From Pelotomaculum thermopropionicum SI (GTDB lineage: Bacteria > Bacillota > Desulfotomaculia > Desulfotomaculales > Pelotomaculaceae): a stretch of DNA of 64,000 nt. The position numbers were made by a program, and so were the translations under genes. Location: the NCBI GenBank assembly GCA_000010565.1, contig AP009389.1, forward strand, positions 2,480,001 to 2,544,000, in the 5' to 3' direction. The notes below the pieces were generated by a model. The model was not told where the DNA came from, made no database searches, and saw only the letters and a program-made list of their open reading frames with translations. How positions within the stretch are numbered: the first letter of the stretch is position 1; every line of letters begins with the position of its first letter. Positions 1 to 64,000 of this stretch are shown here, piece by piece.

Positions 1-848
1 GCGCAGTTCAGGGCATTGGTGGCCAACTGCCCCGACAGCAACCGGGCCACCCTGTCGTTGCTCTGCACCCGGGTGCAGATATCACCGGCATACCGCTGGG
101 TGAAGAATTCCACCGGCAACCGCAGCACATGCCAGAAAAACCGGGCCGTGGTGGAGAGGGCGATTTTGGTTTCCAGCCTGACCAGGTAGTATTGCTGGAT
201 CCAGGTCAATATCCCCCTTAACGCCGCTGTAAGCCCCATCCCCAGCAAAAGGGGAACAAGCCAGTTCCCTTTCCCGCCAAGCAGTATGTCGTCCACAAAA
301 ACCCTTGCAAAAGCGGGGATTACAAGACCTGGAACGACCAGCAACAGCCCCGCCAGGATGACATAGGACAAGGCCCCCTGCAGGCCTTCCAGCCGCTTTT
401 GCAAGGCTGCCAGGATACCCGGCTTGCCGCCGCTTTTAACAAAATCCGGACCCGGCTCAAAGGCCAGCACAATTCCCGTAAAGGACTGATCGAACTCTTC
501 TTCGGTAACGGCTCTGGGGCCGCTGCCGGGATCATTGAGGAAAACCTTGCCCCTGCCGAATCCCTCCAGCACCAGGAAGTGATTGAAGTTCCAGTGTACA
601 ATCACAGGAAGGGTCATCCGCCTCAGATCGTCCGGTTCCCTCCGGTAGCCCCTGGCCTCCAAGCCATATTTCCGCGCCGCCTTTAAAATGTTGCTGGCCT
701 TGCTGCCGTCCCTGGAAACACCGCAGGCGATGCGCAGCTCCTCCAGCGCCACGTACCTGCCCCAGTAGGCCAGAACCATGGCCAGGGAGGCCGCCCCGCA
801 TTCCACGGCCTCCATTTGCAGCACGGTGGGAACCTTTACCCGTTCCAC
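1..848 (-). CDS. NHLP-type C39 peptidase/ABC exporter, partial
   Basis: The gene starts at a GTG (848) behind a purine-rich GGGAAGGG stretch and runs off the left edge, leaving about 282 codons. The N-terminus is a peptidase C39 domain: catalytic Cys in VECGAASLAMVLAYWG, His in VHWNFNHFLVLEG and Asp in FLNDPGSG. A hydrophobic stretch of ABC transporter membrane segments follows (VILAGLLLVVPGLVIPAFA, then a loop with VFVDDIL). The ATP-binding domain would lie outside the window. Proteins of this kind sit in the inner membrane, remove double-glycine leaders and export the core peptide. The HlyD-type partner lies just upstream at 925-2331, and double-glycine precursors lie about 3.5 kb further upstream on the same strand. 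The frame was read directly and is open to the edge. Confidence 0.88.
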   Translation of the reverse strand, partial: MERVKVPTVLQMEAVECGAASLAMVLAYWGRYVALEELRIACGVSRDGSKASNILKAARKYGLEARGYRREPDDLRRMTLPVIVHWNFNHFLVLEGFGRGKVFLNDPGSGPRAVTEEEFDQSFTGIVLAFEPGPDFVKSGGKPGILAALQKRLEGLQGALSYVILAGLLLVVPGLVIPAFARVFVDDILLGGKGNWLVPLLLGMGLTAALRGILTWIQQYYLVRLETKIALSTTARFFWHVLRLPVEFFTQRYAGDICTRVQSNDRVARLLSGQLATNALNC

Positions 849-924
849 TCTCGCCCTTCCCCCCCACCAACTTAAGTCTAAAAGTCTACAATTTACAGCT
901 TTCATTGACTTTCGACTTTCGACC

Positions 925-2331
925 TTAATTTACCGAGAGAATTTTTTTCAGCGCGGGAATAACCAGGCTGACCGGCCTTTGTTCCATAACTTTCACCGAG
1001 CCGTCGCAAAGGGTGCCGCTGTTGATTTTCAGCGGGGGCCCTTTGGGAGAAGACCACTTAAAACCGCTTGTGGTGGAGTCGTCGGCAATTAAATCGATGT
1101 GCAGTTCCAGGGACGCGCCCTGGGCGGCAAGTTTCCGCACCAGATCTTCATTGCCCAGGGTGTGCAGCATCCCCTGGCCGGTGGCGGGATATTCGGACAC
1201 CGAAACCACCCGTCCCAGCATATAGCCGTATTCTTCTTTCTTGACGGTGGTGGGCGAAATCATCGCCTCCATCCCCGGCGTGATCTTTTTTCCTTCCTCC
1301 GCCCGCACGTACATCACCACTTCTGTTTTTATCGTCCTGCCCTGGCGCTCCAGGCTGAAGAGGGGCATTCCGGGCTGAACAAGATCACCCTTGCCGCACC
1401 TCACTTCCAATACCCGCCCATCCACCTGGGAAACCACTTCCGAGGCAAGGTTCAGCTCATCCTGCAGCTTTTTTATTTTTTCTTCCGTCTCCGTTATCTT
1501 TACTGCCTTTGTGGTGTCAAACTTTTCCTCCAGCAATTGCAGCTGCAATTGCGCCTGCTGCAGTTTCGCCCTGTACGTGATGATCGTTTCCTCCCACTCG
1601 CCCGCTGTCAGTTTGGCCAGGTCCTCTTCGGCCGCCCGGGTCTGCAAACGCAGCAGTTCCAGATCTTTTTTCGCGCCGGTCAGATCAATTTCGGCAATTG
1701 CGCCGTTTTGATAAAGCCAGGTTAGTTTGTCAACATATTCCTGCTTGTTTGCTTCATTGACCCTGGCCTGGCGCAGGGTTATCCTGGCGATCTCTATCTC
1801 GTGCTCTTTACCGGATAACGCATTTTTATAGTTGGCTTCTTCATAGGGCAGGGCAGCCCTGGCCTCCCTGATTTTCCCGGCCAGTTCGTACAGGTCGTAC
1901 AGCTCCGGCCCCAAAAATTTTTTCTCTCCCGGGCCGGGGCCGTTTACATCAAAATTTCTTAGATTTTCCAACTGGTCCTGCAAACCGTTAATTTGCTCCA
2001 CCAGCCTGGGCTGCTCAATTCTCGCCACCACATCTCCCTTTTTCACCTGGTCCCCCACCGAAACCCTGATATCGGTAATCCGGCCGGAGCCGGCGGGAAT
2101 GATGTTATATACACCATAACTTTTCGTAACAATTCCCTGACCGTACACCCTGGTGGGAATACTCCCGAAAATACCCCACAAAGCGGCTGTAACCATGATA
2201 GCGCCGATGGCGGCAAGGGCAAACCAGGCCCTGGGGCTGACGACCGTAATAAGCTGGTCAAGCTGTTCCGGGGAGGACAGCTTGTCAAGGGCCACCTTGC
2301 GAAATAAATCCTGCCTCATCTTCTTCGTCAC
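925..2331 (-). CDS. NHLP-system HlyD-type secretion protein
   Basis: A 468-residue periplasmic-adaptor-like protein. It has a short cytoplasmic N-terminus, one membrane segment at about residues 34-54 (WFALAAIGAIMVTAALWGIF), a biotinyl/lipoyl-like domain at about 75-110 (PAGSGRITDIRVSVGDQVKK), a long charged coiled-coil at about 130-290, and a second half-lipoyl strand (VDGRVLEVRCGKGDLVQPG). This is the layout of HlyD/MFP proteins paired with C39-ABC exporters in NHLP (nitrile-hydratase-leader-peptide) bacteriocin loci. It lies 76 bp upstream of the exporter gene on the same strand, so the two are probably co-transcribed. The N-terminal phrase FRKVALDKLSSPEQLDQLI is typical of the NHLP branch. 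Confidence 0.88.
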   Translation of the reverse strand: MTKKMRQDLFRKVALDKLSSPEQLDQLITVVSPRAWFALAAIGAIMVTAALWGIFGSIPTRVYGQGIVTKSYGVYNIIPAGSGRITDIRVSVGDQVKKGDVVARIEQPRLVEQINGLQDQLENLRNFDVNGPGPGEKKFLGPELYDLYELAGKIREARAALPYEEANYKNALSGKEHEIEIARITLRQARVNEANKQEYVDKLTWLYQNGAIAEIDLTGAKKDLELLRLQTRAAEEDLAKLTAGEWEETIITYRAKLQQAQLQLQLLEEKFDTTKAVKITETEEKIKKLQDELNLASEVVSQVDGRVLEVRCGKGDLVQPGMPLFSLERQGRTIKTEVVMYVRAEEGKKITPGMEAMISPTTVKKEEYGYMLGRVVSVSEYPATGQGMLHTLGNEDLVRKLAAQGASLELHIDLIADDSTTSGFKWSSPKGPPLKINSGTLCDGSVKVMEQRPVSLVIPALKKILSVN

Positions 2332-2334
2332 CTG

Positions 2335-3474
2335 TCAGTTAATGAAATTAAATTGACCATCGCGAATGACCTTCTTTACAACCAGGTTTCCCACATCATC
2401 GCCGTTTTCCGTGAAGGTGTGGGTGCCCGCCGCCCCGGGCCTGTCTTTAAAAGTCCGGAGTTTCCCGGCTACAGCCCGCGGGTCCGTGGAACCGGATTCT
2501 TCAACGGCCGCGGCCAGCAGGTGAACGGCGTCGTAGCCCTGAGCCGCGTAAGGAGTGGGCGCGGTGTTATATTTTTTAGAAAAATTTTCAATAAACTGTC
2601 TTGTCTCCGGCCGGGGGTCCCCGGGGTTGAAAATGGAACCCACCACCGTGCCTTCCGCGGCTTTTCCGGCAATTTTGTAAAGCTCCGGCGTGTCCATGGC
2701 GTCACCGGCCAGAAACGGCGCCGTGATGCCGGCCTTTGCCGCGTCGGCGATGAATTCCGCTCCGTCAGGCATGTAATGGGCCACAAATATACCGTCGTAA
2801 TCAAGTGCCTGCCACTTTTTAGCCAGTCTTGCCAGATCATCCTGATCAGCGTAGTAGGAGATACGATCAATAATTTTTATACCCGCTTTTTTGGCATGGT
2901 CTTCAAAGGAATTGGCCAGGCCCAGCCCATAGGAGTCTTCCGAATAATAAACAGCCATCCTGCGGTGCCCGCGCCCGGCCGCAAACAGGGCCAGCTGCCT
3001 GGCGATTTCATCGTCGCCGGGAATATTGCGAAAAATCAATTTATACCCTCTTTGGGTAAGGTTGGGGGCCGTCGAAGCCGGGGACAGCATCAACACCCCG
3101 GCTTCTTCGTAAATTGCCGAAGCCGCGATGGAGACAAAAGAGGCCCTGTGGCCGATTACAGCCACCAGGTTGGGGATTTTAACCAAAGATTGGGCCGCGT
3201 TCACACCGCCGGTAACGGTACCTTCATCATCTTTTTCCACCAGGCGAATTTTTTTGCCTTTAATGCCGCCCCGGCCGTTAATCTCGTCAACAGCCAGTTC
3301 GACCCCTTCCTTGAGCATGCTGTTTTTCGTGGCGAAAGGCCAGGCCAGGCCGATGACAATGTCCTCCCGGCCGCTTCTATGAAAACAGCCCGCCAAGCGA
3401 GTTACCAGGCAAAAAATTAATATTAAACCAGCCAGCAGGATTAATATTTTTTTCCGGCCGTTATTTTGAGTCAC
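2335..3474 (-). CDS. Receptor-family (LivK-like) ligand-binding lipoprotein
   Basis: A 379-residue type I periplasmic binding protein (Peripla_BP_6/LivK fold). It has a lipoprotein signal peptide: a basic start, a hydrophobic core and lipobox LAGC with Cys30. Mature motifs include GLAWPFATKNSMLKEGVELA, VDEINGRGGIKGKKIRLVEK and AVIGHRASFVSIAAS, as in branched-chain amino acid or amide receptors. It should bind a small ligand outside the membrane. No LivHMGF permease genes are nearby. It ends 3 bp before the NHLP HlyD gene, so it appears to belong to that operon and may act as a sensor or solute trap. That role is inference. Confidence 0.85.
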   Translation of the reverse strand: MTQNNGRKKILILLAGLILIFCLVTRLAGCFHRSGREDIVIGLAWPFATKNSMLKEGVELAVDEINGRGGIKGKKIRLVEKDDEGTVTGGVNAAQSLVKIPNLVAVIGHRASFVSIAASAIYEEAGVLMLSPASTAPNLTQRGYKLIFRNIPGDDEIARQLALFAAGRGHRRMAVYYSEDSYGLGLANSFEDHAKKAGIKIIDRISYYADQDDLARLAKKWQALDYDGIFVAHYMPDGAEFIADAAKAGITAPFLAGDAMDTPELYKIAGKAAEGTVVGSIFNPGDPRPETRQFIENFSKKYNTAPTPYAAQGYDAVHLLAAAVEESGSTDPRAVAGKLRTFKDRPGAAGTHTFTENGDDVGNLVVKKVIRDGQFNFIN

Positions 3475-3533
3475 TCCTTTTTTCCTCCATCACAGGCTTA
3501 TCAAGGATAAAAACCATGGTCTTCATTTATTGA

Positions 3534-3869
3534 TCATTCCTTCGCTCCCATGCCCTCCAAAACCGGCCGGGCGCCATTCCGGAATAAAACCAGGCCTACG
3601 TCGCTCCGGAGGCTACAGTCAGCCTTAGCCGGGTTAGCTGAGCTGGCCGGACGGCGCAGCAGGGAAATCGAGGTGAGCAGTAAAGCGAGTGCTTCCAGCA
3701 CGTACATTGCGGGTAAATACTCTACACCGTACCGCACATTGAAAATAGACATAGCCGCGCTAAGGCCCATGATCTCGCCCATCCCCAGGGCCAGGAACAA
3801 GGGGGCGGTTACCAGCAACTTGGGGACGTCATTACCTTGCAGGGATAAAAATTTTGTTGCCTTGGACAT
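3534..3869 (-). pseudogene. Truncated multi-pass membrane protein (MFS/nucleotide-transporter-like)
   Basis: The reading frame from ATG 3869, behind a CGGAG ribosome-binding site, encodes 111 residues. After MSKATKFLSLQGNDVPK come two hydrophobic helices (LLVTAPLFLALGMGEIMGL and YLPAMYVLEALALLLTSISL). The frame then turns into a low-complexity, non-membrane tail rich in Ala, Arg and Ser. The start resembles the first helices of a 12-helix carrier, possibly the ATP/ADP-translocase-like branch, so it looks like a 5' fragment whose remainder was deleted. Family assignment is weak. It lies in line with the peptide-export genes, between the precursor gene and the receptor lipoprotein. Confidence 0.45.
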
Positions 3870-4061
3870 TGCTATCTCCGGAAAAAAGTTCAGTAGTTTC
3901 CCATTTTGCTCCGGGGGTGGATTAAAGCGTCGCTCCGCGAAGGTCAGGCCAAAATTATTGTTGAACAAAAATTTTATGCGTGAAATCCTTAATCCCCGGG
4001 CGGCTAAATTCGTCTCCACAGACCAGTTCATCCCCCCGGATGCACCCCTGACGGAAGTTAC

Positions 4062-4469
4062 TTACCCGGGGTGAAACTCCCGGGGGTGGCCGCAGTCGGG
4101 GCAGGTGTCACCCGTAATCGTACTGCCGCCGCGCCGGCAGTTGCACAAAGAGCAGGTCTCATTTTGTCCTCTTTCCACTCCGCCGGCCACTTTTTCCAAT
4201 TCTTCATCCGCAAGTTCCGCAAAGACGCTTTCCTTATTTTCTTCACGACCCACCCCTCGCGCGGCAAACATTTCCAGCAGGCGGCGCCGCAGCCCCAGCA
4301 GAGCCGCGCACTCGCTGCTGAAATCGGTCTCCGCCAGGGTCCGGGCCAGTAAAACGGTCTTTCTGTATTCCTCCGGCACCGGGCCGGCGGGCTCCGGTCC
4401 CGCCCCTTTACCCTGCAGAATCCTGTCCACGTCACGGCAGAAGCGTTCGGCCCATTTTTGCTCGTTCAT
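4062..4469 (-). CDS. Putative double-glycine RiPP/bacteriocin precursor with Cys-rich core
   Basis: A 135-residue protein starting at ATG 4469, behind a GGTGGGG site. An acidic helical region at about residues 1-80 is followed by the leader-type motif LADEELEKVAGG, with GG at residues 96-97. The remaining 38 residues hold Cys at 106, 109, 111, 123 and 126, arranged as CSLCNC and CPDCGH. The ELADEEL-VAGG signature is the cleavage signal of Nif11/NHLP leaders and suits the C39 exporter encoded downstream on the same strand. The N-terminal region (LARTLAETDFSSE, LRRRLLEMF) resembles small regulatory or anti-sigma-like proteins, so the leader is unusually long. Alternatively it is a zinc-binding protein that carries the motif by chance. 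No modification enzyme is visible in the window. Confidence 0.6.
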   Translation of the reverse strand: MNEQKWAERFCRDVDRILQGKGAGPEPAGPVPEEYRKTVLLARTLAETDFSSECAALLGLRRRLLEMFAARGVGREENKESVFAELADEELEKVAGGVERGQNETCSLCNCRRGGSTITGDTCPDCGHPREFHPG

Positions 4470-4556
4470 ATTTTCCCCACCCTTCCGGCACCGGGCAACC
4501 GGGCTGCAAAGAAACATTATTCATCAACAAGAATGGTTTTATTTAATCCCAAGAAT

Positions 4557-4574
4557 CCCGCTTTCATAAGCGGG
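4557..4574. repeat. Small perfect hairpin, possible IS200/IS605-type end
   Basis: The sequence CCCGCTT-TCAT-AAGCGGG forms a 7-bp perfect stem with a 4-nt loop and is followed shortly by TTCA. Subterminal hairpins of this kind occur at right ends of IS200/IS605 elements. No transposase or TnpB lies beside it, so it could be a relic or chance. The surrounding 4470-4767 region shows no convincing gene. Confidence 0.25.
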
Positions 4575-4767
4575 AGTTCAGGTTGTCGGCAGTTTTTTAG
4601 TACCTGTAAGTCAATACGTTTGCAGCCGGTTTTCATTACACGTCTCTTAAAAAAATTCTTCGTATTTTAATTTTTAGAAGCTTTTTTGCGATTTGGGGCT
4701 GCTGGACTATTACCCCTTTAAAAACGTCCTCTTTCTTCCTGATGCGGCGTCCCCGTGCAATGCCCCC

Positions 4768-4929
4768 TTACTTTCTGCTGCATACCGTCAGGCAAACGAT
4801 ATTACATCCAGCAGGACAGCCAATTTGGCCCCCAGCTACGCCGTCCAGCTGTTCATCAGCCAGCTCGTCTGGATTGACCGGTAGAACCAGGTAGATCACC
4901 CTGGCCGATTCCTCTACTAATTTAAACAA
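4768..4929 (-). pseudogene. NHLP-leader peptide precursor, 5'-truncated, intact Cys-rich core
   Basis: This frame is too short for ordinary gene calling. Read on the minus strand it gives KLVEESARVIYLVLP, then PDELADEQLDGVAGG, then a 19-residue core with Cys at core positions 4, 8, 12 and 16 (QIGC-PAGC-NIVC-LTVC-SRK). The first part matches the C-terminal half of NHLP (nitrile-hydratase-like) leaders, which normally span about 70-80 residues. Upstream the frame stays open only to TGA 4987-4989. It has no ATG, only TTG 4929 or GTG 4899, so the leader's N-terminal half is missing. It sits just after the sigma-factor gene and is codirectional with the NHLP exporter. The core looks well preserved, so leader loss may be recent, or an unusual short leader may be used. 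Confidence 0.62.
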
Positions 4930-4992
4930 TGTGGGACATGAAGCCGAAGGCCAGGCCCTGGACGATGGAGCAGGTGAGGGAGGACTTCACCC

Positions 4993-5556
4993 TTATCTCA
5001 CGTCTCTGGCGTCCAGCTCCGCCCGCAGCCGTCGTACGGCCCGGTACAGGATTACGGCCACGTTGCTTTCGGTCAAACCTGCTATCCCGGCTATGGCGCG
5101 GTTGCTCATCCCCGCCGAAAACTTCAGGGCGATCAGGTTCCGCTCCCGGTCGGTGAGGCTGGACATGGCCGCCAAAATTTTTTCCCGGCTTTCTTTGCAA
5201 ATTACCGTTTCTTCCGGCCCCATTCCGGAGCTGGCCGTTACACCAAGGACTTCCAGCGGAACCAGCCCGTTTCGCTTTTTAGCGCGCATGTGGTCGACTA
5301 CGGTATTGTGAGCGATGGCAAAGAGCCAGCCGGCAAAAGTCCCCCGCTCCGGGCGATAGCTGCCGATTTTGGTCAGAACCCGCTCAAAGACCTGGCTTGT
5401 GAGCTCTTCCGCCTCGTCTATATTGCCGACGCGGTAGCGCATATATTTATACACCCGCGGAAAATAGTGATCGTATACCGAAGCAAAGGCATCCGGCTCG
5501 ATTGCAGCGCGGGCAACCAGTTCCGCTTCATCCGGTAACATAGCAATTGTTCGCAT
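4993..5556 (-). CDS. ECF-type RNA polymerase sigma factor
   Basis: From ATG 5556, behind GTGGAG with 8-nt spacing, the product has 187 residues. It contains sigma region 2 (FASVYDHYFPRVYKYMRYRV, ..AEELTSQVFERVLTKI, GWLFAIAHNTVVDHMRAKKR) and region 4 with a helix-turn-helix (LTDRERNLIALKFSAGMSNR, ..ESNVAVILYRAVRRLR). This is the ECF/SigW-like layout, which directs RNA polymerase to alternative promoters. An upstream GTG (5613) lies in frame but has no better site. No anti-sigma gene follows; instead the NHLP-type precursor relic lies directly downstream. It may control the peptide-export block, which is inference. The preceding Hpt-like gene ends 35 bp upstream of the chosen start. Confidence 0.88.
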   Translation of the reverse strand: MRTIAMLPDEAELVARAAIEPDAFASVYDHYFPRVYKYMRYRVGNIDEAEELTSQVFERVLTKIGSYRPERGTFAGWLFAIAHNTVVDHMRAKKRNGLVPLEVLGVTASSGMGPEETVICKESREKILAAMSSLTDRERNLIALKFSAGMSNRAIAGIAGLTESNVAVILYRAVRRLRAELDARDVR

Positions 5557-5591
5557 AAACCACACTCCACAAGGATTACCTGCCGGCAGTT

Positions 5592-5900
5592 TCACCGGCC
5601 CAGCCGTTGCCACAAGTCCTGCTCGACCCGGACGTACTCCGCTTCAATTTCTGAAAGAAGTCCGGCAGCCCCGGCGATGCCGCCGGTCAAAGCCAGCACT
5701 TCCAACTCCCGGCACAGGCCGGCGAAGCGGCCGACTCCGATAAAAGCGCCGCCCCACTTCATGCTCTGGGCTTGATCGCGCACGGCGGCGGTGTCCCCCC
5801 TGGCCAGGGAGGACCGCAGGGAGTCCAGCCTGGACGGCATTTCAAGCAGAAATGCCTCGATGACAATATTAAGGAAATCTAAATTCACGCCCTCAACCAA
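5592..5900 (-). CDS. Hpt-like protein lacking the phospho-accepting histidine
   Basis: A TTG start at 5900 is supported by a perfect AGGAGG six bases upstream, giving 102 residues. The sequence is a full histidine-phosphotransfer helical bundle (EAFLLEMPSRLDSLRSSLAR, then AQSMKWGGAFIGVGRFAGLC). It parallels the Hpt domain at the C-terminus of the neighbouring hybrid kinase (AHGMKSSGTIVGAARFAALC). The kinase domain has the active His, but here the codon is CAG (Gln), and the following SSG is WGG. The protein therefore cannot be phosphorylated at the usual site. It may be a decoy or binding partner of the kinase's receiver, or a decaying paralogue. It lies immediately upstream of the sigma factor and is probably co-transcribed with it. 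Confidence 0.75.
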   Translation of the reverse strand: MVEGVNLDFLNIVIEAFLLEMPSRLDSLRSSLARGDTAAVRDQAQSMKWGGAFIGVGRFAGLCRELEVLALTGGIAGAAGLLSEIEAEYVRVEQDLWQRLGR

Positions 5901-6258
5901 AACGGACCTCCTTCCCGCACCGGTGTAATCGCAGGTCCCCCTCCCGTGCAGGCGCCCACGGCATGGTTGCCTTCTCATTTTTTAAATTTTAGCAGTTGCA
6001 ACCTTAAATCTAAGAGAAAGTAACCTTAACTGAACCTTAAACTTACCTTAATTCCGCAAATTTTTATGGCTCGACAGTTAGTGGTTTCAGCGGATAAAAA
6101 GAGAAAGCCCCCGCCGGCAAAGCCGTTGGAGGCATCCTTTTTCTCGTGTTGAAAAGGCAATATTGACATTTGTAATATGGGTAAATTTGTAAAAGGTGAT
6201 GTGGTTGTAATGTGGATAGAACCATTGAAATATTGACAGAATGGGTAGAAAGGAAGAG

Positions 6259-9207
6259 TTATGTTGAGTCAGGCTGTCCATATTCGCCCAGGAAAACTCG
6301 CAACTTTTCCCCGACCAGCCTGTATTCATCCTCCACTTGCGCAAACAGCGCTTCCGCCCCCGCCAGATCACCAGCTCCGGCCAGGTCCTCCACTTCCCGG
6401 CAAAGGGCGGCGAAGCGGGCGGCGCCCACGATGGTGCCGCTGGACTTCATGCCGTGGGCCTGCAGGCGCACACCGGCGGCGTCCGCCCGGGCCAGGGCGT
6501 TGTTCAGCCGGGCCAGTTTGGCCGGCATGTCCTGCAAGAAGGTTTCTATTATCTCAGCCGCCAGGCCGGCGTCACCGCCGGTGACCCGCAGCAGTTCCCC
6601 AAACTCCCCGTAACCCGGAGACGTTTGCGCCGCCACCATGCCCCCGCTCTCACCGGCGGCGGCCGCATCACCCACGCCCGGCGCCGGGGGAACACCCGGC
6701 GCCGGCAGCCAGCGGGCCAGCGTCCGGTGCAGGTCGGCCAGGCGGACAGGTTTACCCAGGTAGTCGTCCATCCCGGCGGCCAGGCATTTCTCCCGCTCCC
6801 CCCGGGTGGCGCCGGCGGTGGTGGCCACAATGGGGGTATGCCGGCCCAGCCGCTCCTCCAGCCGGCGGATGGCCCTGGCGGCATCGTAGCCGTCCATCGA
6901 AGGCATCTGGCAGTCCATCAGGATCAAAGCGTAGGCGGTCCGGGACGCGGCCCTCACCGCCTCCCGGCCGTCCTCCGCCAATTCGGCCTCCAGTCCCAGT
7001 TTCTTCAGCTGGGCGACAATAAGCTTCCGGTTGACCGGAGAGTCCTCAGCCACCAGAATGGGCCCGGGGTTTTGCGCCCACCCAGGCAGGCGCCCAAAGA
7101 CAGCAGCGTCGTTTTTTGCCGGTATTTCAACTGCGTCTCCCACTTTAAAAGGAATGGTGAACCAGAAGGTGGCGCCGCGCCCCTCTTCGCTGGCGAAGCC
7201 GATCTCCCCGTTCATCAGTTCCACCAAACGCCGGCAGATGGAGAGTCCCAGGCCGGTGCCGCCAAACCTGCGGGTGGTGGAGGCGTCGGCCTGGGTAAAG
7301 GGATCGAACAAACTACTTCTCACGCCTTCCGGTATGCCCGGGCCGGTGTCCCGCACTTCAAACCGTATTTTGGCGATGTCCCCCTCCCTTTTTTCCACAA
7401 AGACCCGCAGGGATACTTCCCCCCGCTCGGTGAATTTCACGGCGTTGCCCACCAGGTTCAGCAGCACCTGGCCCAGGCGCAGGGGGTCGCCACGCAGAAC
7501 CCGGGGCACCGCCGCGTCGACGGCAGAGGTGAAAAGCAGGCCCTTTAAACCCGCCTTCGGCGCGAACAGGCCGGCCACCCTTTTTTCCACCTGCCGGGGG
7601 TCGAAGCCGGCTTCTTCCAGCGCCAGCTTGCCCTCCTCGATCCTGGAAAAGTCCAGAATATCGTCGATAATGGCCAGCAGCATCTCCGAGGACTCGTTGA
7701 TCACAGCGGCGTACTCCCGCTGCTCCTCATTGAGGGGAGTCTCCATCAGGAGTTCGGCCGTACCTATGAGCCCGTGCATGGGGGTCCGGATCTCGTGGCT
7801 CATCAACGCCAGGAAATCGCTCTTGGCCCGGTTGGCGGTGTCGGCTTCCCGCTTCGCCCGCTCCAGGTCGCTGGTTCTCTCCCGCACTTTTTGCTCCAGG
7901 GTACGGCTGTACGCCTCCAGTTCCCCGGACAGTTTTTCCACAGTGGCAAAGGCCCTGGAAAAACGCATGGACAGGACCAGGGCCTGAAAGAACAGGAAGA
8001 TGAAGAGGGCGAAGTCAATGACGAACGGACCGTCCAGCACGTCGTTGGCCACCAGGGTGTCGTTGATCGCCGCCAGGGCCAGGAAAACGGCGCCCAGGAT
8101 AAAATACCCCGCGCCCTCCCTTTTTTTCAGGGCTGCCCGGACCAGCGCCACCAGGGCGATGTACAGGAGAAAGAAAATGGTGTAGAGTTCATACCACAGG
8201 ATGAATTTTGAATAAACTTTCACCGGGGCGGCGATTACAGTCAGGCTGAACAGCGCCGCGAGCCCCCAGCAGAACCTGGTTAACTTGCGGGAGGTTTCAC
8301 CGGGGTAGAGCAGGTGGATAAACTGTCCGAAAACGGGCACAGCCAGGTAAAAAGCCAGGTACTGCAGTACATACAACAGGTGCCAGCCGGTGCCGGGGAA
8401 GAGGTCCAGGATGATGATCTCTCCGGTCGTACTGGAACGCACGGCCACCAGGAGGCACAGCAGGGCGCAGAAAAGGGTGGAGCGATCCTTCCGGCGCAGC
8501 ATGAACAGCCCCAGATGATAAACGGCCATTATTACCAGGGCGCCGGCGAGAAACAGCCCGCCGGCAATCCGCCTTTCCCGCAGAGTCTGGATTTGACCGG
8601 CGGTACCCAGGGAAATACCCGTCCAGATCCCGCCTTTACTATGGGTGAAGTTGGCGATCTGCAGAACCAGCTCGATTTCCGGCCGGTCGCTGGTAAAATT
8701 GATCAGCAGGGGAAAGGCCCGGGGAGACGCCTCCGCTTCATTTTTCCCCACCCGGCCGTTGAACGCCAGCAGCTTCCCATTCACCCACAGCCGGTAGGAA
8801 GTGGCGAAGTCCAGGATTTTCAACGCCAGCAGCTCGTTTTGACCGGCCGTTTTAACGAGCAAGCGGTAGGTGGCGTAGCCGTCGCCGGACAGACGCCGGG
8901 CAGCGCCCCCCTCGTTGACGGTGTATCCGTTCCACAGGCCCGGCACTTCGATATATCCGGTTTTTTGCGGTTCATTCGCAAGGTCTCCGGGGGTCAGCAA
9001 TTGCTCCCAGTAGAACTCCCACCAGCCATTGAGCGGCACAACTCCCTGCCGTTGGAAATCCCAGCCGGTCAGGTCCAGGACACCGTCCACAGCCACGGGC
9101 GGCCGCGCCCCTTCCTCCGCGGACCGGTAGTGGAAATACAGGAAGACCAGGAAAAGTCCGGCCGCGCACAGGGCTGCAAGGATGATTTTTTTACCCAATC
9201 CGGTCAC
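6259..9207 (-). CDS. Hybrid sensor histidine kinase (7TMR-DISM, HisKA, HATPase, REC, Hpt)
   Basis: A 982-residue inner-membrane phosphorelay kinase. The order is: N-terminal membrane anchor (about 8-25), extracytoplasmic jelly-roll-like sensor domain (about 40-205, with LNGWWEFYWEQLL and YATYRLLV), seven-helix 7TMR-DISM block (about 215-415), coiled-coil (420-460), HisKA with His471 in MSHEIRTPM, HATPase with N-box NLVGNAVKF (about 584) and DTGPGIP (620), a receiver with Asp765 in LILMDCQMPSMDG, and a C-terminal Hpt with His918 (AHGMKSSG). The fused domain set allows a complete His-Asp-His relay. The divergent regulator gene at 9649 is the obvious output. The signal is unknown. Confidence 0.92.
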   Translation of the reverse strand: MTGLGKKIILAALCAAGLFLVFLYFHYRSAEEGARPPVAVDGVLDLTGWDFQRQGVVPLNGWWEFYWEQLLTPGDLANEPQKTGYIEVPGLWNGYTVNEGGAARRLSGDGYATYRLLVKTAGQNELLALKILDFATSYRLWVNGKLLAFNGRVGKNEAEASPRAFPLLINFTSDRPEIELVLQIANFTHSKGGIWTGISLGTAGQIQTLRERRIAGGLFLAGALVIMAVYHLGLFMLRRKDRSTLFCALLCLLVAVRSSTTGEIIILDLFPGTGWHLLYVLQYLAFYLAVPVFGQFIHLLYPGETSRKLTRFCWGLAALFSLTVIAAPVKVYSKFILWYELYTIFFLLYIALVALVRAALKKREGAGYFILGAVFLALAAINDTLVANDVLDGPFVIDFALFIFLFFQALVLSMRFSRAFATVEKLSGELEAYSRTLEQKVRERTSDLERAKREADTANRAKSDFLALMSHEIRTPMHGLIGTAELLMETPLNEEQREYAAVINESSEMLLAIIDDILDFSRIEEGKLALEEAGFDPRQVEKRVAGLFAPKAGLKGLLFTSAVDAAVPRVLRGDPLRLGQVLLNLVGNAVKFTERGEVSLRVFVEKREGDIAKIRFEVRDTGPGIPEGVRSSLFDPFTQADASTTRRFGGTGLGLSICRRLVELMNGEIGFASEEGRGATFWFTIPFKVGDAVEIPAKNDAAVFGRLPGWAQNPGPILVAEDSPVNRKLIVAQLKKLGLEAELAEDGREAVRAASRTAYALILMDCQMPSMDGYDAARAIRRLEERLGRHTPIVATTAGATRGEREKCLAAGMDDYLGKPVRLADLHRTLARWLPAPGVPPAPGVGDAAAAGESGGMVAAQTSPGYGEFGELLRVTGGDAGLAAEIIETFLQDMPAKLARLNNALARADAAGVRLQAHGMKSSGTIVGAARFAALCREVEDLAGAGDLAGAEALFAQVEDEYRLVGEKLRVFLGEYGQPDST

Positions 9208-9648
9208 AAGAACACCCCGCTTCAGGAAAACAGGCGGTAAAGCCGCCTCCCACGGTTCAGCCCGGCCGCCTTCTTAAAACGCCACCCTGTTCCCTTGGGC
9301 GCTTATTACTCTCGCCGGAAAAGAGATGTCTGTTAACAGGCAGCATTCAACATGATTGGCAATGTTTCCTTCTTTTTCGAGACCTCCCCCTAAAATAAAG
9401 CCATAATTTCCAAGGGTATTTTGTCCTGATCACCTCACTGGAGCGGTGAAGAAAACATTTTTTCATATAAATTAAGAGGTTGATTTAAAAATTTATTTCT
9501 ATTTGGTAAAATATTTGGCAGAAAGGCTGCTTAACGATTGTGCCGGAAGACAAAGCCTGTTAACAATAACTTGTCCGGCCGGCGGCGAGAAAAAAGAACG
9601 GGGAATCGCTCAGCCAATAGAGATATTGGCGGCCGGGCGAAGTTTACA
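9208..9648. other. Divergent intergenic region between kinase and regulator genes
   Basis: About 440 bases separate the minus-strand kinase from the plus-strand regulator. The half near the regulator is AT-rich (9470-9525, with ATTTGGTAAAATATTTGG) and is the likely promoter area. The regulator frame is open back to TTG 9538, but that stretch is Arg/Lys/Asn-rich and not domain-like. No RNA gene was recognised here. Confidence 0.4.
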
Positions 9649-10401
9649 ATGCATCCAGTGAAACGGCAGGTGGAAGATTTGGCAGGAGAAAAAATACTTG
9701 TGGTCGACGATGAAGCTGTTGTTCAGAAACTGCTTACTCATTACCTGACCAGGGAAGGCTTTCAGGTTATTACCGCCGGCACGGGCTATACCGCCCTGGA
9801 GGCGATCCGCCGGGAAAAACCGGACCTGATTCTCCTGGATATCCTGCTGCCGGAACTGGACGGGCTGGAAATATGCCGGGAAATCCGCAGTGAAACAGAC
9901 GTGCCGATCATCTTTATTACGTCCAGGGACAAAACCATGGACGTCGCCATCGGCCTGGGAGTGGGCGGTGATGATTACGTGAAAAAGCCCTTCGACCCTC
10001 TTGAAGTGGTGGCCCGGGCGAAGGCCCACCTGCGCCGGCACCGGCAACTGCGCGCGGCCGGGGGGGGTGGAGAGCAAAAAGAAGTTCTCGATTATCCGGG
10101 CTTAAAGATAGATCTGACGAACCGGACCGTTGAGGTTAACGGGTTACCCGTCACCCTGACTGCCCGGGAGTTTGACATCCTGGCACTCTTGGCGAAAAAC
10201 CCGAACCGTTTCTTCGGCGCTGACCAGTTAATGGAAGTTATCTGGAAAACCAGGGAATCCGTGGACCACCGCTCTTTAATGGTGCACATCAGCAAGCTGC
10301 GTAAAAAAATAGAGGAGGACCCGGCCAACCCTAAATTCATCATCTCCGTGCGGGGCTTCGGCTACAAGTTTTCTTCCCGGAACTCCGCAGGAGTATTCTA
10401 A
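9649..10401 (+). CDS. OmpR/PhoB-family response regulator
   Basis: Residues of about 15-130 form a receiver domain (KILVVDDEAVVQKLL, phospho-acceptor Asp in LILLDILLPELDG, Thr/Ser region IIFITSRDK, Lys in YVKKPFDPLE). Residues of about 150-245 form a winged-helix DNA-binding domain (LTAREFDILALLAKNPNRFF, RSLMVHISKLRKKI, ISVRGFGYKF). The start at ATG 9649 was chosen because the receiver begins shortly after it. The frame extends upstream to TTG 9538, and an alternative TTG at about 9679 sits behind AGGTGGAAG. It is divergent from the hybrid kinase, whose Hpt domain is a plausible phosphodonor. Target genes are unknown; the peptide block nearby is a candidate. Confidence 0.9.
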   Translation: MHPVKRQVEDLAGEKILVVDDEAVVQKLLTHYLTREGFQVITAGTGYTALEAIRREKPDLILLDILLPELDGLEICREIRSETDVPIIFITSRDKTMDVAIGLGVGGDDYVKKPFDPLEVVARAKAHLRRHRQLRAAGGGGEQKEVLDYPGLKIDLTNRTVEVNGLPVTLTAREFDILALLAKNPNRFFGADQLMEVIWKTRESVDHRSLMVHISKLRKKIEEDPANPKFIISVRGFGYKFSSRNSAGVF

Positions 10402-10572
10402 AATCCCCTTTGCAAAGGCGCACCAAGGAAAGGATAAAACCCGTGAATCAGGTTCTTTATACCGGACTGCAGATGCCCCTTTTTGACCTTGACAGGCCGC
10501 CTTCATTCCGAGGTTGTCTTATACCGCCGGTTAAAATGTCAAAAATCTTCGTCAATTTTGGTTAGTAAATGT

Positions 10573-10578
10573 TATAAT
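10573..10578 (+). promoter_or_regulatory. Possible -10 box ahead of the acetyltransferase gene
   Basis: A perfect TATAAT sits in an AT-rich stretch about 65 bases upstream of the GNAT start codon. The matching -35 region (around 10550) is poor, so this is only a candidate promoter. Confidence 0.35.
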
Positions 10579-10643
10579 GATTAAAAGACCTGTCCGGCGG
10601 GCGGGAGCCCGCAGTCCGGGATCTTGCCAGACGGAGGCCGGCC

Positions 10644-11033
10644 ATGCCCGCTGATGGAAAATACAGCGTTTGGAAGCGTATTTTTTCCGTTGAACCCCAC
10701 AACGCCATTTGGCACGAATTTATCCTGGCCAACGAGGAAGATGAAATTATCGGGAAAATCCGGACTCTCGAGTCGCCGCCCGGGTCGGGGATATGCTGGA
10801 TTGAAAGCTTGTCGGTCAACCCCGGTTTCAAGCGGCGGGGCTGGGGCTCCAAGCTCCTGGACGTCGCCCTGGAAAACGCGCGGAACATGGGCTACCGCTG
10901 TATTCTCGGCGAACTGGTCCCCGATGAATGCACAACCGTGGACCAACTCATTGCATTCTACCGGAAAAACGGCTTTAAAATAACCAGAAAAGAGGATGTT
11001 TTTCATCCGGTGATCGAAAAGATACTGTTATGA
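10644..11033 (+). CDS. GNAT-family N-acetyltransferase
   Basis: A 129-residue single-domain protein starting at ATG 10644, behind GGAGG with about 7-nt spacing. The acetyl-CoA-binding motif A is clear: WIESLSVNPGFKRRGWGSKLL, with the R-x-x-G-x-G-type loop, followed by LDVALENARNMGY and the motif B end FYRKNGFKITRK. It should transfer an acetyl group from acetyl-CoA to an amine or protein N-terminus. The substrate cannot be predicted. It appears monocistronic or may share a transcript with the downstream glutaredoxin gene; a possible TATAAT lies between them at 11094. Confidence 0.85.
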   Translation: MPADGKYSVWKRIFSVEPHNAIWHEFILANEEDEIIGKIRTLESPPGSGICWIESLSVNPGFKRRGWGSKLLDVALENARNMGYRCILGELVPDECTTVDQLIAFYRKNGFKITRKEDVFHPVIEKILL

Positions 11034-11170
11034 TAAAAACCCCCACTCGATAGATTCAGCAATGACGGCGGCTTCCGGGTTTTTGGCGAACTGGTATAAT
11101 ACTTCGTCTTTTCCGGGTATAAGGAGTCGCAAATAGTCAAAAACTAAGCGTAAAACGCGGGGGGTTTGAC

Positions 11171-11404
11171 ATGCACGATAATGTTACCGTTTACACCACA
11201 CTTACGTGACCCCATTGCAGTCATGTGAAGGAGTTTCTTTCACAAAAGGGCATCCATTATAAGGAGTTCAATGTGGCCGACGACGAGCGGGCCAGGGATG
11301 AAATGGTGCGCAAAACGGGACGCCTGGCGGTCCCAACCATCACGGTGGGGAACCAGGTGGTTGTCGGCTTCAACCGGAACGAACTGGAAAAGCTGCTTTC
11401 ATAA
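11171..11404 (+). CDS. Selenocysteine-containing glutaredoxin (in-frame TGA), putative
   Basis: The reading frame from ATG 11171 gives MHDNVTVYTTLT, then TGA at 11207-11209, then PHCSHVKEFLSQKGI and a normal glutaredoxin body. That body has NVADDERARDEMV, the cis-proline loop LAVPTITVGNQVVVGF and the ending NRNELEKLLS. The TGA falls exactly on the first Cys of the CxxC redox motif, so the site would be U-P-H-C. The product would be 77 residues with Sec13, full length for a minimal glutaredoxin. A hairpin with the properties of a bacterial SECIS begins right after the TGA. Glutaredoxins with UxxC sites are known from anaerobic bacteria. The alternative is a simple Cys-to-stop nonsense mutation (TGC to TGA). 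The rest of the frame is undamaged, which favours Sec. Confidence 0.72.
11210..11250 (+). promoter_or_regulatory. SECIS-like element
   Basis: Directly after the in-frame TGA, a lower CCC/GGG helix (11210-11212 with 11248-11250) and an upper six-base-pair helix TGTGAA/TTCACA (11224-11229 with 11239-11244) enclose the 9-nt loop GGAGTTTCT. The loop starts 20 nt after the TGA and has G at its first two positions. This matches the usual bacterial SECIS rule of a loop about 16-37 nt downstream with an early G. The folding was done by eye. Confidence 0.6.
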
Positions 11405-11567
11405 AGACCAACCCGGCGGGCCGCGGCATTTACCGTTACCCGCCGGTATGTACTTCCATGGAGAGCTGCCCGGCGCCATATAAGGCATTACATTGCCCTT
11501 ATGCTCCAACCCACGTTGTTAAACAGTTTCCCGCGTGCTTGATCCTGGTGCGCGAATTATGATATTT

Positions 11568-11879
11568 TTATTTGATCGATTTTGTCAAATCCATCTTTGC
11601 ATAGATTATGCGGTGGATCTCAACTATTTTCTCCTCTTCCCGAACAACGTAAAAAACAGCATAATTTTTCACAGGCAGCATTCGATAATCTTCTCCCAAT
11701 GGCTTAATAGGGCGGTATATCTTGTGTGCATAAGGAAAATCCTTTAACAGGGAGATAGAATGCTCTAATGCATCCAGCAGATCCATTGCCGCCTTTGGCG
11801 CATTTAACTGGTCGGATATATAAAGGATAATGTCCGTTATATCCTGTCTAGCTATCGGAAGGTAAATGATTTTATACAT
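11568..11879 (-). CDS. RelE/ParE-family toxin
   Basis: A 103-residue basic protein with the ParE/RelE fold pattern: YLPIARQDITDIILYISDQL at the start, a central LLKDFPYAHKIYRPI helix-loop, and the strand series YRMLPVKNYAVFYVVREEEKIVEIHRIIYA. Such toxins act on ribosome-bound mRNA (RelE) or gyrase (ParE). The sequence does not settle which; the YRML...Y-V-FYVV pattern fits either. Its ATG overlaps the last codons of the antitoxin gene by 8 bases, the standard layout of a coupled toxin-antitoxin operon. Confidence 0.88.
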   Translation of the reverse strand: MYKIIYLPIARQDITDIILYISDQLNAPKAAMDLLDALEHSISLLKDFPYAHKIYRPIKPLGEDYRMLPVKNYAVFYVVREEEKIVEIHRIIYAKMDLTKSIK

Positions 11880-12159
11880 TCCCGCCGTCTGCCTTTTCCT
11901 GCAAAGTTTGCCTCAAACTGTCGAAAACCTCTTTATGGGAAAAACGCTGATTGGTTTGTTTTGCTTGCAATTCCGCTTCCTTCAATTTGAAATACACTTC
12001 ACTTTCAAATTGTAGCTTTTCATATGCTTCAAAACTCATAACAACCATATCTCCATACCCATTTTTTGTAAGGAAAACAGGTTCGGAAGTTTCGTGGACA
12101 ACCCTTGAAATCTCTGCAAAATTATTTCGCAAATCCGATACCGGCCTAATCTGTGGCAT
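11872..12159 (-). CDS. Phd/YefM-family antitoxin
   Basis: Ninety-five residues from ATG 12159, chosen because GGGGAGGGG stands just upstream; an ATG ten codons earlier has no site. The N-terminal half is the Phd/YefM DNA-binding domain (IRPVSDLRNNFAEISRVVHE, then EPVFLTKNGYGDMVVMSFEAYEKL). The C-terminal half is a polar, probably disordered toxin-binding tail. It neutralises the toxin and represses the operon. A perfect 20-bp palindrome lies 33 bases upstream of its start. Confidence 0.88.
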   Translation of the reverse strand: MPQIRPVSDLRNNFAEISRVVHETSEPVFLTKNGYGDMVVMSFEAYEKLQFESEVYFKLKEAELQAKQTNQRFSHKEVFDSLRQTLQEKADGGNV

Positions 12160-12192
12160 AGAATAGCCCCTCCCCATTTTATTTAGCATAAT

Positions 12193-12212
12193 TTTAGCAT
12201 AATTATGCTAAA
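12193..12212. promoter_or_regulatory. Toxin-antitoxin operator palindrome
   Basis: TTTAGCATAATTATGCTAAA is a perfect 20-bp palindrome. A further direct half-site (TTTAGCATAAT) lies immediately before it at about 12182. Its place, just upstream of the antitoxin gene and over the probable promoter, fits autorepression by the toxin-antitoxin complex. Confidence 0.6.
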
Positions 12213-12900
12213 TAATCAAGGCGCGCGTCTGAATTTTGATAATAATATTTCCAGCATATCCTTTTGTGATCTGGGGCACCAGTGTTGCATAAAAATAACT
12301 GCCTATTATAAAAATGGAAAATTGCTGGAAAAATGTCATACTATTATAAATTTTCAGATATATTTTCAAGGCTAATATTTTAAATGGACAATGACGCCAT
12401 AAAGGTAATCCTGGTCCACATTAGTAACAATAATTAACTTTTAAACAATATTCTACAAGTAGTTCAACTCTACATCAGTGGCGTTTAAAAAGCTGGAACC
12501 AAAGGATTCAATCTGCCTCATCAACAGGTCAAAATCGCTGTTATGGTCTACTTTTCGTCTGCCGCGGGAAGCTCTGGCCGGCGGCTTTTTTAAAACCTCA
12601 ATCAATAACGGTGAAAGCTATCGCTTTCGTCAGAGCATAAAGCGGCAGGGAAAAGAGGGGGTGAGCGACAGCTAGCAACTAGAGGTTGTGGATATGACGC
12701 TCATATGGATTTGTTAACAGGCTATCTTAATTTGTAATCATGAAAGCTGCAGCCGTCCCTTGGCCGCGCCGCCCGTTTTTGGCGGGATTCCAGTCGCCCT
12801 ACGGGCTCCTTCCATCCCGCCAAAAACGATATAACTTTAACCTTCACATGGAGGGGGTATCTAAAAAACGGGAATTACCGCAATTGTAGAACGTAAAATA
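12213..12900. other. Gene-free stretch with one long inverted repeat
   Basis: No credible gene is visible between the toxin-antitoxin promoter and the IS21 element. The only structure is a 15-bp perfect inverted repeat (12774-12788 with 12814-12828, GTTTTTGGCGGGAT and its complement) around a 25-nt loop. This could be a terminator or a mobile-element relic. The AT-rich part (12230-12480) shows nothing recognisable. Confidence 0.4.
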
Positions 12901-12985
12901 GAATTGACCCCCGATCGTCAAATAAAACTGACCCACCCCATGATAAAATCTCCCTCGAAAGGGGGAGGCAAAAGAGGTGGTAAGC

Positions 12986-14470
12986 ATGTACAAATGGCAA
13001 CGCATTAAAGCGCTGCACACCCAGGGGGTCAGCATCAGGAAGATAGCACAGACGCTGGGTGTATCAAGAAATACCATCAGGAAGTACCTTAAAGGAGATA
13101 GTCCGCCACAGTTTAAAGCCCGAGAATACGAAAAACAACTAGATCAGTATCGGGAAGAGATCCAGCCCATGCTCGCCAAGGGTTACATTGGCACGAGAAT
13201 CCACAAAGAACTGGTTCAAAAAGGCTATCAAGGATCACTGTCCAGCGTCCACCGTTTTCTGCGAGCCCTTAAAGAAGACGATAAAGCCGTTAAATCAGCC
13301 ACCACCCGGGTGGAAACCGGTCCGGGCCGGCAGATGCAGTACGATTGGAAAGAGTGGCTGCTGCCTGTTGGCGGAAAACCGGTAAGCATATATATCCACG
13401 AAGTAGTCTTATCCTGCAGCCGGATGAAATTTTACACCTTCTCTTTAAGCATAACCACTGCCGATGTAATCCGGGCCCTGGTTGAAGCGATTGACTGCTT
13501 TGGCGGCTATGCCCATGAGTTGGTAATAGACAATAGCAAGCAAATGGTTATTCTCCACAAGAGGGACGGTATCGTTCATTACAACGACGAATTCCTGAAA
13601 TTCTGCGGGCTGTACGGCATTCAGCCGTTAGCTTGCGAAAGCTACCGTCCCAGGACCAAAGGAAAGGTGGAACGCCCCTTTTACTACGTCCAGGAACAGC
13701 TGCTGCGCGGCCTGGAGGTGGCCAGTTTAAACGAATTTGCCGCCAGACTCAGAGAATTCCAGGATGAATACAACAGGAGGCCGCACAGTAAGCTGGGCCG
13801 CCCACCAGAGCATATGTTTGCAGAAGAGAAAGCGCACCTTTTAAAGATATCCTCTGTCGAACCGGCTTTATTACAACGTAAAAAACCCCGGAGGGTAAGC
13901 AATGACGGCTATATTTCCCATGACGGCAATCTCTACCCCGTACCCATGCGCTACTGCACAAAGAGAGTATGGATAGAAATCATCTATGGCCGGAGCTTGA
14001 AAGTATATGACGAGGCAGGAACGCTGGTGGACGAGTTCGAGCTTCACCTGGAAAAACAGGCCGGCCGCCCGGTTCATCCAGAACACGAAGCCATTAACCG
14101 CCAATACCGGGAAAAGAAAACAAGGGTTCGTTCCGCCCTGGCCGGGAAGTTCATCAGCACTTTCGGCGAACCTGGCCGGAGGTATCTGAAAGGACTGCGT
14201 AACCAGGCAGGCGCCAACCTGTACTGGCATTTATCAGAAATCCTAGGCTACCAAAACATATATCCCGATCAAGATATTATGACAGCCATTGAGGAATGCT
14301 TAAAAATCGGCTCTTACCACAAAAACAGTATTAAAAGGCTCCTGGAAAGGAATGAAATTAGCCCGCTTTCCTTGGATTGTGACCCGGCAATGATTGATCT
14401 GCCGCCGGTGAAAATCAAACGTGACCTTTCCTGTTATACCCTGAACGAAAGCGAGGCGGCAATTTCATGA
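12986..14470 (+). CDS. istA: IS21-family transposase IstA
   Basis: A 494-residue DDE recombinase. ATG 12986 follows GAGGTGG with ideal spacing, and an in-frame GTG lies three codons earlier. The N-terminal helix-turn-helix is IKALHTQGVSIRKIAQTLGV. The catalytic core has Asp in QMQYDWKEW, Asp in LVIDNSKQ and Glu in KGKVERPF, then the IstA-type C-terminal beta domain (HDGNLYPVPMRY). It overlaps istB by 4 bases (ATGA), as in intact IS21 elements. Subterminal repeats with TTGACCC/CTGACCC occur at 12905-12935 upstream. The element appears functional. A decayed relative lies at about 41106-41800. Confidence 0.95.
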   Translation: MYKWQRIKALHTQGVSIRKIAQTLGVSRNTIRKYLKGDSPPQFKAREYEKQLDQYREEIQPMLAKGYIGTRIHKELVQKGYQGSLSSVHRFLRALKEDDKAVKSATTRVETGPGRQMQYDWKEWLLPVGGKPVSIYIHEVVLSCSRMKFYTFSLSITTADVIRALVEAIDCFGGYAHELVIDNSKQMVILHKRDGIVHYNDEFLKFCGLYGIQPLACESYRPRTKGKVERPFYYVQEQLLRGLEVASLNEFAARLREFQDEYNRRPHSKLGRPPEHMFAEEKAHLLKISSVEPALLQRKKPRRVSNDGYISHDGNLYPVPMRYCTKRVWIEIIYGRSLKVYDEAGTLVDEFELHLEKQAGRPVHPEHEAINRQYREKKTRVRSALAGKFISTFGEPGRRYLKGLRNQAGANLYWHLSEILGYQNIYPDQDIMTAIEECLKIGSYHKNSIKRLLERNEISPLSLDCDPAMIDLPPVKIKRDLSCYTLNESEAAIS

Positions 14471-15225
14471 GCAATAAGTTGACCAGTTACCTGGAAAGCC
14501 AAATGCAGTCGTTAAAGCTGAAAGGGATGCTCGGTTGCTACCAGGAGTTAACAGAAAAGGCGTCTCTAAATAACCTGTCTTATACAGAATACCTTTCCCT
14601 GCTTTTCGAAGAGGAATTGAAAAGGAAAAACGATAGCACGGTCAAGACCAAAATTAATAAAGCCCGCTTCCCCTTCATCAAAACCCTGGAGGAGTTTGAC
14701 TTTGGTTTTCAACCGTCATTAAAGGAAAAAGAAATTATTGCTTTAAGCTCCTTAGATTTCATTGAGAAAAAAGAAAATGTTGTTTTCTTAGGCCCGCCAG
14801 GGGTCGGCAAAACCCACCTGTCGGTAGCCCTGGGCATTAAGGCCTGCATGGCCAAGTACCGGGTGGTGTTTATTACCGCCCAGAAACTGCTGGAAGAATT
14901 GAGCTTAAGTTTAAGGGACGGAAGTCTTTTAGACAAACTGTTGGGTTATTCCCGGCTTAACCTGCTGATTATAGATGAACTTGGTTATATGCCCGTGAGC
15001 AAAGAAGAGGCCGACCTCCTCTTCCGCCTGGTCTCCATGCGCTATGAGAAGGGAAGCATTATCCTGACCAGCAACTATAACTTTAACGAATGGGGTGAGA
15101 TATTTTCAGACCAGGTGGTGGCGGCGGCCATAATTGACCGACTGGTTCACCACGCCCGGATATTTTATGTCAACGGAACAAGCTACAGGCTCAAAGGTAA
15201 ACTAAAAGCTGCCAACGACCGCTAG
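14467..15225 (+). CDS. istB: IS21-family helper ATPase IstB
   Basis: A 252-residue AAA+ protein of the IstB/DnaC type: Walker A GPPGVGKTHLSVALG, Walker B LLIIDELGYMP, sensor region SIILTSNYNFNEW and the C-terminal IIDRLVHHARIFYVNG. IstB binds IstA and target DNA and licenses transposition. Its start codon overlaps the istA stop. The gene is full length and undamaged. Confidence 0.95.
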   Translation: MSNKLTSYLESQMQSLKLKGMLGCYQELTEKASLNNLSYTEYLSLLFEEELKRKNDSTVKTKINKARFPFIKTLEEFDFGFQPSLKEKEIIALSSLDFIEKKENVVFLGPPGVGKTHLSVALGIKACMAKYRVVFITAQKLLEELSLSLRDGSLLDKLLGYSRLNLLIIDELGYMPVSKEEADLLFRLVSMRYEKGSIILTSNYNFNEWGEIFSDQVVAAAIIDRLVHHARIFYVNGTSYRLKGKLKAANDR

Positions 15226-15464
15226 ATCGGTAACAAGATTACCCTGTCAAAAGGGTATGTGAATAATTCCGTGTAAATGGAAATTTCAGCTTTAATTTGG
15301 TTAAGCTATAAATGGCTCTTTCCCGCCAGGAGGGTAGGGCGCTGCTGGAGAGCAACCCGAGCGCCTGACGGGGTTCTGCCGGGGATAGAGAGGGTGACTG
15401 TTATAGTCATCCCCTTATTCTTTTATGGCTATCCCTGCCAGAACCAAAAGCGATAAACTCGCTT
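15226..15464. other. End region of an IS256-type element
   Basis: No gene here. Bases 15299-15390 recur, inverted, at about 43150-43240 beside a second IS256-type transposase fragment (shared GCTATAAATGGCTCTT and CAGGAGGGTAGGGC), so this is the non-coding 3' end of that element family. The GTGTAAATGG at about 15272 resembles the terminal motif seen at 43255-43290 and 46741-46762. Confidence 0.55.
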
Positions 15465-16581
15465 TTAAATTGCTATTTCTGATTCTAACCTATCTTCAAA
15501 GTAGATGGCAAACTGTGAGATGCAGTTTTTCCAATCCTTTATAGACATGGTCCATTTTTTAGACGCCTCGATAGTCGCCAGATATATTATCTTGACTAGA
15601 GCTTCGTCTGTCGGATAGGCTGTTTTGGTTTTGGTAACTTTCCTTAGCTGCCTGTGATAACCTTCGATGATATTAGTGGTGTAGATCATCCGTCGGATCT
15701 CGTATGGGTACTTGAAGTAAGCCGTTAATTCCAGCCAGTTGTTCTCCCAGGACCGGACGATGATGGGATGCTTTTTGCCCCATTTTCCCTTGAAGGTGGT
15801 AAACGACATCTCCGCTTCCTCGATGGTCAGGGCCTGGTATATTTTCTTTAAATCAGCGATTAATTCTTTTTGATATTTGTAAGGTACATATTTCATGGAG
15901 TTCCGTATTTGGTGGATAATACATAACTGGATCTCCGTTCGGGGAAATGCCGAGCTAATAGCCTCGGAAAACCCGGAAAGCCCGTCTTTACAGGCGATCA
16001 GGATATCTTGAACCCCCCTGTTTTTCAGGTCGTTGCACACGCCCAGCCAGAAACTGGCGCTTTCGTTTTCCCCAACCCAGATACCCAAGACTTCCTTCTG
16101 GCCGGCCATATTAATGGCCATTACGCTATAGGCTGCTTTATTAATTATCCGGTTCTCCTTGCGAACTTTGAAGTGGATAGCGTCAAGAAAAACTACCGGG
16201 TAAACGCGGTCCAGGGGCCTTGACTGCCACTCGGATATCATGGGCAAAATCTTATCGGTAATTTTACTTACCATTGTTGGCGAAACATCAATACCATAGA
16301 TGTCCCGCATGTGGTCCTCGATATCCCTGGTGGACATGCCCTTGGCGTACATGGCTATAATCTGCTCTTCAAGTTGGTTGGAAGTCTTTTCATATTTGCC
16401 GATAATTCTGGGCTCAAATTCACCATTTCGGTCCCGGGGGACTTCAATTTCTGATTTACCGAACTTGGTTTGGATAGTCTTCTTGTTGTAGCCGTTACGG
16501 CTATTACCGGTATTATTGCCTTCAATACTGTGTTTTTTATACCCGAGGTGCTCTTCAATTTCAGCTTCGAATATTTGCTGC
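15465..16581 (-). pseudogene. IS256-family transposase, 5' end removed by IS66
   Basis: The coding frame yields the C-terminal ~370 residues of an IS256/mutator-type transposase: IFEAEIEEHLGYKKHS, VVFLDAIHFKV (Asp), ACKDGLSGFSEAI (Asp) and TTNIIEGYHRQLRKVTK (Glu). The frame continues past 16581, but those extra ~45 residues are antisense to the IS66 left end and are not part of the gene. The first ~50 codons are therefore gone, replaced at the IS66 boundary. No start remains, so the gene is presumably dead. A second partial copy lies at 42448-43062. Confidence 0.85.
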
Positions 16582-16671
16582 GTAAGCGTCAAACTGTACC
16601 CACCTTGTTCCAACCCTGGGTTTATAAGATAATCCTCCTCAGAACACGAGACAAGTGAGGAGGATTTTCTT

Positions 16672-16995
16672 ATGACCAAAGCCGAACAGCAAAAGCTATG
16701 GGAAACCCGGATCATCGAATATCGAGCCAGCGGGCTGAAAGCTAAAGAATGGTGCGCCGCCCATAACGTAACCCCCCGGCAATTGTGGTACTGGCTCCGG
16801 AAGTTTAAGAATCAGAATGACTCTTTCCCCGCCAGGTCTACCCGGTGGCTGCCGGTAGAATTAAGCGAGCAATCACCTGCAGAGCAGGGCGACTCCTTGC
16901 TGATCAGAATAGGGCGAGCCCGAATCGAGATAAAACCCGGCTTTGATCCGGCCCTGCTCTCCCAGATAATCCGGCTGCTGGTAACGTTATGCTGA
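16672..16995 (+). CDS. tnpA: IS66 accessory protein TnpA
   Basis: A 107-residue helix-turn-helix protein (KLWETRIIEYRASGLKAKEW, CAAHNVTPRQLWYWLRKFKN), the first gene of IS66 elements. It probably binds element ends. Its stop overlaps the tnpB start by 7 bases. An almost identical copy is encoded in inverse orientation at 20869-21192, differing by a single residue near the C-terminus. Confidence 0.9.
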   Translation: MTKAEQQKLWETRIIEYRASGLKAKEWCAAHNVTPRQLWYWLRKFKNQNDSFPARSTRWLPVELSEQSPAEQGDSLLIRIGRARIEIKPGFDPALLSQIIRLLVTLC

Positions 16996-17345
16996 ACGAA
17001 GTTGGCATCGATCGGGTTTATCTCGCCTTAGGCGCTACCGATTTGCGCAAGTCCATTGACGGGCTGGCGGTGCTTGTCAAGGAAGGCTTCGAACTTGATC
17101 CCTTTTCCTCCTGCCTTTTTGTTTTCTGCAACCGAAAATGCGATAAACTTAAAATTCTCCACTGGGATCACAATGGGTTTTGGCTACATTACCGCCGGCT
17201 GGAGAAGGGCAAATTTCACTGGCCGGCGGATGCCGGTTCGCCAACTTTAGTCATCAGCCGCCGGGAGCTGCGCTGGCTGCTCGATGGCCTTTCCTTAAAA
17301 CAGCCCAAAGCACACCCTGAAGTGAAAGCGCGCACCATCTTGTAA
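16989..17345 (+). CDS. tnpB: IS66 Orf2 family protein TnpB
   Basis: 118 residues with the IS66 Orf2 signature: VYLALGATDLRKSIDGLAVL, DPFSSCLFVFCNR and LHWDHNGFWLHYRRLEKGKF, ending WLLDGLSLKQPKAH. It is required for IS66 transposition by an unknown mechanism. It is intact here. The inverted copy at 20650-20875 is cut at the codons for the RLEKGK segment. Confidence 0.92.
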   Translation: MLNEVGIDRVYLALGATDLRKSIDGLAVLVKEGFELDPFSSCLFVFCNRKCDKLKILHWDHNGFWLHYRRLEKGKFHWPADAGSPTLVISRRELRWLLDGLSLKQPKAHPEVKARTIL

Positions 17346-18056
17346 AAAATCATAAGGCAGAAATATTTTCAGGTTTTGATTTATTTTGGAGGAAATTAGC
17401 GGTAATTTGTCGAATTGTCGAATTATGAATAGCATATCGAATATTGCCACCATGACCATAGAAGAACTGCAAAAGCGCTGTATTCAACTGGAACGGGAAA
17501 ACGCTGAACTTACTGCCAAGCTGAACTGGTTTATGGAGCAGTTTCGCTTAAGTAAAAAGCGGCAGTTTGGTGTTTCAAGCGAACGATCTACTCCTGAACA
17601 ACAGCAGCTTTCTTTTTTTAATGAGGCGGAATTGGAAGCCCAACCGGACTCAGCTGAGCCGGATCTGGAGACGATTACCTACAAGCGGCGCAAACAACGC
17701 GGCCACCGTGAGGCGGCGCTTGAAAACCTGCCGGTTGAGACGGTTGAATACCGCCTGCCTGCCCAAGAGCAGGTCTGTTCATGTTGCGGCGGTCCTTTGT
17801 ATGAAATGAGCACCGAGGTGCGGCAAGAACTGAAGATTATTCCGGCCCAAGTGAAAGTGGTCAAGCATGTGCGTTACGTTTATTCCTGCCGCCGTTGCGA
17901 ACGAAAGACCTTCTATGTCAATAGCAAAACTTAATTTTTATAAGTAGCACAGATGTTCGAGCGCTTTAAAAGACGCCTTCACCCTTTCCGCCTGGCTCCA
18001 ACTGGATTAAAATTTAGTCGCCAGCGGTTAGAACATTGACAACCTAATATTTAACC

Positions 18057-19271
18057 TTATGCTGCCCAATTAAGATGCCTGGCGCGGGCCGCGATAAACG
18101 TGGCTTCGTCGTAGCAAGTACGGTTTTTCCACATGGCAAAGATGACCCGTACCCAGATATTCGCCAAAGCCCGCAAAGCTTCGTGGTGGGTTTTACCCTG
18201 GCTTCTTTTAGTATCGTAATACTCCCTTGCCCAGGGAACCTGACTGATGCTCTGGAAGGCAAACAGGTGCATTGCCCGCCGGAAAGGTTTTACGCAAGAC
18301 TTGCGCTGCCTGGCAAATCGGTACTTGCCACTCTGGAAGAGCACAGGCGAGGTGCCCGCTAAAGCCTGAACCACGGCGGCATCTTCGTAACGCTCGCGGT
18401 CATCGCTCCACTCCGCCAGCAGTCTTGGCGCCAGGCGCCCGGCCGCCCCCGGCAGGCTAGCGAAGATCCTGCTGTCGGAGTGCAACTGAAAAAGGCGGTT
18501 AATCTCCTCGTCGTAGGCATCAATCTGTTTCCGGACTACTTCCAGTTGCCCCACCAGGGCGAGCATTAAGCGGCATTTCGCCCGCACGGTGGGAGTTCTG
18601 GCACAAAGCTGCGGCTCATGCGCCTTCTGCCAGATAGAGATGGCCGTTTGATTGGGCCGGGGATGTCTGTGCTTTTTCAGAAAGGCGGCGATCTCTGGTA
18701 CAGTGGCTTTCCTTACCAGCTCTAAAGTAGGGTAGCACTTGTAAAACTCCAAGGCTACCGGCAGGGTCGGCTTCGAAAAGAATCCTAAAGCTACCGGGTA
18801 ATATTCCTTCAAGCAGGCAATGAGCTTATTGGTAAGGCGCGTGGATTCCTGGATCAGGCCGTCCTGGTCTCGAGTCAACATCTTTAATTCCGCGATTAGT
18901 TCCGCATCCGGCTTTAGCCTCTTTAGCTGCGCCAGGTCGGAGCGGCCGATGTTGGCCAGCAGCCTGGCATCAATTGGGTCACTCTTAGCCCCGGAGGGTT
19001 TTCGCCGGTAATCCACAACTTTCGGGTTGAGCGGGTAAACCGGAAAACCGGCTTCCAACAGGAACTGCACCAGAAGACCGTTTTTGGTTTCCACCATGCA
19101 GGCAAAGCTTTCCGGGTCGGGGTCGATGCTTAAAAGTTTTTGTTTCAACTGCTCCATGCCTTCCCTTTTGTGGGGAACGGTGAAGTACTTTAGCTCTTGA
19201 CCCTTTTCATCGAGCACGGCTACGTCATGATGCAGGTCAGCCCAGTCAATCCCTACAAAGTACATGTCCAA
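18057..19271 (-). CDS. IS110-family DEDD recombinase
   Basis: 404 residues. The N-terminal RuvC-like DEDD domain has FVGIDWADLHHDVAVLDEKG and SDPIDARLLANIGR. The C-terminal Tnp20 domain (IFASLPGAAGRLAPRLLAEW, LAGTSPVLFQSGKY) supplies the catalytic Ser region. ATG 19271 begins the gene. It is complete and apparently intact, so this IS110 may still be active although it disrupts the IS66 transposase. Confidence 0.93.
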   Translation of the reverse strand: MDMYFVGIDWADLHHDVAVLDEKGQELKYFTVPHKREGMEQLKQKLLSIDPDPESFACMVETKNGLLVQFLLEAGFPVYPLNPKVVDYRRKPSGAKSDPIDARLLANIGRSDLAQLKRLKPDAELIAELKMLTRDQDGLIQESTRLTNKLIACLKEYYPVALGFFSKPTLPVALEFYKCYPTLELVRKATVPEIAAFLKKHRHPRPNQTAISIWQKAHEPQLCARTPTVRAKCRLMLALVGQLEVVRKQIDAYDEEINRLFQLHSDSRIFASLPGAAGRLAPRLLAEWSDDRERYEDAAVVQALAGTSPVLFQSGKYRFARQRKSCVKPFRRAMHLFAFQSISQVPWAREYYDTKRSQGKTHHEALRALANIWVRVIFAMWKNRTCYDEATFIAARARHLNWAA

Positions 19272-19495
19272 AACCTCCGCGTACGAATTTTGTTGCAGAC
19301 TGGCAGTGGGCCTTATCTAACGTGGTGCTCGAAGCACAACCCTTCTATGAACCGCAGTCTGCAAATTTGCTCCGGGAAAGGTAGCTCTTTCGTGGGCAGT
19401 CGAACTGCCAGGAGATGAAATCCTTTTCCCGGAAAGTTTTAATTAAAAATTTTTGCCAACCTGGGTGAGTATTCCTGCTCCCTGGGTTGAGTTTA
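19272..19495 (-). ncRNA. Candidate IS110 bridge RNA region
   Basis: IS110 elements carry a structured bridge RNA in the non-coding end next to the recombinase start. This 220-base gap upstream of the minus-strand gene has that position. It contains strong local pairing, such as GTGGTGCTCGAAGCAC at 19321-19336, GCAGTCGAACTGC at 19397-19409, and a longer pairing between GCAGACTGGC and the later GCAGTCTGC. The assignment rests on position and hairpins only; the guide loops were not resolved. Confidence 0.45.
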
Positions 19496-20649
19496 ACAGA
19501 TAAGGAGATAACCACGCCCATTGTCACTGCCCCGATGCCTTCACCGGTACTTCCCGGCAGTCTGGTATCTCCTTCTCTTATGGCTTACATCATGAGCCAA
19601 AAATATGGAGAAGGCCTGCCGCTGTACCGCCAGGAACAGCAGTTTGCCAGTCTTGGCATCGAATTGTCCCGCCAGACGCTGGCCAACTGAGTGCTTTGCG
19701 GGGCGAACAATTGGCTGGCGCTGATCTACAACCGCCTGCATGAGCACCTGCTCAAGCGGGATATCCTGCATGCCGATGAGACAACCCTGCAGGTCTTGCA
19801 CGAACCCGGCCGGGCTGCCCAAACCCAATCGTATCTCTGGCTTTACCGCACCGGGCGGGACGGTCCGGCAATAGTTCTCTATGACTACCAGACCACCCGG
19901 GCCAGCAAACATCCCCGCCGGTTTCTGTCAGGCTTTAAAGGCTACCTACACGTTGACGGCTACGCCGGCTACAATGAGCTGCCGGATGTAACTTTAGTTG
20001 GCTGTTGGGCCCATGCCCGGCGCAAATTCGATGAGGCGCTCAAAGCCCTGCCGGATTCGAAACGCTCATCAGCCGTGGCCGCCAAGGAAGGGCTGGAGTT
20101 CTGCAATCGCCTCTTTGCCATTGAGCGCGAATTGAAAGATGCTACTCCGGATGAACGTTATAAGATCCGCCTGGTGCGCAGCCGTCCTGTGCTGGATGCC
20201 TTTTTGGCGTGGCTTAAAAGCCAAAGATCGCAGGTGCTGCCCAAAAGTTCCTTTGGGCAGGCAATCAAATATTGCTTAAGCCAGTGGGATAAACTCGAAG
20301 CCTTTTTGCAAGACGGACGATTGGAACTCGATAATAACCGCAGTGAACGCTCCATCAAGCCCTTCGTGATTGGCCGCAAGAATTGGTTGTTTGCCAACAC
20401 CCCGCGGGGTGCCCGGGCCAGCGCCATTGTCTACAGCATCGTAGAAACGGCGAAGGAAAATGGGTTGAATCCATTCCACTACCTCAGCTATCTTTTCGAA
20501 AAACTTCCCAATCTGGATACCAAAGACGAGAATGCTTTGGATAAGCTTCTCCCGTGGTCTGATTCGTTGCCCTCTGTGTGCCGGGTCAATAAATAAGCTT
20601 ATTTTGAGTCCTCACCTCATGTGCTAGGTGGGGATTATTTTACGCTTAC

Positions 20650-20875
20650 ATTTGCCCTTCTCCAGCCGGCGGTAATGTAGCCAAAACCCATTGTGATCCC
20701 AGTGGAGAATTTTAAGTTTATCGCGTTTTCGGTTGCAGAAAACAAAAAGGCAGGAGGAAAAGGGATCCAGTTCGAAGCCTTCCTTGACAAGCACCGCCAG
20801 CCCGTCAATGGACTTGCGCAAATCGGTAGCGCCTAAGGCGAGATAAACCCGGTCGATACCCAATTCGTTCAGCAT
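20650..20875 (-). pseudogene. tnpB: IS66 TnpB, C-terminally truncated
   Basis: The first 75 codons match the intact TnpB at 16989-17345 (VYLALGATDLRKSIDGLAVL, FVFCNRKRDKLKILHWD). Homology stops at 20650, where the neighbouring IS66 copy begins. The frame then runs a few codons into that end (CKRKIIPT) and stops. Confidence 0.85.
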
Positions 20876-21192
20876 AACGTTACCAGCACCCGGATTATCT
20901 GGGAGAGCAGGGCCGGATCAAAGCCGGGTTTTATCTCGATTCGGGCTCGCCCTATTCTGATCAGCAAGGAGTCGCCCTGCTCTGCAGGTGATTGCTCGCT
21001 TAATTCTACCGGCAGCCACCGGGTAGACCTGGCGGGGAAAGAGTCATTCTGATTCTTAAACTTCCGGAGCCAGTACCACAATTGCCGGGGGGTTACGTTA
21101 TGGGCGGCGCACCATTCTTTAGCTTTCAGCCCGCTGGCTCGATATTCGATGATCCGGGTTTCCCATAGCTTTTGCTGTTCGGCTTTGGTCAT
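20869..21192 (-). CDS. tnpA: IS66 accessory protein TnpA (second copy)
   Basis: 107 residues, the same as the TnpA at 16672-16995 except for one substitution near the end (IIRVLVTLC against IIRLLVTLC). It belongs to the truncated inverted IS66 copy. The gene itself is complete, but its element lacks tnpC. Confidence 0.85.
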   Translation of the reverse strand: MTKAEQQKLWETRIIEYRASGLKAKEWCAAHNVTPRQLWYWLRKFKNQNDSFPARSTRWLPVELSEQSPAEQGDSLLIRIGRARIEIKPGFDPALLSQIIRVLVTLC

Positions 21193-21342
21193 AAGAAAAT
21201 CCTCCTCACTTGTCTCGTGTTCTGAGGAAGATTATCTTATAAACCCAGGGTTGGAACAAGGTGGGTACAGTTTGACGCTTACTTTAAAAAATTGGCTCAG
21301 CGATTCAGCAAGCTCAATTCCAATCCCAAAACCGCCGGATTT

Positions 21343-21746
21343 TTACCGGCATGCTTTCCGCCGCTGTAGCAGGAATCCGGCCACCAGCCCCGCCCAACTC
21401 CCGGCGAAGGGGAGCGCCCAGGCCCATACCAGGCAGGTGGGCCAGGAAGGTTCCAAACCCGCGAACCAGGCGGCCACGGGGGCCAGGTAGGACCCGGCCA
21501 TCGCCAGCCAGACCGGGAGGAACGTTTTCGGGAAGCGCTTTCCTCCCAACCAACCGGCGGGGAAGCCTGCCAGGAAGAGGGCGGCGATTAACGCCAGCAG
21601 CGCGGAGGCGGACTACCTTTCGTCGGCGAAGTGGTTTTTGAAGCCGGAAGGAAAAGAGCGACCCACAGGCCGCCGCCGAAAGTGGTTATGCCTACCGCAA
21701 GAGCGCCGAGTAGCTTGTTGTGTTTTTCCCCACAGGGGTCGGTTAT
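21343..21746 (-). pseudogene. Degraded small membrane protein gene
   Basis: Behind AGGAG (21756-21760), the frame from ATA 21744-21746 (perhaps a former ATG) reads NKLLGALAVGITTFGGGLWV. It shifts near 21610 and continues in another frame as LLALIAALFLAGFPAGWLGG and LAMAGSYLAPVAAWFAGLEP to a stop at 21343. The pattern of four hydrophobic helices is shared by both parts, so this looks like one membrane protein broken by a frameshift and a start-codon change. I do not recognise the family. It borders the inverted IS66 copy. Confidence 0.4.
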
Positions 21747-22088
21747 GTTTAGGTTCTCCTTTCGCCAAAAAAACGGCTTTTTTGCAGCCGCTCATTAAAT
21801 ATTGGACCGGGAAAGGAGTCTCGTACCCGGCCTATGGCATGGCGCTCTGCCGGGCTACTCTGGCTCCGATAGCGCCCCGAGTGTTTCAGCGGTTCTTTCC
21901 CGGTTATTTCCGCTTTAAAAGTAGCTATAGCTATACGGGATATTACAACTCTTTTTTTATTGAGCAAATCTTTGATGGTGAGTATTTAAACTTTCGTTAG
22001 CGCCTTGATTGGCATAAACCCCCGAGTAAAGCGTGACACCCTCTTGATTCCTTAAAAACATGGGTGCAACACCCCACGTCAAGGGTAG
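21747..22088. other. Gene-free interval
   Basis: Between the decayed membrane protein and the membrane/MBL gene pair no credible frame, repeat or RNA was recognised. The sequence shifts from GC-rich to AT-rich here. Confidence 0.4.
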
Positions 22089-22727
22089 TTATGGTAATTG
22101 AAGAAATTGCACAAAGAGCTCTATTGCGTATAGCTTCGCAAATCGATGCATCCGATAAAGAGCTATGATCGCACCAGCCAGCGTTCCTAGTGCAACTGGC
22201 CAGTAAGATAGATTATTGGCAATAATAAGTACCGAAATAAAAAGAAATCCTGAAGCTATGCCCCGGTTAAGACCATAGTTACCATTAAAGATGTCCACTC
22301 TCCCCGCTCTAGATTGAGCGGATACAGCTGCATATATTTGCCGCGTTATGCTGAACCATGCTTGACGGTCAATTTCACCCATTTTTATGGGACCTTGCAG
22401 GCCAAGCTTACGTTGCAAGGATATTTCTAAAGCCTCAAATTGTGCACTTGCAATTAGGTCATCCTTTTTACTACGAACCCAATCAGTTGGTATACCTAGA
22501 AACAATTTCCACCAAACCGATTCTATAACGTTACCAATTGCTTGAAGGAGATGACCAGCAATATAAGCGAGAATGATGAAGATTCCTAAGCTGCCAACTG
22601 TAATATCCTTTGCTAAGAATACTGGACGTAGTTCCGGATATAAAAGAGAAATACCAATAACTGCTAAAGCTCCAGGAACAACTATTCCAGTAAACTCATA
22701 ATGATCGAAACTCTTCATGTTGTTCAC
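22089..22727 (-). CDS. Integral membrane protein paired with MBL-fold protein
   Basis: 212 residues with four probable membrane helices in two pairs: YEFTGIVVPGALAVIGISLL and SLGIFIILAYIAGHLLQAIG near the N-terminus, FLFISVLIIANNLSYW and ALGTLAGAIIALYRM near the C-terminus. A polar cytoplasmic region of about 90 residues lies between the pairs. Its ATG overlaps the stop of the upstream MBL-fold gene by 4 bases, so the two proteins are translationally coupled. The family is not known to me by function. The arrangement (soluble hydrolase plus membrane partner, inside an island of defence-like genes) resembles effector modules, which is inference. Confidence 0.7.
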   Translation of the reverse strand: MNNMKSFDHYEFTGIVVPGALAVIGISLLYPELRPVFLAKDITVGSLGIFIILAYIAGHLLQAIGNVIESVWWKLFLGIPTDWVRSKKDDLIASAQFEALEISLQRKLGLQGPIKMGEIDRQAWFSITRQIYAAVSAQSRAGRVDIFNGNYGLNRGIASGFLFISVLIIANNLSYWPVALGTLAGAIIALYRMHRFAKLYAIELFVQFLQLP

Positions 22728-23689
22728 CTATCGTATTCGGATTCAATTGTTGCTTTGCCGTTACTGTCAATAGTCAAGGTAATGTTGCCTTTCCACCTAG
22801 TTGACCAAACATAATCACTATACTGGCGGTACTTGTTGCTAGCATCTGTATCAGGTTTCTTGCCAACCGAAACTATAGTATATTGTGGATTCATTAGTTT
22901 TACCGCTTCTTGGTGATAGCCAGTTTCTCGCCCGTGATGACTTGCTTTTAATACATGACACTTCAGTCCTTCACCGTAATGCCCTACAATGGAATCCCAT
23001 GCCTCCTTTTCAGCATCCCCACCGAAAATGATCCTGATTCCCTTGTATGTAAGTCTTAAAACATAACTTAGGTTATTAGTGTTACCGGCCTCGTTTGCTG
23101 CCTCTACTAATTCCGACGTTGGGGATAGGATCTCCAACCCATCGCCTCCATCGACACCCTCAGGTTCTTGGTTATAATAAATACCACGAGCACCACGGTA
23201 AAGGTAAAGGACTTTTGCTCCCCGCTTACCTGTACGAAAGGCTTTGTATTCTTCCCATTCTTCTTCATCAGATTCCCACTGGAAGTCCGGTATTTTGTTA
23301 TGTTTGGTATCCCAGAAGTTCCAGATTTGAATTCCTACCTCTCGGAGGGCTACTAGACCACGCATGTGATCTAAATCTGGATGTGTTTGGATATAGCGAA
23401 ATATACTATTATTCGGATATTGCTGTTTTAAAAACTCTATGGGATTTGTGAGTTGGATATCATATCCTGCTTCAACTAACTGCCTTGATTTACTAATCCC
23501 AAGACGTTCAGCAATTAGCCGCCGTTTTAAATCTTCTTTTGACTGAGTAAAAAAATCTAATATCTCATTTGCAGATATCGAATCCAGTTCGGTCCCATTA
23601 TTTATATCAATCATCGTTAGACGTCCGAATGGGTGCATAATAATCGTACAATCACCATGACCAACGTTTAAGAAGTGCACCTTGAGCAT
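22724..23689 (-). CDS. ComEC/Rec2-like MBL-fold hydrolase
   Basis: 321 residues of the soluble metallo-beta-lactamase-fold family related to the ComEC C-terminal domain. It has HFLNVGHGDCTIIMHPFG and MIDINNG at the start, metal ligands in THPDLDHMRGL, FGGDAEKEAWDSI, the late histidines VLKASHHGRETGYH, and NPQYTIVSVG. The expected HxHxDH motif appears here as T-H-P-D-L-D-H. No secretion signal or membrane part is present. Such proteins are metal-dependent hydrolases, probably nucleic-acid or nucleotide phosphodiesterases. An insertion of about 70 residues rich in Trp and Glu (WESDEEEWEEYKAFRTGKRG) follows the first motif. It is co-transcribed with the membrane protein at 22089. Confidence 0.82.
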   Translation of the reverse strand: MLKVHFLNVGHGDCTIIMHPFGRLTMIDINNGTELDSISANEILDFFTQSKEDLKRRLIAERLGISKSRQLVEAGYDIQLTNPIEFLKQQYPNNSIFRYIQTHPDLDHMRGLVALREVGIQIWNFWDTKHNKIPDFQWESDEEEWEEYKAFRTGKRGAKVLYLYRGARGIYYNQEPEGVDGGDGLEILSPTSELVEAANEAGNTNNLSYVLRLTYKGIRIIFGGDAEKEAWDSIVGHYGEGLKCHVLKASHHGRETGYHQEAVKLMNPQYTIVSVGKKPDTDASNKYRQYSDYVWSTRWKGNITLTIDSNGKATIESEYDR

Positions 23690-23765
23690 TTAATTCGCCT
23701 CCGTTTTGAAAAGAAGCATATTTCCGCCTTATCTTTTACTTTCCACAAACACACAAGGCTAAATC

Positions 23766-24077
23766 TTAGTAATTTCTTTTAGCTTCCCCATACCTCGCTA
23801 AAAACACCCTCATCATCGCCTTAAACAGTAGCCCGTGATTCGGTATCTTCAAGTGCAATAACTTGTGGACAATCACCTCCGCCCGGAAGGACACGGGCAT
23901 CCGCAGCAAAGCCGGGTCAAAGGTCAGCCGCTCTTTTGCTGGAGCAGCTGGCCCATTTCTTTTTCATTGCCCGGAGCTGGACCTGTTTGGGTTCCACGCC
24001 GATCCGCCTGGCCCAGGCGGCTACTTCCGCCCGGAATACTGCTTCCGGGATCAAGTCTATATAACATTTACCTTGTT
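23766..24077 (-). pseudogene. YgjP-like (M48-type) metallopeptidase remnant
   Basis: On the minus strand, about 40 codons (IPEAVFRAEVAAWARRIGVE, then RAMKKKWASCSSK) lead to a one-base frameshift near 23950. The frame continues as RLTFDPALLRMPVSFRAEVI, VHKLLHLKIPNHG and the ending ARYGEAKRNY (stop 23766). This is the C-terminal half of the YgjP/DUF45 family. The zinc site HExxH has become HKLLH, so the catalytic Glu is lost in addition to the frameshift and the missing 5' half. It lies just downstream of the DUF499 gene, where such peptidases often accompany restriction-like modules. Confidence 0.68.
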
Positions 24078-24108
24078 CGGTAATGGTTCATATTACCCTA
24101 AAACAAAT

Positions 24109-26784
24109 TTATTCCTCATCCCACTGCATGATTTTCGCTCCCAACTGCGAAAGGGTTTCCTTTACCTTGCTATCCAACGTGGTGCGGTCAAAACCACCGG
24201 GTGTTTCGGCCTTGATTTCAATGGTGATTTCCGGTTCCGTCCCGGATGTCTTTAAAGGCTTAATCACACCGGTGACGATGTAAGAAAGTTTGTCCCAGGG
24301 GACGCTGGCCTTTATCACAACTTTGCGTGGCCGCTTTTCTTTTTTGCCTCCCGGCGAACCCTCTGGTTCCGGTCCAGGTTTTTCTTTCCTCCCTTCAGTA
24401 CCACCAGTAGTGGTTTCTCCCCCTTCCTCCGGCTTGCCGGATGAAGACTTTTTCTCCTCGGCGGCTTTTTCCGGTCGCACCACCAGAGATTCGGGTTCCG
24501 GATTTAAAAGGGGTTCCTGGAAAAACAGCCTATCTCCAATACGAACACCAAAAACGCCCTTTTCCGCCCCCTCTCTGGCGGCCTTCAGTAATACCTCTTC
24601 GCTTTCCAGGCAGGGAAAGCCGGGCGTTTTCAAGAAGATGTCGTAAATTTCCCGGATACTCTTTTCCTCCTCGTCCTGGCCCATACCCTTCTCCAAAATC
24701 AGCTTGGGCGTTATGGAGGATAAGATTGGCTTTTCATCCTTAAGATAGCGGAATACTCGCCCCGTAAGGGAACCTTCCCCGGTTGGCGGCAGCCCCATGT
24801 CCCGCCAGACAACGCCACCGTTGCCGCCCCAGCCCACGTGACGGTAGGCGTTGATGACCTGGTAGGGGATATCTTTTTCCGCCTGCTTCAATTTGGCCTG
24901 CAGTTCCTCGCGGGAAGCAGGAGCTAAAGACAATGATGTATCCTTTGCTATATCTCTTAAGGCAAGGTACCGCCTGAGCTTTCCTTTTAGCCCGGCATAG
25001 GCGTCCTGATCTACCGCTAGGGCAAACACAACGTTGCGGTAAATCCGGAAGGTAGCTCCGGCTTTCTCCAAAAGCTCTTTTGCAAAAGCCTTTGTCTCTG
25101 GCATGCCTTCCTTGAGGGCGGGGTCAAACACAACCAGTTTCAGCCGCCTGTTGTCCGGTACCCCGGATGCTTCCCGCGGCCAGGGGTACACCTCGAAAGA
25201 ACCTTCTTTGGTTAACTTAGCCAGGTTTTCCGAAAGGGCTTCCCGTATTTGGCTTTCCTCAATCGTTTCTTCTCTGTCGGTGATGACTTTATTGAGGTTT
25301 GGCTGGTTCTTAAAGCTGTAGACATGCTTTTCCGCGTGGAAATACCAGAGCGATTCTTCCAGTTTATTCACCGCATCGCCGACAATAGTGGAGGGAACCC
25401 CTTCCCGCAAGAGGGCCACCCTGAGCCAGGGCAGGGTCACGCCGCGCCGCTGGGCGCCGCTAAAAGAGTAAAGGAAAACGGCCGTGGCCAGCCCTCTGGC
25501 AATCCCGTATTTTTCGTATTCGCTGCCTATTTCCTGGTCGATCCGCACCGCTTTGCCGGTAACATCGGAGTTAATGACGCTATCGTATTCGTTGCCGATG
25601 TGCTTGACGAATTCCCGCCTGATCGGAAGAGACGACAGGTTTACCAGTGCCGACTGAATGAGGGGGGCAGTAACCTTTCGTTCGTATAGATCGCCCACCA
25701 CCTGGGCCAGGAGCCTCAAAACGCCCCGTGTCCTTTGAAAAGTGGGGTACGACCCCCAGCGCTCGTACAAAACGTCAATGAACTCGGGATGAAAAGGGTA
25801 GGCCCTCTCCACCTTTTCCCGAAAGGCCGTTTCCCTTACTTCACCTGGAACTTCGGTACCCAGCCCCTGGTAAAGCTTGAGATATTCCTCAGCCACCAGG
25901 CGGTGGACCTTCTGATCGCCCGGGTCTTCAAACAGCCTTTTCCGGATCACTTCGTAGACTTCCATTCCCTCTACCGGGACGTAGATGCTCTCTACTCTTC
26001 CGGAAACTTTCTGCAATTGGGCAAGGGCCTTTTCGGCTTCTTCGTCGTAATGCTCCAGGATGCTTGCGGGAAGCGTCAGAACTAAAGCCGTTTTTTCCGA
26101 AGCGGCCACCGACTCCGAAAGCTCCTGAAGGAACGCCAGGGTCTGGCCCTGGGTGATCCTCTCCACCTTCTCCACCCGGTTGGCCTTTACTATGTACTCC
26201 AGCAGCTCGTCGATGAGGATAAGGGCCGGCCCGCTCTTCTGGAAGATCTCCTTGATTCGCTCTTTGCCCGGCGCCACCCGGCGCACGTCGTGGTCCCTGA
26301 CCACTTCGTAAAAGCCTAGTTGGTAGGCAATCTCTCCCCAGGGAGTCTTTCCCTTTACGGGGTCGGCAGAAGTGCCCACAAAGGCCGCCACCCGCACCCC
26401 GGTAAATCCTCCCCCCATTGTCAGTTCCTTCACCTGTTCAATGTGATTTATCTCTGAAAAAAATTTTACCAGGTGGTAAAGGGTGATCAGGGAGTGGGTC
26501 TTGCCACCGCCAAAGGGGGTCTGGAGCTGGATCACGGGGTCGCCCCGGCCGGAGGTTAAACGCTCCAGCACATTGCGGGCCAGGTTTTTCAAACCCGCCG
26601 TAAGGTATGTCTTGGCAAAAAAGAGGCGCGGGTCGCGGTACTCCTCTGGTGCCGTCGCGCTTAACACATCACCCAGATCGGCGGCGAAAACCGCCTCCGT
26701 GAAAGACTTCTCCCGGATGTCCTTGTGGGGCGTAACAACCTGCCACCAGGCTGGTAAGACCATATTTATCACCTCGTTAACCAT
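24109..26784 (-). CDS. DUF499 family ATPase (defence-associated)
   Basis: 891 residues. The N-terminal ATPase has Walker A QTPFGGGKTHSLITL (about residue 90), Walker B ALILIDELLEYI (about 190) and sensor-like ALVLTLPASILEHY. A long helical middle section follows, then an acidic/basic linker rich in Glu, Gly and Lys, and a C-terminal domain with VVIKASVPWDKLSYIVTG. This is the DUF499 layout. These proteins are linked with DUF1156 methylases in archaeal and bacterial defence islands. Its start lies directly beside the methylase stop (26785), so they form an operon. The gene appears intact. Confidence 0.88.
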   Translation of the reverse strand: MVNEVINMVLPAWWQVVTPHKDIREKSFTEAVFAADLGDVLSATAPEEYRDPRLFFAKTYLTAGLKNLARNVLERLTSGRGDPVIQLQTPFGGGKTHSLITLYHLVKFFSEINHIEQVKELTMGGGFTGVRVAAFVGTSADPVKGKTPWGEIAYQLGFYEVVRDHDVRRVAPGKERIKEIFQKSGPALILIDELLEYIVKANRVEKVERITQGQTLAFLQELSESVAASEKTALVLTLPASILEHYDEEAEKALAQLQKVSGRVESIYVPVEGMEVYEVIRKRLFEDPGDQKVHRLVAEEYLKLYQGLGTEVPGEVRETAFREKVERAYPFHPEFIDVLYERWGSYPTFQRTRGVLRLLAQVVGDLYERKVTAPLIQSALVNLSSLPIRREFVKHIGNEYDSVINSDVTGKAVRIDQEIGSEYEKYGIARGLATAVFLYSFSGAQRRGVTLPWLRVALLREGVPSTIVGDAVNKLEESLWYFHAEKHVYSFKNQPNLNKVITDREETIEESQIREALSENLAKLTKEGSFEVYPWPREASGVPDNRRLKLVVFDPALKEGMPETKAFAKELLEKAGATFRIYRNVVFALAVDQDAYAGLKGKLRRYLALRDIAKDTSLSLAPASREELQAKLKQAEKDIPYQVINAYRHVGWGGNGGVVWRDMGLPPTGEGSLTGRVFRYLKDEKPILSSITPKLILEKGMGQDEEEKSIREIYDIFLKTPGFPCLESEEVLLKAAREGAEKGVFGVRIGDRLFFQEPLLNPEPESLVVRPEKAAEEKKSSSGKPEEGGETTTGGTEGRKEKPGPEPEGSPGGKKEKRPRKVVIKASVPWDKLSYIVTGVIKPLKTSGTEPEITIEIKAETPGGFDRTTLDSKVKETLSQLGAKIMQWDEE

Positions 26785-29493
26785 TTAAAATAAGGATTGC
26801 TGCCCAGTACCGTTTGCTGCTTTTTGGTAACTATCCCGCCCATAAAGGAAACCTTGAATCATTTGCTTCTCTTTGTCTCCCTCTGGCAAAACGTCCGAAA
26901 CGGCCTGGGCTAGTTGCCAGAATGCGTTGTTATGAAGGTTGCCTGATGATTGCAGAATCTCGGTTATTTTTTTGCGCTGGTTCTTTTCCCACAGCAAAAG
27001 GCAGGCATGAAGGACGTCCACTATACTGTTAAACTTTTCCTTCTCCAAAAACTTTCTATCCCGCTCTTTCGGCCCCAAAACGCTGATGTACTCCTTGTCT
27101 TTTTTGACCAGGCCCCCGTTCCAGTAATGCTCCAGTTCGACGCCGCAGGCGGAAGAAAGCTTACGCGCCTCGTCAAAATGAACCCTTGCCCCGTTGTAGG
27201 TCCAGCGCCAGAGGAGGTAGAACCGGGCGGTAGTGTCAATACCTCCCAAGTTGCCGTTTTTAAGAATCCTCGCCAGGGCGTACTCGCTCACCGTCTTGCG
27301 GACAAATTCTAGCAGGTCCTGAGCTGAAACTTCTTCACCTGCATAGGTCTCCACCTTTTCGTAACGGCCGAAAACCTCTAAAGCCGGGCCAATAGCAGCG
27401 ACGAAGAAGTCGCTACCGCCGATCCCCTCGTTCCAGAACTGGTCCAGCTTTTGCCGGATCTTTTCTTCCACCAGGGGTTTGACCTCGTTATAATAGGCGG
27501 TTTCCCTGGTGGTGCGCTTGCGGCAGACCATGTAGATGGAGGAGGCCAGGGCCGCCGATTCTTTTGCCCGGAGGCGGGCCTGCATTTCAGTATGCAGGGG
27601 CCAGGAAGCGGTAAGGTAAAGGCCGGAATTCAAGAGAGCGTTAATAATCGCTTCCCAAGCAACAGTAGTCTTGTGGGCGAAGACAATAACGGCAATACCA
27701 TTAGGTTTCAGGACTCGGGTAATTTCAGAAAAGGCCTTTGTAATCTTCTCCTCAAAGAAACTTTTGTCTTTCACCCTTATTTCTGCAACTTGTGCTGCCT
27801 TTTGTTTTTCCATACCTCTAAGCAAAGAAAGGCTATCAATAATCTCTTCTGTCTTCGGAGTTAACGGGGTCGCAAAGAGTTCAGGATACAAGTCCCCCAC
27901 TGTTCGTTTAAGCCAGACGTAGAAGAAGTCTGACAGGTAAGAATAGGGCACGTTGTCGTAGTACGGCGGATCGGTGATTACGGCGTCGAAATAGTTGTTG
28001 GGATAGGGCAGGGCGGTGGTGGAGGCCTGGGTGACGGTGGCAAAGAGAGAGTTGGTATGAGAGCAATGTTCTATTATCCTAACTACCCAGTCTTGCATAT
28101 TTGGCCAACCAACATCGGTGAATGGATTCACTTCTACATAATCCCACACCATTGGTAAAGCTTGCCTTCCAAAAACATGTTCAATCTTCTCTCCAACAAC
28201 ATTATAGACTACCAAGTTAGCATTTTTATCTGCCAACCTATCAAAGATAACTGCCAGATACGTCACCACCACCCTTGCATACCCCTCCTCGGCCCCCTCC
28301 GCCAGCATCAGCTCGCGCGCCTGGCGTACCTTATCCGCAAAAGTGATCAGTGCCAGCTTCTGGCGGGGGTTGAAGAGGTCGCCCCATTTAGTCATCCCAT
28401 ATAAAACCACTGGCGTGAAATTATACAAAACCCCACCATTCTTGTACTCTTTTCCTTCCGGTGTTAATATAATTTCATCCGGTACCGGGTCGAAGCCCCA
28501 CTTATCCCACAACTCCTCCCGCTTCTGTCCCAGATATCGTTCGGTCTCACGGAAAAGCTCCATGTCCTTTTCCGTTGCCAGGCGGTAGGTCTTCCCCTGC
28601 CGGTCCGGATGATGCAGTACCACCGCCACCATCCGCTGGCCGGCCCGGCCTTCTTGGAACTGTCTCCGCACCTCTTTATCGGTGAGTCCGCTGCCGCAGC
28701 ATGGGCATATCACTCTGGCCCGGGTAACAGTCCCTTCCCCAGGGTCGAAGTCGATGGCCGTTCCTTCCACAATGTCGAACTCTATTTCATTCCTCAATGG
28801 GATAATTTTAAGGGCCACCTTTTTGTTCTCTTTTTTGGCCAGCCAGGTCTGGCGCATGAGGGGGATCTCCGCTCCGCAGGCCGGGTTATGGCATTTCACC
28901 GTCCTTGCCCAAATGTAGCCCACCGGAATACTGCCCTCGGGATCGGTGGGATAGAAGCGGCCGATTTCCTTGCGCGCTTCCTCCAGAACCCATTTCCCCC
29001 AGCGCTTAACGTCTTCCAAAAGGGGGTTTACCTCGCTCTCTACTTCGCCCATCGGCGTCTTCTCTTTGCGCTTGACCGGCTTGCCGTACTTTTGGGGAAA
29101 CTCCAAAGTGGCCTTTTCAATCAGCACCGCCACCGGGTTAAGGTCTGAAGCGTAGGTCTCGCAGCCCAGGCGCAGGGCCTCAAGTGGTATTGCCCCGCCG
29201 CCCGCAAAAGGGTCGAGGACCCGCGGGGGCTTTCCGTCATTTGCCTTAATGATTTCTTTCCTGACCCTCTCAATATAATAGGCGTTGAGCGAGTTTTCCC
29301 ACTTACATAGTTCATGGATGAAGCTTGCCCGGGCGAGCCGCTCCTGTTCGTCCTTCGGCTCCGGTACAAACGCCGCGTAAATTGTCGAGCGGGAAGCCGC
29401 CAGCGGCCGCCTGGCCCACCAGATGTGCAGGGTGGAGATGTGCCCGTGGCGGATATTTTTTTCGCGGACTGATTCATTACTTACTCGACTTTC
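26785..29493 (-). CDS. DUF1156 adenine-specific DNA methyltransferase, start codon lost
   Basis: The open frame extends to 29493, well beyond the first possible GTG (29133). It includes the conserved N-terminus [20 protein letters not shown] and the SAM-binding motif [19 protein letters not shown]. Further on come Cys pairs (CHNPAC, CPCC) and the amino-methylase motif [20 protein letters not shown]. The family's first ~20 residues are absent: the frame reaches TGA 29494-29496 without ATG, GTG or TTG. An IS4-like element begins close by and probably removed the 5' end. Unless an unusual start is used, no full-length protein can be made. It is paired with the DUF499 ATPase. Confidence 0.8.
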
Positions 29494-29631
29494 TCACAAA
29501 GATAACAGCCTCGAAGCCTTGATATAACTGGATTTTTTGCAATAATTTTTGAAGAAAAACAGCAAAAGACACCCTTGTCTTGGTAAAATAGAGTTGGCAA
29601 GACCATTCTAACAAGACGAAAGGGTGTCCTT

Positions 29632-29723
29632 ATGAACTCTATTTTACCAGAACAATATCAAATTGAAAAACAGTTTTACTCTCGTGTGGATAATTTTTTA
29701 TCTAGGCACGAAATTGGTAAAAT
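29632..29723 (+). pseudogene. IS4-like transposase, N-terminal fragment
   Basis: ATG 29632 begins MNSILPEQYQIEKQFYSRVD and NFLSRHEIGK. The frame is cut at 29723 by the IS481 element. An imperfect inverted repeat around 29569-29628 (GACACCCTTGTCTTG and its near-complement) precedes it and may be the element's end. The second fragment continues in frame at 31189 and the third at 38476. Confidence 0.72.
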
Positions 29724-29866
29724 GTGCTAAGTTGGATATGGGTTGACAGATTGGAATAAGCTGGGATAACAAATCAACCACCCGGGTTTGCCCCAGATGG
29801 TTGAGTATCCACAGTGCTCCCCTTATAATGATAGTTGCCACACCAACAAAATAAGAGGGAACAGCT

Positions 29867-30901
29867 GTGTATACTCATCCTACAGCATTACGCTGCAGAA
29901 AGCAAGCCATGGAACTTGATCAGAGAAAAGTTTATTCTCGCAGAGAAATAGCCGATAAATGCCAGATATCCCATACCACCTTCTATAAGTTTTTGGAAAG
30001 GTTCAAGGAACATGGTGAGGCCGGCCTGTACGATAAAGAACGTGTACCAGGCATCAAGCCCAATCAAACTCCACCGGAGATTGAGGAGGCCATTCTGGCT
30101 TTTGTCCAGGAACACCCAGCTTATGGCCCAAAAAGGATCAGCGCCGAACTGAGAAAACCCGAAAACGGTGGAATTAAAATTGGCGAAACCGCCGTATACG
30201 GGGTACTTAGACGGAATGGCCTCAATACCAGGCGAGAACGCCTTAAATGGATTGATTCCATGCAGCCTCCACAGGAGAAAACGGCCTGGGAGTTGGACAA
30301 GGAGGCCAGCCAACACCGGCATGTGCACGCTCCTCAACCAGGCTATCTTATGAGCCAGGATGGGAAACTTATCGGCCGCTTGGCCGGTATCGGAAAAGTA
30401 TATGTCCAGGTCGGGGTGGACTGCGCCAGCAGCTATGGTTGGGCAAGGCTCTACACCGACAAGACAGCTGATTCCGCTGCCGATTTTTTGAACTATGTCC
30501 ATCACGATTATCAATCTATGGGTGTTAAGTTACAGCGGGTTCTGACGGATAACGGAAAGGAATACGGCTCGTCCGAACCCACCTATGAGCATTACTATGG
30601 TGCTACATGCCTTATCCTGGGCATTAAGCACAAGACCACCAAAGTAAAGCACCCCTGGACCAACGGTTACGCTGAACGGTTTATTCAGACCCTATACCAG
30701 GAATTTTTCCAGGTAGCCTTAAGGCGCAAAAGATATTTTTCCATAGAAGAACTCCAGTCTGACCTGAACGAATTTTTGCGCTATTACAACTGGGAACGCC
30801 CTCACCAAGGCCGCCGCACCAGGGGTAGGACACCGGCACAGGCATTCTTTGTACCATATACTGATCAACTTCTACTGTCGGCACCAAAGCTCGCTGCTTA
30901 A
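29867..30901 (+). CDS. IS481-family transposase
   Basis: 344 residues. The N-terminal helix-turn-helix is YSRREIADKCQISHTTFYKF. The rve integrase core has Asp in VQVGVDCASSYGWARLY, Asp in RVLTDNGKEYGS and Glu in TNGYAERFIQTLYQEFF, followed by YYNWERPHQGRRTRGRTPAQ. It is complete, lies in an element with clean ends, and is probably functional. Confidence 0.92.
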   Translation: MYTHPTALRCRKQAMELDQRKVYSRREIADKCQISHTTFYKFLERFKEHGEAGLYDKERVPGIKPNQTPPEIEEAILAFVQEHPAYGPKRISAELRKPENGGIKIGETAVYGVLRRNGLNTRRERLKWIDSMQPPQEKTAWELDKEASQHRHVHAPQPGYLMSQDGKLIGRLAGIGKVYVQVGVDCASSYGWARLYTDKTADSAADFLNYVHHDYQSMGVKLQRVLTDNGKEYGSSEPTYEHYYGATCLILGIKHKTTKVKHPWTNGYAERFIQTLYQEFFQVALRRKRYFSIEELQSDLNEFLRYYNWERPHQGRRTRGRTPAQAFFVPYTDQLLLSAPKLAA

Positions 30902-30929
30902 GATTTAAGATTTAAAAAATCAGAGGAAC

Positions 30930-31088
30930 AAAGTGGCGGTCTTGACTGCCACCTGAGCGTGTTGTCAGCTTTGACTACCGACGGGGCGGCTCCGGGGACA
31001 TGGCTTTGACAGATTGCGCCCCGCCGGTTTTCCGATTGTACCACACGCTGGGACCCCGGCCGTCAAGACTTCCCTTCGGCGCCACTTT
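30930..31088 (+). ncRNA. Structured element 3' of IS481 transposase (copy 1)
   Basis: A 159-base segment with nested pairing. The outer arms are AAAGTGGCG (30930) and CGCCACTTT (31080). The next helix is CTTGAC (30941-30946) with GTCAAG (31062-31067). Then AGCGTGT (30956-30962) pairs with ACACGCT (31043-31049), and inside them GGGGCG pairs with CGCCCC. It is related to the segment at 41874-42031 and several helices differ by compensatory changes. It lies between the transposase stop and the IS481 right end. Strand and function are unknown. Confidence 0.55.
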
Positions 31089-31188
31089 GATTTAAGGTTA
31101 ACTTCTGGGGCTCACCAAGAACATTTTAGGAGAGCAAGGGGAGCTGTTATTTATTCCCAAAATGTCAACCCCTTGACAACTTAATTCA

Positions 31189-31800
31189 GGTAAAATATTA
31201 CGCCGCTCCAATTTTCAAAAGGAAAAAGGATTTAGCTGCCTTGAACTTTTCAAGTTCATTTTTCTGCTTGTCTTTAAAGGCAAGAACCTTTATCGCACAT
31301 TGCAATCTGAAGCTGAACCCGGAAGGCCAGAGAAAGACACGATTTATCGCTTTTTGAATTCGTTCCGGTACAATTGGCGAAAATTTTTGCTCATCCTGAG
31401 TTCATCTGTAATCAATGAAACCATTGAACCTTTGACCTCCCGCAACTGGAAAAATGTTCTTGTTCTTGATGATTCCCTCTACAGCCGCAACAGAAGCAAG
31501 GCTGTTGAATTGCTGGCCAGGGTAAAAGACCATGTTGAAAACATGTATGTCCGTGGATTTAGGATGCTCACCCTGGGCTGGTCGGACGGCAATACTTTTC
31601 TGCCGGTTGCTTTCTCCTTGCTCAGCTCAGAAAATGAACGCAACCGGCTTTGCGGAATTGACTCACGGATCGATAAGCGCACCACTGGCTATAAAAGAAG
31701 GGTGGAAAGCATCAAAAAATCTACCGAAGTAATGTAATGTTTGATCTCTTGCGTCAAGCCCGGGAATATGGTGTACAGACGTTGAGTTACATATTTTAAT
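31189..31800 (+). pseudogene. IS4-like transposase, middle fragment
   Basis: It continues the IS4-like protein with FQKEKGFSCLELFKFIFLLV, PEKDTIYRFLNSFRYNWRKF and the first catalytic Asp region KNVLVLDDSLYSRNRSKAVE, to IKKSTEVM. There a repeated TAATG (31731-31740) shifts the frame. The next frame gives FDLLRQAREYGVQT before homology ends near 31785. The gene is therefore broken by IS481, by the 5-base duplication and by the AOR-IS1182 block to its right. Confidence 0.75.
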
Positions 31801-31983
31801 CTAAAATTATATTTTGTGCACAGAAAGTTTTGTCACTCCCACGCCAGCCGCATCAGCGCCCCAATTTTCCCGTCTGGAAAGCCTCTTCGGGGCGCTTTTC
31901 TGCTCCTTCAGGCTCGGCCCCTCGTTTGGAATTGGTTTTTTGGTCAATAACAATTTCCATTTCAGAGTTCTTTTTATATTTGT

Positions 31984-32008
31984 AAAACCCCCTGATTTTT
32001 TCAGGGGG
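31984..32008 (-). terminator. Rho-independent terminator of the LysM-MBL gene
   Basis: CCCCCTGA and TCAGGGGG form an 8-bp stem around TTTTT just 7 bases beyond the minus-strand stop codon. It is followed on the transcribed strand by TTTTAC, as expected for an intrinsic terminator. Confidence 0.75.
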
Positions 32009-32014
32009 CACTAA

Positions 32015-33205
32015 CTAATTGTAATAGCCGTTCCACCATTTTTTGATTGTAGAATACTGATCCCTATCATGACCATACCATATTTTTGCACCTATTTTAT
32101 TTGCTATCGGCAGCAACCAGTCAAGGTCTTCTCTCATTCCATCAGGGAATTTAGTATATTTCGCTGCATATTTATATGTCGGAAATACACAGCTTTCAGT
32201 GTAAATTAAATCTGATACCAATAAAACTCTTCCGTAATGATACAGATCAACCATCATTGAGATCATACCAAATGTATGATTGTACTCAGTTAAAATCAGA
32301 TTTATACCTGGTAGCCATTCGAGAATGGTTTGATCTGTATCACCAGCTATTTCTAACCACTTTATTGGCTTTTGCGCACGCAAGATAACTTCATTAGGCT
32401 GATTGTGTTTTCCGCTGAAAAACACACGTGCAGTTCCATTGAACTCCTCCCGTTGCACTAATACCTGAGCATTCGGAAATAACTCATAATAACCCTGATG
32501 ATCACTATGAAGATGTGATTGCACAACGTAATCAACATCTTCCAATTTATACCCCAAGCTTATTATCTGATCTGGAATCGTTCCACGTTCGCTACGCTTA
32601 TAATTTGCTTTTGCAAATGCATCTGCCGGATAATTTACCCAATCATCAGACATCCCAGAATCAAAAAGTATTAAAGCATCTGGATGGTCTATTAGAACAG
32701 CATATACCGGCACACTCAACATAACATCTTTTGATCCGTCTTGATAAACAGAGTTTTCGGGAAGATTCAATGTACCACCATCAAGTACGTAGAGCTTAAT
32801 GCCATAATCATTTTTGTTACTATTTATTAACTTATTGATAATCGCTTGCTCATCATATATTATTCCAGTTTTCCCCTGTACTGGCCATGGAATAAGAGGA
32901 ACTATTTGTGGTCCGTTATCATATATTTTAGAAGTTTCTGAAATAGATGGCACTTCCTGGTTAAGAATAGGTACTTTTAGTTCTTGACCTACATAAATTA
33001 AATCTAAATTGTCTAATCCGTTAATTTCTCCAAGCTCTTTATAATCAATTCCATATCTTTCAGCTATTTCATGTAGTTCATCTCCCTCTTTTACAATATA
33101 TATGTCATAAGCTTGCTCAGCCCATAAGTGGTTTATTGGAATAATACTAATAGAAAAAATCAATAACACAAGCATTACTAACTTTTCTTTTTCCTTTATT
33201 TTCAT
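32015..33205 (-). CDS. Exported LysM plus MBL-fold lactonase-like protein
   Basis: 396 residues. A signal peptide (KEKLVMLVLLIFSISIIPIN) is followed by a LysM domain at about 33-78 (YIVKEGDELHEIAERYGIDY, LIYVGQELKVP). The metallo-beta-lactamase domain of the N-acyl-homoserine-lactonase type starts at about 140 (KLYVLDGGTLNLPENSVY, ALILFDSGMSDDW). It has the metal motif SHLHSDHQGYYE, a second His in YNHTFGMISMMVDL, Asp in LLVSDLIYTE and a last His in YGHDRDQYS. LysM should hold it to peptidoglycan outside the membrane. A lactone or ester substrate is likely but unproven. It follows the alcohol dehydrogenase gene after 187 bases and ends in a terminator. Confidence 0.85.
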   Translation of the reverse strand: MKIKEKEKLVMLVLLIFSISIIPINHLWAEQAYDIYIVKEGDELHEIAERYGIDYKELGEINGLDNLDLIYVGQELKVPILNQEVPSISETSKIYDNGPQIVPLIPWPVQGKTGIIYDEQAIINKLINSNKNDYGIKLYVLDGGTLNLPENSVYQDGSKDVMLSVPVYAVLIDHPDALILFDSGMSDDWVNYPADAFAKANYKRSERGTIPDQIISLGYKLEDVDYVVQSHLHSDHQGYYELFPNAQVLVQREEFNGTARVFFSGKHNQPNEVILRAQKPIKWLEIAGDTDQTILEWLPGINLILTEYNHTFGMISMMVDLYHYGRVLLVSDLIYTESCVFPTYKYAAKYTKFPDGMREDLDWLLPIANKIGAKIWYGHDRDQYSTIKKWWNGYYN

Positions 33206-33392
33206 TATTCTATCCTCCTTTAATTAAATAACTTTAAAGAGGCACTTTCTTAAGCAAATAATCCCATCACATTCTCTAACTATATACTACCTTCATTTCT
33301 GGTAACTGCAAGTGCTCAACCTTACACAGCAAAATATAAAACAAAAACTATTGAAATGATTGATGACTTTGCGCTTTTTATTAGGAGCTTAT

Positions 33393-34502
33393 TTATCTAT
33401 TATCTATAACAGCTTTTATTTCTGTTCCTGTACGCATACCTGCTAATGCTTCGTTAATTTCTTCCAATCTATAATGTTTACTAATAATAGCTCCCATCGG
33501 AATTTTCGTTCTATTATATTTTATGAACTTCAACGCTCTGTAAAAATGAACAATATCTGCACTTCCACTTCCAATAACAGTTGCATTTTTGCCAAGGAAA
33601 ACATATGGTATGAATTCAATCTTTGAGGGAGTTGTTAAGCCAATAATAAGATATGTGCCACCGTTGATCATCAACCCAAAACCTTCATTGAACGCCATTG
33701 GATTTCCTGAACACTCGACAACAAGTTCCGCTCCTCTACCATCAGTTAAATCTAATACTATCTTTTGCCTTTCCGCAGGGTCTTTTACTTCATCAATATT
33801 GATAACATGCGTTGCACCCCATTTCTTCGCTAATTCTAGCCTGTTCTCAGGAGCACCAATCACGATTGTTTGCCCCGCGCCAATTGCATTTGCAGTTACA
33901 AGAGAATATAGTCCAATTGGTCCACATCCTTGAATAACAACAGTATCAGCCAGTCCTAATGGGGATTTTTTCTGCAATTTGTCAAAAGCATTTACAACGG
34001 TTCTAAATGCACAGCCTACACCAATAGCTTCTTCATCCAACACATTCTCCGGCACTTTAACAACAGGAGTTGTTGGAAGAATAAATTCATATTCAGCAAA
34101 CCCGCCCATAAGTTTATCAGGATGAGAAAAACCATAACCAATATTATTTTTACACATAAACGGCATACGCAAAACTGAACAATAATAACACTTACCGCAA
34201 AAATCATGTGACCACATGATTCTGTCTCCGACCTTAAGTTCTTGACCGGCAACATCTGCAACACGTTCCGGTCCAAGTTTAACTATTTGTCCAAGAGTTT
34301 CATGACCCTGAATATTAGGTAACGGGAATTTGATACCAAGAGTACCAGCAGCTTGATGAACATCAGTTCCACATATTCCTGCGAGTAATACCTTTACCAA
34401 TATGGCATTTCCCGTAACATCAGGAATTGGGATCTCTTTTATTTCAAGAGGCTTACCATACTCTGTTAAAACGGCTGCTTTACAAGTTTTCGGAATTTCC
34501 AT
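33393..34502 (-). CDS. Zinc-dependent medium-chain alcohol dehydrogenase
   Basis: 369 residues from ATG 34502, preceded by AGGAGG; an ATG six codons earlier includes that site and is rejected. It has catalytic zinc ligands in GICGTDVHQ and GHETLGQIV, structural zinc Cys residues in DFCGKCYYCSVLRMPFMC, and a Rossmann NAD site VVIQGCGPIGLYSLVTANAIG. It should oxidise an alcohol to an aldehyde, or reverse it, with NAD(P). The adjoining ThiS/MoaD-like and AOR genes suggest a sequential alcohol to aldehyde to acid route. The substrate is not evident. Confidence 0.9.
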   Translation of the reverse strand: MEIPKTCKAAVLTEYGKPLEIKEIPIPDVTGNAILVKVLLAGICGTDVHQAAGTLGIKFPLPNIQGHETLGQIVKLGPERVADVAGQELKVGDRIMWSHDFCGKCYYCSVLRMPFMCKNNIGYGFSHPDKLMGGFAEYEFILPTTPVVKVPENVLDEEAIGVGCAFRTVVNAFDKLQKKSPLGLADTVVIQGCGPIGLYSLVTANAIGAGQTIVIGAPENRLELAKKWGATHVINIDEVKDPAERQKIVLDLTDGRGAELVVECSGNPMAFNEGFGLMINGGTYLIIGLTTPSKIEFIPYVFLGKNATVIGSGSADIVHFYRALKFIKYNRTKIPMGAIISKHYRLEEINEALAGMRTGTEIKAVIDNR

Positions 34503-34593
34503 TATTATATTCCTCCTCATTTTATTATTAATTAATTACTAATTGAATTACTAATTTTATTAACTTTTACCTAATTCTTTTAATGTTATTTTC

Positions 34594-34842
34594 TTAACCC
34601 CCTTCCAATGTACGAATTATGGTAACTACATCACCATCTTTTAAACGTGCATCCAAATTTGCACGAGTACCATTTACCAATATTGCCGATGCCTTAAAAT
34701 AACTCTCTTCAATCTTTACTTGTGGTAACTTTAGACATTCATCCAGAACATTTTCAACAACTGCGTCTTCAGGCATATCAAATGTGTAACTAGAAAAGCC
34801 TATCGGTACATCAACTGCATAGAATTTAACATCAATTTTCAC
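34594..34842 (-). CDS. ThiS/MoaD-like sulfur-carrier protein
   Basis: 82 residues from GTG 34842, behind GGGAGG. It has the beta-grasp pattern VKFYAVDVPIGFSSYTFDMP, AILVNGTRANLDARLKDGDV, and ends in TLEGG, the diglycine tail that is activated and thiocarboxylated. In AOR operons a protein of this type is thought to supply sulfur for tungsto/molybdopterin synthesis. It lies 28 bases downstream of the AOR gene. The frame extends upstream, but no other start has a site. Confidence 0.8.
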   Translation of the reverse strand: MKIDVKFYAVDVPIGFSSYTFDMPEDAVVENVLDECLKLPQVKIEESYFKASAILVNGTRANLDARLKDGDVVTIIRTLEGG

Positions 34843-34870
34843 GCATAAAGCCTCCCGGGAATAACTATAT

Positions 34871-36733
34871 TTATTTCTTTGAAGGATAAAGATCCTTAAT
34901 AACACATTCCAAGCCACCTACAAGTTCTAACATATCGAGACTAGGAACACCATCGACGTTATATCCTAACGCATTATATAAGTTGTCTCCTAAACGCACT
35001 TCATCAAGTGTAATACCTTTAAGGGGACCAGCTTTCATGGGAGGCTTCCCAATCATACGATTAGTAACAGTAAAATCCTTTCTCCTAAGACCTTCCCTTA
35101 TATTAAAAGCATGTCTCATCGTAAATGAGCGTATACCCATTTCTCGTATATCTTTACGGGAATAATGAATACCCGTCACAAGCTCTAAAAATTTATATAT
35201 CGAGCCTTCTGGAAACATTCTTATAGAAAATATGCACAACCCTGAATTATTTATATATTCTGTATTAGCTATTTCTGAAACATCCTGAAAACCTGTCACT
35301 CTGAAATTATATTTCTCTTCCCACGTCATACGGTCATTTGCTTTTGCCAAACCACCTTTTGGATGACGTCCAATAGATGGGTCCAATTGGTAAGTACGAA
35401 TGTAGCCCGGAGCACGACGCGGATCATGCTGTGCCATTTCTATACCACTTGAAACAAGCAAATAATCATGACCCACACCAAAATGATTCGCAGCCCATTG
35501 AGAACCGTAACCTAATATTTCACCACAACCTTCCATTTTACATATTTTCTCAGTTAAAGCGACAACTGCATCTCCGTTACCCCAGTAAGGTTCAATTCCG
35601 TCAAGCTGATCCTTTGTCAATAACCCCTCGTTAAAACATTCTAATACCCAACCAACAGTGCCCCCCACTGAAATAGTATCCATACCGTATTCATTACAAA
35701 GCTCGTTGCATTTAATCATAATAACTGGATCAGTATTTAGAATCGATGAAGTAAACCATCCAATGGTTTCATATTCAGGACGAGAAACATGTTTCATAGG
35801 ATATTTTTCATGTTCAACGTCAAAAAATGCACCACATCTTACAGGACAGGCAGAACAACCAAAATCGTCCACCTTAAATTTTTCATTTAGCAGTTCAGCT
35901 CCAACTTCTTTAAAGTCTTCTACTGTAAGACCAGACTCTTCTAGCGAAATAGCAAAATTTTTAACCCCTGCATCGCCGCTTAATAGAGATGGTATAAAAC
36001 CACCAGTAGTTCCAAATTTCTTCATTAGAGGAATCATTGGATGAGACTTTAAAAATTTAAATATTTCCTTATTTAATTTGAGTATTCCTTCCTTATCAGC
36101 TATTTCAACTTTTTGATTGCCTCTACATACAATAGCTTTCAATTTCTTTGAACCCATCACGGCACCTGAACCACCTCTACCAGCTGCTCTATGTCCATCA
36201 TTCATAACGGCAGCCATGTAGGATTTTTTCTCACCGCCTGGGCCAATAAATGCAGCTTTTATTCTGTTATCACCCAAATCCTTAATAAGCTCCCTTTCAA
36301 AAGCATTTGACGTCATGCCCCAATATTTCGAAGCTTCCCTAATCTCTACTTTTCCGTTGTCAATCCAAATATAAACAGGTTTATCTGCAATGCCATTTAC
36401 GAATACAGCATCAAAACCAGCTTTTTTCAGCGTCGGTCCAAAATAACCACCTGAATTGGCATCGTTCCACCCATTATATACAGGAGATTTTGATACAACC
36501 GTATAGCGACCACCTAATGGAACACCTGTGTTGTTAAATGGTCCTGCAATAAAACCTATCATGCTTTCAGGGCCAAACACATCTGCTTTTGCAGGCATAT
36601 ATTCATAAAGTATCCTTGCACCTAACCCCGGACCGCCAATAAAATCTTTAAGCCAATTTTCAGGTATATCTTTTATCTTAATTTCATTTTTACTTAGGTT
36701 TACAAATACCATTTTCCCCATATAACCATACAT
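34871..36733 (-). CDS. aor: Aldehyde:ferredoxin oxidoreductase (tungsten-type)
   Basis: 620 residues, full length for the AOR family. It has the N-terminal beta domain (MVFVNLSKNEIKIKDIPENW), tungstopterin-binding loops such as IGGPGLGARILYEYMP and GGYFGPTLKKAGFDAVFVNG, HRAAGRGGSGAVMGSKKLKA, and the [4Fe-4S] ligands CSACPVRC plus a later Cys in NNSGLCIFS. It oxidises aldehydes to acids and reduces ferredoxin in the cytoplasm. It is the first gene of a set with ThiS/MoaD and alcohol dehydrogenase genes. The AT-rich composition contrasts with the surrounding transposons. Confidence 0.93.
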   Translation of the reverse strand: MYGYMGKMVFVNLSKNEIKIKDIPENWLKDFIGGPGLGARILYEYMPAKADVFGPESMIGFIAGPFNNTGVPLGGRYTVVSKSPVYNGWNDANSGGYFGPTLKKAGFDAVFVNGIADKPVYIWIDNGKVEIREASKYWGMTSNAFERELIKDLGDNRIKAAFIGPGGEKKSYMAAVMNDGHRAAGRGGSGAVMGSKKLKAIVCRGNQKVEIADKEGILKLNKEIFKFLKSHPMIPLMKKFGTTGGFIPSLLSGDAGVKNFAISLEESGLTVEDFKEVGAELLNEKFKVDDFGCSACPVRCGAFFDVEHEKYPMKHVSRPEYETIGWFTSSILNTDPVIMIKCNELCNEYGMDTISVGGTVGWVLECFNEGLLTKDQLDGIEPYWGNGDAVVALTEKICKMEGCGEILGYGSQWAANHFGVGHDYLLVSSGIEMAQHDPRRAPGYIRTYQLDPSIGRHPKGGLAKANDRMTWEEKYNFRVTGFQDVSEIANTEYINNSGLCIFSIRMFPEGSIYKFLELVTGIHYSRKDIREMGIRSFTMRHAFNIREGLRRKDFTVTNRMIGKPPMKAGPLKGITLDEVRLGDNLYNALGYNVDGVPSLDMLELVGGLECVIKDLYPSKK

Positions 36734-36843
36734 GGGTTGTTATTTCTCCTTCCTTGTTACCTATTAATTAACTTTTGAATTATTTCATAAAACTATGAAT
36801 AATACTCTAAAGTTAAAGAGCACCTCCTTTAATGTATATGTTT

Positions 36844-38475
36844 TAGCCTCCTGCAAAACCCCAGAAGTCTTGAGAAATAAGGGATTTTGCAGACTCTTAT
36901 AGCAGGGTTTCCTCCAGCTTTCATCGTAATACTTAAGAGAAATTCCTCCGGAGGTGAACCCTGTTGCCAAAACACAAGCAAATTACCTTCTCCGATCTCT
37001 ACGAAGAATTTGAACAAGCGTCAGAAGCAAGAACAAACTGAAAATGCTCACAGATTACGTAGACATCGAAGAAATCATCCCATTAGAGGTTAAACTGACT
37101 TACTACAAATCCACTGGTCGCCCCCCTTATTCTTTGGCGTCTATGTTATCCGCCTTAATTATCCAGAAGATCTTATCCATTCCCACAGTTGAGCTTTTGG
37201 TTACTTTCCTTGAACTCTCAGAGCCCCTGAGGGATTTTTGCGGCTTTGGTGAAAGTGTGCCTGACCCCGCTACTTTCTCCAGGTTCAAAGACAAGATCGG
37301 GCCCACGGAGCTCAAAAAAATCTTAGACCGCCTGGTGGAACTGACTGAGCCCTACTTGAAAGAGCTCGACCCTTTTGCGGCTTCCCTTCTCGTCCTGGAT
37401 ACAACCGGCTTAGAAGTGCCGGTAAGAGAAAATAATCCGAAGTTCTTTTATTCCTTGAAAAATCAGGTCGAGAAGGGAGTCCCTGAAAAACCTGAAAACG
37501 AGATTTATGCTATGACCATCGCTAAAATGCCCAAATCTGCCAAGGCTGCCCCAAAAGCCAAACTCATTTACACTAACGGCCACTTCGCCTATGCCTACAC
37601 CGCTGCTGTTCTGACTGACGGCTTCGGCCTCGTCCGGAATGTGCTGCTTTTTGAAGGTCAAAAAGATTCGCTTGTGTTAAAACCAGTCATGGAAGATTTC
37701 CGGCAGCATCATGACCTCTCCCGTTATGAGTTTTTTGTCGGTGACGCCGGGTTTGACAGCACGGAAAACTTCCGTTACCTGGCGCAAGATTGCTGCCTTA
37801 AGCCGGTTATTAATCTCAATCCCCGGAATGCCAAAGGGTTGCCTGAGCCTGGACTCGCTCCCGATGGCGTGCCGGTGTGCCCCAAAAATCCATCCCTAAA
37901 GTTTAAATACGCAGGCTTTTGTAAATCAAGAAACCGGATTAAATGGCTCTGCCCCTTAAGTAAACAGGGGAAAAGCGGCTATACTTGCGCCTGTCAAGTA
38001 CCGTGTACCCCCTCTAAAAGCGGCCGGATGGTTTATACTTATCCCCGGGATAATTACCGTAAAAATACTCCTATCCCCAGGAACTCTAAACTATGGAAGA
38101 AAATCTACCTTTTGCGCATTGCCGTGGAGCAGGCCATCTCCCGGCTGAAGCTCCCCTTGATGCTCGGCCGATTAACTGCAATGGATTTCAATACCGCTTA
38201 TTGTGATCTCGTTCTGGCAGCCATCGCTCAAAACCTTGTTGCTCTAATCGCTTTGAGGGCCAAACTCAACGATAAGGTAAGGTCTCTACGTTGGCTTGTT
38301 GCTTAGGGCTGAGTTTGCTTCCCTGTTTTATCAATAAAACCGCGCTTTTTGATTATTTTTTCTTTGATACTTGGTGCAACAGGCATCTTAATCCATTATG
38401 TGCCAGTTAAAAGGCTTCGACCTGTCATAAAGGCTCTTTTTATTTTTTAAAGAACTTTAGTTTTGCAAGCGCCTA
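36844..38475 (+). mobile_element. IS1182-like element
   Basis: A transposase gene is bordered by related inverted ends. The left end (36844) contains TAGCCTCCTGCAAAAC, and the right end (complement, 38475) contains TAGGCGCTTGCAAAAC, with matching AGAAGTCTTGA / AAGTTCTTTAA continuations. The right end abuts the third piece of the IS4-like transposase, so the element inserted in, or recombined with, that gene. No clear target duplication was found. Confidence 0.65.
37044..38306 (+). CDS. IS1182-like DDE transposase
   Basis: 420 residues: SLASMLSALIIQKILSIPTV, DPATFSRFKDKIG, the catalytic Asp region SLLVLDTTGLEVPV, Asp in FFVGDAGFDSTENF and Glu in LLRIAVEQAISRLKLPL. Upstream, TTG 36964 starts a frame (LPKHKQITFSDLYEEFEQAS) that looks like the true N-terminus. 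It ends at TGA 37039 and would need a +1/-2 shift near TGAAAATG to join the main frame. Either the gene carries a frameshift or it uses recoding; the annotated ATG may start a shortened protein. Confidence 0.8.
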   Translation: MLTDYVDIEEIIPLEVKLTYYKSTGRPPYSLASMLSALIIQKILSIPTVELLVTFLELSEPLRDFCGFGESVPDPATFSRFKDKIGPTELKKILDRLVELTEPYLKELDPFAASLLVLDTTGLEVPVRENNPKFFYSLKNQVEKGVPEKPENEIYAMTIAKMPKSAKAAPKAKLIYTNGHFAYAYTAAVLTDGFGLVRNVLLFEGQKDSLVLKPVMEDFRQHHDLSRYEFFVGDAGFDSTENFRYLAQDCCLKPVINLNPRNAKGLPEPGLAPDGVPVCPKNPSLKFKYAGFCKSRNRIKWLCPLSKQGKSGYTCACQVPCTPSKSGRMVYTYPRDNYRKNTPIPRNSKLWKKIYLLRIAVEQAISRLKLPLMLGRLTAMDFNTAYCDLVLAAIAQNLVALIALRAKLNDKVRSLRWLVA

Positions 38476-39123
38476 ATATGCATGCTTAAATCAATGAAAA
38501 GAGTTCTGTACACCTATAAAGGGGAGAAGGTGACCCTTGATACCCTTTACAAAGAACTTCTCAAAAAGCCTGGTAAAGCCAAGATCCTGGCAAATGCTCT
38601 TGTCCAAATCGGCATTGATTCAGATGGCAATCCGGTACCGGCACGGATTGTATTCATCCGGGACCGGAACCGGTCTAAAAAATGGCTGGCATTGCTTTCA
38701 ACTGATCTAGAGCTGACCGATGAAGAAATCATTCGTATTTACGGAAAACGCTGGAGTATCGAGGTGTTCTTTAAAACCACCAAATCCTTTTTGAACCTGG
38801 CCAGGGAATTCCAGGGAAGAACATATGATTCTATGGTGGCCCATACCACGATTGTCTTCTGCCGTTACATCATGCTCGCTCTAGAAAACCGTGAAAGCAA
38901 GGACCCGAGGACTCTCGGTGATCTATTTTATGTTTGCTGTGACGAACTGCAGGACATAAGTTTTGCAGAGGCATTTCAATTGCTTTTGGCAATGCTCAAA
39001 AATACGTTGAGAAAATTTCTTGCAATAACAGATGGTGCTTTGCAGGAGCTAGTCAATAATTTTATTTCCTGTTTGCCTTCGTTCTTAAAGGGTCGCCTCA
39101 AACTTTCGCCCTGCGAAAGTTGA
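38476..39123 (+). pseudogene. IS4-like transposase, C-terminal fragment
   Basis: The final third of the transposase begun at 29632: CMLKSMKRVLYTYKGEKVTL, IVFIRDRNRSKKWLALLSTD and the YREK-like Glu region IRIYGKRWSIEVFFKTTKSF, ending LKLSPCES. About 40-60 residues of the protein are missing between this piece and the one at 31189-31800. The gene's 3' end coincides with a hairpin (AACTTTCGC-CCT-GCGAAAGTT), right after which the group II intron begins. Confidence 0.78.
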
Positions 39124-39631
39124 GGAGCGTCGTGAAACTTCCGGGTAACCAGCGGGTTGAAATGTACCTGTCACGGTAATTTCTCGTACACCGTGAAGTC
39201 GTCAGGCAGGCGTCTTCGGGGTGACCTAAGACGTCAAGCTGCCTGAAAAGGCCAAAAGGCCGAGACAGGATGCAGGCCGTAGCGAAAGCGAACCAGTGGT
39301 GGCCTCGAAAACGCAGTTGCTGTTGGCGACCCTGCCTCAACAAGGGGAAGCCTGCCACTTGCCGCGAAGAAACGAGGAAATGCAGCGGCAGGGACAGCCG
39401 TGGTGATTAGGGGCGGCATGTATCCAAGGTTAGCCGGAAAGACACGAGAGGCCTCTATGGGCGGAAGTGGCGCTTCCAAAGGCAGGATATAAGGTCCAAG
39501 CGGCCGAAATTCCTGACCTGTCCATAGAGGAGTCGGAAGTGCCCATACTATCTATGACGACTGGACAGCATAACCAGTCTGAGAAAAGGGGCACTGCTTC
39601 ACCAATGTTTGCATGATAGGAGGACGGCTGA

Positions 39632-40918
39632 TTGCAACCGCTACTACAGTTCCCGGAAGGGAAAGTCCGCAACTTTCAGCGCAAACTCTACGTCAAGGCC
39701 AAACAGGAAAAGACATTTCGATTTTACAGCCTCTACGACAAACTTTACCGGGAAGATGTTCTCCAGTATGCATGGCAGCAGTGCCGGGCAAACAAAGGTG
39801 CTCCCGGAGCAGACGGGCAGAGTTTTAAAGACATCGAAGAAAAAGTCGGAGTCGAAAGATTTCTAAAAGAAATCGCCGAAGAACTTCGCAACGGGACATA
39901 TCGCCCAATGCCTGTCAGGCGGGTATACATCCTAAAGCCGGATGGCAGCCAGCGTCCACTAGGTATACCCACCATCAAAGACAGAATCGCACAAATGGCA
40001 TGCCTTACCGTAATCCAACCAATATTCGAAGCAGACTTTCTAGACTGCTCCTATGGATTTCGGCCCAAACGTAATGCCCACCAGGCCATAGGGGCTATTA
40101 CAGAAAATATCAAACAAGGGTTTACCGCCGTATACGATGCTGACCTGACAAAATGCTTTGATAGCATACAGCACAGGTTGATCATGGACTCTCTGGCGGA
40201 GCGTATAACAGACGGGAAAGTACTGCGCCTGATTAAGGGATGGCTCGAAGCACCTATAGTGGAACCCGGTGGCCCGAAGCAGGGAAGGAAGAATTACCAG
40301 GGCACGCCCCAGGGAGGGGTAATATCCCCTCTACTCGCCAATATCGTCCTGAACAGGCTGGATAGGCTCTGGCATAGGCCGGGAGGGCCGCGCGAGAGGT
40401 ATAACGCAAGGTTAGTGCGCTATGCTGACGACTTTGTGGTTTTGGCCAGGTTTATCGGCGAACCCATTAAGAACGAATTAGAGTCTATCATCACGTCAAT
40501 GGGGCTCAACCTCAACGAGAAAAAGACACGCATACTTGACCTTAACAAAGGGGACATCTTAAACTTTCTCGGATACAGCATCCGTATCAGCCGGGATAAG
40601 AATCGGCGCATAACGATAAAGCCGAGCGATAAAGCAATTGCACGGTTGCGCGATAAAATACGTGAAATCATCTCCCGGGAGAGACTATATCACGGATTAA
40701 AGGGAATAATCGCAGAAATAAATCCTGTGCTAAGAGGCTGGAAGCAGTATTTTAAGCTAACTAATGTCAGTAGGATATTCTCAGGCTTAAACTTTTATAT
40801 TACTGCTCGATTTTACCGTGTAGGAAGGAAAACCAGTCAGCGGTATAGCAAGATCTTCAAGCCAGGGGTCTACGTAACCTTACGTAAAATGGGGTTATAC
40901 TGCCTTGCCACTGATTGA
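39632..40918 (+). CDS. ltrA: Group II intron reverse transcriptase/maturase
   Basis: 428 residues. RT domains appear in order: [63 protein letters not shown] (catalytic Asp), [16 protein letters not shown] and the [12 protein letters not shown] motif (YADD). The maturase domain X ([20 protein letters not shown]) follows. No HNH endonuclease is present, as in class C introns. The start chosen lacks a strong site; TTG at 39632 opens the frame, so initiation may lie slightly downstream. Confidence 0.92.
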
Positions 40919-40950
40919 CCTGTGAATGCCTTACGTGAATGGTGTCGGAT

Positions 40951-40981
40951 AGCCGTATGAGGGAAAACCTCACGTACGGTT
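40951..40981 (+). ncRNA. Group II intron domain V
   Basis: AGCCGTATGAGG-GAAA-ACCTCACGTACGGT folds into the characteristic domain V hairpin, with the catalytic AGC triad, a GNRA-type GAAA loop and the CG bulge. Its presence 33 bases after the maturase stop marks the active end of the intron. Confidence 0.85.
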
Positions 40982-41105
40982 AGATGAGGGTCTGCTGGCA
41001 TATTGGCCATGGTCAGGCTAGTGAGGCACTCCCAGAGGAAACGGGGAGAAACTGATAGGCATTGACCTAAATCTTTTATGCCAGGGTCTACTCTACTTTT
41101 TAAAA

Positions 41106-41800
41106 CCTTTCAAGATGAATACAACCTTAGGCCACACAAAAATTAAAAGAATCTCCCGAGGAAAAATTTAAGCATGAAAAAGATTATTTGCAGCCAGCAG
41201 TTCTTGTAAAGCCAAGTGTCTTGTATTTCCGGGAACCAAAAAGAGTCAGTAACGACGGCTACATCTCCTGCAAAGGGAATCTTTATCCCGTACCCATGCA
41301 CCTGTGTTTGAAGATAGTCTGGGTAGAATCCATCTACGGCCGGAAATTTAAAAGTTTACGATGAAAAAGGAATACTGGCCAACGAACAGGAGTTTTGTTT
41401 GTAAAAGCAAGCCGAGCGGACTACCCACCCATAACAAGAAGAAATAATTAAAAAATACCAGGAGAAAAAGCAAATAGCCGTTCCGCCCTGACAGCAAACT
41501 TTATCGCTTCTTTTGGCGAATCCAGCCGCCTTTACCTGGCCGGTTTAAAAAAACAGGTAAGTGCTAATCTCTACTGGCGGCCAAAGAAATTCTCCAGTCC
41601 AAGAATTTACGAAATAAAGGCGGTAACGGCAGCAATAAAAAACTGCCTTTCCCTTGGCGCTTATCACAAAAACAGCATTAAAAGACTTTTAGAGGGGAAA
41701 GAACCTTGAGTTTTGACAGCAGAATATAAACCGAGGACCATCAACTTCACCCGGATGAAAATCAAAAGAGCCCTCTCCTTCTACAGCCGGGAGCGGCTTG
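41106..41800 (+). pseudogene. istA: IS21 istA relic
   Basis: Pieces of the IstA C-terminal half are readable in shifting frames: FQDEYNLRPHKN, PKRVSNDGYIS, GNLYPVPMHLCLKIVWVESI, RSALTANFIASFG, and AYHKNSIKRLLEGKEP near 41690. Stops and frameshifts divide them. The order matches residues about 255-475 of the intact IstA at 12986-14470, from which it is clearly diverged. Confidence 0.75.
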
Positions 41801-41873
41801 ACCCCCTAATTTTGGACAATTAGCCTTAGATACCAAGGTTTTCATAGAATTTCGATTTTTTGTTCCAGAGTTA

Positions 41874-42031
41874 GGGCGGCGGCCTTGACAGCCACCCCGC
41901 ATGTGGTCACTAGTTATTGCCGACGGGGTGGCTCCGGGGACATGACGCAAGCTGTAGCGACCCCGCCGGGTTTTAAATTGTACCACATGCGGGAACCCCG
42001 GCTGTCAAGGCTTGCCCTTTCGGCGCCGCCC
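41874..42031 (+). ncRNA. Structured element 3' of an IS3 relic (copy 2)
   Basis: 158 bases with nested perfect helices: GGGCGGCG (41874) with CGCCGCCC (42024), CTTGACAGCC (41884) with GGCTGTCAAG (42000), CCCGCATGTGGT (41896) with ACCACATGCGGG (41982), and an inner GGGGT/ACCCC hairpin. It shares the segments GGGG(C/T)GGCTCCGGGGACATG and TCTGGGGCTCACC with copy 1 at 30930. Helix sequences differ in a compensatory way. It lies about 40 bases 3' of the IS3-type orfB relic. Confidence 0.58.
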
Positions 42032-42069
42032 AGGAAAGACTCTGGGGCTCACCTGGCACATGAACTGAG

Positions 42070-42430
42070 TTACACCCTGACAGGCCTGAGCTCCAGCCGG
42101 TTTTCTCTTAGTAACTGGTAACATTCCATAGGAGAAAGGAATTTAATACCGCAATGAATACGGACTTTATTGTAGAACCGCATAAATTTACCTACTGCTT
42201 CGGCATAACTTTCAAATTCATGGAGCGCCAGGCATTCCTCCTCTAAAATAGCGTGAAATGACTCTATATGAGCATTTTTATTGGGCGTCTTGAATGGTAT
42301 CCTTTCATGTTCGACATTAACTCCGCACAGGTTCCTTCAAAGAGATTGCTGATAAACTGCGAGCCCGTTGTCTGACCTGGTGACCGGTTTCTTCTCTGCT
42401 TCATATAACTGGTGTTTTAAAAGGGCATTT
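42070..42430 (-). pseudogene. IS3-family OrfB relic
   Basis: The minus strand reads KKPVTRSDNGLAVYQQSL, an in-frame TGA, then EHERIPFKTPNKNAHIESFH, AILEEECLALHEFESYAEAV and FYNKVRIHCGIKFLSPMECY, to a stop at 42070. This is the C-terminal third of an IS3/IS150-type integrase core (second Asp in SDNG, Glu in HIESFH). The 5' part has been replaced by an IS256 fragment at about 42440. Confidence 0.7.
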
Positions 42431-42447
42431 TTCAGGGTTATTACGGC

Positions 42448-43062
42448 ATGGACATGCTGGGCATCTGGATTGGGGAAAATGAAAGTGCCAGCTTCTGGCT
42501 TGGAGTGTGCAACGACCTGAAAAACAGAGGCGTGCAGGACATCCTGATTGCCTGTAAAGACGGGCTTTCCGGGTTCTCCGAGGCTATCAACACCGTGTTT
42601 CCCCAAACAGAAATCCAGCTATGCATAATACATCAAATCCGTAATTCCCTGAAATACGTGCCTTGGAAGGAACAAAAGGAATTAATGGCCGACCTCAAGA
42701 AAGTATACCAGGCCCTTACCATGGAGGAAGCGGAACTCGCCTTTAAAATGTTCAAGGAGAAGTGGGGTAAAAAACACCCGGTTATTATCCGCTCCTGGGA
42801 GAAAAACTGGCTGGAACTGACGGCTTACTTCAAGTACCCATACGAGATTCGCAAACTCATTTACACTACCAATATCATCGAAGGATACCACCGGCAGCTA
42901 CGCAAGGTAACCAAGACAAAAACCGCGTATCCGACGGATGACGCCTTAAAAAAGATTATCTACCTGGCTACTGTTGAGGCATCCAAAAAGTGGACTGTAC
43001 CGATCAGGGAGTGGAAAAGTTGTATCTCACAGTTTGCCATCCACTTCAGCGATAGGCTGTAA
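42448..43062 (+). pseudogene. IS256-family transposase, C-terminal fragment
   Basis: 204 residues beginning LGIWIGENESASFWLGVCND and including ACKDGLSGFSEAI and TTNIIEGYHRQLRKVTK. It is a near-match to the second half of the transposase at 15465-16581. The first half, with the first catalytic Asp, is absent, so it is inactive. It is followed at 43063-43290 by the same type of non-coding end found at 15226-15464. Confidence 0.85.
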
Positions 43063-43289
43063 CCGGAACTGATGGTTGGATAATGAGTTTACCGCTTTTG
43101 TTCTCCCAAGGATAGCAGGAAAATGATAGCAGGGCAGCCTCTAGGCCACCCCTACTGTCCTCGGCAGAACCCTGCCAGGCGCTCGGGTTGCTCTCCAGCA
43201 GTGCCCTACCCTCCTGGCAGGTAAGAGCCATTTATAGCTTAACCAATTTTTTCTGGGAATACCCATTTACACAAAATAATTTACACTCC

Positions 43290-44002
43290 CCCTTAAGTTC
43301 ATCCTTTGTCCATACAGATGGTATTCTTGTTTGTTTCCTTGCCTGAACCATAGGCGTCTTTGATGCAAAATCCGTGCTGACGATTCCCCTTTCCTGAAGA
43401 AAACGGAAGAACGTCCGCATTGAACAGATATTCTGCTCTACCGTTTTATAGGTATAACCGGCAAGTGTCCGAATATATCTGTTGATTAGTTCCAAAGTGA
43501 TATCGCTGCAGTTGCTGATTCCCTGGGAAGCAAGATAGTCCATAAAATATGCAGATTGCTTTATATAGTGGTCAATAGTGGATTTTGAATAACCTTTTTC
43601 TTTACAGTAGTTTTGAAAATCATCACTAATGTTGATGTAATACGGATCTGTCAATATTTCCTTGTGCTTGTAATAGCGCCGCAGTACAGAGTGGTGAAGC
43701 TGAAAGTCACCTACCATCCTGATTACACGTAGCTCCTGAGTATCCTTTTGAGAAAGAGTTTTGTCAAAATCTTTTTCCAGAATGTTAAAGTGCTTTTCAA
43801 CAAAGTCGATACCCAGTTGTTCGCTGAAGTAGTTTTCTCCCCGAGACTTGGCAAAATCCAGAAGCATCTTCCAACGGCGACGGTAAAACTTAAGAGAACC
43901 TTCTGTATAGCCGAGTCGCATCAGTTCCTGTTCTAGTTCTTCCAGGAGTTTCAAGGTGGACCCCTTTGTTAAGACAGTTTTTTGAAAAAATTTTAGAACC
44001 AA
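43290..44002 (-). pseudogene. Tyrosine recombinase, catalytic domain lost
   Basis: The N-terminal ~238 residues of a phage/XerC-type integrase. SAM-like core-binding domains are recognisable: LEELEQELMRLGYTEGSLKF, DDFQNYCKEKGYSKSTIDHY and TVEQNICSMRTFFRFLQERG. The gene breaks off at RIPSVWTKDELKG, exactly where the catalytic domain normally starts. There an IS256-type end (GTGTAAATTATTTTGTGT) intervenes; the last 18 codons of the frame are IS sequence. No Arg-His-Arg-Tyr residues remain. Confidence 0.8.
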
Positions 44003-44141
44003 ACATATTTTCGTTTATATACATATGACTGATACAAAAGAGAAAGTTTAAATTTTGCGTTACCATTTATGGTTAATTATCCCTGTTATAATATACTATT
44101 TTGGAATAGCTTTTTGCTTACCCGGCTTAGCTGCCTTATCT

Positions 44142-44236
44142 CTTCCTGGCAGAGCGCCTGTCAAGGGCGGCGAAAAGCCGTCGCCGTCAGGCGATTGCCT
44201 TTAGGCAACCCTTGACAGGCGAATCCCGCCAGGAAG
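44142..44236 (-). ncRNA. Cloverleaf-like structured element 3' of IS3 orfB
   Basis: An outer 9-bp stem CTTCCTGGC (44142) / GCCAGGAAG (44228) leads to a 13-bp perfect stem CGCCTGTCAAGGG (44155) / CCCTTGACAGGCG (44209). Inside it, three hairpins follow with no unpaired base between them: CGGC-GAAAA-GCCG, TCGCC-GTCA-GGCGA and TTGCC-TTTA-GGCAA. The whole lies 24 bases beyond the IS3 transposase stop. The function is unknown; it is not a tRNA (no anticodon or T-loop signature). Confidence 0.6.
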
Positions 44237-44259
44237 TACAATGGGAAAGGCCGGGTAAG

Positions 44260-45113
44260 CTAAGGATGGTAAATTTCTGCCGGAGTCCGGTAGGCAAGTG
44301 CCTGGTGTAAGCGTTTGTGGTTGTAGAAGGTAAGGTATTCACTCAGTCTTCTTCTTGCTTCCCGGGGACTCTGGTATTCGTGCAGGTACACCTCCTCGTA
44401 CTTGATGGTCCGCCACAGGCGTTCGGTGAAGATGTTATCCTGGGCGCGGCCCCGGCTGTCCATGCTGATTTGGACGCCGGCTTCCTTGAGTAATTGGATA
44501 TATTGCGGACTGGTAAACTGACTGCCCTGGTCGCTATTCATGATCTGTGGTTTGGCCAAAGATAAGGCTTGGCCGACAGCAGCACACACGAAGTCTACCG
44601 CCAGGGTATCGGACAGCTCCCAGCTCACCACGTAGCGGGAATACCAGTCCAGGACGGCTGTTAAGTACAGCCAACCTTTAAGCATGCGGATGTAGGTGAT
44701 ATCGATGCCCCAGACTTGGTTTGGTTGTTGGATAACCACTCCCCTCAACAGGTAGGGATAAACCAGGTGATCCTGGCGTCTTTTGCTTAAGTTTGGCCCC
44801 GGGGAGATAGCGGCGAACCCCATCTCCCGCATGTGGCGCTGCACAGCTTTGCGGTTGACCAGAAAACCTTCTCTTCTTAATTGGGCCGTAATCCGGCGCG
44901 ATCCGTAATACGGATGGACCGTATAGATTTCGTCAATCCGGTGCTTTAAGGCAATTTCTTCCGGGGAAGGAGCAACCGGTTTGTACTACAGGCTCGACCG
45001 GTTTAGGCCCAATAGATCAGCCTGGGTGGTGATCGGTAACTCCGGGTTGATCCACTCCACCAGGGCAATGCGTTCTTCACGGCTCAGTTGCGAGACCACA
45101 TTTTTTTTTCAAC
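44260..45113 (-). pseudogene. IS3-family transposase OrfB with internal stop
   Basis: The frame begins after the poly-A shift site near 45108 (VSQLSREERIALVEWINPEL). It hits TAG at 44986-44988 (LNRSSL-stop-YKP, where Tyr is expected) and then runs open to 44260. The downstream part contains HPYYGSRRITAQLRREG, WGIDITYIRMLKGWLYLTAV (Asp), IMNSDQGSQFTSPQYI (Asp) and DNIFTERLWRTIKYEEVYLH (Glu). The core is intact except for the single nonsense codon, so inactivation seems recent. Confidence 0.8.
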
Positions 45114-45379
45114 CAGGCCAGCTGGGTGGTTAAGCGGCCGATTTCGGCATAGAGTTCCTCGCTTTGTTTGGTGTATTCTTTTTTCATTCTTTCAATTGCC
45201 CTTTGTTCGTCGGTAAACAGCGTGGGTAATCCTTCTAAAGCAATTTTCTTCCACTGTTTAAGCTGGCTGGTGTGGACCCCGTACTCGCTAGACAGTTGGG
45301 CGAGGGTTTTTTCTTCGCGGAGAATTTCCAGGACAATTTTCGTTTTAAAGTCTGGTGAATAACTCTTTCGAACAGACAT
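45077..45379 (-). CDS. IS3-family OrfA
   Basis: 100 residues from ATG 45379, behind GGGGAGG: MSVRKSYSPDFKTKIVLEIL, LAQLSSEYGVHTSQLKQWKK, then a coiled-coil leucine-zipper region (ERMKKEYTKQSEELYAEIGR). It is the helix-turn-helix subunit of IS3 elements. A run of nine A (45107-45115, minus strand) near its end is the usual slippery site for producing an OrfAB fusion by frameshifting. Confidence 0.88.
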   Translation of the reverse strand: MSVRKSYSPDFKTKIVLEILREEKTLAQLSSEYGVHTSQLKQWKKIALEGLPTLFTDEQRAIERMKKEYTKQSEELYAEIGRLTTQLAWLKKKCGLATEP

Positions 45380-45510
45380 TTGGTTCTTAACCTCCCCGTT
45401 TTTACTGTCTAAATTTCTGGGTCCATTATATTTTGTTAATGGTTTGCTCTGCATGATCGTTCCCCCCAAATGATATTTGGGCTCAAGCCCTGATATCATC
45501 TTGGGAGATT

Positions 45511-45571
45511 ATGCAAAGTAAATCCATAAAAAACTACATAAACATCGGCAGTTCAAGCATTTACTTTGCAT
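45511..45571. repeat. Inverted repeat at the IS3/intron boundary
   Basis: ATGCAAAGTAAAT (45511-45523) and ATTTACTTTGCAT (45559-45571) are perfect 13-bp inverted arms. Further TTTGCATAAG / CTTATGCAAAG copies lie at 45583-45608, and a 12-bp hairpin GGAGGCTTATGC / GCATAAGCCTCC follows. The cluster sits between the IS3 orfA and the truncated group II intron and may mark the element's end. Confidence 0.5.
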
Positions 45572-45607
45572 AACTACTTTCTTTGCATAAGGAGGCTTAT
45601 GCAAAGC

Positions 45608-46255
45608 TTAGCATAAGCCTCCTTGAGGAGTCCCCTCCATGGAAGCTTTATATTCCCCTTCTTCCATGATTCCTGCCTTGAGCATCCGTGCTATAATCCT
45701 TAATAGTCTACTGTCCTTTATCCTGACTTCGAGGCATCTCATCATCCAGTCGTGGTCAACGTGGTCGAAGAACCCGGATATATCGGCGTCTACTACCCAG
45801 TTGATTTTCTTTGTCATTATGATGTTGTTTAATTCTCGTAGGGCATCGTGGCAACTGCGTCCGGGACGAAATCCATATGAGCTGTTAAGAAAATCCTGTT
45901 CATATATGGCCGATAAAATTTTACTAACCGCTAACTGAACAATTTTGTCCTCATATGCTGGTATGCCCAGAGGCCGTTTCTTGTTGCTACCTGGTTTAGG
46001 AATGTATACGCGCCTTACTGCTTGTGGTTTATATGCCATCTTCATTAGGGATTCATGCAACCTCTTGATATTTCCTAAAATGCTTTCTTCGTATTCTGCT
46101 TTGGTTACTCCATCTATACCAGCGGCTTTATTCCCACTAAGTTCTTGATGACATTCCAGCAGCATTTCCACACTAAGCAGATGTACGAGGCTTGTAAACT
46201 GTTCCTTTGGCTTCTCTTTTGCTACTTGTGCTATCTTTGCAAGTTTTGTTTCCAA
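45608..46255 (-). pseudogene. ltrA: Group II intron reverse transcriptase, truncated
   Basis: The N-terminal 215 residues of an LtrA-type protein: GNKAAGIDGVTKAEYEESIL, VYIPKPGSNKKRPLGIPAYE, FLNSSYGFRPGRSCHDALRE and WVVDADISGFFDHVDH (first catalytic Asp), up to GTPQGG. The YADD motif, thumb and maturase domains are absent. It belongs to a lineage different from the intact intron protein at 39632-40918. Confidence 0.85.
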
Positions 46256-46739
46256 TTATCTTCTACCTCTGCGTGTGGTAATTGTGTCCTTTGCAAAGGT
46301 CTCCTTGTGTGACTGCCTTTTCTCCGCAACCGTTACGCTGCTTCATTGATACTATTCAGCCATCCGACTCCCTGCCTCTCTTTTGCCTTCCTCGCTTGTT
46401 TATCGCTTGTTGGACATACCCGTTACCAGGGAAAGACAGGGTCTCCCGGGTTACCGCCAATTCTCAATGTTAGCGTGCCGAGCTCTTAGACCCCGGAGCG
46501 TCAGTAGGGACTCACCATACAATATTGCCTTCTGTGTGTGTAACCACATCGGCCATTCTCGACTAATATTTCGAGGCTCAATCACTTCAGCTTTTGCTTT
46601 CGGCCCGCTATTTTGCCGTCCTACGCTTAAAACTTTCAGTTGCCTGAATGTCTCCAAGAACTAGCTACAGGGCTGCTGGTTAGACATTACCCTGGTGGGG
46701 CTTACACCCACTAGAATTAGCGACCTTGCCCGGCCGCAC
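45608..46739 (-). mobile_element. Group II intron, 3'-truncated
   Basis: On the minus strand the intron starts with GTGCGGCCGGGCAAGG at 46739, the canonical GUGYG 5' end, followed by about 480 bases of 5' ribozyme and the start of a reverse transcriptase. The copy ends abruptly at about 45608 beside IS3-associated repeats, so RT domains after the TPQGG motif and the domain V/VI region are missing. Its 5' end abuts an IS256-type terminal sequence (46741-46762). Confidence 0.8.
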
Positions 46740-46769
46740 TACACAAAATAATTTACACTCCCACCGATC

Positions 46770-46900
46770 GATGATTCGCGCAAATCCCTTGACGGGCTGG
46801 CGCCGGCTACAATGAACTGCCGGATATAACTTTAGTCGGTTGCTGGGCACATGTCTGGCGTAAATTCGATGAGGCGCTCAAAGCGCTACTGGACTAGAGA
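46770..46900 (+). pseudogene. Fused IS66 relics
   Basis: A short stretch reads RKSLDGLA (TnpB) joined directly to AGYNELPDITLVGCWAH and RKFDEALKAL (TnpC), in line with the IS66 copies at 16989 and 19960. An internal deletion has fused two distant parts of one element. Confidence 0.65.
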
Positions 46901-46903
46901 CAA

Positions 46904-46942
46904 TCTGTCCTATAGCTTTTGAAAGCTATAGGACAGATTTTA
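46904..46942. terminator. Long inverted repeat, probable terminator after the PrpD gene
   Basis: AATCTGTCCTATAGCTTT and its exact complement form an 18-bp stem with a 2-nt loop, 8-10 bases beyond the minus-strand MmgE/PrpD stop. A T-rich tail is present only on the plus side. It may stop transcription from either side, or be a palindromic relic. Confidence 0.5.
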
Positions 46943-46949
46943 ATGTTAA

Positions 46950-48338
46950 TTAATCCCAAACCACCAACTCGACCAATTCATTTACATCGTTTACATTTTC
47001 AAGTTCCTTAATCTTTTTTACTAATTTTTCGGCATTTTCTTCTGGAATTACTTTTTCTGCTTCATTAATGCAATCATAAAACTTGCGTTCGCAATCTTCG
47101 AAAGACAAGGGATTTGAAGGGGTTCCTAAAGGCAAATCAACTTGTTCAGTGTAGGCTCTCCCATCTTTCAAGGTAATTCTAACCCGACCTGGCTCAAGTT
47201 CTGCACCTTCGAAACTGGGATCCACTTCCACAGAAATTTTACATGCTACCTCTAGGAGATCTGAGCTTTTAATAGCCTCAGGTGTGAATTCTTGTAAACC
47301 TGCTCGTCTTCTAGCAACTATTGCAGCAACCCCCCAAGGAGCGCTGAACTGGCTGTCAACAAAATTACGAGGCCTAGTTTTAACTTCAATTGGTGCACAA
47401 AGTAAGTTAAGAGTTCCAGGTCCGCACCAAAGCACAATATTATCTACGTCTTCAGGTTTAATGTCATGCTCATTTACTATTTTAGAAGCAGCATCAATGA
47501 ATGGGTGGATTCCCCTACAGCATGGATAAGGTTTAATGCTAACATTCTTACCTTCAAACCTAAATCCAAGATCACCAATCAATGTTTCCTTAGAATATTT
47601 ATTGTCATGATAAACCTTATAGAAACCTGCATCCCCCTCAAGGCAATTCTTAGCGCCAGTTATGCCTTTTTGTGCCATCAAAGCAGAGGTTATACCACCT
47701 CTCACCGCAAATCCAGGACCCATTCTTTTTGTCAATGCCCCATCTTTTACACACTGTGCATTACCTGCAGACTGGTGATAAGCAATACCAATAGCATTAA
47801 CAATTCCTTCTTCATTCAATCCAAGAAGCCGGCCTGCAATAGCCGCTGAGGTGACATATCCATAGAGGCTGGTTTGATGCCACCCATAGGGGATAATACT
47901 TTCTCCAGGCCTGGTAGCTAGCCCTAACCTGCAGATAAAATCAGTACCTAAGGCAACAGCCGTAATAAACTCTTTTCCGCTTATTCCTCCAATGTATTCA
48001 GCCATTGAAATTGCAGTAGGTATTGCAATTACACCAGGATGCATAATAGCAGTCTCATGCACATCATCATAGTCCAGAGTGTGCGCCATAGTGGCATTTA
48101 TTTGAGCAGCATTAGGAGTAGGGACTTTATACCCCCAGCTTATTATGCTGCTTTGAGACGCTCCACCCCACTCAACAGCTAGTTCTACCAATTCCTTTAC
48201 ACCAGGTTTATTTGCTCCTCCCAAAGCTACAGCAAAATAATCCAAAACCTGCTTTTTTGTTATATCTATGATATCTGCAGGAAGTTTTTCATAATTTGTA
48301 TTTCTGAAATTCCTCGCAAACAAATAAGCAGCATCCAC
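46950..48338 (-). CDS. MmgE/PrpD family protein
   Basis: 462 residues from GTG 48338, behind GGAGGTG. The MmgE/PrpD all-helical domain is clear (QVLDYFAVALGGANKPGVKE, AAQINATMAHTLDYDDVHET, HPGVIAIPTAISMAEYIGG, GWHQTSLYGYVTSAAIAGRL), as is the C-terminal lid domain (ISIKPYPCCRGIHPFIDAA-like segment). The family includes 2-methylcitrate dehydratase, cis-aconitate decarboxylase and iminodisuccinate epimerase; none can be singled out. It is last in a run with glutamate-mutase-type subunits, so a di- or tricarboxylate substrate is likely. Confidence 0.88.
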   Translation of the reverse strand: MDAAYLFARNFRNTNYEKLPADIIDITKKQVLDYFAVALGGANKPGVKELVELAVEWGGASQSSIISWGYKVPTPNAAQINATMAHTLDYDDVHETAIMHPGVIAIPTAISMAEYIGGISGKEFITAVALGTDFICRLGLATRPGESIIPYGWHQTSLYGYVTSAAIAGRLLGLNEEGIVNAIGIAYHQSAGNAQCVKDGALTKRMGPGFAVRGGITSALMAQKGITGAKNCLEGDAGFYKVYHDNKYSKETLIGDLGFRFEGKNVSIKPYPCCRGIHPFIDAASKIVNEHDIKPEDVDNIVLWCGPGTLNLLCAPIEVKTRPRNFVDSQFSAPWGVAAIVARRRAGLQEFTPEAIKSSDLLEVACKISVEVDPSFEGAELEPGRVRITLKDGRAYTEQVDLPLGTPSNPLSFEDCERKFYDCINEAEKVIPEENAEKLVKKIKELENVNDVNELVELVVWD

Positions 48339-48391
48339 TATTTAACACCTCCATTAAATATTGTTTATTTAATTCTTTTAACTTTTTTCTT

Positions 48392-48817
48392 TTAAAGTTT
48401 TCCTTTAGCTCTAAGATCCTGTTTCAAATCTTCAATAGCTGCCATCACATCGGCTTCCGGCGGATACACCCTATCGAAACCCAACCTTTTAAATTTTTCT
48501 TCATCTTCTTTCCAGTCATGTTTCATAACACCTAGAATGCCGCCAATATATAGCAAAACATCATTTAAACCAGCCTCAATGCATTTTTCTTTAAATCCCT
48601 GCAAATCTAATTCTGCCATTCCGTATAATGAGCTCATAAATATAGCGTCGGCATCTGTTTCTTGAGCAACTTTTATAAATTCTTCCGGTGGTGTCTGGGC
48701 ACCTAAAGCAACGACGTTGAATCCTTGTTCACCTAAAATCCTTGAGACAATCTTCGTTCCAATTACATGGGCATCTACACCTACCGTACCGGTTATAACG
48801 GTAATTTTATCCTTCAT
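48392..48817 (-). CDS. glmS: B12-binding subunit of glutamate-mutase-type enzyme
   Basis: 141 residues, the usual size of the methylaspartate (glutamate) mutase S subunit. The cobalamin signature DxHxxG is present as GTVGVDAHVIGTKIVSRILG, with the loop MSSLYGMAELDLQGFKEKCI and GG in LLYIGGILGVMK. It binds adenosylcobalamin with the histidine as cobalt ligand and partners with the E subunit encoded just upstream at 48921. No MutL/GlmL-like ATPase lies between them, in contrast to many clostridial operons. Confidence 0.88.
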   Translation of the reverse strand: MKDKITVITGTVGVDAHVIGTKIVSRILGEQGFNVVALGAQTPPEEFIKVAQETDADAIFMSSLYGMAELDLQGFKEKCIEAGLNDVLLYIGGILGVMKHDWKEDEEKFKRLGFDRVYPPEADVMAAIEDLKQDLRAKGKL

Positions 48818-48920
48818 CTTAATAATTCCCCCATTCCTTTTGAAGATAATAATTTCTCTCTATTGTTTTTGTCCTTTTAATAGCATTACGCTAACACATC
48901 TTGTTAAAGAAAAATATTTT

Positions 48921-50390
48921 TCATTTTTTCAAGGAAGATTTGCCTATAAGCTGGCCTTTGCTAATTGCCCAGAAGTCTTCAAGAGAAACTTTATAATTCA
49001 TTTCCCTTCCCTCAGCTTTTGCTCTTTCTGCCACTTTTTGCCGGTGGAAATCTTTAATATCCTCAGGAATTGGCAGATTGCCAAATTCAAGATAACGGCA
49101 GGCGCCATTAAGGTCCCTAATGCCTAATACCTTGTCCTTAGCATAGATGCTAATGGAAAATGGGGAGTCGAGTACACCTGCTTCGACTGCTTTTACTGCA
49201 CCGACAGCTACATCGCCATCACCCATGTCTAAAACTTTATCTAAAATTGCCGTTACCTCAGCCTCTGTAATTTTTTCTTCCTGACGAATAGCTTCATTGT
49301 CTATTTCGAAATCTTGAGTCCTGATCACATTGAAAATCCAGTTGCATGCTTTGTAAGTTTGCACATGTGATTCTGTACTGGGAACACCTAATGCCTCATC
49401 AATAGTTTTGATAAATGCAATAGGTACTTTACCAAGTGCAGCTACCATAGCTGTATAAGTACTGTAACCAAAAGCGCTACCTACATCTTGCGGGTATGGA
49501 TACAAGGGAACCTGGCTGCCCACAACACCAGAAATTATAATATCTTTATAACCTAATTTCTCAATATACTTCTTATAGAGTTTCGGCACTGTTCTAATGT
49601 CTGCTAGGTCTTGAGCCAGGCATCCTTGCAAATTAACCTGTGGCATCACACACTTAGCTCCTTGGCCTATGACAATAAGCGCTTCAATGATTTGCGTAGC
49701 AATATTGACGCTCATTGGAATTACTCCATTTGGCAGCCATCCATGGCAATCGGCGTTTATAATTACACCATTTTCTGCATAGTAACCCATTAGCCTACCC
49801 ATATATTGAGCAGTCTCGATGCACTCTTCAATTGTAGCCTTCTTATCATAACCACCAAACCAGGCAAAAAAGCTACAGGGCATAGCATTCATGCCAGAAG
49901 CAAAAGCCATCTCCGCTACCTGGCTGTTAGCCTTACGGGAACATCTAGGATCTAAACAACCATCAACAGATTCAACCAATTTTCTATTGTTTTTCAGGCC
50001 ATGATTAATTATTGGATAGCCGTTAAGTTTTGGTTTTCCCGTTCTGATACTCTCTTCTAGTCCCTGTTGAGCCTTCTCAAACTGTAGATTCCTGGTATAG
50101 CTATCAGTAGTTAGAGGCGTGCATATAACACCCAAACTGTTCAAAGTGCGAACAAGTTCAATCTCATCTTCTAATATTGGAGTACCAGCTCTGGGAAAGT
50201 TGGCCATTCTTTTTTCAGTATCCAACTTTTGGAGTTGCTTATAGAATATTTTGCTTTCAGGTAAACTCTTTTGGTACGCTACTGCATCTTCAAGATCAAT
50301 TTCCTTTAACGTTGGCCAAACCGATAGTACCTCCTTGCGCATTTCAAGAAACTTGTCCCAATCAATTTGTTTTTGTCTTACTCTAATCAC
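48921..50390 (-). CDS. glmE: Glutamate-mutase-type E subunit (TIM barrel)
   Basis: 489 residues from GTG 50390, behind AAGGAGG. It shows MutE family motifs: ANFPRAGTPILEDEIELVRT, LTTDSYTRNLQFEKAQQGLE, YPIINHGLKNNRKLVES and FAWFGGYDKKATIEECIETA. This subunit forms the active site for the carbon-skeleton rearrangement (glutamate to 3-methylaspartate in the type enzyme). No methylaspartase gene is nearby; the partner genes are MmgE/PrpD, CoA-transferase and acyl-CoA dehydrogenases. A related dicarboxylate may be the real substrate, which is inference. Confidence 0.88.
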   Translation of the reverse strand: MIRVRQKQIDWDKFLEMRKEVLSVWPTLKEIDLEDAVAYQKSLPESKIFYKQLQKLDTEKRMANFPRAGTPILEDEIELVRTLNSLGVICTPLTTDSYTRNLQFEKAQQGLEESIRTGKPKLNGYPIINHGLKNNRKLVESVDGCLDPRCSRKANSQVAEMAFASGMNAMPCSFFAWFGGYDKKATIEECIETAQYMGRLMGYYAENGVIINADCHGWLPNGVIPMSVNIATQIIEALIVIGQGAKCVMPQVNLQGCLAQDLADIRTVPKLYKKYIEKLGYKDIIISGVVGSQVPLYPYPQDVGSAFGYSTYTAMVAALGKVPIAFIKTIDEALGVPSTESHVQTYKACNWIFNVIRTQDFEIDNEAIRQEEKITEAEVTAILDKVLDMGDGDVAVGAVKAVEAGVLDSPFSISIYAKDKVLGIRDLNGACRYLEFGNLPIPEDIKDFHRQKVAERAKAEGREMNYKVSLEDFWAISKGQLIGKSSLKK

Positions 50391-50559
50391 TTCGGCTCCT
50401 CCTTACTTTGTTATATATTATTTTTTAATTTATAAATTAAATATTTTTATAAAGAATCTATAAGTAATTTTTTAAAATTAAAAATATATGGTCAAAAGAA
50501 TATATTTTATTTATATCCTGGCTTCCAGTATCTTCATAGATTTTTTGCACTCAAAAATA

Positions 50560-51471
50560 TTACTTCCGTATCTCACATTCAAGGTAAAAAGATTCAAATA
50601 TTTTTTTAACCCTCTCAAGCAACTCATCAGAAGGACGATCAACATCACCCATTTTATATTCACGATCTAGAGCCTTATACTTACCCATACCATATCTGTG
50701 ATATGGTAGCAAATGCACTTTCGCCGTCTTAGTTAAACTAATTACCTTTTCAGCAATGGCTGTAATTTCTTCACTTGAATCATTAATACCTGGGATTACT
50801 GGAATACGTATTACCAATTGCTTCCCGCTGTCTACAACTACTTTTAAGTTGTGCAAGATTAATTCATTGGATTGCCCTGTATATTCTTTGTGAGCAAAGG
50901 GATCCACAAGTTTTATGTCATAATAAACAAGATCTGTATACTCCAAAATTCTTTTCAAATCAGATGTACTACCATAGCCAGAAGTATCTAGACATGTGTG
51001 AATACCTAACTCGTGACACTCTTTTAAAAGCGCTTCTGTAAAATTAGGCTGAAAAAGAGCTTCCCCACCCGAAATGGTTACACCACCTCCTGAATCTTGG
51101 TAAAAATGAATGTCTTTTTTTATTACATTCATTACCTCATCTACAGATACTCTCTTACCCATTAACTCAATAGCCTTGTATAAACATACCTCCTCACATT
51201 TTCCGCACCTGATACATAAATTCCGGTCAATAAGTACACCTTTTTCCTCAGCTATTATAGCCTCCTTTTTACATGCTTTTATACAATTCTTGCAAAACTT
51301 ACATGAAGTAGCCCTGTACATAATTTCTGGCTTAGGATCTTGCGACTCTGGGTTAGAACACCATCTACACCTTAATGGGCACCCTTTTAAAAAGACGGTT
51401 GTCCTTATACCTGGCCCATCATCAATTGAGTAGCGTTGGATATTAAATACCATACCTTTGTTCTCAATCAT
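50560..51471 (-). CDS. Glycyl-radical enzyme activating protein (radical SAM)
   Basis: 303 residues from ATG 51471, behind GAGGAGAG; an ATG eleven codons upstream is less suitable. It has the radical SAM motif CPLRCRWCSNPE, an inserted ferredoxin domain with two Cys clusters (CKFCKNCIKAC, CIRCGKCEEVC), GGGVTISGGEALFQPNFTEA and CLDTSGYG. Such activases place the glycyl radical on PFL-like enzymes (decarboxylases, diol dehydratases, C-C or C-N lyases). No complete glycyl-radical enzyme lies in the window. A short segment with a similar motif is found at 51609-51770. Confidence 0.9.
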   Translation of the reverse strand: MIENKGMVFNIQRYSIDDGPGIRTTVFLKGCPLRCRWCSNPESQDPKPEIMYRATSCKFCKNCIKACKKEAIIAEEKGVLIDRNLCIRCGKCEEVCLYKAIELMGKRVSVDEVMNVIKKDIHFYQDSGGGVTISGGEALFQPNFTEALLKECHELGIHTCLDTSGYGSTSDLKRILEYTDLVYYDIKLVDPFAHKEYTGQSNELILHNLKVVVDSGKQLVIRIPVIPGINDSSEEITAIAEKVISLTKTAKVHLLPYHRYGMGKYKALDREYKMGDVDRPSDELLERVKKIFESFYLECEIRK

Positions 51472-51608
51472 AATGGCTTCTCTCCTCAATTTTATCTTCA
51501 ACATTCATTGATTACTTTTAAAGTAACCTTAATAACTGAGCAGTAATTTGGGAGAAGAGCTACCAAGAAGTTAACTCTTCTCTTGCCCTTAGATCTTGTT
51601 TTTACAAT

Positions 51609-51770
51609 TCATGCATTATTCGCCGGACAATTTCTTCCTGCAGTTTTGATCTTTTTGGCAGAGTTAATTACGGCAGTAGGCCCATTAACGTCCATCCCAG
51701 GCATTGCCACTCTTAAAACTCTTTTACGCTGTATTGCTCCTGTATAATCCCTTCTCACAATACTGTCCCT
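51609..51770 (-). pseudogene. Possible remnant of a glycyl-radical enzyme
   Basis: Downstream of the transporter stop the minus strand reads RRDYTGAIQRKRVLRVA, then MPGMDVNGPTAVINSAKK, ending CPANNA-stop. The G-x-D-x-x-GPTAV-x-x-S pattern recalls the conserved segment before the radical-glycine domain in PFL-like enzymes such as choline TMA-lyase. No start, no glycine-radical motif and only about 50 codons remain. With the activase immediately downstream, a decayed cognate enzyme is plausible; other explanations are possible. Confidence 0.35.
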
Positions 51771-51775
51771 AAAGT

Positions 51776-53020
51776 TTAATTCTTACTTGCCGCCGGTATT
51801 GCTTCCCTTACTTCTGATTGTTTGGGTGCCCTCAGCATTATAACAAGGACTATTGACAATAATAACAATCCTGCAGCAAGTAGATAAGCTGTATTATAGG
51901 TTTCGGTAAGATCAACAATATAACCCGCCATTACCGGACCTACAACACCGGCTACACCCCAGGAAGTAAACACGATCCCGTAATTTATACCGGCGTTTTT
52001 CATCCCATAATAATCGAAAATTAGAGCTGGAAAAACGGCAAGAAGTGAACCATAACAAATCCCAGCCAGAGCAATTCCTAAGATTAACGTGCCAGATGTG
52101 GTATAGTTTTTAAAAAGAAGCATATTTATTGCTTGCAGACCAAACATAAAAATTAAGGTTTTATTACGTCCCAACTTATCGGAGAAGAATCCCCCTACAA
52201 CCCGGCCACCTGCATTAAATATTGCTAAGAGCGCCACGAAAATAAATGCATAGCTAACATTAGCCTGTACTTGGGCTATATTCACCATATGTCCGATAAT
52301 CATTAAGCCTGCCATAGCCCCGCATGCATAAATAATCCAGATCAGCCAGAACTGATAGCTTTTTATCATTTCAACAGGCGAATAATTCCGTTTAGATTGA
52401 GTTGATTTTTCTACAGCCTTTTTTTCGACCTGCATACCTGGCGGAACATAACCTTCAGGCGGGTTTGCCAAAAACTGGGCCAAGGTCAGGATCACTATTG
52501 CATAGAAAATTCCCTCGAACAAAAAAGTATTTCTCACTCCAAAGTTGTTGATAAGGTACTGAGTCATGGGAGCTACATACACTGGAGCTAATCCTACTCC
52601 TGCCACAACAATACCGCTGATAAGACCTCTTTTCTGCGGCGGAAACCATTTAACTGAAGCTGGCGTGGTAGCACCATAAGCTAAACCGCAACCCGCCCCG
52701 GCAATAAGACCAAAAGATAAGGCTAGCATAGTTATTGAATTTGCAAATGCGGAAATGATCATTCCTGAACCGCATAAAACACCACAAATTATACCGCAAA
52801 TGCGAGGGCTAAAAAGATCTTGCAGCTTACCACCAAAAATTGATAATAAAGCTAGCATCGCCATGGCAATGGTGAACGGAATCGAAGCTTGAGTGTTGGA
52901 AAAACCCATGTTCTTTACAAGAGCAGCAGCGAATACGCTCCAACTGTAAAGCATTCCGCACATCAAGTTTATCCCCGTTGCACTCATCGTAACTATCCAT
53001 CCCTTGTTTTGAATTGCCAT
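51776..53020 (-). CDS. MFS transporter, oxalate/formate antiporter (OFA) family
   Basis: 414 residues with 12 probable membrane helices. It has the OFA-type start GMLYSWSVFAAALVKNMGFS, the MFS loops GGKLQDLFSPR and GGFFSDKLGRNK, and PASVKWFPPQKRGLISGIVV between helices 4 and 5. A central cytoplasmic loop of about 30 residues (about 195-225) separates the two halves. OFA members move small mono- or dicarboxylates across the inner membrane. Here it probably imports the acid processed by the adjacent CoA-transferase and mutase genes. Confidence 0.88.
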   Translation of the reverse strand: MAIQNKGWIVTMSATGINLMCGMLYSWSVFAAALVKNMGFSNTQASIPFTIAMAMLALLSIFGGKLQDLFSPRICGIICGVLCGSGMIISAFANSITMLALSFGLIAGAGCGLAYGATTPASVKWFPPQKRGLISGIVVAGVGLAPVYVAPMTQYLINNFGVRNTFLFEGIFYAIVILTLAQFLANPPEGYVPPGMQVEKKAVEKSTQSKRNYSPVEMIKSYQFWLIWIIYACGAMAGLMIIGHMVNIAQVQANVSYAFIFVALLAIFNAGGRVVGGFFSDKLGRNKTLIFMFGLQAINMLLFKNYTTSGTLILGIALAGICYGSLLAVFPALIFDYYGMKNAGINYGIVFTSWGVAGVVGPVMAGYIVDLTETYNTAYLLAAGLLLLSIVLVIMLRAPKQSEVREAIPAASKN

Positions 53021-53262
53021 ATCTTAACCTCCTTGAAGCTGATACGTTTCTTGCCTTGCTTTAGTTAATAGCTCTTACACTAATAAGCCATCCTAACAAT
53101 CGCACATTTTCTCTGCTTCTACAATTTTTTATTAATAATTAATAATTAATATAACATTAACTGGCATATTCCCAACGGTATTAAGCAAGGAGTAGCGTTT
53201 TTTTGCACATATTTTTAAATAATATTACTAGTGCATACATATAAGAACATACAATAAAATCT

Positions 53263-53820
53263 CTATCTGACAAAGTTTACCGTATTTTCTTTTCTCGGCA
53301 CCGGTTGCTCCTTATCTTTTGTTGCACTATATCCTAGTGAAACAGCATAAAGAGGCTTATAACCTGCAGGTATACCTAACGTTTTTTTTACATTTTCATC
53401 TGAAAGGACAAGTTCTGCAGAACCTATCCAACATGAGCTTATGCCCATTGATTCCGCTGCAATCAACATGTTTTCTGTTGCAGCTGCACAGTCAATTTCT
53501 ATTAACCTGGCATTTTCTGCTCCAGAAACGACTATCACAGTAGGTGCATTGTAGAAAGTATGATAGTCTGGATTGCTAATTTTCTTCTGGAGATTTTCAT
53601 TGCCTGATTGTTTAATAACATTTATCATTTTTTCCACCATATCTTCTATTACTTTCTTATTTTGTATAACCGTAAAATGCCACAATTGACGCCCACCAGC
53701 ATTCGGAGCAAATTTAGCAGCCTCAAGAATAATCTGTAGTTTCTCTTCTTCAATCTGATCCGGTTTGTAATCTCTAATACTTCTTCTCCTCATAATAACT
53801 TCTATTGTTTCATTTGTCAT
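53263..53820 (-). CDS. Nitroreductase-family flavoprotein
   Basis: 185 residues of the NfsA/FRP type: an N-terminal FMN-contacting motif IMRRRSIRDYKPDQIEEEKL, APNAGGRQLWHFTVIQ, NMLIAAESMGISSCWIGSAE and the end LYAVSLGYSATK. It should bind FMN as a dimer and use NAD(P)H. Its role in this acid-degradation block is unknown. An ordinary oxidoreductase is more likely than BluB. Confidence 0.85.
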   Translation of the reverse strand: MTNETIEVIMRRRSIRDYKPDQIEEEKLQIILEAAKFAPNAGGRQLWHFTVIQNKKVIEDMVEKMINVIKQSGNENLQKKISNPDYHTFYNAPTVIVVSGAENARLIEIDCAAATENMLIAAESMGISSCWIGSAELVLSDENVKKTLGIPAGYKPLYAVSLGYSATKDKEQPVPRKENTVNFVR

Positions 53821-53916
53821 AAAACATACACCCCCGTACTTGCTTTAAAGCGAATTGAGGATTTTGTTTTCATCATTCCATACTTTATTACTGGGTTAGT
53901 CACAAGTACTAACATT

Positions 53917-54486
53917 CTATCTTATTTTGCTCTCAATAATTTTCTTAAGCATGCCCCACTCCGGCTGGAATATCTCAGTTGGCATGGTTTTTAAATTCGA
54001 AGATATTCTTGGTTTAAATTCCATCTGAGCTAGTATATCCTTTTCTAAATCTATACCAGGAGCAATCTCAACTAGCGTCAGTAGTCTTTCCTCTATAGTG
54101 AATACCGCACGCTCCGTTACATACATCACAGGCTGTTTTTGCTCATATGCATATTGGCCACTGAAAGAAATGTGTTCCACATCATAAAGAAATTTTTTAT
54201 GCTTCCCTTCCTGAACAATAATAAGTTTTCCGTCTTCAGCCTTGACTTTCAAACCACCAGCAGTAAAAGTCCCTGTGAAAATAACCTTTTTCGAGCTTTG
54301 ACTGATATTTATAAAACCCCCACAACCGGCAATTTTTGGACCAAACTGGGTGACATTCACGTTACCATATCTATCGGCCTGGGCCAAGCCAAGATATGCC
54401 ACATCTAAGCCGCCCCCGTCGTAATAATCAAACATTGTTGGCATCTCAACTAAGGCTTCAGCATTGAAAGAATGACCAAAATCAGG
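53917..54486 (-). pseudogene. CoA-transferase, 3' part (split by transposon)
   Basis: The C-terminal 189 codons of a fused acetate/propionate-type CoA-transferase: FGHSFNAEALVEMPTMFDYY, GGLDVAYLGLAQADRYGNVN and VEIAPGIDLEKDILAQMEFK. The frame is continuous up to the transposon edge at 54487. The 5' part is at 58046-59061. Rejoining the halves through the duplicated TCAGG gives SLPD-FGHSF without loss of a residue and a total of about 527 residues, normal for this family. Confidence 0.88.
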
Positions 54487-54680
54487 TGTAAATTCTCATT
54501 TTCATTTAGTTCAGTCCAGGCATATATTATCAGATTGAACAATATGCAACCGGTTTTAATACCATAGCAATCTGCAAATTTTTCTCATTTTCTTTTAGTA
54601 ATGTCCGTCCGTCCTCTCCCATATGTTAGCATACCCACCTGTGTACCCCTTCAAATTCCAATGCGAAAAAGGTAGAATAT

Positions 54681-55283
54681 TTGGCGGTGTTAATTACCAT
54701 GCAGCAGATATTCTACACTTCCGTCTCGCCCGAAGAATATTACCGTCTGGGCAAAGATTTCCCTTTTCCTGTACCCGATTCCTGCCCGAATCCTGGCTGC
54801 CTGGTCAAGATAGCCCCGCAAAAGCATGGTTTTTACCGCCGGAACGTCGTCACCCCGGATTTCAGCGCCCGGATTTTGATCCGCCGGTACCATTGTAAAT
54901 ATTGCGGCAAGACCATCTCGTACCTGCCTTCCTTCTGCCTGCCTTACTTCCAGTACACCGTGGAGGTAATCTATACCGCTCTTCGGTACATCCTGGTGTT
55001 TTGCTACTCCCTTCGGGCCTCTTTGCAGTTGCTCAAGCGGTTATTCTGGACCCCCGCCCACCTGCAGTTTTACGCCCGGCGCTTTTTTGCCAACCTATAC
55101 CACATCAAACTGGGCCTTCGTCAGCTCCTCCCCCGGGTAGAACTACCCGGGGAGAACCTGGATAAAAGGGAAGGAGCCAAAAAGGTACTGCACATTGTGG
55201 CTGCTGGATTCGCCCACATCCAGACCTTCTCCACCAGGTTTTACGCCCAATGTGGGTACTCTTTCCTGGCTCCTCGCACATAA
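54681..55283 (+). CDS. Zinc-ribbon transposon protein (DUF6431-like)
   Basis: 200 residues. An N-terminal zinc ribbon with C-x4-C (SCPNPGCLVKI) and C-x2-C (RYHCKYCGKTISYLP) is followed by a helical region (SLRASLQLLKRLFWTPAHLQ) suggestive of DNA binding. It is the first gene of the element. Proteins like it accompany DDE/AAA transposons in Firmicutes; I relate it to DUF6431 from memory, with moderate certainty. A 10-bp perfect hairpin CCCCGGGTAG-AA-CTACCCGGGG lies inside the gene at 55131-55152. Confidence 0.7.
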   Translation: MAVLITMQQIFYTSVSPEEYYRLGKDFPFPVPDSCPNPGCLVKIAPQKHGFYRRNVVTPDFSARILIRRYHCKYCGKTISYLPSFCLPYFQYTVEVIYTALRYILVFCYSLRASLQLLKRLFWTPAHLQFYARRFFANLYHIKLGLRQLLPRVELPGENLDKREGAKKVLHIVAAGFAHIQTFSTRFYAQCGYSFLAPRT

Positions 55284-55400
55284 TTTTAGCATCTAAAAGA
55301 GCCTTTTGGGTACCCCTTTGGAAGGGCAAAAGCCGCCAACAAACCTTTTGTCTTTTTGTTTGGCCGGGGAAATGTTACGATTACGGCGGCGCCGAAAAAA

Positions 55401-55434
55401 GGCTTTAAGCGCTTAAAGCCTCCTAAACAGGAGG
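55401..55434 (+). promoter_or_regulatory. Ribosome-site-sequestering hairpins ahead of the transposase
   Basis: GGCTTTAAGCGCTTAAAGCC (55401-55420) is a perfect palindrome. Right beside it CCTCCT-AAAC-AGGAGG (55419-55434) forms a six-pair tetraloop hairpin in which the transposase's Shine-Dalgarno sequence is fully paired. The two structures share only two bases. This arrangement would restrain translation of the transposase, for instance on read-through transcripts. Confidence 0.55.
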
Positions 55435-55442
55435 TTTTGGTT

Positions 55443-56807
55443 ATGCTTGATGCCAAAGAAAGGGAAAACATCGCCTTAAAAAAGTTTTCTTTAATTGCGC
55501 CGGTGTTGAACGAAGAAAAATTGAACCAGCAGGAATACTTTCGAAAGCTCTCGGACCAGCTTATCGACATGCCCCACTACGGACCGCGGCGCTATGCCGT
55601 GAAGTCCTTTCAGTGGTGGCTCTACCTTTACCGTCGCTATGGCCTGGAGGGGTTAAAACCGGGCTATCGCTCCGACCGTGGAAAAAGCCGCCGGGTGACT
55701 GCGGAAATCGCCGCAAAAATCCGGCAGAAAAGGGCGGAAAAGCCCGGTTTAAAAGGTATCCTCCTCTATGAGGAACTGGTCAAAGAGGGGGTGTTTACCC
55801 CGGACAGGCTCTCTTTGGCCACCTTTTACCGCTTTTTAGCCCAGAACCCGGACCTGGCCTCCGGTAAAGATCCCGATGAAGAAGAAAAGGATGTCCGGCG
55901 CTTTTCCCACCAGCGGGTAAACGAGCTCTGGCAGACGGACATCATGTACGGCCCATGCTTAAGGGTGGGCCGGTCCAAAAAACAAACTTACCTCCTTGCC
56001 TTCATTGATGACGCCTCCCGACTGGTTACGGCCGCCCGGTTCTGCTGGGAGCAGAATTTTACCGCGGTCAGGGCCGTTTTCAAAGAAGCAATTTTAAAAC
56101 GGGGGGTCCCGAAGATGATCTATACCGACAACGGCAAGGTTTACCGCTGCAACCAGCTGGCCGTGGTTTGCGCCAGCTTGGGGTGCACGCTTTTGCATGC
56201 GGAACCATTTTCTCCCAGTTCGAAAGGGAAGGTGGAACGGTTCTTTAGGACCGTCCGGATGCGCTTTTTAAGCCGCCTGGAGATGGACAGGGTAAAGTCT
56301 TTGGAAGAATTAAACCTGCTTTTCTGGCAGTGGCTGGAGGCGGATTACCAGCGCAAAATCCACAGCGCTCTGGGCATGAGCCCCCTCGATTATTTTTTAT
56401 CCCAGGCGCAAGCGGTAAAGATGTTTTCCGACCCGACCCTTTTGGACGAGTATTTCCTTTTGCGGACAACCCGCAAAGTTAACCACGACGCCACCTTTTC
56501 TTTGGAAAACATCCTCTACGAAACAGACCAGAAGTTTGCCGGCAGCAGGGTGGAGGTCAGGTACGAGCCCGAATGGTTGAAGTCCCCCGCCCGGCCGGTG
56601 TTCCTTTACCAGGACGGCTTGAAAGTGGGCGAGGCTAGGCAGGTGGACTTCTTTGCCAACGCCTGGGTGAAAAGAAAGGGGCGCGGCCGCCCGGCGCATC
56701 AAAATGATGAGCCGGAGGAACTTTCCCCCGCCCGGGGCGGTGGGGAGACCACGGCGCCGGTCATCTCTTTTACCCGCCTGCTCGAAAATGAAGGTGAAGA
56801 AAAATGA
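55443..56807 (+). CDS. tniA: DDE transposase of the Tn552/Mu/rve type
   Basis: 454 residues from ATG 55443, eight bases after AGGAGG. N-terminal DNA-binding helices (DMPHYGPRRYAVKSFQWWLY) precede the rve catalytic core: Asp in VNELWQTDIMYGP, Asp in PKMIYTDNGKVYRCN and Glu in SKGKVERFFRTVRM. A mu-type beta-barrel tail follows (FSLENILYETDQKFAGSRVE). Its stop overlaps the ATPase start by 4 bases. The symbol indicates similarity to TniA-type proteins, not proven orthology. Confidence 0.88.
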   Translation: MLDAKERENIALKKFSLIAPVLNEEKLNQQEYFRKLSDQLIDMPHYGPRRYAVKSFQWWLYLYRRYGLEGLKPGYRSDRGKSRRVTAEIAAKIRQKRAEKPGLKGILLYEELVKEGVFTPDRLSLATFYRFLAQNPDLASGKDPDEEEKDVRRFSHQRVNELWQTDIMYGPCLRVGRSKKQTYLLAFIDDASRLVTAARFCWEQNFTAVRAVFKEAILKRGVPKMIYTDNGKVYRCNQLAVVCASLGCTLLHAEPFSPSSKGKVERFFRTVRMRFLSRLEMDRVKSLEELNLLFWQWLEADYQRKIHSALGMSPLDYFLSQAQAVKMFSDPTLLDEYFLLRTTRKVNHDATFSLENILYETDQKFAGSRVEVRYEPEWLKSPARPVFLYQDGLKVGEARQVDFFANAWVKRKGRGRPAHQNDEPEELSPARGGGETTAPVISFTRLLENEGEEK

Positions 56808-57607
56808 TGTTCACCCAGTTCTACGGCCTAAAGTTCAACCCTTTTTCCAAAGAGGTGCCCTTTGACCAGTTGTTTGCCAGTTGGGACCTTCAGGAGCTGA
56901 CCTCCCGTTTAAAATATTTGCAGCAGGTACGGGGGATCGGCCTGGTTACCGGGGAGCCGGGGTGCGGGAAAACCAGCGCTTTGCGCAAGTACGTCAGCGA
57001 ACTGAACCCCGCCCACTACAAGACGTGTTACTTTGCCCTGTCCACGGTAACCGTGCTGGAATTCTACCAGGGTCTGGCTCTGGCCTTGGGGGAAGAACCG
57101 AAGCACAAGAAGGTGAGCATCTTCCACCAGATTCAGGGGGCCATTGCCAGTCTTTATTACGAACGGCGGATTACCCCGGTGATTGTCCTGGACGAAATTC
57201 ACCTGGCGGGCAACAAGATTTTGGAGGACTTAAGGCTTCTATTTAACTTTCAGATGGACTCGCAAAACCCCTTTATTCTAATTTTGGCCGGACAGACCTT
57301 AATCCGGAGCAAGCTTGCCCTCAATGTGAACAACCCTTTACGGCAGCGGCTGACCGTCAAATATTCCATGCGGGGCTTAAAAGCCGAGGAGATCAGGGAG
57401 TATTGCGTCAGCCGGTTGAAGTATGCCGGCCTGCACGAGGAGATTTTTACCCCCGCAGCCTTTGAGGCAATCTATGCCGTCACCAACGGACTCCCCCGGC
57501 TGGTCAACAACCTGGTCACCACCTGTTTGATCTGCGCCTGCAGTAAGAAGCAAAGGGAGATCGATCCCGAGGTGGTCTACCAAGCCCAGCAGGAACTGGA
57601 AATTTAG
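56804..57607 (+). CDS. tniB: AAA ATPase transposition helper (TniB/ExeA-like)
   Basis: 267 residues: FTQFYGLKFNPFSKEVPFDQ, Walker A GLVTGEPGCGKTSALRKYV, Walker B ITPVIVLDEIHLAGN, sensor 1 NPFILILAGQTLIRSKL and an arginine-finger-like NPLRQRLTVKYSM. Such ATPases select target DNA and activate the DDE transposase. It is translationally coupled to the transposase gene (ATGA overlap). Confidence 0.88.
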   Translation: MMFTQFYGLKFNPFSKEVPFDQLFASWDLQELTSRLKYLQQVRGIGLVTGEPGCGKTSALRKYVSELNPAHYKTCYFALSTVTVLEFYQGLALALGEEPKHKKVSIFHQIQGAIASLYYERRITPVIVLDEIHLAGNKILEDLRLLFNFQMDSQNPFILILAGQTLIRSKLALNVNNPLRQRLTVKYSMRGLKAEEIREYCVSRLKYAGLHEEIFTPAAFEAIYAVTNGLPRLVNNLVTTCLICACSKKQREIDPEVVYQAQQELEI

Positions 57608-57621
57608 GGGGTTGGTTTGCT

Positions 57622-57870
57622 ATGCGCAGCCTGAAAGATTACTTTCTATTCACCGGCTTTTCGGATTTGCTGCCCGTAGCGGTCAAGATGACCCAGGAAT
57701 TAAACTACACCAAAGAAGAAATGATCGAAGCGATTTGCAAGGTAGCTGATAAAGCCAGAGTCTATCCACCGACCAGGAACCGGACGGGTTGGTTTGCCAC
57801 CGTGTTCCGCGAAAAACTACAAGAAGCGCGGGCGGAAATACTGGCCTTCCGGAATAGGTACCGGGATTAG
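57622..57870 (+). CDS. Small transposon-borne protein of unknown function
   Basis: 82 residues starting 15 bases after the ATPase stop, with GGGGGTTGG before the ATG. Mostly helical and charged (LPVAVKMTQELNYTKEEMIE, WFATVFREKLQEARAEILAF). No family recognised. Its position as the last gene, in phase with the transposon operon, supports it being real. It may be a regulatory or DNA-binding partner of the transposition proteins. Confidence 0.6.
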   Translation: MRSLKDYFLFTGFSDLLPVAVKMTQELNYTKEEMIEAICKVADKARVYPPTRNRTGWFATVFREKLQEARAEILAFRNRYRD

Positions 57871-58045
57871 CTATTCTTGAATCTGGGCTGTCTAATCAGG
57901 GCAGCCCGGATCTTTTTCTAATGCTAATGAAATTTGCAAATGTTTATTGAAGGTACCGGTTTAATTTGCGAATTTCGCTTGTTTTTGGACTGGATTGACC
58001 CAATTTAATGTGAGAATCGTTATTGGATTAATTTGAGAATCTACA

Positions 58046-59061
58046 TCAGGCAAGCTTGCAGGAACCCCTCCAATACCTCCTGCTTCTGTTGTGAGAACCA
58101 TTAAATCGCTTGCGCCTTCTTCTGCCGCTACATTTGCAATATCAGTGGGTATACCAACACCAAGGTTTACAATAGCATTTGGCTCCAACTCCATAGCTGC
58201 CCGTCGGGAAATAATCTTCCTTTCGTTCAAGGGAAGAGGAGTTACGGTAGCCAGGGGTACTTTTATGTTGCCGGCAAATGCTGGGTTATAATATTGCCCC
58301 TCAGTTTGCCAGTGGTTATCTGTGCATGTAGCCAACACCACATAGTCCACTAAGATGCCTGGCACCCTTACATCTTTAGGATGGAGAGTATTTGCTTTGG
58401 CTAAATACTCAGCCTGGGCAATTACAATTCCTCCGCTGTTTTTAGCTGCCTGAGCTAAGTGCACAGCGCCATTCAACTGTCCTTCTTTCTCCATTGTCAG
58501 GTTGCCGTTTTCATCGGCAACTGTACCGCGAATTAAAGCTACATCTATGGGGAAACTTTTATAGAATAGATATTCTTCCCCCTCAAACTCAACTACTTTG
58601 ACGATATCTTCCTTCGAGCGGGTAAGTTCATTTAATTTCCCACCCTCAACCCGCGGGTCCACATATGTTTTAAGGCCAATTTTGGTGAGTACACCGGGCC
58701 TTCTAGCAGCAATTTCACGCCAAAGCTGTACCAATACACCTTGCGGTAAGTTGTAAGCTTCAATTTTATTCTCTTCTACTAGCTTGCACATATTGTAATT
58801 TGAACCGATATGGCCACCGATCCATCTTTTTGTTAGTCCTACATGACCAAAATGGGTTGGGCCTCTTTTAGGTGTCCAGTCTCCTAAAGCACAAGCCTGA
58901 AATAAGGTGATATCTCTGGGATGTCCGGTTTTTAAAAAATGTCTTTCAATTGCTGCTGCCATTTCTTCATTCCAACCTGCTAATCCCATTCCAGAGACCG
59001 CAATTGTTGCCCCATCCTTTATCAATGAAACAAGCTCATCAGCTTTTCTAACTTTATACAT
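58046..59061 (-). pseudogene. CoA-transferase, 5' part (split by transposon)
   Basis: From ATG 59061 (GGGGGGAG upstream) 338 codons run to the transposon. They hold the alpha-type domain (KVRKADELVSLIKDGATIAV, HFGHVGLTKRWIGGHIGSN) and the beta-type start, with the catalytic-Glu region TTEAGGIGGVPASLPD. The frame continues 28 codons into the transposon and stops at 57961, so a truncated protein with a foreign tail could be made but would lack the C-terminal third. The complete gene probably transferred CoA from an acyl-CoA to the imported acid. Confidence 0.88.
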
Positions 59062-59132
59062 AAAACTCCCCCCGCCTAAATATTTTTAAAAATTTTAAAT
59101 TTTAAAACTAGTCAAATAAGAAATAAACAAAA

Positions 59133-59420
59133 TTAGCCGTATCTATATTCAATGCCAAAAGTACCTTGTGGATAATTCCACTCTCTTACTATAGTGTTTT
59201 TGCACAATACTCGGCATGTCCCACACTCCAAACAACCAGCATAATCAAAACGCAGCGTACCGTCTTCATTAAGGCTATATAATCCAGCCGGGCAAGCTTT
59301 CACCAGTTTCCTGGCCTCATCAGCATTTATTGAATCCTTCCTTATAATAATGTGAGGATTATCTTCATCAACCTTAAATTTATTAACTCCCAGCTTCTCC
59401 TCAATACTCATTGATTTCAT
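59133..59420 (-). CDS. fixX: FixX-like ferredoxin
   Basis: 95 residues with one [4Fe-4S] site, CLECGTCRVLC, plus an earlier Cys in KACPAGLYSLNEDG and a C-terminal Trp/Tyr-rich segment (WNYPQGTFGIEYRYG), as in FixX. It is thought to pass electrons between the ETF/FixC flavins and the membrane or ferredoxin pool. The start overlaps the fixC stop by 4 bases, so it is translationally coupled to fixC. Confidence 0.9.
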   Translation of the reverse strand: MKSMSIEEKLGVNKFKVDEDNPHIIIRKDSINADEARKLVKACPAGLYSLNEDGTLRFDYAGCLECGTCRVLCKNTIVREWNYPQGTFGIEYRYG

Positions 59421-60703
59421 AAAGCTTTCATTCCTTTGTAGCTATCTTTTAACAGGGTCATTAAACCTACTGTTTTTAAGTTGTCCATGACCTTTTTCCT
59501 AAGCGGCTTACTAGTGCTACCGTCAACAATAAACATTCCCGCCAAAATATCATCGACTAACTTTGGATAATCATTAAATATCCTCTTATTTTGCATAAAG
59601 TGAGGAAAATTCTTATAAAGTTTCATGTCCTTTATTACAAAACTTTGGTCCAAAAATTGTTTATAAGTTGCCAGACTATTTTTGCTAAAATCCCCCTTTT
59701 CTCTTGCTTTAATAATGACCTTAGCAGCTGCTTCTGCTGAAGTAATGGCTAAATCCATGCCCCTAACTGTGTAACCAACATTAATTACTAGGCCAGCAGC
59801 ATCCCCGACAATGACTACCCCATCACCATAGAGCTGAGGGACCATGTCATAGCCTGCCTCTGGAACTAAGTGCCCCGAATACTCTAAAAGTTTTCCTCCT
59901 TTAATAAGGGGTTTTATTGCGGGATGCATTTTGAAATCCTCTACCATTTGACAGACGCTTTTTACTGAATTAGCAATGTCGCTTAAGGTACAGACAATTC
60001 CGAGGGATAAAGAACTTTTATTGGTATAGATAAAGCCTCCACCAACAATCCCTGAAGTACAAGAGCCTGCGAAAAGCCATGCGGCTCCTTCCTCTTCGTT
60101 CAAGTTAAATCTATCCTCAATTACTTGTTTAGGAAGTTCAATTACTTCTTTTGCACCTACAGCAACTTCATGGGGCTGCAATTCTTTTTTCAAGCCTATT
60201 TGTTGAGCAAGCAAGGAATTTACCCCGTCAGCCAATACCACTACATCAGCTTCAATTTCATCCTCACCTGCTTTAACTCCGACAACCTTCCCATTATTTG
60301 TAAGCAACTCATCTACTCTCACCCCGGCGGCAAGCACAGCCCCAGCTTCCTCTGCTTTCTGGGCCAACCACTGATCAAACTCTCCACGCAATACCGAGTA
60401 GGAATCTCTCAAATTTCCCCCTAAACGGCTGGAGTGATAATCTAAGGTAATAGCACTATCCTCCGTTAGTAAGCTTACCTTTTCTTTGGTAATCTTTCTT
60501 TCTACAGGAGCTTCTTTAGCAAAATTTGGAATTATTTTGTTTAGGCTATGACTATAAAGCCTGCCGCCGGTCATATTTTTACTACCTGCATAATTCCCTC
60601 TTTCAATTAACAACACTTCCAAGCCGGCACTTGCCAAAATATAAGCTGCAGTACTACCAGCAACACCTGCTCCAACTATCACTACCTCAAATTTATCAGA
60701 CAT
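59417..60703 (-). CDS. fixC: FixC-like flavoprotein (ETF:quinone oxidoreductase family)
   Basis: 428 residues from ATG 60703, behind GGGGTG; a GTG three codons upstream is in frame. It has the dinucleotide fold VVIVGAGVAGSTAAYILASA, the FAD region SVLRGEFDQWLAQKAEEAGA, ADVVVLADGVNSLLAQQIG and GDGVVIVGDAAGLVINVGYT. FixC forms a complex with EtfAB and FixX that links acyl-CoA dehydrogenase electrons to quinone or, by bifurcation, to ferredoxin. The four genes are contiguous here in the order fixA-fixB-fixC-fixX. Confidence 0.92.
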   Translation of the reverse strand: MSDKFEVVIVGAGVAGSTAAYILASAGLEVLLIERGNYAGSKNMTGGRLYSHSLNKIIPNFAKEAPVERKITKEKVSLLTEDSAITLDYHSSRLGGNLRDSYSVLRGEFDQWLAQKAEEAGAVLAAGVRVDELLTNNGKVVGVKAGEDEIEADVVVLADGVNSLLAQQIGLKKELQPHEVAVGAKEVIELPKQVIEDRFNLNEEEGAAWLFAGSCTSGIVGGGFIYTNKSSLSLGIVCTLSDIANSVKSVCQMVEDFKMHPAIKPLIKGGKLLEYSGHLVPEAGYDMVPQLYGDGVVIVGDAAGLVINVGYTVRGMDLAITSAEAAAKVIIKAREKGDFSKNSLATYKQFLDQSFVIKDMKLYKNFPHFMQNKRIFNDYPKLVDDILAGMFIVDGSTSKPLRKKVMDNLKTVGLMTLLKDSYKGMKAL

Positions 60704-60733
60704 TAATTTCACACCCCATTTACTAAGCAGCTC

Positions 60734-61666
60734 CTACTTCAGTGCTGAAATCAAAGCAGGAATTACCTCTTCCAGGTCACCAACTATATAGTAATCAGAC
60801 ACTTTAAAAATAGGCGCATTCTCATTATTATTGATGGAAACAATTACTTTTGATTCTCTAATGCCGTAAACATGCTGGATTTGTCCGGACACCCCTGCAC
60901 ATAGATAAAGATTTGGCTTAATCTGCTTTCCCGTAATTCCCAGATACCTTTCTTCAGGCAGCCACTTTAAATCCTCAGCAATAGGCCTGGTACAGCCAAC
61001 TTCGCCGCCCAGCAGTTTAGCCAACTCTTCAAACATAGCTAACCCTGACTGTTGGGTTAGACCCCTGCCAACGCCTACCACTATATCTGCTTCAGCCAAG
61101 TTAACTGATGCTGCCTCTTTAGCCTTCCTCTCAACAACCTGTATTGGCCCCTCTCCAATTAAAGACAGGTTAAAGATCTCTCCTTGTTTTTCTTCAGGCT
61201 CACCTTTTTCAAAGGTGTGTGGAGCAATAGTTACAATTACAGGAAAAGTATTGCATTCTATATCTTGATAAGCCAGCCCACCATAAATGATCCTCTGCAA
61301 AACCAGCTTGCCGTCTTTCTCTTCTAACTTTTTACTGTCGGTCACGCAAGGGCAATCTAGCTTGGCTGCCAGTTGAGCAGCTAAATCTTTGCCCCTGCAA
61401 GTTGATGCTACAAGTATAAGTTCTGGATTTTCGGTTCCAGCTTCTTGCAAAAGTACACTTAAATATTGTTCCCATACTGTTGTCTGGGGCAATTGCATTA
61501 GTTTTACAACATCAGCACCAAAACTTATTACTCTTTGAGCAACATCATTGTCACCCAACACGTAGGCTGTCAGGCTCGTACCTAAAGTTTTGGCTTTCCC
61601 TGCTAACTCATATGCAGTTTCCGGATGATCAGAAATAATCCAAACCTTATTCACTTTACCCACCAT
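60734..61666 (-). CDS. etfA: Electron transfer flavoprotein alpha subunit
   Basis: 310 residues. The N-terminal domain (VWIISDHPETAYELAGKAKT) is followed by the C-terminal FAD domain: VVGVGRGLTQQSGLAMFEEL, EVGCTRPIAEDLKWLPEERY, GKQIKPNLYLCAGVSGQIQH and VSINNNENAPIFKVSDYYIV. It binds FAD and takes electrons from acyl-CoA dehydrogenases together with the beta subunit encoded 2 bases upstream. It is the FixB-type paralogue by context. Confidence 0.93.
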   Translation of the reverse strand: MVGKVNKVWIISDHPETAYELAGKAKTLGTSLTAYVLGDNDVAQRVISFGADVVKLMQLPQTTVWEQYLSVLLQEAGTENPELILVASTCRGKDLAAQLAAKLDCPCVTDSKKLEEKDGKLVLQRIIYGGLAYQDIECNTFPVIVTIAPHTFEKGEPEEKQGEIFNLSLIGEGPIQVVERKAKEAASVNLAEADIVVGVGRGLTQQSGLAMFEELAKLLGGEVGCTRPIAEDLKWLPEERYLGITGKQIKPNLYLCAGVSGQIQHVYGIRESKVIVSINNNENAPIFKVSDYYIVGDLEEVIPALISALK

Positions 61667-61668
61667 CC

Positions 61669-62451
61669 TTAATTCAGTACTCTGTCAGCTCGAAGTTGTT
61701 TAATCAGTTTGGCCACTGCTTCTGAAATGTCTTGACAACCTTCGTCTATTCTGATTCGTTTCCGTTCCATAATTGCAGCTGCAACATCACCAAATGTCAG
61801 TGAAGTTGCCAGATCAGCCTCAGTTAAACCAATCTCTTCTAAAGCAAGGCTCGTAGAAGGTTTCTTCTTGGCAGCCAGAATTTGCTTGAGACTCGGAATC
61901 CTTGGTTTATTTATCTCAGGTAAAACAGAAATTACTGCTGGACTACTTACTTTTACAACTTCGGTCCCGTCATCCAGCTTTCTTGTGACAATAATCTCTG
62001 AACCGTTTACCTGAACGTCTACAGCATAACTCAGAGATGCATAACCAAGTAAAGCAGCAATTCTCGGCCCTACCTGCCGTGAGTAAAAGTCGCTTGAACC
62101 TTCACCGCATATAACAAGGTCTATGCCACCAATTTTCTTAATCATAGCAGCCAGCAATCGTGCCGTTACTGAACTGTCTAAAGAATCCAGCCCGGGTGAA
62201 TCCATATAAAATACTTTTTCTGGCCCGCGGGATAATACATCATTAACGGATGCTTTAACACCTTTTCCTACCGTTGCTGCATACAATTCGCATCCAACGG
62301 TTTCTTTTAAACTTGCCCCCAACTCTATGGCATTACGGTCATATTCATTAATCTTACCCTTCGCTTTATCAAAGTTGAGGCTGAGATCTTGCTCATTGAC
62401 AAATATATCTGCTTCATCCAAAACCCATTTGTAACAAACCAAAACTTTCAT
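61669..62451 (-). CDS. etfB: Electron transfer flavoprotein beta subunit
   Basis: 260 residues: KVLVCYKWVLDEADIFVNEQ, NEYDRNAIELGASLKE, VICGEGSSDFYSRQVGPRIA and the adenine-binding-like middle (ARLLAAMIKKIGGIDLVICG). A variable C-terminal arm contains KPRIPSLKQILAAKKKP, the recognition loop for dehydrogenase partners. It is the FixA-type subunit, with etfA immediately downstream and an acyl-CoA dehydrogenase gene 50 bases upstream. Confidence 0.93.
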   Translation of the reverse strand: MKVLVCYKWVLDEADIFVNEQDLSLNFDKAKGKINEYDRNAIELGASLKETVGCELYAATVGKGVKASVNDVLSRGPEKVFYMDSPGLDSLDSSVTARLLAAMIKKIGGIDLVICGEGSSDFYSRQVGPRIAALLGYASLSYAVDVQVNGSEIIVTRKLDDGTEVVKVSSPAVISVLPEINKPRIPSLKQILAAKKKPSTSLALEEIGLTEADLATSLTFGDVAAAIMERKRIRIDEGCQDISEAVAKLIKQLRADRVLN

Positions 62452-62501
62452 CGATATCCACTCCTTGTGCAGGAACTGCTTGGTATTTTAGTCTTATAAC
62501 C

Positions 62502-63602
62502 TTAAGTAATCGACTTTCGAGCAATCTGAAGAATTATTGGCTTTTCAGAAGTGTCAAATAGGCTAATCCCTTTCATATCCCGGTAAAGTGCATCTATACC
62601 AAGATCTTTGCTGTAACCGTAACCTCCATGAATCTGAACCGCATCAATGCAGGTCTGCTCACCCGCAGTCTGGGCAATGTACCGGGCCATTTCCCCTGCC
62701 TGAACAAAATCTTCACCCTGATCCCTTAAACTGGCTGCTTTGTAAGTTAATAAACGCGCAGCTTCTGTATATGCTGCCATTTTACCAACCATTACCTGTA
62801 ATGCCTCAAACTTAATAATCGGCCTACCAAACTGTACTCTCTCTTTAGCATAACTAATGCTCTTTTCTAAAGCAGTTTGGGATATGCCAACAGCAATGGC
62901 AGCTAAAGCCACATTCTGTAAACCTAAAACTCCAGCAGCAATTGCCAATCCTTGCCCAGGTGTGCCAATAAGATTGGCTGCAGGAACCTTTACATTCTCC
63001 AAGGTAATATCGGTAACACAGACTCCCTCTAAACCCATCTTCGCATGAGCCGGTCCAACCGTTACCCCTCCTGCATCTCCCTCTACCACAAATGAGCTAT
63101 ATTCTTTCTCTCCAGTTTTGGCCACAACAATAAATAGACTCTGCGGCTGGGCATTAACTACATAGGTCTTCTTCCCATTCAGAATATAGTAACCTCCCTG
63201 CCTCTCTGCAGTAGTGTTTATTAGCAACCAGTCTGTATTTAAACTGCCCTCGCTAAAAGCAAAACCACCAATCTTTTCACCCCGGCAAAGTTTGGAAAGA
63301 TACTCTTCTTTTAACTCATCTGAACCCCATTGATAAATGGCATTCTCTGCTAAGCAACAGTGATTCGCATATACAACAGCAGCGGAAGCTGAAACTTTTG
63401 CTAGCTCTTCTACGGCTATAATAAAACTGGTAAAATCAGAACCTGCCCCACCATAGATCTCTGGAAAAAAAATGCCTAGAAAATCAATGTCTGCTAATCT
63501 TTTCACAACTGCATAACTATCTTCATTCTCTGCATTTTCTTCAGCAAATTCTCTAATGCTATTCTTAATTAGAAGCTGCTCTTCGGTAAATTGAAAGTCC
63601 AT
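62502..63602 (-). CDS. Acyl-CoA dehydrogenase
   Basis: 366 residues: MDFQFTEEQLLIKNSIREFA, FAFSEGSLNTDWL (flavin-contact region, although the usual TEP is SEG), LGLQNVALAAIAVGISQTAL and TCIDAVQIHGGYGYSKDLG. The C-terminal catalytic-base segment reads YRDMKGISLFDTSEKP, where related enzymes have I-Y-E-G-T. The usual Glu is therefore Asp and the Gly is Thr. Some subfamilies place the base elsewhere, so activity is still possible. It should oxidise an acyl-CoA to an enoyl-CoA with ETF as acceptor. Confidence 0.9.
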   Translation of the reverse strand: MDFQFTEEQLLIKNSIREFAEENAENEDSYAVVKRLADIDFLGIFFPEIYGGAGSDFTSFIIAVEELAKVSASAAVVYANHCCLAENAIYQWGSDELKEEYLSKLCRGEKIGGFAFSEGSLNTDWLLINTTAERQGGYYILNGKKTYVVNAQPQSLFIVVAKTGEKEYSSFVVEGDAGGVTVGPAHAKMGLEGVCVTDITLENVKVPAANLIGTPGQGLAIAAGVLGLQNVALAAIAVGISQTALEKSISYAKERVQFGRPIIKFEALQVMVGKMAAYTEAARLLTYKAASLRDQGEDFVQAGEMARYIAQTAGEQTCIDAVQIHGGYGYSKDLGIDALYRDMKGISLFDTSEKPIILQIARKSIT

Positions 63603-63640
63603 AGTATGTCCCTCTCTTCTTTAAAAAATGTAAATTATAA

Positions 63641-64000
63641 TTACCTGAGTACATTATTGGCAATAACAATCCGCTGTACCTGATTGGTACCTTCATAAAT
63701 CTGCATCACTTTTACGTCCCGATAGAGCTTCTCTACAGGCGAGTCTTTCATATAACCGTAAATGCCAAATATATCTACTGCCTCCGAGGCTACCCACATC
63801 GCAGTATCTGTACAGTAAGCTTTGGCTATAGCTGCTTCCTTGCTAAAATGCTGACCTGAATCCTTTAAATAACACACCTTGTAAACCATATTCCGACACG
63901 TTTCTACAGCCATACACATATCTGCAACTTTAAACTGAATATACTGGGATTTGGCCAGTAACTTCCCTCCTCTTTGCTGCCCATTGACGAAATCAACAAC
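63641..64000 (-). CDS. Acyl-CoA dehydrogenase, partial (N-terminus off right edge)
   Basis: The last 119 codons of a second acyl-CoA dehydrogenase: AKSQYIQFKVADMCMAVETC, WVASEAVDIFGIYGYMKDSP, and the C-terminal segment YRDVKVMQIYEGTNQVQRIV. Here the catalytic Glu of the IYEGT motif is kept. The frame is open to the window edge. It is the first visible gene of the ETF/FixCX operon and differs from its neighbour at the active site. Confidence 0.9.
   Translation of the reverse strand, partial: VVDFVNGQQRGGKLLAKSQYIQFKVADMCMAVETCRNMVYKVCYLKDSGQHFSKEAAIAKAYCTDTAMWVASEAVDIFGIYGYMKDSPVEKLYRDVKVMQIYEGTNQVQRIVIANNVLR

Follow-up and report, generated by a model that had tools for sequence, protein, structure and literature searches.

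The window, a stretch of 64,000 nucleotides from Pelotomaculum thermopropionicum SI (contig AP009389.1, positions 2,480,001 to 2,544,000), carries on its plus strand at 11171-11404 a frame of 77 residues that almost certainly encodes a selenocysteine-containing glutaredoxin of the YruB type with the active site UPHC. Its translation reads MHDNVTVYTTLTUPHCSHVKEFLSQKGIHYKEFNVADDERARDEMVRKTGRLAVPTITVGNQVVVGFNRNELEKLLS, and the frame is closed by the TAA at 11402. The only internal stop is the in-frame TGA at 11207-11209 (+), which occupies codon 13, the position of the first cysteine of CPHC, so that the original prediction of a complete glutaredoxin frame with a single TGA in place of the first Cys of CxxC is borne out at the same coordinates. 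Downstream of it lie the TGC codon of the second active-site cysteine (residue 16, 11216-11218, +), which is kept in all 35 aligned homologues, and the codon of the cis-proline of a VPT motif (11333-11335, +), whose VP is conserved among the homologues and which we take to belong to the substrate-binding loop of the glutaredoxin fold. A run of G residues at 11159-11164 (+), 6 nt 5' of the ATG, could serve as a weak Shine-Dalgarno sequence.

The family assignment rests on profile matches together with the UPHC site and the VPT motif. Pfam Glutaredoxin (PF00462) is matched at 1.3e-18 over all of its 60 positions (1-60/60), and the NCBIfam model TIGR02196 (GlrX_YruB) at 93.7 bits, above its cut-off of 88.55, while the solved structures nearest to the protein are glutaredoxins. 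Membership in Uxx-star (NF041212), a related family of Sec-containing glutaredoxin-like proteins, was rejected, the score of 62 bits falling just below the cut-off of 66, and for the UXX-star subfamilies 1-3 the gene scores far beneath the cut-offs. Under translation table 11 a single in-frame remnant is left, an ORF of 59 residues starting at the GTG at 11225, which makes it plausible that standard gene callers would miss or shorten the gene, as had been anticipated.

The TGA is not peculiar to this sequence. Among 35 homologues aligned without gaps, the window gene included, codon 13 is TGA in 33, TGT in one (L019) and TGC in one (L052); the comparison of homologues that had been suggested as a check thus yields selenocysteine in 33/35 and cysteine in 2/35. 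Close homologues in 60 searched genomes, among them some that are 81-84% identical, nearly all have exactly one TGA, and a class-wide search of 113 genomes returned the same pattern in close homologues, the TGA-free ones being mostly distant. This conservation excludes a sequencing error or a recent nonsense mutation. Hence the view that the gene is a decayed or mis-sequenced cysteine glutaredoxin, its TGA reflecting either a nonsense mutation or a misread TGC or TGT, is so improbable as to be negligible: it can draw on the TGT and TGC codons of the two cysteine homologues, on the weak Shine-Dalgarno sequence and on the placement of the gene away from the conserved locus and near an IS21-type element, but it would have to accommodate the same TGA having been found separately across dozens of genomes and also in a paralogue within the same genome, a constrained hairpin and, where it can be estimated, a dN/dS of about 0.1 in the window copy.

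Downstream of the TGA, the minimum-energy fold contains an apical hairpin at 11224-11244 (+) with a stem of 9 bp (11224-11232 paired with 11236-11244) and the loop GUU at 11233-11235, which begins 23 nt past the UGA. Folding of the RNA, proposed earlier as a check, thus recovers the hairpin, with a small correction of its geometry: a loop opening on GG had been described, whereas in this fold the GG at 11230-11231 is paired; the loop still starts with a G. The published model of the bacterial SECIS element allows loops of 3-9 nt on stems of 4-16 bp and further specifies a G in loop positions 1-2, 16-37 nt between UGA and loop, and a minimum free energy of at most -7.5 (PMC13188914 Fig. 2). The hairpin falls within all of these limits, with a loop of 3 nt (GUU), a stem of 9 bp, G as the first loop base, a spacing of 23 nt and an apical minimum free energy of -9.2 kcal/mol.

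The hairpin is real and under synonymous constraint. Compared with dinucleotide shuffles the single sequence is unremarkable (z about -1) and this test is not significant; the informative one preserves the encoded peptide, and against synonymous recodings the apical segment reaches z = -5.2, with none of 300 recodings as stable. Across the Sec genes the recoding test gave P<=0.05 in 31/33, with a mean z of -3.5. In codons 19-24 the mean synonymous conservation is 0.76, compared with 0.44 outside codons 14-26; these six codons lie exactly on the hairpin, and no other run of six codons in the gene scores as high. Among the sequences that share the residues in question, codon 19 is always GTG and codon 21 always GAG. 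Searched against the 3.03-Mb genome, a covariance model of the element has its only confident matches at the window gene and its Sec paralogue, with 70 and 73 bits, the next match reaching 18.9. Compensatory covariation in the stem did not exceed that of shuffled alignments, because the stem is almost frozen in sequence, and RNAalifold did not choose the window hairpin from the 48-column alignment. In the folds of some relatives a bulged U resting on G-C pairs takes the place of the lowest stem pairs, reminiscent of the bulged U in the fdhF element of E. coli.

The two cysteine homologues differ in this respect. The closer one, L019 (G008:C38:37813-38034), has TGT at the Sec codon, its SECIS hairpin is unaltered and its genome still contains selB; it has probably undergone a recent switch from selenocysteine to cysteine that left the element behind. 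The more diverged one, L052, has TGC and lacks the apical hairpin, as expected. Since L019 combines the hairpin with TGT, the hairpin alone is no proof of selenocysteine.

The means of decoding UGA are present in the genome, a single contig of 3,025,375 bp. Profile searches found selB (380 bits) adjoining selA (620 bits), and selD (402 bits) at G000:1935066-1935989 (G000 designating this genome); the best tRNA-Sec match, with the anticodon tca, lies at G000:993839-993932. A published table places the selD of P. thermopropionicum at 1934961-1935986 (PMC2432076). The selD gene contains an in-frame TGA of its own, and SelD is itself probably a selenoprotein, to judge from its reading frame. The machinery for selenocysteine decoding is therefore complete: all four of the genes whose presence had been named as a check were found, with selC represented by tRNA-Sec(UCA). 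If the UGA were instead read by near-cognate suppression, for example as tryptophan, neither this full system nor the SECIS hairpin would be accounted for, and the homologues without TGA carry cysteine at that position, not tryptophan; nothing was found in favour of suppression, which was rejected on these grounds, and we assign it hardly any probability.

We therefore consider it almost certain that the product is a small dithiol glutaredoxin with selenocysteine in place of the nucleophilic Cys of CPHC, and that the UGA is decoded through SelB and the hairpin. What computation shows here is that the UGA is conserved, that the hairpin and the Sec machinery are present and that the protein belongs to the glutaredoxin family. 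A ribosome arriving at the UGA (11207-11209) would receive Sec-tRNA(Sec) from a SelB molecule docked on the hairpin (11224-11244), and translation would go on to the TAA at 11402. In the resulting protein, the selenolate of Sec13 would attack disulfides or selenenylsulfides of target proteins, and Cys16 would resolve the mixed bond. For this division of labour we infer the roles of the two residues by analogy with selenoprotein glutaredoxin-1 (cGrx1; Kim et al. 2011) of Clostridium (Alkaliphilus) oremlandii, which has been studied biochemically. cGrx1 contains Sec natively, has a U(C)PxC site and has been proposed as a reductant of MsrA (PMC7642778, which also gives its structures). Both are small glutaredoxins of anaerobic Firmicutes with a U(C)PxC site, a (here predicted) Sec nucleophile and a resolving Cys, although the model closest to the window gene is the YruB-type one, and the likeness is one of site features.

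The usual electron donor of glutaredoxins is glutathione. In the genome, the standard glutathione-synthesis family searched, glutamate-cysteine ligase (PF04262), has no match, and a thioredoxin reductase was found. In one relative, L040, the glutaredoxin gene adjoins an oppositely oriented gene for a thioredoxin; ORFs related to it occur in eight other loci. Taken with the missing PF04262 match and the thioredoxin reductase, this makes reduction of the window glutaredoxin by the thioredoxin system a reasonable guess.

Sec-glutaredoxins as a kind are already published, and the present gene adds a member. A 2006 listing of selenoproteomes of Firmicutes/Clostridia includes them for Moorella thermoacetica as well as for Alkaliphilus metalliredigenes (PMC1794560), the comparison here being by kind as listed, and a 2026 review counts Sec-glutaredoxin among the experimentally verified families (PMC13188914). 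With these precedents the gene is less surprising than first held; a report of a Sec-glutaredoxin naming Pelotomaculum was not found in the literature searched. The result sets right a gene that standard gene-calling programs would trim to 59 residues or miss, and a syntrophic thermophile gains two Sec-glutaredoxins. Moreover, with dozens of Sec genes, a Cys gene that has the hairpin and a Cys gene without it, this lineage lends itself to clean comparisons of how Sec and Cys are exchanged and of the SECIS bases required by SelB.

The second Sec-glutaredoxin of the genome, L047 (G000:1103158-1103388), is 81% identical to the window copy. It adjoins a gene for a penicillin-binding protein, which also flanks the glutaredoxin gene in 16 other loci examined, and this shared neighbour marks L047 as the orthologue by position. 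The surroundings of the window copy are different, with genes for a response regulator and a GNAT protein on its upstream side. Compared with its relatives it shows a dN of 0.13-0.21 with a dS of at least 1.2 or saturated, and where dS can be estimated dN/dS is about 0.1. The low dN beside a high or saturated dS indicates that the copy is old or acquired and under purifying selection, and that it is no pseudogene. A nucleotide tree of 231 columns resolves too weakly to place the origin of the window copy or to date a duplication, and a plasmid search returned homologues only below 60% identity.

The window copy might have the TGA and hairpin as described and nevertheless be poorly expressed or silent, with the paralogue at G000:1103158-1103388 doing the work. 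Its Shine-Dalgarno sequence, a G run where most homologues have GGAGG, appears weaker, it has Leu11 where Pro is usual, and its location is not conserved. Low dN against saturated dS, on the other hand, speaks for long-term selection on the coding sequence, and we regard a poorly expressed or silent copy as unlikely. Returning to two working genes, a more elaborate picture can be drawn in which both Sec-glutaredoxins are kept, the window copy was separately acquired and is specialised, glutathione-independent and thioredoxin-driven, and L019 is a recent Sec-to-Cys switch; that all of this holds jointly is conceivable, though we would sooner doubt it than rely on it.

Directly downstream of the glutaredoxin gene, the minus strand carries genes for a ParE-type toxin and a Phd/YefM-type antitoxin (window 11568-12189), followed on the plus strand by an IS21-type element with transposase and IstB ATPase (12977-15225). 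Further along the window, Rfam matches to group II intron RNA lie at 39150-41096 (+) and 46481-46704 (-).
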